Shown: positions 1 to 34,324 of the stretch, in pieces
Layout: each line of letters starts with the position of its first letter
How positions within the stretch are numbered: the first letter of the stretch is position 1
NCBI GenBank assembly: GCA_020425085.1
Contig: JAGQRW010000002.1
Span: 1 to 34,324 of the forward strand
Reading direction: 5' to 3'
DNA length: 34,324 nucleotides
Source: Paracoccaceae bacterium
Lineage (GTDB): Bacteria > Pseudomonadota > Alphaproteobacteria > Rhodobacterales > Rhodobacteraceae
The notes under the pieces: model-generated
Database searches by the model: none
What the model was told of the DNA's origin: nothing
What the model saw: only the letters and a program-made list of their open reading frames with translations
Position numbers and translations under genes: made by a program

Positions 1-545
1 TAGCCAATGCCGTGCAGCGTGTGCAGCAGCGGTGTGTCAAACGGTTTGTCGATCTTGGCCCGCAGGCGGCTGATATGGGTTTCGACAACACTGGTCTTGG
101 GGTCAAAGTTGATATCCCAGACCGACTCAAGAAGCATACTGCGCGTCTGCACCCGACCCGGTCGTTCCATCAGATGCTTTAAAAGCAGAAATTCACGCGG
201 CAACAGGTTGATTTCCTGTCCGTCCCGAACAGCAGGACGAATGATCAGATCAAGGGTCAGATCACCAATTTGCAAACTGGTGGTTTCTTCGCTCAGGGCT
301 GGGCGGCGGGCCAGCGCATGGATACGTGCAGACAATTCGCCAAGTGAAAATGGCTTGACCAATGACTGGCCGTCGAGTTCGGGCATCATCCGGTCGATCA
401 CATAGTGGTCATGAATTTTCAAACTCGCCTGCACCAGCGCATCGCGTCCGCTCGTCACATGTTTGACACTATGCCCTTCAGATTTGAGACCAGTAGAAAT
501 GCAGTTGCCAGTTTCTGTATCATCTTCGACAAGCAGTATTTTCAT
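1..545 (-). CDS. OmpR-family response regulator, receiver domain internally deleted; 3' end outside window
   Basis: DNA-binding response regulator of a two-component system. The start reads MKILLVEDD, with the acidic pocket at residues 7-9 and the phospho-acceptor aspartate at about residue 51 (VIDRMMPELDG). Immediately afterwards the sequence jumps in frame from DGQSLV to KPFS, so the conserved lysine follows only four residues after the DG. In PhoB of this same window 43 residues lie between the equivalent points, so about 39 residues are missing: strand beta4 with the Ser/Thr switch, alpha4 and neighbours. The C-terminal winged helix (GDLTLDL to LHGIGY) is intact and reaches the window edge a few residues short of the expected end. 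The frame is open throughout. It may bind DNA but probably cannot switch normally. The partner kinase would lie to the left, outside the window. The PepSY pseudogene upstream suggests the whole system is decaying. Confidence 0.85.
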   Translation of the reverse strand, partial: MKILLVEDDTETGNCISTGLKSEGHSVKHVTSGRDALVQASLKIHDHYVIDRMMPELDGQSLVKPFSLGELSARIHALARRPALSEETTSLQIGDLTLDLIIRPAVRDGQEINLLPREFLLLKHLMERPGRVQTRSMLLESVWDINFDPKTSVVETHISRLRAKIDKPFDTPLLHTLHGIG

Positions 546-632
546 TTTCCCTCACTCTGGTGCCTGTGCTGGCTGGGATAACCATAGCCCGGGCTGGTCG
601 GAACCGGTCTGGAATCAGGCGTATTTCCAATC

Positions 633-1034
633 TTAGTCGGTTTCCGCCTCAGAATTTTCCGACCTGTCCATGTTGTCGTGCTCATCGCCATCATTTTCAT
701 CGCCCATAGATGCAACTGGACCATTTGCCAGCAGCGCCCCCGAGGTTGCATCCACCTTGACCATTGAGGCCGTGCCGTCCTTGGCGATGACCACGGCTTC
801 GTAAACGCCAGTGTTGTTTTCATCATTGAACCCAACCTAGGCCAGTTGCCCCGGCACCGCGCCAGTTGCAACTTCTCCAGCCTTGGCCAGTAAAATCTTG
901 GCCGCCTGGAACAGCTGGATTTCAGCTTTCATTGAGGTGTCTACGGAACCCTTTGCTTAGTTTGCGTAGGCAAAGGAAGCTGCGGACAGGGCCAAGGAAG
1001 TTGCGAGGATTGGAATAAGGGTGGTGTGTTTCAT
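633..1034 (-). pseudogene. PepSY-domain secreted protein, two in-frame stops
   Basis: A 134-codon frame starts with a Sec-type signal peptide (MKHTTLIPILATSLALSAAS) and continues into a single PepSY-like repeat (VYEAVVIAKDGTASMVKVDA) and an acidic tail. Two stops interrupt it in frame: TAA at codon 26 (959-957), right at the signal-peptide end, and TAG at codon 66 (839-837). Both need only one base change to become a sense codon, and the frame on both sides stays coherent. That points to recent inactivation rather than a misread frame. PepSY proteins of this size are periplasmic and often accompany two-component systems, as here with the response regulator just downstream. Sequencing error is an alternative but would need two separate errors. 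Confidence 0.8.
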
Positions 1035-1148
1035 GTCTATCTCCAGTTTGTCAGGGTGTCTTGTTGCACCGATAGGAAACTTCTGTGACCCAGATTGCCG
1101 GATAATCTTGCGGGTTATTTACAGGTTTGTAACTCGCAGTAGCAGGCG

Positions 1149-1634
1149 TTATTTGACCGTCAGTACCGACCACATTCCGCCCATGTAATGGGCAGGCAAG
1201 TTGCAAAACACGATATACGATCCCGGTTTCAGATCCAGCGTAAGCGCACCTGACTTGCCGGGCTCAAGCTCGGCCACCTCGCCCAGATGTCCGGCGGCCT
1301 CTTCATCAACCCGACCTTCGTTGGATATATACCGCAGCTTCTCATCCGCGGATTTCAAGGGTGATACGATCATTTCATGTACCAGGTCCTTGGAGGCGTT
1401 GGTGACGCTGAATGTCACCATTCCGGCGGCAACAGTATCGGTGGACAGATTGACGCCCATATTCGCCTTTGACGTGTCGCCGCCCATGCCATGACCAAGA
1501 TCCGATGAAATATCCATATCTGGATTGTCCCAAAGAGAAACTTTTATTTCGGTTGGCGCGGCAAATGCGGGCAATGCCAACGCCACCGAAAACGTGGCAG
1601 CTGTGGCCAGCAGCGTTCTTCTGGAGAGTGTCAT
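1149..1634 (-). CDS. Secreted cupredoxin (type I copper-binding protein)
   Basis: A 161-residue protein with an N-terminal export signal (SRRTLLATAATFSVALALPA, twin-arginine-like) followed by a beta-rich cupredoxin domain. Likely type I copper ligands are visible: His86 in VHEMIV, then Cys144, His149 and Met151 or Met154 in FCNLPAHYMGGM. This is the Cys-x4-His-x-Met pattern of small blue copper proteins that carry electrons or bind copper in the periplasm. The start is the ATG preceded by GGAGG nine bases upstream; a longer upstream open frame has no ribosome site. It is last but two in a minus-strand run with PAP2, COG4705 and ABC-transporter genes, which hints at a metal or envelope function for the cluster. 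Partner and redox role are not shown. Confidence 0.85.
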   Translation of the reverse strand: MTLSRRTLLATAATFSVALALPAFAAPTEIKVSLWDNPDMDISSDLGHGMGGDTSKANMGVNLSTDTVAAGMVTFSVTNASKDLVHEMIVSPLKSADEKLRYISNEGRVDEEAAGHLGEVAELEPGKSGALTLDLKPGSYIVFCNLPAHYMGGMWSVLTVK

Positions 1635-1740
1635 TTCATTATTCCTCCAAGTTTGATGTTTCCGGTTTTGCCGGTCTTGCATTCTCATTACGGGTTTGTA
1701 AATTGAACCCTGTTCGTATGTTGCGGTTTGCGAGCCAATT

Positions 1741-2334
1741 TCAGCGCCGCCGAACGGGTGACGACAGTTGTGCCAAAATTCGGCGGTATGCGCGGTCAAA
1801 CACGGATGCCATTGCCACCACGGTCCTGCCCAAAACCATATGGATGAGCCAAGTGCTAAGCGCCGCCACCAGTAGTGACCCGGCAATATCCAGCGGCCAA
1901 TGTACCCCCAGATAGACCCGCGCCCAACCGGTTCCAATGCCTACTACCAGCGCCGACATGCCCCAGCGACGGGATGCCGTCCTTGCCAACAACGACAGGG
2001 CGACCGAAAACAGCACGGTCGTGTGGTCGCTGGGAAAAGAGGCATCAACTGCATGGTCCATCAACATATGCCCAGCACCAACCGCAAACGGACGCGGCAC
2101 ATACCAGAGCGTGCCGATCGCCATGTTCATCAGCAGTCCCAGTACCGCGGTCATGCCTGCAAGAACCAGCGATATCCGAGCCTTGCTGCCGCCCCTCACC
2201 CACGCCAACAACATGATCGCGGCGACAGCGTAGATCGACCACTGGGCGAGCAGCCGGGCGACAATCTGGACACCGGGTACTGCGCCCGGCGACCCATTGA
2301 CCAAAAGGAACACAAATTGGTTGAGGTGTTGCAT
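1741..2334 (-). CDS. PAP2-family membrane phosphatase
   Basis: A 197-residue integral membrane protein with all three PAP2 phosphatase motifs: an Arg-Pro signature (VPRPF, residues 79-83), SFPSDH (99-104) and RVYLGVHWPLD (139-149) with the catalytic histidine and aspartate. Such enzymes remove phosphate from lipid pyrophosphates or phosphatidates; bacterial ones of this size often recycle undecaprenyl pyrophosphate (BcrC type). About five membrane segments are visible. I chose MQHLNQF as the start because the longer frame begins with a polar, low-complexity stretch lacking homology. It lies between the cupredoxin and COG4705 genes, all on the same strand. The exact substrate cannot be told from sequence. 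Confidence 0.85.
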   Translation of the reverse strand: MQHLNQFVFLLVNGSPGAVPGVQIVARLLAQWSIYAVAAIMLLAWVRGGSKARISLVLAGMTAVLGLLMNMAIGTLWYVPRPFAVGAGHMLMDHAVDASFPSDHTTVLFSVALSLLARTASRRWGMSALVVGIGTGWARVYLGVHWPLDIAGSLLVAALSTWLIHMVLGRTVVAMASVFDRAYRRILAQLSSPVRRR

Positions 2335-2407
2335 ACCGGGTTTGCCAGATTGGAAATCACAGGGCGGTCGCGGCTGCCGGGTATTTCCGGCAGCCAATCC
2401 CCCGACA

Positions 2408-3232
2408 TCAGATGGATGTGTCGGCGAGTTTCAGGCCAGTTTTGCTGCGGGTCATGTAGACCACAGTCGCAGCGATCCCGGCGAGGAAGATAAAGCTGGT
2501 GACAACTGTTCCCAAGCCAAGGCCGCCGTTGTCCGGCGACTGTGACAGGTAGTCACCAAACGAGGCACCCATCGGTCGGGTGATGATATAGGCCAGCCAG
2601 AAGGCAAGGATTCCGTTCATCTGTTTCGCATAGAACAGTGCGGCAAAGACCAGAATAATTGCGCCATACATCAGCCCAGCAATCAGATACCCCAGCCCCA
2701 GAGCCTCAGCAGCCTGATCACCCGAGGAGGTACCCAACGCAAAGGTGAACAGGATCGCCAGCCAATAAAAAGACTCGCGTGAAAAGGTGAAGATCGAGTG
2801 GATCGACAAGGTCTTTTCAACCGCATACCAAACCGCAAAGGTGGCTGCCAACGCGATGCTGAAGGCGATGGTTGTGGTCATCAATGCCCATCCCAGATTA
2901 TCATGCAGGTTGTCGGTGATCAGTGTCCCGACAACGCTGACCAATACCACCGTCAACCAGTAGATCCATGGCACATAACGTTTTTGGGCAAACTGATAGA
3001 CCAGTGCAGCAATTAATAATCCGCTCATGATAAGCGAGGTATTTGTCAGGCCCATGCCAAGCTTGTCGTTGATCAGGTCGGCAGCGGTTTCACCCACGGT
3101 GACAGCCAGCAGCTTGACCAGCCAGAAATCCCAGGTCACCTGAGGTACCCGGTTGTAGATTTTTGCGCCGGTTTTCTGGTCGATGATATGTGTTGCGTTG
3201 CCAGTCGTCACAAAGTTGTCGTTCGGTGTCAT
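2408..3232 (-). CDS. COG4705-type polytopic membrane protein
   Basis: A 274-residue protein with about eight hydrophobic segments and internally repeated motifs of the type G-x-x-x-x-D: VGETAADLI, VGTLITDNL, GTSSGDQAAEALGLGY and GASFGDYLSQ, each at the start of a helix. This is the pattern of the uncharacterised COG4705 family, sometimes loosely called membrane-anchored proteins. No enzymatic motif is visible; the repeated Gly/Asp pattern is compatible with a transport or channel function but this is inference. The start is the ATG eight bases after GAGG; an ATG five codons upstream overlaps that ribosome site. Family members are often found near two-component systems and PepSY proteins, as in this cluster. 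Confidence 0.7.
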   Translation of the reverse strand: MTPNDNFVTTGNATHIIDQKTGAKIYNRVPQVTWDFWLVKLLAVTVGETAADLINDKLGMGLTNTSLIMSGLLIAALVYQFAQKRYVPWIYWLTVVLVSVVGTLITDNLHDNLGWALMTTTIAFSIALAATFAVWYAVEKTLSIHSIFTFSRESFYWLAILFTFALGTSSGDQAAEALGLGYLIAGLMYGAIILVFAALFYAKQMNGILAFWLAYIITRPMGASFGDYLSQSPDNGGLGLGTVVTSFIFLAGIAATVVYMTRSKTGLKLADTSI

Positions 3233-3277
3233 TTCAGTATCCCTCATTGCAATATTACGGTTTCAGTGGTTTGACCT

Positions 3278-3832
3278 TCAGGCGGCCCTTGATCGGCGTT
3301 GCCGGAAAAGCAATGCAAACGACAACAGAAACGGGATGCCGAGCGCAATCGGCAAAACCCGCGCTGATTCAACGACGGGTTTCGCCGCAACCTGAAAGGC
3401 TAGCATTGGGCTGGCGATCAGCCCGTTTGCATCCCCGGATGCGGCGCTGATTACGACGCGGTAGTCACCATTCTTGATCAGACGCATTGGCCAGGCCGTG
3501 CTATGACTTTCGCCCGGTGCCAGAGTTGCGATCACGTCAGCTTTGTGGGCCGACCAATCTTCCAAATCCACCGGCTGTTCCTGACCTTTGTCAACTTGCA
3601 CCAGGCTGATCCAGGCGACACTGCCGTTGATCGGGGTGTTGCCGGTATTGGTCATCTCGCTAATGAATTTCATCTTGTCGCCCATACGCGGGTGCGCAGG
3701 ATTGTCCGGTGCCGGGGCCAACGTCACGCGCAATGCAGAAGATACATTCTCGGCGGAAGCGGTCTGAGACAACGCAAGACCAAATGCGACGACGGCTGCC
3801 AGGATCATGAGTTTGGGTGTCACGGTGTTCAT
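3278..3832 (-). CDS. Periplasmic Ig-like protein with C-terminal membrane anchor
   Basis: A 184-residue protein with a signal peptide (residues 1-27, ending SQTASAE), a beta-rich domain of about 120 residues, and a C-terminal hydrophobic helix (VLPIALGIPFLLSFALLF) followed by the positively charged tail RQRRSRAA. The middle part (MTNTGNTPINGSVAWISL, LAPGESHSTAWPMRLIKNG) resembles the NEW3/Ig-like fold used for periplasmic domains attached to transporters. It is ten bases downstream of the ABC permease gene on the same strand, so it is probably an accessory of that transporter, anchored in the inner membrane with its domain outside. No specific family was recognised with certainty, and no catalytic residues stand out. 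Confidence 0.7.
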   Translation of the reverse strand: MNTVTPKLMILAAVVAFGLALSQTASAENVSSALRVTLAPAPDNPAHPRMGDKMKFISEMTNTGNTPINGSVAWISLVQVDKGQEQPVDLEDWSAHKADVIATLAPGESHSTAWPMRLIKNGDYRVVISAASGDANGLIASPMLAFQVAAKPVVESARVLPIALGIPFLLSFALLFRQRRSRAA

Positions 3833-3841
3833 CCTTTACCT

Positions 3842-4594
3842 CTAGACGGTCAAGTGGCGGATACGGCTGCGCGCCAACAAAAATGTCAGCCCCAACCACA
3901 GAAATGCCGCGATGAAACCGGGCCATTGTGATAGCAGGCTCATCGAGTCGATGACCACGGCGTCATAAGCATTGACCGCAGCCGAAAACGGGTTGATCGC
4001 ATCAAATATCCGACCGATTACGGACTGGCGCAAAGCCGGTCCCAGCAATAGCGGGCTTGCCGCCACCATCAAAGTCAGCAGTCCTACCACATAGGCCGAA
4101 ACCAGTTGGGCCATACCTGCCCCCAGCCACATGCCGTAATAGCCAAAGGTCAAAATTACCGGAGTGCCCAGCACAACCGTCACCAAAAGTCCGGCACCTA
4201 AGTTTTGCCCGGTACTGGCAACGGACCAGATATAGGGCAGCGCCACCACGAACAAGGCGACCCAAGCGATCACAATACTGGCCATTTTTCCGGTGATGAT
4301 CTGATTGCGACGCAGCGGTGTCAACAACAGCGGAATCAGCGTATTTCGCTCGCGTTCACCGCCGATCGCGTCGATGCCGACCACCATCGCCAGCAATGCC
4401 GCCAACGCGGTGGCAATGCCCAACATGTCATAAACGACCTGTGCATTGTCCAGTAGACTGAGTTCGGTACTGCTGACCAGCAACAGCGCAAATGCAGACA
4501 TCGCCAGACTGGCACCCAAAAGCCAGGCCAGTCCCCGGCCGCTGAGTAATAGTTCTCCCGCTTCCTTGCGGGCGATCAACCATTGCGGGCTCAT
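3842..4594 (-). CDS. ABC-2 type transporter permease (NosY-like)
   Basis: A 250-residue permease with six predicted membrane helices and the conserved cytoplasmic motif GGERERNTLIPLLLTPLRR (residues about 78-96), which is the coupling region in ABC-2 exporters of the NosY/GldF type. It begins with an amphipathic stretch (WLIARKEAGELL) typical of this family. The ATG overlaps the stop of the upstream ATPase gene by four bases (ATGA), so the two are translationally coupled and surely form one transporter. The substrate is unknown. NosFY in denitrifiers supports copper-site assembly, and the nearby cupredoxin makes a metal-related role possible, but no nosD or nosZ is present here. Confidence 0.85.
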   Translation of the reverse strand: MSPQWLIARKEAGELLLSGRGLAWLLGASLAMSAFALLLVSSTELSLLDNAQVVYDMLGIATALAALLAMVVGIDAIGGERERNTLIPLLLTPLRRNQIITGKMASIVIAWVALFVVALPYIWSVASTGQNLGAGLLVTVVLGTPVILTFGYYGMWLGAGMAQLVSAYVVGLLTLMVAASPLLLGPALRQSVIGRIFDAINPFSAAVNAYDAVVIDSMSLLSQWPGFIAAFLWLGLTFLLARSRIRHLTV

Positions 4595-5553
4595 GCTGCT
4601 CTCTCCTGGTTTATGTCCGTGTCAGTGACCGAAAGATAGAAATCTTCCAGTCCGGTGCCGTATTTGCGAATCTCCGACACCGGCCATCCGGCCTCTAGCA
4701 ATCGCGCCCAGGTCTCATGTGGCCGATGCCAGGCGGCTAACGAGACTTCGACACGGTTACCTTCATGCGAAGCAATGGTGACGCCGGGAACGGCTGCAAG
4801 TTCCTTACCGTCGCCCGCTTCCAGAAATATCTCGTACCGCGCACCCTGCGCGGCTTTTGACAGCAGATCTTCGCGCGTGCCGCTCGCCACGGTTTCGCCT
4901 TTCACAATGATGCCGAACGCGCTGCAAAGCCGGTCGATATCATCCAGAATATGACTGCACATCAGGATCGCGACCCCCTCAGCTGCGAGATGCAACAGCA
5001 CATCGTGAATGTCCCTTCGCCCCCGGGGATCGAGCCCGTTTGTTGGTTCATCGAGAATCAGCAGTCGTGGATCTGCAACCAGCGCCCGCGCCAGTCCCAA
5101 ACGCTGTTTCATGCCCCGCGAAAACGCGCCAATGAGCTGGCGCGATGACGGGTCAAGACCCACAAGGTCCAGCAAGCCGCCGATTTTATCCGGGGAATGA
5201 TTGCTGTCAAAAAGTCGGGCATAAAAAGTCAGATAGGCTGGTGCAGTCATCCAGCTGTAGAAACCGGCGTCTTCCGGAAGTACGCCGATATGCCTGCGTA
5301 CTGCCTGAGTGCTGTCGATCAAGTCCTGGCCAAACACCCTGATTTGACCGCCAGTGAAAGGCAACAGGCCAGTGATGGCGGCAATTGCCGTGCTTTTCCC
5401 AGCGCCGTTAGGCCCTAGCAGACCATAAATCTCACCCGAATTGATGTGAAGCGAAACGCCGTTGAGAACGGTCGTATTGCCTCGCCGCAATACCAGGCAA
5501 TCGACAGACAGCAAATTCTTTGCTTCATTCGCGTTGGCTTGCACTTGTTTCAT
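4591..5553 (-). CDS. ABC transporter ATP-binding protein (NosF-like)
   Basis: A 320-residue ATPase with Walker A GPNGAGKST (residues 47-55), a Q-loop-like region GVLPED, signature FSRGMKQ (144-150), Walker B LLILDEP (164-170) and a switch histidine in CSHILDDIDRL. The C-terminal 90 residues form the extra domain common in ABC-2 exporter ATPases (the GVTIASHEGNRVEVSLA region). I chose the ATG (MKQVQAN) with GGGAAG eight bases upstream; an upstream in-frame extension of 46 codons is AT-rich and unlike the family. It powers the permease whose gene overlaps its stop. It is the first gene of the minus-strand cluster, so the cluster promoter should lie just to its right. Confidence 0.88.
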   Translation of the reverse strand: MKQVQANANEAKNLLSVDCLVLRRGNTTVLNGVSLHINSGEIYGLLGPNGAGKSTAIAAITGLLPFTGGQIRVFGQDLIDSTQAVRRHIGVLPEDAGFYSWMTAPAYLTFYARLFDSNHSPDKIGGLLDLVGLDPSSRQLIGAFSRGMKQRLGLARALVADPRLLILDEPTNGLDPRGRRDIHDVLLHLAAEGVAILMCSHILDDIDRLCSAFGIIVKGETVASGTREDLLSKAAQGARYEIFLEAGDGKELAAVPGVTIASHEGNRVEVSLAAWHRPHETWARLLEAGWPVSEIRKYGTGLEDFYLSVTDTDINQERAA

Positions 5554-6002
5554 TGCTATATCTTCCCGTTCATGCTCAGGCATATATAGAATACAAAAAA
5601 CATCAGCTTTTGACGTGGGGATTACATCTTTGTAAGATTTGACGAGGTCTGACAGACCAACTTCGTTGAAAGAGTGCGAACAAAATCCCAATGCCCGAAC
5701 CGCGTGAATGGCGGTTGGATCACCGAAAAATGGTGACGTCTTTTAATCTCAATGATTGGGTTTGAATTGTAATTGGTAGCAAACACCGAGGTTTATGTTT
5801 GGCATGACGAATGACCGATTCCCTTTCTTCAGGTCGAAATTTGCTTGGTGCAGTATTGGCGGTTCAGCGCTCACAATTACCATTGGCTGGCATCTGGAGC
5901 CGCATGCAGCAAGGGCGGGTGTGGGGGACAGGCGGAATGTTTCGTATTTGTTGGGGAGCACCTAAGAAACGGATACTCCCATAGGCGATTGACTTCGTTC
6001 GA
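5554..6002. other. Intergenic stretch without a supported gene
   Basis: About 450 bases, clearly AT-richer than the ABC genes to the left. Short open frames exist on both strands but none has a ribosome site plus a recognisable protein. The part next to 5553 should hold the promoter of the ABC-transporter cluster. The rest may be decayed mobile DNA; I see no intact element ends. Confidence 0.5.
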
Positions 6003-6623
6003 TTACGTGCAGTGCGCGACACCCCATGAATTCCAGCCAACTGCGCGCCAGGTACCGGGAAGGTACATCTGGTCCATCCACTCAATGTCAAAACCAGCCT
6101 TCCTTATTTCCTCCGGTAAATCCCGGTCCAGGTGGCAACCACCGGCGAAATACTTCCATAGCGGCGTTAGTGCATTTTGAACTCGCATTACCGACTGGTC
6201 CGGTGCGCTGCCATGTTCGCAAAAGATCAGTTTGCCTGAGGGTTTCAAGACACGATGCATTTCGGACAGGGCTGAACTCAAATCGTCTATCGAGCAAAGC
6301 GAATACGTCACCAGAACGGTATCTACAGCGTTCTCTGCCAAGGGAATGCTCGCGGCGTCCATCAGCACTCCTTCAAATGGTACCAAGGCTTTCTGGGCCT
6401 TTTTCTCTGCAGCATCGAGTAACTCCGGCGATACGTCTAGCCCAAGAACCATCTCAACCTGTGTTCTGGAATAGTAAGGCAAGTTTAGACCTCCACCTGC
6501 ACCAATCTCCAGGACACGCCCTTGCGCCAAAGGCACCACTTTTTCGCGTTGTTTGCGAATTGGTTTGGAGGCGCAGGTCTTTGTGATCACCCATGGCAGA
6601 ATTCTTTTGTCATAAAACCCCAT
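6003..6623 (-). CDS. Class I SAM-dependent methyltransferase
   Basis: A 206-residue protein with the Rossmann methyltransferase core: motif I VLEIGAGGGLN (residues 37-47), the ribose-binding acidic residue in LGLDVSPE (Asp63), a motif II-like segment (GVLMDAASIPLAENAVDTVL) and motif III-like LKPSGKLIFCEHG. It belongs to the UbiE/type-11 methyltransferase group that modifies small molecules; the substrate cannot be predicted. The start is the ATG after CAGGAGA (eight-base spacing); an upstream in-frame ATG lacks such a site. It stands alone, with more than 300 bases without genes on both sides, and its base composition is lower in GC than the pst cluster, so it may be acquired. Confidence 0.85.
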   Translation of the reverse strand: MGFYDKRILPWVITKTCASKPIRKQREKVVPLAQGRVLEIGAGGGLNLPYYSRTQVEMVLGLDVSPELLDAAEKKAQKALVPFEGVLMDAASIPLAENAVDTVLVTYSLCSIDDLSSALSEMHRVLKPSGKLIFCEHGSAPDQSVMRVQNALTPLWKYFAGGCHLDRDLPEEIRKAGFDIEWMDQMYLPGTWRAVGWNSWGVAHCT

Positions 6624-6953
6624 CACTTTTTCTCCTGGTAGGTAGCGCTGGCGCATACATAGCATATCAGAAAAACGCCTGATGCGCGAAGCCGTCAGAT
6701 ATGGTATTGGGACACTCGGAATTCCATCCAGAGGGGACGTGTACACCATTTCTTACAGTCAAATGGGCAAAGCTCCATTTTACAAACGAAGGTGTTATCA
6801 AGCGCAATGGCGTGGCAGATCAGATAGGTGAAATCAACCTCTCCGCGCCCATCCCGATCGAAGAAAGCCGCCAGGAATTCGGGTTAGCCATCCTGTTACT
6901 TCAGTCAAAGATCGATTAGTGGCTATCTGGCGAAGCAGTTTTGAGAAACCAAT
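6624..6953. other. Intergenic stretch without a supported gene
   Basis: Holds the start region of the methyltransferase gene (minus) and of phoR (plus). A 72-codon plus-strand frame (6701-6919) is open, and its last part (GVIKRNGVADQIGEINLSA) looks protein-like, but it has no recognised relative and no ribosome site, so it is not called. It could be the tail of a lost gene. Confidence 0.45.
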
Positions 6954-8018
6954 ATGAACAACCATGACTTGGATAAAGCCCCTGCCGTCCAGGATCTGAT
7001 TGCGGCGTTTCCATTGCCAACGCTGATCATCGGACGTGCCGAAAAAGTCGAGATCCTGAACAGTGCAGCAGAAATATTGCTGGGCAAGAACGTCGTGGGT
7101 CGGCATTTCACCACCGCCCTGCGCCACCCCAAACTGGTTGATGCGGTCGAACATTGCCTGCTGGATCGGGCGCCGCGCAGCGTATCCTATCAGGTTGTCG
7201 AAAACGGCAGTGACGCGTTCTATGACGTGTATTTGCATGAGATTGCAGGTGCCGGTCTGCTGTTGCTCAGCTTTCAGAATATGTCCGATCTGGCCCAGGC
7301 CGAGCAGATGCGCCGCGATTTCGTCGCCAATGTCAGTCATGAATTGCGCACCCCCCTCACAGCGGTGATGGGTTTTATCGAAACCCTGCATAGTACCGCC
7401 CGAGACGACCCAATTGCGCGGAATCGCTTTCTGGGCATCATGGCGGATGAGGCGAAACGCATGAACCGACTTGTAGGGGATTTGTTATCACTGAGCCGGG
7501 TTGAGGCGGTTGAGCGCGTGCGCCCCACAGCACGCCTCGACCTGCGGAATATCTTGCAGACCACATTGCGCAACCTCAACCCGATGGCGCGGAACGAAAA
7601 TGTGTCTTTGCAATTCGATCCCGGTCAGCTGCCACTGCATGTCATTGGCGATGGCGATCAGTTGTTGCAGGTCTTCACCAATCTGGTGGAGAACGCGATC
7701 AAGTATGGCGGTCGGGATCAATCTGTCGAGATTACCACGCTGAAACGCACGCACGATCCGGTTCTGCGAAGCCCCGCGATAAGTGTTGTGGTTACTGACC
7801 ATGGACCCGGCATAGATCCCATTCACCTGCCGCGCCTGACCGAAAGGTTCTATCGTGCGGACAGTCATCGCAGCCGCGAACTCGGCGGTACGGGATTAGG
7901 GTTGGCGATTGTGAAACATATCCTTAATCGCCACCGGGGGCGACTGAAGATCAACAGTCAGCCGGGGCAAGGATCACAATTCACCGTCATTCTGCCGCCC
8001 GATGCCAGTGACCCCTGA
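6954..8018 (+). CDS. phoR: Phosphate regulon sensor histidine kinase PhoR
   Basis: A 354-residue histidine kinase that controls PhoB according to phosphate supply. It has an N-terminal PAS-like domain (residues about 10-110), a HisKA domain with the phospho-accepting His129 in NVSHELRTPLT, and an HATPase domain with the N box NLVENAIKYG (243-252), G1 DHGPGID (282-288), F box RFYR and G2 GGTGLGLAIV (311-320). No transmembrane helix is visible, so this PhoR appears cytosolic, unlike the enterobacterial form; signal input probably comes through PhoU and the Pst transporter. It heads a colinear cluster with pstSCAB-phoU-phoB, separated from pstS by 141 bases containing PHO boxes. Identification rests on domains plus context. 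Confidence 0.93.
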   Translation: MNNHDLDKAPAVQDLIAAFPLPTLIIGRAEKVEILNSAAEILLGKNVVGRHFTTALRHPKLVDAVEHCLLDRAPRSVSYQVVENGSDAFYDVYLHEIAGAGLLLLSFQNMSDLAQAEQMRRDFVANVSHELRTPLTAVMGFIETLHSTARDDPIARNRFLGIMADEAKRMNRLVGDLLSLSRVEAVERVRPTARLDLRNILQTTLRNLNPMARNENVSLQFDPGQLPLHVIGDGDQLLQVFTNLVENAIKYGGRDQSVEITTLKRTHDPVLRSPAISVVVTDHGPGIDPIHLPRLTERFYRADSHRSRELGGTGLGLAIVKHILNRHRGRLKINSQPGQGSQFTVILPPDASDP

Positions 8019-8050
8019 TATCCCGTACAAAAATTCAGCACCGGATGCAA

Positions 8051-8079
8051 ATGTCATAAAACTGTAACGAACCTGTCGC
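8051..8079 (+). promoter_or_regulatory. Tandem PHO box (PhoB binding site), three units
   Basis: Three 7-bp units follow each other at exact 11-bp steps: ATGTCAT (8051-8057), CTGTAAC (8062-8068) and CTGTCGC (8073-8079), separated by AAAA and GAAC. The consensus is CTGTCAT-N4-CTGTCAT with an AT-rich spacer. The array lies 80-109 bases before the pstS start and implies PhoB-activated transcription of pstSCAB-phoU-phoB. Three units suggest two PhoB dimers could overlap here. Seen in sequence; PhoB binding is inferred. Confidence 0.85.
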
Positions 8080-8159
8080 AAAACCGAAGCGTTGCTCGCC
8101 GATAAGCGAGTCAGGATCACCAAGGGGTGGTCTTTGAACCGGATCTGACAGGAACCATC

Positions 8160-9197
8160 ATGTCATTTAAACAACTCACAACATCCACATTGGCCGTTGC
8201 GGCCTTATCAGCGACGGCTGTTGCCGCCCGCGACAACGTGCAGGTGGCAGGCTCGTCTACCGTGCTGCCATATGCGGTCATCGTTGCCGAAGCCTTTGGC
8301 GAAAATTTCGACTTTCCGACGCCGGTTGTCGAATCCGGAGGATCCTCCGCCGGACTCAAGCGGTTTTGCGCCGGTGTTGGCGACAACACGATCGACATCG
8401 CCAATTCCAGCCGCGCCATCAAATCGTCTGAGATCAAAGTCTGCGCCAGCAACGGCGTGACCGACATCATGGAAGTGCGTATCGGGTATGACGGGATTGT
8501 CTTTGCCAGCGATATCAGCGGCAATAACTTCGCCTTTACACCTGCCGACTGGTATAAGGCGCTTGCCGCCGAACTGCCCGCCGACAAAGGCATGGTAGCC
8601 AACCCCAATACCAACTGGAATGCAGTGAACACCAGTTTTCCTGATCAGCCCATTCAGGTTTTTATCCCCGGAACCAAACACGGCACACGCGAGGTATTCG
8701 AGGAAAAGGTACTGCTTGAGGGCTGCAAAGACAGTGGCGCGATGGCCGCGATCCTCAGGCTGAACGGTGGTGACGAAAACGCTGCCAAGGCAACCTGCAT
8801 GCGGGTACGCACCGATGGCCTGTCAGTGGATATCGACGGTGATTATACCGAAACGCTGGCCCGGATCGAAGCCGACGCCAATGGTATCGGCGTGTTCGGT
8901 CTGTCGTTTTACGAAAACAACACCGACAAGTTGCAGGTCGCAACCATGTCCGGCATTGTGCCAACCACCAAAAGCATCGCCGCCGGTGACTATCCGGTGT
9001 CGCGCCCGCTGTACTTTTATATCAAGGCGGCGCATTTGGGTGTGATCCCGGGCTTGCAGGAATATGCAGACTTTTTTGTCAGCGACGAAATCGCGGGGCC
9101 CGATGGACCCCTGGCGGAGTATGGTCTGGTCTCTGATCCTGAGCTTGCCGCCACCCAGACGGCGGTGGCAAATCACACGCTGTTGGGCGGCAACTAA
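8160..9197 (+). CDS. pstS: Phosphate ABC transporter substrate-binding protein PstS
   Basis: A 345-residue periplasmic phosphate receptor. A signal peptide covers residues 1-22, cleaved near AVAARD, and the mature protein opens with the typical phosphate-loop motif VAGSSTVLPY; further binding motifs are ESGGSSAGLKRFC and the later GTKHGTREVFEE. The protein follows the alphaproteobacterial PstS subfamily (IDIANSSRAIK, DGIVFASD). I chose the ATG at MSFKQLT with AGGA upstream; an upstream GTG-like frame adds only non-signal residues. It is the first gene after the PHO boxes and is followed by a hairpin that may raise its level relative to pstC. Confidence 0.95.
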   Translation: MSFKQLTTSTLAVAALSATAVAARDNVQVAGSSTVLPYAVIVAEAFGENFDFPTPVVESGGSSAGLKRFCAGVGDNTIDIANSSRAIKSSEIKVCASNGVTDIMEVRIGYDGIVFASDISGNNFAFTPADWYKALAAELPADKGMVANPNTNWNAVNTSFPDQPIQVFIPGTKHGTREVFEEKVLLEGCKDSGAMAAILRLNGGDENAAKATCMRVRTDGLSVDIDGDYTETLARIEADANGIGVFGLSFYENNTDKLQVATMSGIVPTTKSIAAGDYPVSRPLYFYIKAAHLGVIPGLQEYADFFVSDEIAGPDGPLAEYGLVSDPELAATQTAVANHTLLGGN

Positions 9198-9207
9198 GGC
9201 GGGAGGC

Positions 9208-9230
9208 GGGGTCGGCCTTGCCCCGGCCCC
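9208..9230 (+). promoter_or_regulatory. Intercistronic hairpin between pstS and pstC
   Basis: GGGGTCGG and CCGGCCCC form an eight-pair stem (one G-U) with a seven-base loop, ten bases after the pstS stop. There is no T-run, so it is more likely an mRNA-stabilising or partial attenuating hairpin than a full terminator, fitting the need for excess PstS. Confidence 0.5.
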
Positions 9231-9257
9231 ACAAGCATCAACAGGAAAGCTGCCTTG

Positions 9258-10484
9258 ATGTGGGTTATTGATGTCGTTTTTTCATTGCCGGTGCTGGTGC
9301 TTGGTCTTGCAATCCTCGGGTTCACCGGCGCAAGGACACGGGTGCTGGTCGCGGCGCGGGGTGACATCCGCAGTTTGTCAGACCTGCCCCGCGCCCATGG
9401 ATTGAACGCGTTTTTCAGCGTGATTATCCCTGCGGTTGCCAGCTTTGTGCTGCTGTCCCTGGTCCGGTTAATCGGAAATCAACAGGGCATTGAAACCCTG
9501 TCCGCGCGGACAGGGTTCTGGGTGGTGCTTGCCGTTGCTGCAATTGGAGGTGTCAGCGCAATCCGGCGATCCTCGGCCGGGTTTCGCGCCCGCGTGGCGT
9601 CCGAGACCTGGATCAAATCTCTACTGATCGCGGCGTCCCTGGTCGCCATCCTGACTACTGTCGGCATTGTATTGTCGATGCTATTCGAAGCGATCCACTT
9701 TTTCCGTCAGTATAGCTGGCGCGATTTTTTCTTTTCCACTGACTGGGCCCCGAACTTTCGCGGCAACAGTGCGCTTGGCATTCTGCCGCTGCTTTGGGGC
9801 ACCCTTTATGTCAGTTTCATCGCGCTGATGCTGGCGGTGCCGGTGGGCTTGTTTTCCGCGATCTATCTGTCTGAATATGCCGGGCCGCGGATGCGTAGCG
9901 TCGCCAAACCACTGATCGAAATCCTCGCCGGGATTCCGACGATTGTTTACGGGCTTTTCGCCCTGATCACCGTTGGCCCGTTACTGCGAGACTATTTCGC
10001 GCAGCCCCTTGGGCTGGGTGGCAGCGCGTCGTCGGTGATGACCGCCGGGCTGGTCATGGGCATCATGCTGATCCCTTTCGTATCATCGCTGTCGGATGAC
10101 ACCATCAACGCTGTGCCACAGGCGATGCGCGACGGATCCTATGCCCTTGGCGCAACCCGGTCTGAGACCATTCGTCAGGTGGTCATCCCCGCCGCTTTGC
10201 CCGGTATCATGGGGGCGGTGCTGCTGGCGGCCAGTCGCGCCATCGGCGAGACGATGATTGTTGTGCTCGGGGCCGGTGCCGCTGCCCGGCTATCGCTGAA
10301 CCCTTTTGAAGCCATGACCACCATCACCGTCAAGATCGTCAGCCAGCTGACCGGCGATACCGACTTTGCCAGCCCGGAAACGCTGGTTGCGTTTGCCCTC
10401 GGGCTTACGCTGTTCGCGTTTACGCTGGGATTGAACGTGCTGGCATTGATGATCGTGCGCAAATACCGGGAACAATACGAATGA
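9258..10484 (+). CDS. pstC: Phosphate ABC transporter permease PstC
   Basis: A 408-residue inner-membrane permease. The C-terminal 260 residues hold the PstC core with a binding-protein-dependent transport signature (MRDGSYALGATRSETIRQVV, the EAA-like coupling loop) and six helices; the N-terminal 150 residues add two to three further helices, a lengthening common in alphaproteobacterial PstC. The start is taken as the ATG at 9258, behind AGGAAAG; a TTG directly before it would add one residue. The stop overlaps the pstA start by four bases (ATGA), so the two permeases are translationally coupled. Together with PstA it forms the membrane channel for phosphate, driven by PstB. Confidence 0.93.
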   Translation: MWVIDVVFSLPVLVLGLAILGFTGARTRVLVAARGDIRSLSDLPRAHGLNAFFSVIIPAVASFVLLSLVRLIGNQQGIETLSARTGFWVVLAVAAIGGVSAIRRSSAGFRARVASETWIKSLLIAASLVAILTTVGIVLSMLFEAIHFFRQYSWRDFFFSTDWAPNFRGNSALGILPLLWGTLYVSFIALMLAVPVGLFSAIYLSEYAGPRMRSVAKPLIEILAGIPTIVYGLFALITVGPLLRDYFAQPLGLGGSASSVMTAGLVMGIMLIPFVSSLSDDTINAVPQAMRDGSYALGATRSETIRQVVIPAALPGIMGAVLLAASRAIGETMIVVLGAGAAARLSLNPFEAMTTITVKIVSQLTGDTDFASPETLVAFALGLTLFAFTLGLNVLALMIVRKYREQYE

Positions 10485-11809
10485 CCACGACCGCAAACTC
10501 CCTGTTGGTGCGGGATGATCGCACCAAGCGCCGCAACGCTGCCGAATTGCGGTTTCGTGCCTATGGGCTGGGCGCGATCGGCATTGCGGCTCTGGCGCTC
10601 GTGCTATTGCTGAGCTCGGTTTTATCCAGCGGTGTCGGGGCGTTTAGCCAGACCTTTATCACCCTGGAAACCTCCCTGCCCGAGGCCAAGTTGAACAAAT
10701 CCGGCCTGCGCGATCCGGCTGTGATGGCAAAAGTCTCGACCTTCGGATATGCGCCCTTGCTGCGCGATGCCCTCCTGACAAGGATCGCGGAACTGGGAAT
10801 TACCACATCTCTGTCCGACAAGAACGTGGACGCGATGATCAGCAAAGAGGCAGCGGCGAGTTTGCGCGATCATGTGTTGGCCAACCCCGATCTGATCGGC
10901 GGCAAAGTGACGATGGACGTGCTGGCCGATGGGCGGATCGACGGATATTTCAAAGGCCGGGTGACAATGGAAAGCGCCGCGCGGGACGGCAATACCTCGC
11001 CCGAGGCGTTGCGGGTCGCCCAACGCCTTGCTGATGCGGGTGTGATCGAGACACGGTTCAACTGGCGATTTCTGACCGCCCCCGACGCCAGCGACCAACG
11101 CCCCGAAGCGGCGGGCCTGGGCGTGGCCATTTTGGGGTCGCTTTACATGATGTTGGTGGTCCTGGTGCTGGCCTTGCCGATCGGGGTTGCCGCGTCGATC
11201 TATCTGGAAGAATTCGCGCCAAGAAACCGTCTTTCCGATCTGATCGAGGTGAATATCAGCAATCTGGCCGCCGTGCCGTCGATTGTTTTCGGGATCCTCG
11301 GTCTGGCGATCTTCATCAATTTTTCAGGATTGCGACAATCCTCGCCGCTGGTCGGGGGATTGGTGCTGACGCTGATGACCCTGCCGACGATCATCATCTC
11401 AACCCGTGCCGCGCTGAAATCGGTGCCGCCTTCGATTCGCGATGCCGCACTGGCGGTCGGGGCCAGCAAAATGCAATCGGTATTCCACCATGTTCTGCCC
11501 CTCGCGGCCCCGGGTATTCTGACAGGTACCATAATCGGACTTGCGCAGGCATTGGGAGAAACCGCACCCTTGCTGCTGATCGGCATGGTTGCATTCGTGC
11601 GCGAATACCCGGCTGCCTACAGCCATGAGGCCGGGCTTTTCGGTGAGGCTGCAACAGCGCTGCCGGTGCAGGTCTTTAACTGGACCCAAAGGGCCGACCC
11701 CGGCTTTGCTGAACGTGCCTCAGGGGCAATCATCGTGTTGCTGGTGTTTCTGGCGGTGATGAATACGGTGGCAATTCTGCTGCGCCGCCACTTTGAACGC
11801 CGCTGGTAA
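10481..11809 (+). CDS. pstA: Phosphate ABC transporter permease PstA
   Basis: A 442-residue permease, partner of PstC. The first helix (residues about 28-53) is followed by a long non-membrane region up to about residue 215, longer than in E. coli PstA (about 300 residues in total) but usual in alphaproteobacteria; the transport core then begins at [20 protein letters not shown]. The EAA-type loop is visible as [20 protein letters not shown], followed by [13 protein letters not shown]. It starts within the pstC stop and ends 14 bases before pstB. Role: half of the phosphate channel in the inner membrane. Confidence 0.93.
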
Positions 11810-11823
11810 GAAAGGGCAATACC

Positions 11824-12621
11824 GTGAAGGACATCAGTTTGACAGAAAGCATCAGCACCATGGCGCAACTCAAGATATCGGCAAGGAACGTTGAGGTGCA
11901 TTATGGCGACACCATCGCCATCAAGGACGTGAGTGTCGACATTCCCGCCAATTCCGTGACCGCCTTCATTGGGCCATCTGGCTGCGGCAAATCCACCTTT
12001 CTGCGGTGCCTGAACCGGATGAACGACACCATCAACATTTGCCGGGTGACCGGTGACATCCTTATTGATGGTCAGGATATCTATGACCACAATGTCGATC
12101 CGGTGCAGTTGCGCGCTATGGTTGGGATGGTGTTTCAGAAACCCAACCCCTTTCCAAAATCGATCTATGACAATGTTGCCTACGGCCCGAAAATCCATGG
12201 TCTGGCCCGCAACAAGGCCGATCTGGGCGATATCGTCGAAGATGCCCTGAGAAAGGCAGCACTTTGGAATGAGGTCAAGGACCGGCTCGGCAGTCCCGGC
12301 ACCGGGCTGTCGGGGGGGCAACAACAAAGGTTGTGTATCGCCCGCGCCATTGCCACATCACCCGAAGTCCTGCTGATGGACGAGCCCTGTTCCGCCCTTG
12401 ATCCCATCGCGACAGCGCAGATTGAGGAGTTGATCGACACCCTGCGCCAGAACTACTGTGTAGTGATCGTCACCCATTCGATGCATCAGGCGGCAAGGAT
12501 CAGCCAGAAAACAGCCTTTTTCCACCTTGGCAATCTGGTGGAATATGGTGATACCGATCAGATATTCACGACGCCCCATGACACTAGAACCGAAAGCTAC
12601 ATCACCGGCAGAATTGGATAA
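11824..12621 (+). CDS. pstB: Phosphate ABC transporter ATP-binding protein PstB
   Basis: A 265-residue ATPase that energises phosphate import. Walker A is GPSGCGKST (residues 50-58), the Q-loop is [10 protein letters not shown], the signature LSGGQQQRL (162-170), Walker B LLMDEP (183-188) and the switch histidine lies in IVTHSMHQA. The PstB-specific segments RCLNRMND and [15 protein letters not shown] are present. The start is GTG at 11824 behind AAAGGG; an internal ATG (MAQLKIS, 12 codons later) is a possible alternative start. Spacing to pstA is 14 bases and to phoU three bases, consistent with one operon. Confidence 0.95.
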
Positions 12622-12624
12622 GCC

Positions 12625-13332
12625 ATGACGCATGACCATATATCTTCGGCTTTTGATACCGATCTTGAGGCGGTTCAGGCGCAGATCATGAAAATGGGTG
12701 GGCTGGTCGAAGACGCCATCCGCCTTGGCATGAAATCACTTGAAACCCGCGATCAGGAGCTTGCACTGCAAGTGCGCGCCGCGGATGCGGCAATCGACCG
12801 CCTCGAAGAGACAATCAACGAAGGTGCCGCCCGTATCATTGCCTTGCGCGCCCCGACCGCAGTTGATTTGCGCCTGATCCTGAGTGTGATCAAGATCAGC
12901 GGCAACCTTGAACGCATTGGTGACTATGCCAAGAACATGGCCAAACGAACCGAGGTTCTGTCTCAGGTAGCGACGATCAGTGACAGCATCGGAACCCTTC
13001 GTCGCATGACTCGCGCCGTCGAGATGATGCTGAAAGACGCGCTGGATGCCTATATCCATCGTGATACGGAGCTGGCCGCCGACGTGATTGCGCGTGATGT
13101 GGATGTGGATCAGATGTACAATGCGCTGTTTCGTGAATTGCTGACTTTCATGATGGAAGACCCGCGCAACATCACCGCCTGCCTGCACCTGCATTTCAAT
13201 TCCAAGAACGCCGAACGCATGGGGGATCATGTGACCTCTATCGCTGAACAGGTTATTTACCTCGCGACCGGCAAGCAACCCGATGAGGCGCGCCCAAAAG
13301 CAGATGTGACATCCACTGTTTCAGGGGCTTGA
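12625..13332 (+). CDS. phoU: Phosphate signalling complex protein PhoU
   Basis: A 235-residue all-helical protein with two PhoU repeats; the metal-binding type motifs are seen as GNLERIGDYAKN (first half) and KNAERMGDHVTSIAEQV (second half). PhoU links the state of the Pst transporter to PhoR and keeps the regulon off when phosphate is plentiful. Length and motif positions match the family. It starts three bases after pstB and ends three bases before phoB, so it is cotranscribed with both. Confidence 0.95.
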   Translation: MTHDHISSAFDTDLEAVQAQIMKMGGLVEDAIRLGMKSLETRDQELALQVRAADAAIDRLEETINEGAARIIALRAPTAVDLRLILSVIKISGNLERIGDYAKNMAKRTEVLSQVATISDSIGTLRRMTRAVEMMLKDALDAYIHRDTELAADVIARDVDVDQMYNALFRELLTFMMEDPRNITACLHLHFNSKNAERMGDHVTSIAEQVIYLATGKQPDEARPKADVTSTVSGA

Positions 13333-13335
13333 GCA

Positions 13336-14025
13336 ATGCCACCCTTAGAAGTGCAGGTACTTCTGGTCGAGGATGAACCGGCCCAGCGTGAGGTCTTGAC
13401 CTATAATCTGAAAGCTGAAGGTTTTTCGGTGCGCTGCGCCGAAAACGGCGAAGACGCCATGTTGATGATCGCCGAAGCGCTGCCCAATCTGGTGATCCTT
13501 GACTGGATGATGCCGTTAATGAGCGGGATAGAGGTCTGCAGGCAACTAAAGACCCGCAGCGACACCCGGCACATCCCGATCATCATGCTTTCGGCGCGAT
13601 CCGAGGAACTGGATACCGTGCGCGGTTTGGAAACCGGTGCGGATGATTATGTGATAAAGCCATACTCGGTCAGCGAACTTATGGCGCGTGTGCGCACGCA
13701 ATTGCGTCGTACCGGTCCGGCGGTGGCAGGGGTTGGGCTGGTATTTGAGGACATCAGCCTTGATCCCGAAAGCCATCGTGTCAGCCGCGACCACCATCAA
13801 CTGTCGTTAGGGCCGACAGAGTTTCGACTTTTGAGCAGGCTGATGGAGCGGCCAGGCCGCGTGTTCAGCCGCGAACAACTGCTTGACCTTGTGTGGGGGC
13901 GAGACGTTTTCGTGGATGCGCGCACCGTCGATGTTCACATCGCGCGGTTGCGCAAAGCGCTGACGCGATACGGTGGCAACGATCCGATCCGCACCGTACG
14001 CGGCACTGGCTATGCACTTGGATAA
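13336..14025 (+). CDS. phoB: Phosphate regulon response regulator PhoB
   Basis: A 229-residue OmpR-family regulator. The receiver domain is complete: acidic pair Glu12-Asp13, phospho-acceptor Asp56 (VILDWMMP), the Ser switch in MLSARSE, and Lys108 (DYVIKPYS). The C-terminal winged helix (LSLGPTEFRLLSRLMERPGR to IRTVRGTGYALG) is full length. As the partner of PhoR it should bind the PHO boxes before pstS and so also raise its own synthesis. It is a useful in-window reference against which the deleted receiver of the regulator at the left edge can be measured. It closes the pho-pst cluster; I see no clear terminator after it. Confidence 0.95.
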   Translation: MPPLEVQVLLVEDEPAQREVLTYNLKAEGFSVRCAENGEDAMLMIAEALPNLVILDWMMPLMSGIEVCRQLKTRSDTRHIPIIMLSARSEELDTVRGLETGADDYVIKPYSVSELMARVRTQLRRTGPAVAGVGLVFEDISLDPESHRVSRDHHQLSLGPTEFRLLSRLMERPGRVFSREQLLDLVWGRDVFVDARTVDVHIARLRKALTRYGGNDPIRTVRGTGYALG

Positions 14026-14193
14026 AGGATGGCGCGACAAGACTTGGTGGGTGTTGTCCTTGACCATACTGCAAACTGGTCCAGTTCCTAAAGGGCAGAG
14101 CAAGAGTGATAATGGCAGAGTTCTTCAGGCCAAGAATCGGAAGTGTCATGAACTTTGTGTATCTGGGCTGGCCCATGCGGGTTTCAGATACAT

Positions 14194-14612
14194 TCACGCA
14201 TTGAAGCGCTCCTCGAACACGATAGCGAATTGGTTTCAGGCTGCAAACCTTTCTCTTACATTTCTGCCTCCTTTCTCAAAGTTGCGGATCGCCAGATAGA
14301 TCAGTTTGGTGGCGACCGTATTGGCGGTGGCAGCCCCTTAAATCAGGCGTAGATCGGCAGCCACAGCCTTGCGGTCTTTCCAGGAGCAGAAATTCAGCGA
14401 GTGGCGCGCCAGGTGCACGATACAGGTCTGCACAGTCGCTTCGGGAAAGGCAGCGATGATGGCATCTGGAAAGCTCTTGAGTCCGTCAACGACGGCAATC
14501 AGAACGTCCTGCACACCGCGTTCTTCAGCTCATTCATCACGGCCAGATCAAAATCATCCGTCTTGCTGGCGGAAATGGTGCCGCTGTCGTGGGTCTTGGC
14601 TTGTTGGTTCAT
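14194..14612 (-). pseudogene. IS256-family transposase relic
   Basis: Pieces of a mutator/IS256-type transposase in several frames. The central catalytic part is clear: GVQDVLIAVVDGLKSFPDAI, then TVQTCIVHLARHSLNF and SWKDRKAVAADLRLI before a stop. The C-terminal end follows after a large deletion: TANTVATKLIYLAIRNFEKGG, then NQFAIVFEERFNA with its stop at 14194. On the other side, AVMNELKN joins the central part with a one-base frame change. Most of the N-terminal half is missing and the protein cannot be functional. The outer limits are approximate; the part right of about 14550 is only weakly supported. Terminal repeats could not be paired. It marks past mobile-element activity next to the mer remnants. 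Confidence 0.8.
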
Positions 14613-14680
14613 CGTCTTTTCCGTTCTGCACCGTCATTCGTGCACTGTTTCATGGGGTGGGTTGGTGTCGCCGAATATCG

Positions 14681-16036
14681 TCAAACCATCGAGCCGATGT
14701 CCGAGGCGTAGCTGGGATAGGCAAAGATCATCGCCTTGATCTGATTTGCGGTCAGATCTGCGCCCATCGCCATGGCAAAGAGGTTGATCTGTTCCTCGGC
14801 GCCCGGCCCGATCAGATGCGCACCAAGAATATGGCCGCTGCCTTGTTCGACCAGAACCTTGTAGGCGGTCTGTTTCGCGCCGACCCGCATCGAAGAATAC
14901 CAGTCGCCGGTTTTCTCGAAATGGGTGTCGAACTTCAGGCCCTTCTCAGTCGCGGCGGCTTCGGACAGGCCGACGGTCGCAACCGGGGGCAGCGTGAACA
15001 CCACGCTTGGGATCGGCGGATAGGACACCTCGTGCGCGTCCTTTCCGGCCAGCAGGTTCTTGGCAGCTATGCGCCCTTCATTGGCCGAGACCGGAGTCAG
15101 GTTGGGTCCACTGTCGGCACAATCCCCGACGGCAAAGATCGCCGGGTTGGTGGTGCGCATGGACGCGCTGACCCTGATGCCGCGCGGACCGAATTCCACA
15201 CCGGCGGCGGTCAGGTTCAGATCGTCGATATTCGGCACCCGCCCCGTCGCGTGCACCACCAGATCGCAGGTCACGGCCGCTTGCCCGCCCGGGGTATCGA
15301 CTGTCACCGCGAATTCCTGTCCGGACTTCTCGATCTTCATGACCTTGGCCTCGGTCCGCAGGTCGATACCCAACTCGGCGGTAGCTTCAACCAGCATGGC
15401 GACAAGATCAGGATCAAAGTTGCCAAGTGGCCGCTTCATCATTTCCAGAACCGTAACTTCGCTGGCTCCGGCCCGTTTGGCGATATGGGCGAACTCCATC
15501 GCAATGAAACCGCCGCCGACAAAGACGATGCGGTCGGGCCTGTCGGGCAGTTCCAGAAATTCGGTGCTGGTGGTCAGCAGTTCTTCGCCGGGGATGTTCA
15601 GCGTCATCGGCCGGGCGCCGGTGGCGATGTGGAAATGCTTCGCGCGCAGGGGCTTGCCATTCAGCTCGATCGTGTCGGGACCGGTGAACCGGGCCTGCCC
15701 ATGCAGCGTCGCGATCCCGGCTTTCTTGAGCCCCGCCTCGATGCGCGGCGGCATGTTGTCGGTAAAGGTGCGTCTGAAGGCCATCATCTGTGGCCAGTTG
15801 ACCGACGTTTGGGCTTCCAGGCCGTTGCCGGCCATGTTCCGCGCCCATTCCACGCCCTCGGTGACGCCGATCAGCATTTTCTTGGGATCACAGCCGCGCA
15901 GGGCGCAGGTTCCGCCATAGGGCAGGCTGTCGATACTGGCGACCTTCCAGCCCGCCGCCGCGGCCATTCGCGCAACACCGTTGCCGCCGGTTCCGGCCCC
16001 GATCACGATCAGGTCGTAGTCATATGCGTCGGTCAT
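14681..16036 (-). CDS. FAD/NAD(P)-dependent disulfide oxidoreductase, mercuric-reductase-like
   Basis: A 451-residue flavoprotein of the pyridine nucleotide-disulfide oxidoreductase class I family. The FAD-binding GAGTGG is at residues 13-18, the redox-active disulfide Cys44-x4-Cys49 in GGTCALRGCDPKK, the NAD(P)-binding GGGFIAMEFA in the middle, a second FAD motif IFAVGDCADSG, and a C-terminal dimerisation domain. It lacks the N-terminal metal-binding domain and the C-terminal Cys-Cys pair of true MerA, so reduction of Hg(II) is uncertain; glutathione-reductase-like or other disulfide activity is possible. The start is the ATG behind AGGAGA. The damaged MerF-like gene 63 bases upstream on the same strand supports an origin from a mercury-related operon. 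Confidence 0.85.
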   Translation of the reverse strand: MTDAYDYDLIVIGAGTGGNGVARMAAAAGWKVASIDSLPYGGTCALRGCDPKKMLIGVTEGVEWARNMAGNGLEAQTSVNWPQMMAFRRTFTDNMPPRIEAGLKKAGIATLHGQARFTGPDTIELNGKPLRAKHFHIATGARPMTLNIPGEELLTTSTEFLELPDRPDRIVFVGGGFIAMEFAHIAKRAGASEVTVLEMMKRPLGNFDPDLVAMLVEATAELGIDLRTEAKVMKIEKSGQEFAVTVDTPGGQAAVTCDLVVHATGRVPNIDDLNLTAAGVEFGPRGIRVSASMRTTNPAIFAVGDCADSGPNLTPVSANEGRIAAKNLLAGKDAHEVSYPPIPSVVFTLPPVATVGLSEAAATEKGLKFDTHFEKTGDWYSSMRVGAKQTAYKVLVEQGSGHILGAHLIGPGAEEQINLFAMAMGADLTANQIKAMIFAYPSYASDIGSMV

Positions 16037-16098
16037 GAAAGTCTTCTCCTGTTTTGGATTTTGGTGTTCCCTGATATCGGTGCTGCACGGCCCGTCTT

Positions 16099-16329
16099 TC
16101 AGGGGTTCTTCATGCGCCGCTGGCGCCGCCAGACGGCATAGATCGTCAATCCGATGAGGAACGCCAATGCGGGCAGCAGGACATAGTCGAGCCAGCCCAG
16201 CCACCAGGGCCGGTGAACCAGCCGCCCACGGCTGCGGCTGTGGCCGTCAGCAACACGCCGCCGCCGCAACAGACCACGACGATCGGTGCCGCGACCAGCG
16301 TCGCCAACAGGCCGCCCTGCAGAGGTCAT
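16099..16329 (-). pseudogene. MerF-like mercury transporter, frame-damaged
   Basis: The C-terminal half reads GWLDYVLLPALAFLIGLTIY followed by AVWRRQRR, the second membrane helix and tail of the MerF family. The N-terminal half makes sense only in the next frame, where it gives a first helix with vicinal cysteines (GLLATLVAAPIVVVCCGGG, then VLLTATAAAVGGWF), the expected metal-binding site. In a single frame the N-terminal half becomes an arginine-rich stretch unlike a membrane protein. So one extra base near the start (a GGG run around 16315-16318) and a compensating change around 16215-16225 would explain it. MerF carries Hg(II) through the inner membrane to the reductase. Just upstream the prophage begins, so merR/T/P-type neighbours are gone. 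Confidence 0.65.
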
Positions 16330-16341
16330 CGCGCCTTAGGC

Positions 16342-17138
16342 CTAACCTTGAACAGCGGCGGGATAGCCTGCCTGTTCGGAGGCATGGGCGATGGCCGCGT
16401 AGCGAATAATGGTGTCCTGGCCCGGAATATGCGGAAAGCCCCGGAAATTCGCCGCATTGGCGAACTTGCTCTGACAGGTTTCAAAGCGCTTGTCGCAACC
16501 GGCGGAAATGTCAAACGTGCTGCCGGTCTCGACCGGGCGCACCGGGGCCTCGAGCAAAGTGATCATCACCTCGGCACCTGAACTTGCATGGCTCAGCACC
16601 TCGGCCCTGCGCCCGGCATTGGTACCGGTGAGCCAGGATAAGGTTCCAAGCGCAAACCAGCCCTCGGCAAAGCCCGAAAGACCCGAAACCGCAAAGCCGC
16701 GATCACCGGTGAGCGATACCACGGTACCGCTTGCCTTGAAGGCTGGATCGTTCAAATTGACCCCGCAGCGCGCATCCCCCAATGCCGCATCGCAACTCGC
16801 CTGAAACGTCCGCCCGACGGTCTGGCCGAGCACATGGGCGAGGGAGCGCATCTCGGCCACGAAATGCAGCCGCCCGCGCCGGATCTGGCCGATGGCGCCC
16901 CGGCGCAGCAGGGTCCGTTGGCTGGTGTCAGCCCAGTTGACCCGCCAGATTTCCACCGCGGCATTGTCCCAGCAGCCATCGAGAATATCGGTTTCGGTGA
17001 TGGTGTCGGAGGTCAGCACGCCGGTCGCCTCCTGCGCATCGACCGCGAGGTCGGAGCCGGAGCGGATTTCCGAGGCGGTGAAGCCGGACCCGGGTTCAAA
17101 CACCGAGCCGTCAAACCTCAGCGCCCGGTCATGGTCGG
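16342..17138 (-). pseudogene. DUF2163 phage tail protein, C-terminal part (split by inversion)
   Basis: About 265 codons of the DUF2163/GTA gp13-type protein, beginning at DHDRALRFDG and continuing through VEIWRVNWADTSQRTLLRRG, ASCDAALGDARCGVNLNDP and FANAANFRGFPHIPGQD to a natural-looking stop. The conserved cysteines of the family are present. The N-terminal 35 residues are not here: upstream of codon ACC-GAC the frame runs into antisense tape-measure sequence and gives a nonsense leader. The missing start is found on the opposite strand at 18050-18155, and joining the two gives an unbroken frame. Family role: distal tail / tip assembly next to the NlpC/P60 peptidase, which is missing to the left. 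Confidence 0.9.
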
Positions 17139-17424
17139 TGGCGGCACCGCGCCGCAACGCATGGTGCCAGCTATGGCTTTTGCTGCTGCACCGCGCATGC
17201 ATTCCGGTGGCTGGGCGGGTCTAAAGCCTGACGAAGTGCCCGCGATCCTCCAGAAAGGCGAGCGGGTGCTGTCGCGGCGTGAAACCGCACAATACGGCGC
17301 CGGCAGTGCTCAAAACATCACCATCAACATCCAGACCCGCGATGCCGAGAGCTTTCGCCAGTCGCGCACCCAGGTCTCGGCCGACATTGCCCGGGCGGTC
17401 GCCATGGGCCGGAGGGGCATGTGA
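17139..17424 (+). pseudogene. Tape-measure protein, C-terminal part (inverted)
   Basis: Plus-strand codons starting inside GGTAPQRMVPAMAFAAAPRM and continuing HSGGWAGLKPDEVPAILQKG, ERVLSRRETAQYG and IARAVAMGRRGM to a stop at 17424. This is the usual C-terminal end of Rhodobacterales phage tape-measure proteins. The N-terminal body is on the minus strand at 18156-19189. As it stands this fragment has no start of its own. Its stop overlaps the GTG of the DUF2460 gene, as expected in the original operon. Confidence 0.88.
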
Positions 17425-18053
17425 GCATGGCGTTTCACGAAATCCGCTTTCCCGACAATATCAGCCGCGGTGCGCGCGGAGGTCCCGAGCGGCGCACCCA
17501 GATCGTCGAACTGGCTTCGGGTGATGAAGAACGCAATGCCAGCTGGGCCAACTCGCGCCGCCGTTATGATGCGGCCTATGGCGTGCGCCGGGCCGATGAT
17601 CTGGCAGCGGTCGTTGCCTTCTTTGAAGCCCGCAACGGGCGTCTCTGCGGGTTTCGCTGGAAAGACTGGGGTGATTACAAATCCTGCCTGCCATCGGGCA
17701 TGCCAGCAGCGAACGATCAGGCCATCGGCACCGGCGACGGGGCGGCTACGGTGTTTCAACTGATAAAGGCCTATGCATCGGGCGCACAGACATGGGCCCG
17801 CTCCATCACCAAGCCGGTGGCCGGAACCGTTACGGTGGCGATCGACGGAATCGTTCAGGCCTCGGGCTGGTCCGCGGACACCACAACCGGTCTTGTCACC
17901 TTTATCACCGCTCCGGCCAGCGGCACCAGTATCACCGCAGGTTTCGAGTTCGACGTGCCGGTGCGATTTGACACCGACCGGCTCGACGTCACCCACGACA
18001 TCGAGCGGCTCGGCTCGATCACTTCCATTCCCCTTCTGGAGATCCGCCGGTGA
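17421..18053 (+). CDS. DUF2460 phage tail protein (GTA gp12-like)
   Basis: A 210-residue protein of the DUF2460 family (TIGR02217 type): FHEIRFPDNISRGARGGPER, then SRRRYDAAYGVRRADDLAAV, FRWKDWGDYKS and the C-terminal IERLGSITSIPLLEIR. In gene transfer agents and related siphophages it lies between tape measure and DUF2163 and belongs to the distal tail. The gene is intact although the segment carrying it is inverted, so it now lacks the operon promoter and is probably silent. The start could be GTG at 17421 (GGAGG five bases upstream) or ATG at 17427. The stop overlaps the GTG start of DUF2163 (GTGA). Confidence 0.9.
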   Translation: MSMAFHEIRFPDNISRGARGGPERRTQIVELASGDEERNASWANSRRRYDAAYGVRRADDLAAVVAFFEARNGRLCGFRWKDWGDYKSCLPSGMPAANDQAIGTGDGAATVFQLIKAYASGAQTWARSITKPVAGTVTVAIDGIVQASGWSADTTTGLVTFITAPASGTSITAGFEFDVPVRFDTDRLDVTHDIERLGSITSIPLLEIRR

Positions 18054-18155
18054 AATCCTTTCCGCCATCCCTGCAGGGCCATCTCGACAGTGGCACAACC
18101 ACGCTCGCCTGGTGCTGGCGTCTTAGTCGCAAAGACGGCGAGGTGTTCGGTTTCA
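18050..18155 (+). pseudogene. DUF2163 phage tail protein, N-terminal part (inverted)
   Basis: A GTG start overlaps the DUF2460 stop and codes for MKSFPPSLQGHLDSGTTTLA, WCWRLSRKDGEVFGF, the typical beginning of DUF2163 proteins. After GFS the frame runs into antisense tape-measure DNA (HAACMQYRRK) and stops at 18220. The continuation DHDRALRFDG is on the minus strand at 17138 and below. Confidence 0.88.
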
Positions 18156-19189
18156 GCCATGCCGCCTGCATGCAATACCGGCGCAAAGATGCTGCCGAGA
18201 TTGCCGAGCGCCCCTGAGAGCGCATTGGCCAGTGGTCCGAGAATGAACTTTCGCGTCGACAGTTTCGCCATGTCGGCCAGTAATGACGTCACCAGTGATC
18301 TAAAATCCAGCTTGCCGGTTTTTACGAACTCGCCAATGGCATTTTCGGCCGAAGTGAAGGCGCCGACCAGGGCGTTGCCGATATCACCGCCAATGTCGCG
18401 CGCCCTGGCGGCATAATCGGCAAGGCTGGCCACGGCGGCCTCCCATCCGGTTTTGGCGATCTCGGCAGCATCTGCGGCGGCACCGCCCGCGTTGGTAGCG
18501 GCATTACCGGCTTGGTTCAGCGATTTCCCGAAGCGATCGGCATCCTGCTCGGAGACCACAACCCCGAAAGCAAGCACGTCCGCGGTCGCCTGTCGCAGGC
18601 TCAAAGTGTCGATGCGTGACATGGCGATCGAGCCTTCCTCGCCAAAAAGCTGACCGGCGACTGCCGCGCGTTCGGCGGCGGGCACAAACTTCTCGATGGC
18701 GGCGTTGATGGCGCCGACCCGCTGGTCGAGCGGCAAGGCGATCAGGTCGCTGGCCGAGAGCCCCAGCCGTTCCAGCGCATCGGCGGCGGGTCCGGATCCT
18801 GCGGCCGCCTGGCTGAGCCGCCTCGTCAGATCCTTGGTCGCCTGTTCAATGCCGGACATGGAGACGCCCGCCAGTTCACCCGCCCGCTCCAGCGTCTGGA
18901 TCGAGGCGACCGTCGTGCCGAGCGATTGCGCCAGCTTGGCCTGCGCATCCACCGTCTGAAGACCAGACCGGATCATCGCAGCACCCGCTGCTGCCAGCGC
19001 CACGGTTGCGCCAACCGCAGCGGCCCGGGCGCGGCGCGCGAATGCCGCCATGCGCGTATTTGCCATTTCCATCTCGGAGGACAAGCGCCCGAAACCCCGC
19101 GCTCCGGCGTCGCCAATACCTTCCAGCTCGGCACGCACCTGGCGGCCGCCTTCGGCCACCAGCCGGACGGATACACGTTTTTCTGTCAT
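18156..19189 (-). pseudogene. Tape-measure protein, N-terminal part (split by inversion)
   Basis: About 345 codons from MTEKRVSVRLVAEGGRQVRA to IFAPVLHAGGMA. Features are an N-terminal coiled region (LEGIGDAGARGFGRLSSEME), a membrane-like helix (AAVGATVALAAAGAAMI), alpha-rich repeats (RLSQAAAGSGPAADALERLG), and GALGNLGSIFAPVLHAGG near the end. This is the minor tail / tape-measure protein that sets tail length and helps DNA delivery; at about 440 residues when rejoined it would be a short one. After GGMA the frame crosses the inversion breakpoint into antisense sequence (ETEHLAVFATK) and continues meaninglessly for about 100 codons. The start follows the higBA module; the two are divergent, 86 bases apart. 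Confidence 0.9.
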
Positions 19190-19247
19190 GGTGACATATC
19201 CCGATTGTTGATTGGCGGTGCGAGCGAGGTCGTTCCGCTCTTGCAAT

Positions 19248-19268
19248 ATGTATCATAACGTGATACAT
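19248..19268 (+). promoter_or_regulatory. Palindromic operator of higBA
   Basis: A perfect inverted repeat, ATGTATCA-TAACG-TGATACAT (8-bp arms, 5-bp centre), ending eight bases before the higB start. Position and symmetry fit an autoregulatory HigA (or HigBA complex) operator overlapping the promoter. Seen in sequence; binding inferred. Confidence 0.8.
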
Positions 19269-19275
19269 ACACCTC

Positions 19276-19557
19276 ATGATTATCAGCACGAAGGGCAAAC
19301 GCGCGGCGAACGCGGTCAGCGACCAGTTCGGCAAGGGCTTCCCGACCGATCTGGTCAAGCGAACGCGGGCGATACTGTCTGCTCTGGACGCTGCTGTGGT
19401 CCTCGAGGATCTTCGGTTTCCGCCGGGAAACCACCTCGAGGGGCTCAAGGGCGACCGCGCCGGGCAGCATTCGGTGCGCATAAGCGGCCAGTGGCGCATC
19501 TGCTTCGTGTGGACCGAACAGGGACCGGCCGACGTTGAGATCGTCGATTACCATTGA
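19276..19557 (+). CDS. higB: HigB-type toxin (RelE superfamily mRNA interferase)
   Basis: A 93-residue protein of the HigB family. The family end signature is clear: LRFPPGNHLEGLKGDRAGQH, SVRISGQWRICFVW and DVEIVDYH. These toxins cut mRNA at the ribosome and stop translation until the antitoxin binds them. Toxin-first order with the antitoxin 12 bases downstream is typical of higBA. The module lies in plus orientation between the tape measure and the tail chaperone genes, both minus, so it was probably inserted there as cargo. No damage is visible, in contrast to the neighbouring tail genes. Confidence 0.92.
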   Translation: MIISTKGKRAANAVSDQFGKGFPTDLVKRTRAILSALDAAVVLEDLRFPPGNHLEGLKGDRAGQHSVRISGQWRICFVWTEQGPADVEIVDYH

Positions 19558-19568
19558 AAGGACGCGAC

Positions 19569-19859
19569 ATGACATTGATGACAAACCCCTCGCATCCGGG
19601 CGAGGTCCTGAAGGAGCTTTACCTCGGGCCGCTCGATCTGAGCGCCATCGGGTTATCAAAGCGCCTGCACGTGCCGCGCACCCGGGTTGAGCGGCTGGTG
19701 AAGGGTGAGACGGCGCTCACCGCGGATACGGCGATGCGGCTCGCGACCTTCTTCGGCACGACGCCCGAATACTGGATGAACCTGCAGCGGGCCTGGGACC
19801 TCGCGCGGGCGCGGGACACGGTCGATGTGTCAGACATCACGCCCCTCGCGGCTGCCTGA
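19569..19859 (+). CDS. higA: HigA-type antitoxin (HTH, XRE family)
   Basis: A 96-residue antitoxin/transcription factor. The family start (NPSHPGEVLKE) and the helix-turn-helix (GLSKRLHVPRTRVERLVKGE) are followed by the conserved TALTADTAMRLATFFGTTPE and YWMNLQ. It neutralises HigB and probably represses the operon at the palindrome upstream. I chose MTLMTN as start because GAAAGGACG lies in front; an upstream in-frame ATG (19554) overlaps higB. The last 30 bases overlap, in antisense, the end of the tail gene on the minus strand, so the insertion reached into that gene's 3' end or replaced its original tail. Confidence 0.92.
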   Translation: MTLMTNPSHPGEVLKELYLGPLDLSAIGLSKRLHVPRTRVERLVKGETALTADTAMRLATFFGTTPEYWMNLQRAWDLARARDTVDVSDITPLAAA

Positions 19860-20075
19860 CACCATTTCCTCGTTCAGCTTCTTTACCATCACCGCCTCGA
19901 TCCCGGGCAGCAGTTCAGCGGCAATCATGGTGTCGATGCCGAGGGCCTGTGCCAGCGCCAGAGCCGCGCCCATATCCCAGCCCAGGACGGCGCCCGGGGC
20001 CAGGCGCAGCTGGCCACCAAGGCGGCCGACCAGATCCCAGACCTGCCAGCCCTCGAACGTGACGGGCCGGTTCAG
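19830..20075 (-). CDS. Small phage tail protein, second chaperone-type frame (DUF7697-like)
   Basis: An 81-codon frame reading NRPVTFEGWQVWDLVGRLGG, QLRLAPGAVLGWDMGAALAL and IAAELLPGIEAVMVKKLNEE. Small proteins of this kind follow the tail assembly chaperone gene in Rhodobacterales phages. No ATG, GTG or TTG precedes the conserved part: the codon before NRPV is CTG (20075-20073), which overlaps the TGA of the upstream gene in the -1 frame. It may start at CTG, be made by a -1 frameshift from the upstream gene, or have lost its start. Its 3' end overlaps the end of higA on the other strand by 30 bases. Family name is from memory. Confidence 0.6.
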   Translation of the reverse strand: MNRPVTFEGWQVWDLVGRLGGQLRLAPGAVLGWDMGAALALAQALGIDTMIAAELLPGIEAVMVKKLNEEMVSGSREGRDV

Positions 20076-20509
20076 CCGCGCCGGGCAATCTTGGCAGGTT
20101 TCCTGGCAGGCTTCACAGTAGCGATCGCCCCCGCCGAAGGACCATTCGGCAAGGGCGCGGAGACGTTTTTTTCCGCGTCCAGGATCAGGCTGCGCGCAAC
20201 GTATCCGGTCTGGAACGCCTCAAACACCGGCCAGACTTCCAGCAGAGCATTGATGCCATCGGGGGAAACCGGCACATCGTTGCCGGCATCATCACTGACG
20301 CCTTCCCAATCCAGCACGGCGCGGCGGGCGACGGCCTTTGCCATGGCGAGGGCCAGTTCTTCCGGGGTGGCGGTGTCGGGCATGGCCTCGATAACCGGAT
20401 CGGCGCGGGCCGAGACCATCAGGGCGGTGGTCAATGGTGCCACCAACAGGCGCAGCCCAGGGGCCAACTCCAGCCATTCAGGGGCGGCGGTAAGGTTCAG
20501 TCTGATCAT
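20072..20509 (-). CDS. Phage tail assembly chaperone
   Basis: A 145-residue protein: MIRLNLTAAPEWLELAPGLR followed by a helical region (PVIEAMPDTATPEELALAMA), LDWEGVSDDAGN, ALLEVWPVFEAFQTGYV and a basic Lys/Arg/Ala/Pro tail (TVKPARKPAKIARRG). Position between tail tube and tape measure, plus the typical sequence VLDWEGV, fits the gpG-like chaperone that coats the tape measure during tail assembly. The start ATG lies three bases after the tail-tube stop. The end overlaps the next small frame, the arrangement used in many phages for frameshifted chaperone pairs, though I see no classic slippery heptamer. Confidence 0.75.
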   Translation of the reverse strand: MIRLNLTAAPEWLELAPGLRLLVAPLTTALMVSARADPVIEAMPDTATPEELALAMAKAVARRAVLDWEGVSDDAGNDVPVSPDGINALLEVWPVFEAFQTGYVARSLILDAEKNVSAPLPNGPSAGAIATVKPARKPAKIARRG

Positions 20510-20511
20510 GT

Positions 20512-20933
20512 CTAATAACTCGCAATGCTGTTGGTGAGGACGGCGGTGCACATGCGCGCAGGGCTGGCAGCTTTGGCGGCTTGCCAGTCAAAGCTGGCCT
20601 GCACGCCCTGTGGCCCGGCGATCTCTATGCGCGGGATCGGCAGATAGGCGTGGTGCCGCTGGTGGTGGGTGCGCCAAAGGCCGCCTTCAGCCAGTAGCCG
20701 AACGCCTCGACATCAATCGGCACCACGACTTCGCCATCGGCGGTGACCGCATCCTTGATCGGGGCCAGGGGATCGCGGCCATAGCCCAGCAGTTCGGATT
20801 CCAGCAGCGGCTGTTCCGCGCCCAGCGTTGCCCGGGCGAAGGGCATCAATTTGAAGCCGCTGACCGGCGGCGTGCCGTAAACCGTCTCAAAGCCGAGCGC
20901 CATTTGCGCCCGCGCGCCTTGTGCACGTGCCAT
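20512..20933 (-). pseudogene. Phage tail tube protein, internally deleted and frameshifted
   Basis: The start (MARAQGARAQMALGFETVYG, TPPVSGFKLMPFARATLG, VVVPIDVEAFGYWLKAAFGA) is a normal tail-tube N-terminus, but after about 95 residues the frame ends in ICRSRA and a stop. In another frame the natural C-terminus continues at once: YLPIPRIEIAGPQGVQ, ASFDWQAAKAASPARMCTAV and LTNSIASY with its stop at 20512. Tail-tube proteins of this type are about 300 residues long, so roughly 150-200 residues are deleted and the junction (around 20650) is out of frame. A tail cannot be built from this. The gene lies in its normal place between tail terminator and chaperone. Confidence 0.85.
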
Positions 20934-20957
20934 GTGTTTCTCCTTGTTGTCGGGATG

Positions 20958-21380
20958 TCAGGCCAGGGGGCCGGTGGTGGTGTAATGCAGAACGACGGTG
21001 ATTACCGCCGCCTTCAGCGCGGCAGCGCCTTCGACCGGCAGATCGACTGAGGCCGGGGCTTCGGGTTCGACCCAGTCGCAGAGCCCGCCAAGCGTGCGGT
21101 CATCTTCAAGCGCGCTGCCGATGCTTGCGATCAGGGTGTCGAAGGCACTGGCCCGGTTATTCGCGGCCTGGACGACCACCTCCAGCTCGGCGCGGTGCTG
21201 GTAGTGATAGCGCAAGGGCGACAGCGTCACCTCGGGTTCTCCCGGCTGGCCATCTCGCAGGATGATCAGTCCCGCTGCTGGGATCCGCTCGGGCAGCACC
21301 TCGTCGCGTAGCACCGTGGCGGAAAGGGTTTGCAGCCGCGCGAGGAACGCGGCGAGGATGGTCTCAAAGGTGGTGGGCAT
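20958..21380 (-). CDS. Phage tail terminator / minor tail protein
   Basis: A 140-residue protein (MPTTFETILAAFLARLQTLS, VLRDEVLPERIPAAGLIILR, YHYQHRAELEVVVQ, CDWVEPEAPASVDL). Family members lie directly before the tail-tube gene and are thought to cap the tail (gpU-like) or join it to the head; some databases mislabel them acyl-CoA transferase. The frame is intact. A 24-base gap separates it from the tail tube. To its right the phage gene order is broken by the tetR/DUF1772 insertion. Confidence 0.75.
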   Translation of the reverse strand: MPTTFETILAAFLARLQTLSATVLRDEVLPERIPAAGLIILRDGQPGEPEVTLSPLRYHYQHRAELEVVVQAANNRASAFDTLIASIGSALEDDRTLGGLCDWVEPEAPASVDLPVEGAAALKAAVITVVLHYTTTGPLA

Positions 21381-21523
21381 ATGTTATCCCTAAGCGGATG
21401 GCTTCGCCGACGGCTCCTCGAGCCCAAATCGTATAACTTCTACGGTATATCCAATGTCCACACTGCAAGTCCGCGCAAACATCTCAGCCCGCGTGCGATG
21501 TAGAAACCGGTCACAGAAATCTC

Positions 21524-22168
21524 CTAATCAAGAAGAAGATTCCTGAGGCTATCCGCGAGCCACTGGGCATAAGCCGGACTCGCGCATTTTTCGACCCGAT
21601 TAATCAGAAGGAATAGTTCGGGACTTGCTAGGCGCCACAGTATGGTCCCGGCTTCCCCGGCATCCAATCCTCCCTTGAGCGGTCCATTTTGCAGGAGCGT
21701 TGCGGCGAACCATTCAAGGTTTGTGCGCCGACCCTGATGGAAGCGGGAATAAAGCCTCGCCATCTCTGGTTCCGTTCCGGCGGCTGTTCTTGCTACATCC
21801 ATTAATGGCGCAACACGTGACAGGATCGCCGTAATGTCCTGGGCAAAGAGTTCTATCTGTTTGCCTTGGTCCGTCTCCCGCTCGATCTGCTTCGGCCTGT
21901 CTTGTTCTATAAGCGGCAGCCCCGGGTTGTCACCGCGTACAGCCTGACTCACCAGCTCCTGAAGCAGCGCCGTCTTCGTACCAAAAACACTATAGACGGT
22001 CTCGTTTGAAACTCCTGCCGCAGCAGCGATTTTCGCGATTGTTGTCTTCGCCCAGCCGAGTGAAATGAATAACCGCCGCGCCGCCAAAATCACGTCTTCG
22101 CGCGTGTTCGCGGCCTGTTTGGCCCGCTTTCGTGAATGATAGGGTCGCTTTTCTTGCTTTACTTTCAT
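21524..22168 (-). CDS. TetR-family transcriptional regulator
   Basis: A 214-residue repressor-type protein. The N-terminal helix-turn-helix is clear: TREDVILAARRLFISLGWAK, TTIAKIAAAAGVSNETVYSV, FGTKTALLQELV. The C-terminal ligand domain is helical and not specific. It is divergent from a DUF1772 membrane-protein gene, with two inverted repeats in the 94-base gap, so it probably represses both. Base composition is lower in GC than the surrounding tail genes and the gene is not part of any phage module, so it is cargo placed between tail terminator and DUF6441 genes. The inducer is unknown. Confidence 0.9.
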   Translation of the reverse strand: MKVKQEKRPYHSRKRAKQAANTREDVILAARRLFISLGWAKTTIAKIAAAAGVSNETVYSVFGTKTALLQELVSQAVRGDNPGLPLIEQDRPKQIERETDQGKQIELFAQDITAILSRVAPLMDVARTAAGTEPEMARLYSRFHQGRRTNLEWFAATLLQNGPLKGGLDAGEAGTILWRLASPELFLLINRVEKCASPAYAQWLADSLRNLLLD

Positions 22169-22191
22169 CTCTTTTTGATACAGTATTACCG

Positions 22192-22235
22192 TATTGAATA
22201 CAATATCTACCTACCGAAATATTCTTGGTAGGTAG
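22192..22235. promoter_or_regulatory. Two inverted repeats in the tetR/DUF1772 divergent promoter
   Basis: First repeat: TATTG-AATA-CAATA (22192-22205). Second: CTACCTACC (22207-22215) and GGTAGGTAG (22227-22235), a perfect 9-bp pair with an 11-base centre. Both lie between the divergent genes, the usual place of a TetR operator. The second could also form a hairpin at the start of the DUF1772 mRNA. Which one is bound cannot be told. Confidence 0.75.
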
Positions 22236-22262
22236 CCCGCAGAAAATGAAAAGGAGCTTAGG

Positions 22263-22736
22263 ATGTACGGGCTGATCCTATCTTTGCAGTTTGCCGCCAG
22301 CCTTATCCTCGCGATGGTGGCCGGAAGCACTTTTGGAATATGGCGCGGATACAATCCGACCACCTATTCAGCCGCGACCTTCGTCGAAATGCATCAGGGC
22401 GCTGTCGGCGGCCTGAATGTCCTTCTACCGGGAATGGCCTTGGCGGCCATGCTCTGCACTATTGCGCTTGCTTGGCTAGCCTACGGCAGGGGCCCAGCAT
22501 TCCAACTTTATGCCGGTGCCCTTGTGTTTATGGTCGCGGCTGGTATTGTCACGCGGTTCCTGAACCAGCCGATCAACGCGATAGTAATGACCTGGACCGT
22601 TGAAACACTGCCAGCCAACTGGGCTCAGATTCGTGATACATGGTGGACTTGGCACCTGGTACGCACCGGTACTTCAGTCCTCGCAATGGCGTTTCTGCTT
22701 GCCGCTGTAATCGTCAACAAGCCGGTGTTGAAGTGA
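22263..22736 (+). CDS. DUF1772 membrane protein
   Basis: A 157-residue protein with four membrane helices (residues about 3-27, 52-76, 82-101 and 132-153) and the family's conserved segments: TTYSAATFVEMHQGAVGGLN and FLNQPINAIVMTW, then WAQIRDTWWTWHLVRT. DUF1772 proteins are small membrane proteins of unknown function, often next to TetR regulators as here. A strong ribosome site (AAGGAG) stands before the ATG. A hairpin with a T-run follows 36 bases after the stop, so tetR and this gene form a self-contained unit within the phage tail region. Confidence 0.85.
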   Translation: MYGLILSLQFAASLILAMVAGSTFGIWRGYNPTTYSAATFVEMHQGAVGGLNVLLPGMALAAMLCTIALAWLAYGRGPAFQLYAGALVFMVAAGIVTRFLNQPINAIVMTWTVETLPANWAQIRDTWWTWHLVRTGTSVLAMAFLLAAVIVNKPVLK

Positions 22737-22772
22737 GCCTTGCCATTGGAGATATCGATAGATGGGTGCACC

Positions 22773-22808
22773 AAAAAGTGGGACCCTGAAAGGGTACTCA
22801 CACTTTTT
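22773..22808 (+). terminator. Hairpin with T-run downstream of DUF1772
   Basis: AAAAAGTG-GGACCCT pairs imperfectly with AGGGTACT-CACACTTTTT around a short GAA loop, ending in five T. Fits a Rho-independent terminator for the gene ending at 22736, working in both directions. The remaining bases to 22974 show no gene. Confidence 0.55.
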
Positions 22809-22974
22809 CTTGGATGTCGATCGAGCTCTAGCGTATCCCACCTGCAACACGCCCTAAGAAGTTCTAGTAAAGGTGAGTGACAACGGCGCAAACGAACGTT
22901 TTGACCAATCAAAAAGCCAAAAACGGACATTGGTATGGGCGTATCGGACGGCAATTAAGTCCGCATAGCCGACA

Positions 22975-23607
22975 TCAGCGTAATTGCCCCTCCACCCACT
23001 TCGCCACGATCAACCCCGGCACGCCATCCACCGCCCGCTCTGCATCCCGCGCCAGATTCAGCCGCTTGCGCAACCTGACCTGCGGCACCAGCAGGAAGAT
23101 CGGCACGGTTGCCATGCCGCGTCCGGTTTTTGACCGTGATGCCACAGCGCGACCCTTGGTGTTCAGCCGCCCTTCGGCCACCAGCAGGCTCGGCCCCCGG
23201 CGGCGATAGACGAAACGCAAACGCAACCCGGTGCGGCGTTCCCATTCCACGGGGGTAATGCGCCCGCCCTTTAAGCTTTTGCCTGCAGCTGGCGTGGGGA
23301 TCGCCAGCCAGAAGCCGTTTTTCGATCGGATCAGCGGCCCGGTATCATGGGCGCCGATGATCACCGGCGCTTTCGACCAGACCAGTGCCGCCGCATTCAG
23401 GCTGTCACCGGATTTCGGGAAGCTGGTGATCCGGATGCTGTTGCCAAGACGGGTACCGAGGCCCGCGCCGGTGATTTGCGTTCGCCAGGCGGATTTGAGG
23501 CCATTGCCGGCCTCACGCATCGCCGCCGATACCGCCTTTTCCCCGGCGGCGATCTCCGCCTGCATCATGGCGACGATGTCGGGGTTGATGTCGATCTTCA
23601 GCTTCAT
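22975..23607 (-). CDS. Phage head-tail / tail completion protein (DUF6441-like)
   Basis: A 210-residue basic protein: MKLKIDINPDIVAMMQAEIA, SAWRTQITGAGLGTRL, NAAALVWSKAPVIIGAHDTG and SRSKTGRGMATVPIFLLVPQ. I match it to the DUF6441 family of Rhodobacterales phages (family number from memory). Position between head-tail joining protein and tail terminator, and the length, fit a neck or tail-completion role like lambda gpZ. The start overlaps the stop of the upstream gene by four bases. The frame is intact. Confidence 0.72.
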   Translation of the reverse strand: MKLKIDINPDIVAMMQAEIAAGEKAVSAAMREAGNGLKSAWRTQITGAGLGTRLGNSIRITSFPKSGDSLNAAALVWSKAPVIIGAHDTGPLIRSKNGFWLAIPTPAAGKSLKGGRITPVEWERRTGLRLRFVYRRRGPSLLVAEGRLNTKGRAVASRSKTGRGMATVPIFLLVPQVRLRKRLNLARDAERAVDGVPGLIVAKWVEGQLR

Positions 23608-23918
23608 GTCGGGCTCAGATCCAGCGTCCAGATCAGCCGCTCACGATCCCGCATCGGTTCGCCCTGAATGGTAAAGCTGTCAGCACCGATCACGATCAGA
23701 TCACCGGGAAGGGGATCGGGCAGGTCGGAGACACGCATATCCACATTCATGGTGTCGCTGACAAATCGGGCCGCGCCGAACCCGGTGATGCGATCGGGCG
23801 TGCGGCGGATGACGCGAATGGGGCGCTCCTCGGATGTGGTGGCGGAGATCCACAGGGCTGCCTCCGCCATGGACGGGTTGGCATAGATGCGGTCGATGGC
23901 GGCAGCGAAGACGGTCAT
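23604..23918 (-). CDS. Phage head-tail joining protein
   Basis: A 104-residue beta-rich protein (MTVFAAAIDRIYANPSMAEA, DLPDPLPGDLIVIGADSF, RDRERLIWTLDLSP). It follows the major capsid gene and overlaps the next gene by four bases, the position of lambda FII-type head-tail connectors. The sequence fits that group, but the assignment is mainly from context. Confidence 0.7.
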   Translation of the reverse strand: MTVFAAAIDRIYANPSMAEAALWISATTSEERPIRVIRRTPDRITGFGAARFVSDTMNVDMRVSDLPDPLPGDLIVIGADSFTIQGEPMRDRERLIWTLDLSPT

Positions 23919-23927
23919 GGCAACCCG

Positions 23928-24950
23928 TCAGTTTGAGGTGTGCAGCCGGATCGCGAGGCGTGGCCGCTTGTTGACCGGCAGGACTGAGGCTTCGGTCATC
24001 AGATCAATCCAGCGGCCCTTTTCATCAAGATGCTGGCGGGCATAAAGCGGCAGACCGAACGTGTTGGCGGCCTCCAGCAAATTGGCCGGGCCGCCATAGG
24101 TGGTGAAGGTATCAAAAGTACCCATGGGGAAGGCAATACCCTCACCCGCCGGGATAAGCCGTTCGGAGCTGCCGTTTGAAAGCGTGACGCTGCCATTATA
24201 TTCTTCAAACAGCATACCGGCGAAGGGAAAGTCGCGCCGCATGTCTTCGCGCAGCGGCTGACCGCCGGTTGCCGAGAAGAACTTGTAGGCATCCTCGGTC
24301 TTGGGATGGGCGATCAGTTTGTCAAAGAACTCGGAACTGACCAATGCCCGGGCGCTGGTCATGGTCTCGCCCAACAAGTTATCCTCGATGCCGCGCAACA
24401 CGGTGCGGACCTTGGCCTGCACATTGGTGGCGGCGGTGCCGAACACAAAGTCGACCGAGATCTGCTGCAGGCCAAACTCGGTGAAGTAATTGTAAAGCGT
24501 GGTGCCCGCACCATCCTTCACAATGCCGCGCAGCGCGTTCATCTCCATATATTCCCGGGTCTGGGCGTGTTTGCGTCGCATCAAGGTCAGTTTGCGGTTC
24601 ATCACCGCCACCAGCGGATCAGCGGCATCCGAGGTTCCGATGGCCGGCATGCCCTGAATATCGGCCGGCAGAATGACATCGTCATGCGGGATCCAGGGCA
24701 GTGCGAAAGAGCGCATCGAGCGGCCCTCGCGGCTGCCAACAGTTGCCGGTGCGCCGAGGGGGACCGAAGGCAGCAGGCTGAGAATACCTTCAAACTGCTC
24801 GATGATGATGCTGCGTTGGGTTACGCCCTCAAAGCGAAAGAGGCCGATCTGGCCAAGGCGGGTGTAAAGGTTGGGCAGGATGTTGATGGCCTGCGTCATT
24901 TCCGCCAGCGAATAGCCGCCAGCGTCAAAGGGATTGCGAACAAGGGTCAT
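23928..24950 (-). CDS. Major capsid protein (lambda gpE family)
   Basis: A 340-residue protein of the lambda E-type capsid family: NILPNLYTRLGQIGLFRFEG, SIIIEQFEGILSLLPSVPLG, MRSFALPWIPHDDVILPADI, RKHAQTREYMEMNALRG and RRDFPFAGMLFEEYNG. I chose the ATG behind CGGAG at MTLVRNPFDAGG; a longer in-frame extension of 83 codons is low-complexity and overlaps the decoration gene. The frame is intact. Forms the icosahedral shell together with the decoration protein encoded just upstream. Confidence 0.92.
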   Translation of the reverse strand: MTLVRNPFDAGGYSLAEMTQAINILPNLYTRLGQIGLFRFEGVTQRSIIIEQFEGILSLLPSVPLGAPATVGSREGRSMRSFALPWIPHDDVILPADIQGMPAIGTSDAADPLVAVMNRKLTLMRRKHAQTREYMEMNALRGIVKDGAGTTLYNYFTEFGLQQISVDFVFGTAATNVQAKVRTVLRGIEDNLLGETMTSARALVSSEFFDKLIAHPKTEDAYKFFSATGGQPLREDMRRDFPFAGMLFEEYNGSVTLSNGSSERLIPAGEGIAFPMGTFDTFTTYGGPANLLEAANTFGLPLYARQHLDEKGRWIDLMTEASVLPVNKRPRLAIRLHTSN

Positions 24951-24981
24951 GGGGTGCTCCGGGGAAAGAGGGGATGTGGCG

Positions 24982-25362
24982 TCAGACGCCGTCGCGGGCG
25001 ATGATGCCGACGGTGGCGAGCTGGCCGAGCTTGGTGGTGATCTTGGCGCCGTCATCGACGCTGGCGTCATAGGCGAGGCCTGCGCGCGACACGATCGAGG
25101 GTCCGCGGGTGACCACAATGCCCGTGGCATCTGCCAAGGTGGCGTCGACGGCAAAAAGCAGCACGGCGCTGGCCGTTTGTGCGCCGTCTGCGCCGCCACT
25201 GGTTGCCAGCTTGTATTTGCCGCTGGCAGTGATTTTTCCCAGCACCGAGCCGACCGGATAGGGCATGCCTTGCAGCAGGGTGATCACTTCGCGGGTGTAG
25301 TTCGGGTTAACCTCGTATTTGAGGACATCGCCCATGCTGGGCGGCTCTGTCAGTACAGGCAT
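24982..25362 (-). CDS. Head decoration protein (lambda gpD family)
   Basis: A 126-residue protein: YEVNPNYTREVITLLQG, YPVGSVLGKITASGKYKLA and VVTRGPSIVSRAGLAYDASV. Matches the D/decoration family, trimers of which stabilise the expanded capsid. It lies between the S49 protease/scaffold gene and the major capsid gene, exactly as in lambda (C-Nu3-D-E). Intact frame. Confidence 0.9.
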   Translation of the reverse strand: MPVLTEPPSMGDVLKYEVNPNYTREVITLLQGMPYPVGSVLGKITASGKYKLATSGGADGAQTASAVLLFAVDATLADATGIVVTRGPSIVSRAGLAYDASVDDGAKITTKLGQLATVGIIARDGV

Positions 25363-25401
25363 GGTTCAGTCTCCGGGATGGTTGGCTGTAGGGAAGGGCG
25401 A

Positions 25402-25812
25402 TTAAAGCTTTGCGTCGGACGCTGCCTTCCTGGCGGCGGTGATGATCGGGCTGTCTTTGGCCGCCGCCGCAGCCGGGACGCTGGCAATGATGACTGCCGC
25501 ATCGTTGCGCGCGGCAAGATCGGCCAACACCCGGGCGCGCAGGGCCTCGGGCTTCAGGCCGCGCGTAACGGCATCGGCGGCGTCGATGTTTACCCCAAGC
25601 CGTGCCGCCTGCGCGCAGACCTGCGCCACTTCGGCCGCTTCGGCACGAATGGCGTCGGCGTCCATCACGGGGGCGTCCGGCGCAAGTGCCTCAGGCGTGG
25701 GCGCGGGCGCTGCGACGGGCGGTTCGGGCGCGCCCGGTGCGACAGACTCGGTGGATGGCGCGGCATCTGCAACCGGGGCCGGATTTGGGATGTCGGTGTA
25801 GGAGGTGGTCAT
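25402..25812 (-). CDS. Internal start for a Nu3-like scaffold protein
   Basis: Within the protease gene an in-frame ATG (MTTSYTDIPNPAPV) follows AGAAAGGG by seven bases. It would give a 136-residue protein consisting only of the Pro/Ala linker and helical scaffold part. Lambda makes its scaffold Nu3 from such an internal start within gene C. Start and site are seen; use is inferred. It would be unaffected by the upstream chimera. Confidence 0.55.
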   Translation of the reverse strand: MTTSYTDIPNPAPVADAAPSTESVAPGAPEPPVAAPAPTPEALAPDAPVMDADAIRAEAAEVAQVCAQAARLGVNIDAADAVTRGLKPEALRARVLADLAARNDAAVIIASVPAAAAAKDSPIITAARKAASDAKL

Positions 25813-26808
25813 ATGAAGACCCTTTCTGCTGGTGGGATTGATACCGCGCGGGGCGGCGGCGAAGGTGCGAAAGGTGCTGACGGGATCGGCCAGTTCGTCA
25901 GCAAGACCGGCCGCAATGGCATCAGCCCCCCGGAACACTGCCGCCTCGCTCGCAAGCGCGGCCGCATGGGTCAGCTGATCCCCGCGCCCGGCAGCGACGG
26001 TTTCCGCGAACAGGAAGCGCACCACCTCGAGCTCACGCTGCATCTGATCGCGCACCGTTTCGGGCAGGGGCTGATAGGGATTGGCATCGATCTTGTGGGT
26101 CCCGGCATGGATCAGCGTGACAGCAATGCCCCTCTGATCGAGCGCGCCACTCATATCGGTGTGCAGCGCCACCACGCCGATGCTGCCGACAGCGCCGGTG
26201 CGGGGCAGGATGATACGGTCGGCCTGCGAGGCCAGAACGTAGCCTGCCGACAGTGCATGTTCTGCCACGAAGGCCTGCACCGGCTTTTGCGCCCGTGCTG
26301 CCCGGATGCGATCCGCCAGATCGAAAGCGCCTGCAACCTCGCCGCCAAAGCTGTCAATGTCGAGTGCGATGCCGCGAACGCTAGGGTCGGCAAGTGCTGC
26401 CTGCAGCTGTGCCGCAATGCCTTCCACCGGCACACAGCGCGGCACAACACCGGGCATCCAGTCCGGCGTCATCCCGGCACGCGCCAGTTCGGCGACGCGG
26501 ATTGCCATGCGCTTGCCGCCTAAGCTGTCTGGCATCCCCGCGACGGTGGCGGCAATCACTTCGGCGTCGGCATGGGTGTAACTGCCCATCTTGTGCTGAC
26601 CACCATCGATCTTGCAGCCCAGCGCCGCGCGCTGCAGCAGGACGTATTCCAATCCAAAGCCGAAACCCTCCTCCGGCACGTCCTTTGGCGATGGCAGTTC
26701 CAGCCGTGCCTTTTCAACCCGGAACGCCCATTCGAGCACCGCCTGCACGCCCAGCGCGCGTTTTGCCTTCGGGCCATTCGTGCGCCCAATCCGTCCCTGC
26801 ATGCTCAT
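25402..26808 (-). CDS. Chimeric ORF: early phage protein N-terminus fused to S49 capsid protease/scaffold
   Basis: A 468-residue frame of two unrelated parts. Residues 1 to about 127 (MSMQGRIGRTNGPKAKRALG to DWMPGVVPRCVP) belong to a hypothetical protein normally encoded upstream of the terminase in these phages, here lacking its C-terminal half. From EGIAAQLQAALADPSVRG on it is an S49 (lambda gpC-like) capsid protease missing its first domain; catalytic Ser187 (HALSAGYVLAS) and Lys239 (GTHKIDANPY) remain. The C-terminus is an Ala/Pro-rich linker and helical scaffold. The junction lies near 26420-26430. The start is the ATG nine bases after AAGG; another ATG is four codons earlier minus one. 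The fusion implies loss of terminase, connector and portal genes. Protease folding is doubtful. Confidence 0.82.
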   Translation of the reverse strand: MSMQGRIGRTNGPKAKRALGVQAVLEWAFRVEKARLELPSPKDVPEEGFGFGLEYVLLQRAALGCKIDGGQHKMGSYTHADAEVIAATVAGMPDSLGGKRMAIRVAELARAGMTPDWMPGVVPRCVPVEGIAAQLQAALADPSVRGIALDIDSFGGEVAGAFDLADRIRAARAQKPVQAFVAEHALSAGYVLASQADRIILPRTGAVGSIGVVALHTDMSGALDQRGIAVTLIHAGTHKIDANPYQPLPETVRDQMQRELEVVRFLFAETVAAGRGDQLTHAAALASEAAVFRGADAIAAGLADELADPVSTFRTFAAAPRGINPTSRKGLHMTTSYTDIPNPAPVADAAPSTESVAPGAPEPPVAAPAPTPEALAPDAPVMDADAIRAEAAEVAQVCAQAARLGVNIDAADAVTRGLKPEALRARVLADLAARNDAAVIIASVPAAAAAKDSPIITAARKAASDAKL

Positions 26809-26820
26809 GGCTGCCATCCT

Positions 26821-27777
26821 TCAAAGAGATCCATCTGTGCCGGGTCCTCCGGCGCATCCGTCGGCCGCCAGATCCACGGGCCCGAGGCCATGGGCAGCCG
26901 CGAGAGTGCGCCACGCATGTGCTGCCGCCAGAGGGTGAACTCCATTGCCGAGCAGGCGCAGAGCGCGTGCCCGATGGGCCAGCCCATCAGCCATCCGACG
27001 AACAGCGGATTGAGCCTGCGTCTTGAGCGGGCCTTCAGGATCCGCCTTGATGCGACCCGCCCATGCGAGGCAATCATCAAAGCCCAGAGCGGGCGCGAGA
27101 TCGGGGCGTGATGCGAGGATCGCGCTCCATGTATCCCGATCATCGGGGCCGGGCGGGTGAAGCCCTGTTCCGCCCGGTAGTGCAGCAGGTCCATTCGCGA
27201 TTTGCCATCGGCGCGGATCACGCTGGCCGCGCTGCTGCCCTTCCAGTTCTGGGCGGCTGGCGTGGGCCAGAATGAAGATCCGCAACCGCTGATGCGGCGC
27301 GCCAACCTCTGCCGCGCTGAACAGGCCTGCCGCAGGCGTGTAACCCAAGCCCCAAAGCTCTCGCAGCACGGTCTCAAGGCCGAGGCTGACGTGACCGGCG
27401 ACGTTCTCGAGGAACACCCATTCGGGGGTGCATTCCCGGATGATCCGGGCGACCTCTGGCCACAGGTGGCGGGGATCGTCGGCACCGCCGCGCTTTCCGG
27501 CGGCGCTGAAGGGCTGGCAGGGGTATCCGGCGAGGACGGTATCGAAAGCACCGCGGAACGGCCGGGCATCGAAGCTGCGCAAATCATCCCAGATCGGTGC
27601 CGGGGCAAAATACCCCGCGCGCTGGGCGGTGATGAGCACAGTTCGGGGCCAGTCCTCCCATTCGACCAAGGCGCGCGTGTGATATCCGGGCTCGGCCAGC
27701 ATGAGGCCCAGATCAAGGCCTCCGCCGCCTGCGCAGAGGGACAATCCGTGCCGGGGAGGTAACACCAGGCCATTCAC
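26821..27777 (-). CDS. DNA cytosine-5 methyltransferase (orphan, phage-borne)
   Basis: A 318-residue Dcm-type enzyme. Motif I is LSLCAGGGGLDLGL, the catalytic cysteine is Cys87 in GYPCQPFSAAGKR (motif IV), motif VI is VFLENVAGH, motif VIII QRLRIF, and motifs IX-X are RMADGLAHRARALRLLGNGV and HPLAAAHAWRTL. The target-recognition region between them is short. It transfers methyl from SAM to cytosine in a specific DNA sequence. No restriction enzyme is nearby, so it probably shields phage DNA from host restriction. I chose GTG 27777, which overlaps the upstream stop (GTGA) behind GGGGAG; an ATG 21 codons earlier would overlap that gene by 67 bases. Confidence 0.92.
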   Translation of the reverse strand: MNGLVLPPRHGLSLCAGGGGLDLGLMLAEPGYHTRALVEWEDWPRTVLITAQRAGYFAPAPIWDDLRSFDARPFRGAFDTVLAGYPCQPFSAAGKRGGADDPRHLWPEVARIIRECTPEWVFLENVAGHVSLGLETVLRELWGLGYTPAAGLFSAAEVGAPHQRLRIFILAHASRPELEGQQRGQRDPRRWQIANGPAALPGGTGLHPPGPDDRDTWSAILASRPDLAPALGFDDCLAWAGRIKADPEGPLKTQAQSAVRRMADGLAHRARALRLLGNGVHPLAAAHAWRTLAAAHGLGPVDLAADGCAGGPGTDGSL

Positions 27778-28802
27778 CGCACTCCCCGCATTCGGAGCCG
27801 TTCCGGCGTGACCAGCCCGCGGGCCAGCATCAATCGGCACATGGCGCTGCTGATCATGCGGTTGGGCAGGTATTCGCCGGAGTTTACCTTGGCGGCATAG
27901 AATGCCGCCAGCTTATCGTCGCTGGGCCGGGGCTTGTCGTCGCGCTTGCGGGTTTGCTTGGATTTCTTGCTGTTAGTGCTTGCTGCAGCCGCCTGCGCAT
28001 TGCGCTGGGCGGCGCATTCCATGAACCGATCCAGCGCTTTCGGTCCATCAGGCGGGTTCGGATGATCGCGCCGGGTTTCGGTGGCGACCTCGATGATCCG
28101 ATCCTCAGACAACCCGAGATCATCAATCCACCGGTGCACATGGGTCCGGGCTGGCCAGCCCTGCCACCAGGCGGGCAGCAGGCTGGCGTTGGCGGCAAAG
28201 CCCAGCGCAATCAACAGCTCTGCAAAGAACCGATCAAAATCTGATTCTCGCGCTTGCGCGTCCTCCTCCTCCTTTACTGGTTTACTTAGTGGTTCTCTTA
28301 CAAGGTTAGTGTCCGAATTCCGGACACGGCTTTCGGCATTTTCCGGACACGGGTCGGCGCAAAATCCGGACACGGCTTTGGCTGGATTGCCGTGTGTGAT
28401 TTCCGGACACGGCTCGGCCTGATCTGAGGCGATGGGTGATTTTTCCGACGCGGTTTCAAGCTCATGGTTGAGGGTCAAAGCCCCGTGTCCGGTTGCCGAA
28501 CACGGATCAGGATCATCTGGCGTGAAGCCCGGCTCAAACCCCAGGATGTAGCGGGTTGGCATCTGGCGCTTGGTGACCGGATGGAGGCATGGAATACGCC
28601 GCAGGAGGCCCGCCGCTTCAAGATGGCCAAGATGGTCGTTCAGGGTGGAGCGACTGATTTCGCAATCATCGGCCAGTCGCGCCTGCGACGGAAAGCAGCC
28701 GTAATCCGGATTGTAGCGATCACAGAGATGCCAGAGCACAATTTTGGTCGTGGGTTTCAACCCGCGCTGCTGGATGGCCCAGTTGGTGGCATCATGGCTC
28801 AT
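27774..28802 (-). CDS. Phage replication protein with N-terminal winged helix
   Basis: A 342-residue protein. Residues 8-70 form a winged helix (GLKPTTKIVLWHLCDRY, CFPSQARLADDCEISRSTLN, DHLGHLEAAGLLRRI), residues about 99-165 a low-complexity linker with repeated Pro-Cys-Pro-Glu units, and the C-terminal part is helical (SDFDRFFAELLIALGFAA, WIDDLGLSEDRIIEVATE) with a basic segment (SKKSKQTRKRDDKPR). The plan is like lambda O: DNA-binding head, linker encoded by iterons, C-terminal helicase-loader contact. The DNA of the linker holds the repeats described separately. The start overlaps the VRR-NUC stop (ATGA). No helicase gene is in the window, so host DnaB is presumably used. Confidence 0.78.
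   Translation of the reverse strand: MSHDATNWAIQQRGLKPTTKIVLWHLCDRYNPDYGCFPSQARLADDCEISRSTLNDHLGHLEAAGLLRRIPCLHPVTKRQMPTRYILGFEPGFTPDDPDPCSATGHGALTLNHELETASEKSPIASDQAEPCPEITHGNPAKAVSGFCADPCPENAESRVRNSDTNLVREPLSKPVKEEEDAQARESDFDRFFAELLIALGFAANASLLPAWWQGWPARTHVHRWIDDLGLSEDRIIEVATETRRDHPNPPDGPKALDRFMECAAQRNAQAAAASTNSKKSKQTRKRDDKPRPSDDKLAAFYAAKVNSGEYLPNRMISSAMCRLMLARGLVTPERLRMRGVR
28309..28505. repeat. Iteron-like repeats, candidate phage replication origin
   Basis: Four perfect direct copies of TCCGGACACGG at 28319, 28342, 28365 and 28402 (steps of 23, 23 and 37 bases). Around them are degenerate or inverted copies: GTGTCCG at 28309 (forming a 7-bp palindrome with the first copy), TCCGACGCGG near 28444, CCGTGTCCGG at 28483 (inverted, ten of eleven bases) and GCCGAACACGG at 28495. 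All lie within the replication gene, beside a comparatively AT-richer stretch (28270-28310). Confidence 0.75.
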
Positions 28803-29191
28803 GGCGCTGCCCTCAGCACTGGGCGCACCCGGCTGGCGAAGCCTTGATCGCCCAAAGCGCCCAGCGCATCGTCGACCGAACGCACCAGCGCCCATCCAAA
28901 GCCCTGCGCGCAAACCGTGTCGCGAAACACCTCCTGCGATTTGCGCAACCGGCCGGTCTGGCTTTTGACCTCTAGAAACAGCACCTGGCCTTCCGACATC
29001 ACGACCAGATCGGCAAAACCGGGATGCACGCCCATGCCGACCAGAATGGCCTGGCGCCTGGCACCGCGCGGCCCGGCCTCTGTCACCTCATTGGCGCAAT
29101 GATGCACGATGGCGTCGCGGGGCAGGGCGATGCGTAAAGCCTGGACGATGGCGCGCTGGGCATCAGCCTCGGGAGTATTGCGACGTTTCAT
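28799..29191 (-). CDS. VRR-NUC domain nuclease
   Basis: A 130-residue protein consisting almost only of the VRR-NUC fold of PD-(D/E)XK type: the acidic residue in GFADLVVM, the EXK element in VLFLEVKSQTG, and a following SQEVFRD helix. Stand-alone phage VRR-NUC proteins are structure-specific nucleases thought to resolve branched DNA. The start ATG overlaps the stop of the upstream gene by four bases and its own stop overlaps the start of the replication gene, so it belongs tightly to the early operon. Confidence 0.85.
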   Translation of the reverse strand: MKRRNTPEADAQRAIVQALRIALPRDAIVHHCANEVTEAGPRGARRQAILVGMGVHPGFADLVVMSEGQVLFLEVKSQTGRLRKSQEVFRDTVCAQGFGWALVRSVDDALGALGDQGFASRVRPVLRAAP

Positions 29192-29433
29192 GACGACGCC
29201 TCCGGATCCCGGTCCGAGCGATGGCGATGCCGCCATGGGCTGCGGGCATCCAGCACCACCAGAAGCACGCGGGCCTCCTCGCGTTCTTTGACCGTTTCGC
29301 CGTAGCTGATAATCACCCGGCAGGCGAGCCGGTTCAGGTGGTCGCTGTGATGGGCAATATCGGCGATGACGGCACGGGCTTCCGCCAGCCGGTCGGCGAG
29401 CCATGGCGCGGGGTGACGGATGGGCCGGGTCAT
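29188..29433 (-). CDS. Small hypothetical phage protein
   Basis: An 81-residue protein, MTRPIRHPAPWLADRLAEAR, AVIADIAHHSDHLNRLACRV and ISYGETVKEREEARVLLVVL, probably mainly helical, with no recognised domain. Both ends overlap the neighbours by four bases (ATGA), which supports that it is a real gene of the early operon. Its function is unknown. Confidence 0.7.
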   Translation of the reverse strand: MTRPIRHPAPWLADRLAEARAVIADIAHHSDHLNRLACRVIISYGETVKEREEARVLLVVLDARSPWRHRHRSDRDPEASS

Positions 29434-29678
29434 GACCGCCCCCGCGATTTGCGCACCGGATGCACCTGTTCCTGCGCCCAGATCCAATCATGCACGGCCG
29501 CCCGCCGGTAAAAGGATTTGCGGCCTATGCGTGTGCAGGGTGGTCCCTGGCGGCGTGCCTCCCATCTGGCAAGCGTGTCGGATGTGAGACCCAGCTCGCA
29601 TGCAAGCTGCTCTCGGCTGATCCAGTCCGCCAGCAGGTCCAGCGGTTCATGTGGTGCTACAGGATAGGGTTGTGTCAT
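29430..29678 (-). CDS. AlpA/excisionase-like helix-turn-helix protein
   Basis: An 82-residue protein with a MerR-like winged helix: WISREQLACELGLTSDTLAR, WEARRQGPPCTRIGRKSFYR, RAAVHDWI. Proteins of this AlpA/Xis type bind DNA and act as excisionases or early activators. The ATG stands behind CGGAG. It is the first gene of the minus-strand phage operon; a strong inverted repeat lies 80-110 bases upstream. No integrase is in the window to pair with it. Confidence 0.78.
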   Translation of the reverse strand: MTQPYPVAPHEPLDLLADWISREQLACELGLTSDTLARWEARRQGPPCTRIGRKSFYRRAAVHDWIWAQEQVHPVRKSRGRS

Positions 29679-30297
29679 GAGCTGCTCCGTTTTCTCTCGC
29701 CTCTCTGCCGGGGGCAGGGATAGCGAAGCAGAGGCCAAGGGGCGGAATACAGGCGGAAGGTGGAATTGAAACCCGCCTCCCAATTCCACCCCTTGTTTCA
29801 TTGAGCTTTCCGGTGATGTGGGCCGCTGCATAGATCGGGTTGGCGCCCATCGCAGGCCCAATAGCATGTGGTCTCAATCGCTGGTCACGGGGCGGCACTG
29901 GCCGATGTTTCCAAACAGGCCGCATTGGCCGTCGTTCAGGGGTGTTTCGCGGGATTTGCCGGGGGCGGAACCGTCGGAACGACGGTATCCGGTTGTGTTC
30001 CGCCAACACGCATGGGGTTTTTTCAGGAGCCAGCGGCAGAAATCGAATTTCAAAGGTTGGTGATTGCAAACTCGTCCGGGGGTTGTGTAGTCTCGCCGCG
30101 AGCAGAATAAAGAATCGAAAAAGACGAACACAGCCAGACGCCAGCATCCCGCGGGATGCGCTCTGTCATACAGGCGGTTTTCCTCGACCAAAAGCTCACC
30201 ACCCAGTCCGCCCGCATGCCTGGCATCGCGGGTTTTGTAATCTGCATTCCAACGGCTCTGGCCGCAGGATGCCGCATGTCTGAAAGGATTTTATTTA
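29679..30297. other. Phage control region without a supported gene
   Basis: About 620 bases between divergent phage genes. A lambdoid phage would have a repressor gene near here, but no helix-turn-helix protein is readable in any frame; open frames on both strands look random. It contains the inverted repeat at 29759-29790 and a shorter one, ACCGTC-GGAAC-GACGGT (29970-29986). A repressor gene may have been deleted. Confidence 0.5.
29759..29790. promoter_or_regulatory. 10-bp inverted repeat upstream of the early phage operon
   Basis: GGTGGAATTG (29759-29768) and CAATTCCACC (29781-29790) are perfect inverted copies with a 12-base centre, 81 bases before the AlpA-like start. Likely an operator for a phage regulator, or an mRNA hairpin. 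Confidence 0.6.
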
Positions 30298-30635
30298 TGG
30301 CTCTGCCGCCGATTGCTTTTTATTCGATCTACGAGATCTCTGCGCGCTGGGGGTGCCATCCGGCCGATGTCGCTGGCTGGGCGGCGGCTGGGCATTTTCA
30401 GGTGCTGGCGGGCATTCCTCCGGTCAGCTGTGGCGACGAGACCGTCGCAGGGCTGGTCGAGGTTCCGATTGCCGAACTGATGCCGATGTTCCGCCGGTAT
30501 GGCCCGAGTGATGAACTTTGTCGCTTGAAGCGGGTCCTGCCGCTCGGAAACAAATCCTGGCTGAAGGTAAGAGCCGCAATCAGCATAAGACAAACTCATG
30601 CAACGCAACACCTGGCTCTTTCGAACGCAATCTGA
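30298..30635 (+). pseudogene. Phage-type hypothetical protein, truncated at the prophage edge
   Basis: The first 88 or so residues (MALPPIAFYSIYEISARWGC, HPADVAGWAAAGHFQVLAGI, PPVSCGDETVAGLVEVPIAE, LMPMFRRYGPSDELCRLKRV) resemble an uncharacterised protein I associate with Rhodobacterales phages and islands, where it is longer. Here, after NKSWL (about 30562), the sequence changes character and the frame ends soon in unrelated residues (VRAAISIRQTHATQH). The break therefore marks the right limit of recognisable phage DNA. The name and function are unknown. Confidence 0.6.
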
Positions 30636-30684
30636 TTGTGGTCTAGTCTCTTCACTCAACGAAGGCGATAAGGTTGCAAAAGAC

Positions 30685-31653
30685 ATGTCGGCAAGCTCCA
30701 TGGCGCGGCGCATCAAACAGCGGCATTTGATGTGCTTCCTCGAAATCGTGCGCTCAGGGTCTATCGTGCGGGCGGCTGATGAACTTGGGATCACCCAGTC
30801 GGCGGCATCAAGAACCCTAAACGAATTGGAAGGGATTGTCGAAGTTCGCCTCATGGAACGGAATCGGGCAGGGATCACACTAACGCCCGCCGGGGAAGTC
30901 TTCTTCCGGCATGTTTCCGCAAGCACGACAGCTTTGAGCCAGGGGCTTGAAAAGATCGCACGGACCAGACAGGGATCGCGGCAGTCCGTTGTTGTCGGCG
31001 TCCTTCCAAACGCGACTGAACGCATCCTGCCGGCGGCAATTCTTCAGTTCAAGCTTAGAAATCCGGGACGGCCGGTATCGGTCATGACCGGAACCAATAC
31101 GTCGCTAATGCAATCTCTACGTGTTGGAGATCTGGATTTCGTGATCGGACGATTGGCAGCGCCGTCGGACATGTCGGGCATCGAATTCCGGTCACTCTAC
31201 AAGGAATACCTGACGGTGGCCGTACGTCCCGGGCATCCGCTGCTTGATCCCGCAGCATCACCCGGCGACGTGCCGAGCCTGGCCGATTTCACATTTGTCA
31301 TGCCGGTCGAAGGGTCGATCATTCGACGGGATGCAGAACAGATTCTGATTGCGGCGGGGATCACTTCACCTATCGACTACGTGGAAACTGTATCGTCTGC
31401 TTTCGGTCGTGCATTTGTTCTGTTGTCGGATGCGGTCTGGGTCGCGCCCTGGGGGGCCGTAGCCAATGATCTAAAGACTGGATCGCTCATTCAGCTTCCT
31501 GTTGATGCCTCGGCCTCCAGCGGTACAGTCGGAATCTCAATCCGAAGTCAGGCAGGTCTCACGCCACTTGCCAGGGATCTTGTCCAGATCATCAGCGACC
31601 TGACCCGTGATATAGCACAAAAAGATCATATAAACGGCCATAATCAACTTTGA
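30685..31653 (+). CDS. LysR-family transcriptional regulator
   Basis: A 322-residue LysR regulator. The N-terminal winged helix is RHLMCFLEIVRSGSIVRAAD, ELGITQSAASRTLNELEG, followed by LTPAGEVFFRHV; the effector domain begins at VVVGVLPNATERILPAAIL and includes the second subdomain (VPSLADFTFVMPVEGS). The overall pattern is close to the PcaQ/GbpR subgroup. It lies 54 bases upstream of, and in the same direction as, a TAXI TRAP transporter gene, so it probably controls that uptake system in response to the substrate. I chose the ATG at MSASSMARR; an upstream in-frame ATG lies in unrelated sequence near the phage edge. Confidence 0.9.
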   Translation: MSASSMARRIKQRHLMCFLEIVRSGSIVRAADELGITQSAASRTLNELEGIVEVRLMERNRAGITLTPAGEVFFRHVSASTTALSQGLEKIARTRQGSRQSVVVGVLPNATERILPAAILQFKLRNPGRPVSVMTGTNTSLMQSLRVGDLDFVIGRLAAPSDMSGIEFRSLYKEYLTVAVRPGHPLLDPAASPGDVPSLADFTFVMPVEGSIIRRDAEQILIAAGITSPIDYVETVSSAFGRAFVLLSDAVWVAPWGAVANDLKTGSLIQLPVDASASSGTVGISIRSQAGLTPLARDLVQIISDLTRDIAQKDHINGHNQL

Positions 31654-31707
31654 TCGTGCTGAATATATAGTGTTAATGTCCGATGGTGTAGATAGGGAGG
31701 ACATTCT

Positions 31708-32658
31708 ATGCCCAATTTTTCAGCAGCGATTTCGCTGTCATTTGCGCTTCTTGCCGGACAGGCCATCGCGCAAGCTCCGATTGCAATCGGGACAAACCCA
31801 CAAGGTTCGCTGGCCTATGCATCCGGTTCGGCAATTGCCAGTGTTATCGGCCAAAGCATCGGCAGGAACTTCGTCGTGGTCCCGCTTGGCGGGCCCAGCG
31901 CCATTATTCCGGCAATGGCCGATCAGGAGTTCGAGTTCTCTTTCGCGAACATCACTGCCGCTGCGCAGGCCTACACCGGCACCGGTGCGTTCAAAGGCCG
32001 GCCTTACGAAGGGCTGCGTGTTGCCACCGTCGTCTACCCCCTGCAGCTTGGGGTCATTGCCAAAGCAGACGGCGGAATGACGAGTGTGACCGACCTGGCT
32101 GGCAAGCACGTGGCTTCGGACTTCACATCGCAGCGTAACCTGGCTGTCTTCATGTCGTCCGCCCTGTCCATTTCGGGGATGAGCTATGAGGACGTGCAGC
32201 CCGTGCCGGTCCAAAATGGCGTTCAGGCGCTTGACGAATTGATCGCAGGTTCGCTCGACGCAACGATCTTCTCGGTCTCGGCTGGCAAGACGGCGCAGGC
32301 TGATGCGGCGATCGGGGTCCGGTTCCTTGATTTTCCCGTCAATGATGAGACCAAGGCGGCCATGGCGAAAATGGCACCCGGTGCGACTGTAGCGAAAGTT
32401 GATCTTGGGCGTAAGGAAGCCGGCCAACAGGGTAATTCGATCATTCAGGCCCCCTTTGTGATCCTTGTGACCAATGAGGTCGACGAACAAACCGTATATG
32501 ACGTCGTGTCCAGCATCGCCGCCAATATCGAAAGGATTGCAAAGGCAGACCCGCAGTTTGCGAATCTGACCGTTGAAATCATGGCGCAGCCGTCGCTGCC
32601 CATTCCCTATCACCCCGGGGCGATCCGTTTCTTCGAGGAGCAGGGCGTCTGGAAGTGA
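31708..32658 (+). CDS. TAXI-family TRAP transporter solute-binding protein
   Basis: A 316-residue periplasmic binding protein. A signal peptide (residues 1-22, ending AIAQ) is followed by the TAXI family start IAIGTNPQGSLAYASGSAIA, then VVPLGGPSAIIPAMADQEFE and FSFANITAAAQAYTGTG; later DLAGKHVASDFTSQRN and LDELIAGSLDATIFSVSAGK. TAXI proteins capture organic acids (for some, glutamate or aromatic acids) for TRAP permeases. A good ribosome site (GGGAGGA) precedes the ATG. The permease gene follows 62 bases after the stop. The substrate is not deducible. Confidence 0.92.
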   Translation: MPNFSAAISLSFALLAGQAIAQAPIAIGTNPQGSLAYASGSAIASVIGQSIGRNFVVVPLGGPSAIIPAMADQEFEFSFANITAAAQAYTGTGAFKGRPYEGLRVATVVYPLQLGVIAKADGGMTSVTDLAGKHVASDFTSQRNLAVFMSSALSISGMSYEDVQPVPVQNGVQALDELIAGSLDATIFSVSAGKTAQADAAIGVRFLDFPVNDETKAAMAKMAPGATVAKVDLGRKEAGQQGNSIIQAPFVILVTNEVDEQTVYDVVSSIAANIERIAKADPQFANLTVEIMAQPSLPIPYHPGAIRFFEEQGVWK

Positions 32659-32720
32659 CGACCCCGCGCCCCTGATCCAGGCGGTAGGGGGCGTACACTC
32701 GTTCAATTGCAAGAAGTGAG

Positions 32721-34324
32721 ATGATCATGACGGTTGAACGTCTCGTTAATGCCTTGGGATTTCTGCTGGTTGCCGCCGCCATTTTATGGGCGCTGAGCGT
32801 TCACCGCAGCCTCGGGTTTAATTTCTTCGGCGGTCAGTACCTCTATTTTTTGCTTTCGATCGCCACGGTGACGATCTTCATCACGCACCCGTCCAGATTC
32901 CGCTGGATCGACATTTCGCTAGCCCTGATCGGATCCGGCGCGATGCTTGTCACAGTCGTGATGTTCCCGGATCTGATCGACCAGGCCAATTTCCGTGACT
33001 ACGGAGCCCTCGGCCTGGCGCTTGCCGCGATCACCATCCTTGTACTGATCGAAGGTGTACGACGGACGGCTGGCCCGGCCATGACGATCATCGTCGTAGC
33101 TGCTGTTGCCGTGGCCGTATTTGCACAATACCTTCCGTCGCCGTTGACCGGGCGCCCCTTTCGTCTGGAAAGCTTCCTTTACAAGATGGCTTATCTTGAC
33201 GGGAACATTCTGGGCGCCCCGCTGTCCATCGTGGGCGCGGTCGTCATCGCCTTTGTCTTCATGGGCTCGATGTTGCAAGCAACCGGTGGAGGAGAGTTCT
33301 TTTCCAACCTCGCCGCAGCCCTGATGGGCCGGTCGCGCGGCGGATCGGCCAAGATTGCGGTCACTGCATCGGGCTTCTTCGGGGCCATTTCCGGATCGGC
33401 GGTGTCGAACGTCGTGTCTACCGGCATGATTACCATCCCCTTGATGAAAAAGGCCGGATACAAACCCCACGTCGCCGGCGCGATCGAGGCCGTTGCCTCG
33501 ACCGGGGGGCAGTTGGTACCGCCGGTCATGGGGGCCGCAGCCTTTCTCATGGCGGTCATGACCCAGTCCGATTATTCGGTGGTTGTGATTGCCTCCATTG
33601 TTCCGGCGCTGCTCTATTACCTAGCCCTATTCCTTCAGATCGACCTCATGGCGGGTCGTGACAACATTAAGGGTTTGGACCAGGAAGATCTGCCTTCGGT
33701 ACAGTCGGAACTGCGCCATGGGTGGGTTTTCCTCCTGCCGTTCGTGGTCCTGATCTTCGGTCTTTTCTCTTTGGCGTGGCGCCCTGAATATGCTGCGATT
33801 GCGGCAACGGCATCAATGTTCGTGGCACTGTTGGCCTTTGGCTTCAGAGGCCAACGCCCGGGTATCAGCCATATCCTTCAGGCCTTCCGCGACACGGCCG
33901 GGGCTTCGGTTGGTATCATCTTTATTGCTGCCGCCGCAGGCATCGTAATCGGGGCATTGAATGACTCCGGTGTGCTTTTTGCGATCACGGGGGCCATTCT
34001 GGCGCTTGGCGGAAATAACCTGCCGCTGTTGCTGGTTCTCTGCGCCGTGCTGTGTATCATCTTGGGGATGGGCATGCCGACCGTCGGGGTCTACGCTCTT
34101 TTGTCCACGCTGGTCGCCGCACCACTTGTCGACCTTGGCATCAACTTACTCGCTGCACATCTCTTCGTGCTCTATTTCGGCATGATGTCGATGATCACAC
34201 CTCCAGTTGCGGTGGCGTCATTTGCGGCGGCAGCGATTTCCCGGACCGGACCGATGCAGACTGGCTGGGCCGCGGTGCAGCTTGCTTGGGCAGCCTATAT
34301 CATTCCCTTTGTCTTCGTGGTGAA
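32721..34324 (+). CDS. TRAP transporter fused permease (DctQM-type), 3' end outside window
   Basis: At least 534 codons of a fused TRAP permease as used with TAXI receptors. The N-terminal part has four helices (VERLVNALGFLLVAAAILWA and following), then the DctM-like part with the family motifs SGFFGAISGSAVSNVVSTG, ITIPLMKKAGYKPHVAGAIE, AVASTGGQLVPPVMGAAAF and GMGMPTVGVYALL. It imports the ligand by sodium or proton symport. The start may be ATG 32721 (AAGAAG four bases before) or ATG 32727 (ten bases). The gene runs off the right edge; up to there it is intact. Confidence 0.92.
   Translation, partial: MIMTVERLVNALGFLLVAAAILWALSVHRSLGFNFFGGQYLYFLLSIATVTIFITHPSRFRWIDISLALIGSGAMLVTVVMFPDLIDQANFRDYGALGLALAAITILVLIEGVRRTAGPAMTIIVVAAVAVAVFAQYLPSPLTGRPFRLESFLYKMAYLDGNILGAPLSIVGAVVIAFVFMGSMLQATGGGEFFSNLAAALMGRSRGGSAKIAVTASGFFGAISGSAVSNVVSTGMITIPLMKKAGYKPHVAGAIEAVASTGGQLVPPVMGAAAFLMAVMTQSDYSVVVIASIVPALLYYLALFLQIDLMAGRDNIKGLDQEDLPSVQSELRHGWVFLLPFVVLIFGLFSLAWRPEYAAIAATASMFVALLAFGFRGQRPGISHILQAFRDTAGASVGIIFIAAAAGIVIGALNDSGVLFAITGAILALGGNNLPLLLVLCAVLCIILGMGMPTVGVYALLSTLVAAPLVDLGINLLAAHLFVLYFGMMSMITPPVAVASFAAAAISRTGPMQTGWAAVQLAWAAYIIPFVFVV

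What the first reader, a model, noticed from the sequence alone, without database searches (positions are those of the whole stretch)
17139..18155. Exact 1,017-bp inversion splits two tail genes; turning it back restores both
Three tail pieces (tape-measure C-terminus, DUF2460, DUF2163 N-terminus) lie in plus orientation inside a minus-strand tail operon. Re-inverting between 17138/17139 and 18155/18156 joins GGMA to GGTAPQRMVPAM (tape measure) and VFGF to TDHDRALRFDG (DUF2163), both in frame, and restores the family gene order. Only a 2-bp TG match is shared at the ends, which argues against a classic invertase system with long inverted repeats. It may be an illegitimate inversion in a decaying prophage, a rare switch with short sites, or an assembly error. 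If both orientations occur in a population, it would be an on/off switch for tail production.
Basis: partly seen in the sequence, partly recalled or inferred. Interest (0 to 1): 0.85.

Follow-up and report, generated by a model that had tools for sequence, protein, structure and literature searches.

The report
Flipped segment in a decaying prophage
A 1,017-base piece of a broken-down phage left in a bacterial genome has been flipped end for end, cutting two tail genes in half; it looks like a one-off accident in a relic that has also lost other essential genes, not a working genetic switch.

Summary
Observation confirmed. Searched as separate pieces, the tape measure and DUF2163 (baseplate-hub) genes are each split between strands, with DUF2460 whole between them. 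Of 157 distinct related sequences, 156 are collinear and 1 is not assessable. Where the pieces could be aligned, relatives have one codon between them at both breaks (110 and 100 of 118 loci; the rest not measurable), so no base was gained or lost. The switch reading is not supported: the ends share 2 bp, which 18% of random pairs do, without site similarity or dyad, and neither recombinase family searched has a match on this contig. The prophage is defective anyway: the tube gene has a frameshifting deletion of about 520 bp, tail-tip genes are missing from the window, and the relatives' terminase and portal families have no match in the genome. Surviving pieces have no stops and no overall excess of amino-acid change, suggesting recent damage. 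Best explanation: a non-programmed inversion in a young prophage remnant. Misassembly remains possible without reads, and how the ends were joined is open.

The parts
17139..18155 (.). inverted segment, 1,017 bp, TG...CA at its ends (2-bp ambiguity)
17140..17424 (+). C-terminal piece of the tape measure gene (94 aa), inverted
   Evidence: phrog_20862 positions 613-697; 76% and 79% identical to the ends of the tape measures of L131 and L132
17427..18053 (+). DUF2460 gene, whole, inverted
   Evidence: PF09343 2e-91; start placed as in RcSwan
18050..18155 (+). N-terminal piece of the DUF2163 / baseplate hub gene, inverted
   Evidence: PF09931 positions 1-31
16342..17138 (-). C-terminal piece of the DUF2163 / baseplate hub gene, in the original orientation; homology to relatives ends at about 16375-16394, 4-10 residues before their C-terminus
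   Evidence: PF09931 positions 33-160, PF09356
18156..19189 (-). N-terminal piece of the tape measure; about 273 residues fewer than L131 and L132 between 18521 and 18424, in frame
20515..20933 (-). tail tube gene with a frameshifting deletion of about 520 bp at 20655 (residues 94-266 of 313 missing)
20072..20551 (-). tail assembly chaperone
   Evidence: phrog_313
20958..21380 (-). tail terminator
   Evidence: phrog_4204
22975..23607 (-). DUF6441 gene
   Evidence: PF20039
23604..23918 (-). head-tail attachment gene
   Evidence: PF05354
23928..24965 (-). major capsid protein E gene
   Evidence: PF03864; 89-90% identical to L131 and L132
25402..26817 (-). head maturation protease (S49)
   Evidence: PF01343, phrog_53
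27774..28913 (-). replication-initiation O-like gene; no relative of the L231 portal or terminase in the window
   Evidence: phrog_345

Best explanation
A recently broken prophage, whose tail module is related to that of Rhodobacter phages such as RcSwan, lost several blocks of DNA and also underwent one base-exact inversion of 1,017 bp. The inversion cut the tape measure and the baseplate-hub (DUF2163) genes and left DUF2460 whole on the wrong strand. Shown: the inversion relative to all 156 assessable distinct relatives, its exactness, the lack of recombination sites, the other lesions, and the absence of decay by point mutation. Inferred: that it was a non-programmed, non-homologous rejoining of a 1-kb segment (broken ends, topoisomerase strand exchange or replication slippage), tolerated because the prophage was already, or was soon to be, non-functional; the order of the lesions is not known.
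For: Pieces complementary in profile and phase. 0 inverted of 156 assessable distinct relatives; 3 nt between pieces in every locus where it could be measured: 110 and 100 of 118, 79 and 76 of 80. Other lesions: tube frameshift, shortened tape measure, tail-tip genes not in the window, no relatives of the L231 terminase and portal in the window and no PF05876 or PF05136 match in the genome. Microhomology and site similarity at chance level. No stop in the 10 pieces and genes tested. Changes on the window's lineage 30 non-synonymous / 113 synonymous against 47 / 129 on L131's (outgroup L134, eight pieces; the held stretch of L134 stops short of the capsid). A review describes defective prophages as zones of deletions and inversions (PMC6379469, passages).
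Against: In a Salmonella study (PMC3411829, abstract and passages) 5 of 7 tested spontaneous inversions were confirmed, those with 12 bp or more of inverted homology; the ones with 7 and 9 bp were not. Candidates were filtered by overlap length first, so 2-bp inversions were not really tested there. The genome has no Ku match, so Ku-dependent end joining cannot be invoked. Tape-measure length varies between phages (631 aa in RcSwan, 710-714 in L132 and L131), so that shortening may be natural. In single pieces the window's lineage has more amino-acid changes than L131's (DUF2163 N piece 3 against 1). The order of the lesions is unknown. No reads were seen.
Confidence: 0.75

Rival explanations
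1. Assembly or scaffolding error: the 1-kb piece was placed the wrong way round in the contig and the real molecule is collinear.
For: Every assessable relative is collinear; a 2-bp overlap is within what random joining gives, and in PMC3411829 the short-overlap junctions tested were not confirmed.
Against: No Ns in the window; no repeat longer than 11 bp within the window touches the breaks, which is ordinary for it; a genome search with 16800-18500 found only itself and a diverged set of tail genes (66% identical over 451 bases, 79% over 56); two separate wrong joins, each base-exact, would be needed.
Confidence: 0.13
2. A programmed switch: a site-specific recombinase flips the segment and turns tail production on and off.
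For: The inversion is conservative to the base; the overlap is 2 bp, the length of a serine recombinase crossover core (recalled); two serine recombinase genes lie elsewhere in the genome, one of them with a sub-cutoff match to the master DNA invertase Mpi family (64.6 bits, cut-off 272).
Against: No inverted repeat at the ends, no site similarity, no dyad; no PF00239 or PF00589 match on this contig; no inverted relative; tube broken, portal and terminase families without a match, so orientation cannot control tail production.
Confidence: 0.03
3. A low-specificity serine recombinase acting in trans made a one-time inversion using only a 2-bp core.
For: Base-exact reciprocal product with a matching dinucleotide; a small 188-aa serine recombinase on C19 whose family matches are all below cut-off, among them XisF and the invertase Mpi; no Ku.
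Against: A match of 2 bp or longer arises in 17.6% of random pairs; no link between that gene and this locus was found or looked for beyond its neighbours.
Confidence: 0.06

Closest known systems
Cryptic (grounded) prophages with deletions and rearrangements (PMC6379469, passages read)
   Same: Lost essential genes, several structural lesions, including an inversion.
   Different: The passages seen attribute most inversions to homologous recombination between prophages, IS elements and RNA operons; here only 2 bp are shared.
PinQ inversion of the e14 P segment (PMC12529663, abstract and passages)
   Same: A 1-2 kb inversion in a cryptic prophage with both ends inside genes.
   Different: That one has 16-bp inverted repeats, a known recombinase and makes new chimeric genes; here there are no repeats and the genes are cut.
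Invertons (PMC11892184, passages)
   Same: Inversion of a DNA segment.
   Different: Invertons have 10-40 nt inverted repeats; none here.
Spontaneous rearrangements in Salmonella chemostats (PMC3411829, abstract and passages)
   Same: Unselected inversion of chromosomal DNA.
   Different: Confirmed inversions there had 12 bp or more of inverted homology; shorter overlaps were mostly filtered out before testing.
Rhodobacter phage RcSwan tail module (OP009286.1)
   Same: Same gene order from head-tail attachment to DUF2163; DUF2460 71.9% identical.
   Different: RcSwan is collinear, with a whole tube gene and peptidase and TIM-barrel genes after DUF2163.

Membership tests
Hin/Gin/Pin-type invertible switch | matching inverted sites at both ends | tested here: not met
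   identity 8 of 26 around the breaks, random pairs reach this in 38%; no dyad; longest repeats within the window touching the breaks 11 and 10 bp, typical of 60 random points
Hin/Gin/Pin-type invertible switch | recombinase gene at the locus | tested here: not met
   2 PF00239 and 5 PF00589 matches in the genome, none on C4
Hin/Gin/Pin-type invertible switch | both orientations in a population | not testable with these tools
   no reads; among relatives 0 of 156 assessable distinct sequences inverted
Inverton | 10-40 nt inverted repeats flanking the segment | tested here: not met
   definition from PMC11892184
Defective (cryptic) prophage | essential phage genes missing or broken | tested here: met
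   tube, tape measure and hub broken, tail-tip genes not in the window, portal and terminase families without a genome match
Defective (cryptic) prophage | no phage produced on induction | not testable with these tools
   no experiment
Spontaneous inversion at short inverted homology | inverted homology of 12 bp or more at the ends | tested here: not met
   2 bp; threshold from 7 tested inversions in PMC3411829
RcSwan-like tail module | collinear order attachment, minor tail genes, tube, chaperone, tape measure, DUF2460, DUF2163, peptidase, tip | tested here: inconclusive
   same genes and order except the inverted segment, the missing genes and cargo genes

The most novel reading that the evidence does not exclude
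A low-specificity recombinase or topoisomerase in this Ku-less bacterium can flip about 1 kb of DNA cleanly using a 2-bp match, so that base-exact inversions without inverted repeats, which repeat-based searches would miss, occur in prophages.
Probability: 0.08. Interest if true: 0.6.

Novelty: new member of a known kind. Interest (0 to 1): 0.2.

Why it matters
It is a clean example of prophage breakdown caught early: the lesions found are structural and the remaining codons look untouched. It also shows that a base-exact inversion need not be a switch. Its one puzzling point is how a reciprocal, loss-free inversion formed with 2 bp of homology in a genome without a Ku match.

Tried and rejected
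Switch hypothesis: rejected on sites, recombinases, relatives and the other lesions. Natural gene ends at these points: rejected, relatives run through both points with one codon between the pieces. Repeat-driven misassembly: no supporting repeat within the window and no near-identical second copy. End joining by Ku: no Ku match (the control search found Ku in 1 of 14 named genomes). The same junctions in IMG/VR: both present junction 20-mers gave 0 hits, but control 20-mers from the window gave 2 and 0 hits and the 2 are other phages, 76-77% identical in DUF2460 and collinear, so this absence says little. Exact ends of the tube and tape-measure deletions could not be read because relatives are too diverged. 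The missing tail-tip genes were looked for in the window only, not elsewhere in the genome. Pairing DUF2460 and DUF2163 hits over the family (capped lists) was only looked over by eye and is not counted. Host flanks in the genus: the oxidoreductase has good matches in 2 of 9 other genomes and the right flank in 0 of 9, so no empty insertion site was established. Literature: 7 searches; I saw no description of this locus in those listings, which are short and not exhaustive.

Full report
What is there. The window is one whole contig (C4, 34,324 bases) of a 20-contig, 3.34-Mb genome. The best phage records for its DUF2460 are Rhodobacter phages, and the titles of the 80 kept genome-contig loci (of 481) are mostly Rhodobacteraceae or genera that I recall as such. 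Around 16.3-30.1 kb lies a phage module read on the minus strand: a replication gene, protease, capsid E, head-tail attachment, DUF6441, tail terminator, tube, chaperone, tape measure, DUF2460 and DUF2163. To its left are an oxidoreductase gene and phosphate-uptake genes, to its right LysR and TRAP-type solute-binding genes.

The inversion. I searched the pieces apart and did not build a re-inverted sequence. The hub domain PF09931 is divided into positions 1-31 on the plus strand (18050-18154) and 33-160 on the minus strand (16345-17136). Tape measure phrog_20862 is divided into 392-605 (minus, 18158-19246) and 613-697 (plus, 17140-17421). DUF2460 is whole on plus. The split codons fit in phase at both breaks.

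Comparison with relatives. Of 128 loci held, 3 were the window itself and 5 were second views of a contig; of the remaining 120, 118 were collinear, 2 could not be assessed (L012, L027) and none was inverted. Between the tape-measure pieces the gap was 3 nt in 110 of 118 and not measurable in 8; between the DUF2163 pieces it was 3 nt in 100 of 118 and not measurable in 18 (matches ending up to 8 residues short of a piece's end were extrapolated). The 80 genome-contig loci were all collinear, with 3-nt gaps in 79 and 76. These sets share contigs. Counted as distinct DUF2460 sequences there were 158, of which one (L224) is the window itself; of the other 157, which include the second, diverged set in the same genome, 156 were collinear and 1 not assessable, and 134 had both flanking pieces. 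The inversion is therefore derived and, so far, private to this genome, and it gained or lost no base.

Is it a switch? The two ends share TG/CA only. Random position pairs in the window share 2 bp or more in 17.6% of cases. Site-to-site identity is at chance for six window sizes (P 0.27-0.58), and neither site has dyad symmetry (P 0.14-0.95). The longest repeats within the window touching the breaks are 11 and 10 bp; 60 random points gave 8-13. The genome holds 2 serine and 5 tyrosine recombinase matches, none on this contig. One of the serine recombinases, on C19, has a sub-cutoff match to an invertase family; it lies among polysaccharide genes and nothing ties it to this locus.

The prophage is defective. 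Against relatives from G005 (L131, L132), the tube gene lacks residues 94-266 of 313 and is out of frame at 20655; the tape measure is about 273 residues shorter, in frame, which may be natural since lengths vary (631 aa in RcSwan); DUF2163 homology stops 4-10 residues before the relatives' end, and nothing beyond it is found in the window, including the 1,685-aa protein that follows in L131. The terminase (GpA) and portal of L231 have no match in the window, and their Pfam families have none in the genome (each was found in 3 of 14 control genomes). Orientation of the 1-kb segment cannot therefore control tail production.

Age. The ten pieces and genes tested have no stop codon. On codons comparable with L131 and outgroup L134 the window's lineage has 30 non-synonymous and 113 synonymous changes against 47 and 129 on the L131 lineage; other pairings gave 30/111 against 43/151 (L132, L134), 36/112 against 42/133 (L131, L133) and 35/161 against 38/126 (L131, L136). 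Single pieces scatter both ways. Overall there is no sign of loosening, so the damage looks recent compared with the split from relatives.

Mechanism. I favour a one-off, non-programmed inversion. Against this stands a Salmonella study in which the 5 confirmed of 7 tested spontaneous inversions had 12 bp or more of inverted homology (PMC3411829, abstract and passages), though it filtered out short overlaps beforehand; and this genome has no Ku match. The means of joining is thus open: topoisomerase exchange, replication slippage, or a low-specificity recombinase are possible and untested. Assembly error is less likely for want of repeats and Ns, but only reads can exclude it.

Noticed in passing
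window 19276-19859 (+): A HigB-like toxin and an HTH antitoxin gene (PF05015, PF01381) lie opposite to the tail genes, between tape measure and chaperone; relative L132 has no insert there.
   Followed up: partly
window 21524-22736: A TetR regulator and an anthrone-oxygenase-like gene sit between tail terminator and DUF6441; L131 has about 1.7 kb without blastn match to them at the same place, so this looks like a cargo site.
   Followed up: partly
e.g. L020, L083, L086, L091 (between DUF2460 and DUF2163): Several relatives carry roughly 0.9-2.4 kb of extra DNA between DUF2460 and DUF2163 (not counted), a possible cargo site inside the tail module.
   Followed up: no
L004 (G000:C12, about 279.6-281.2 kb): The same genome has a second, collinear, diverged DUF2460/DUF2163 set, perhaps a gene transfer agent cluster (name recalled, not tested).
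   Followed up: no
L230:6911-7474 (-), contig C19: A 188-aa serine recombinase whose NCBIfam matches (XisF, invertase Mpi and others) are all below cut-off lies among polysaccharide genes.
   Followed up: partly
window 16.3-25 kb: The damage found in the prophage is structural (deletions, one inversion); the ten genes and pieces tested have no stops.
   Followed up: yes
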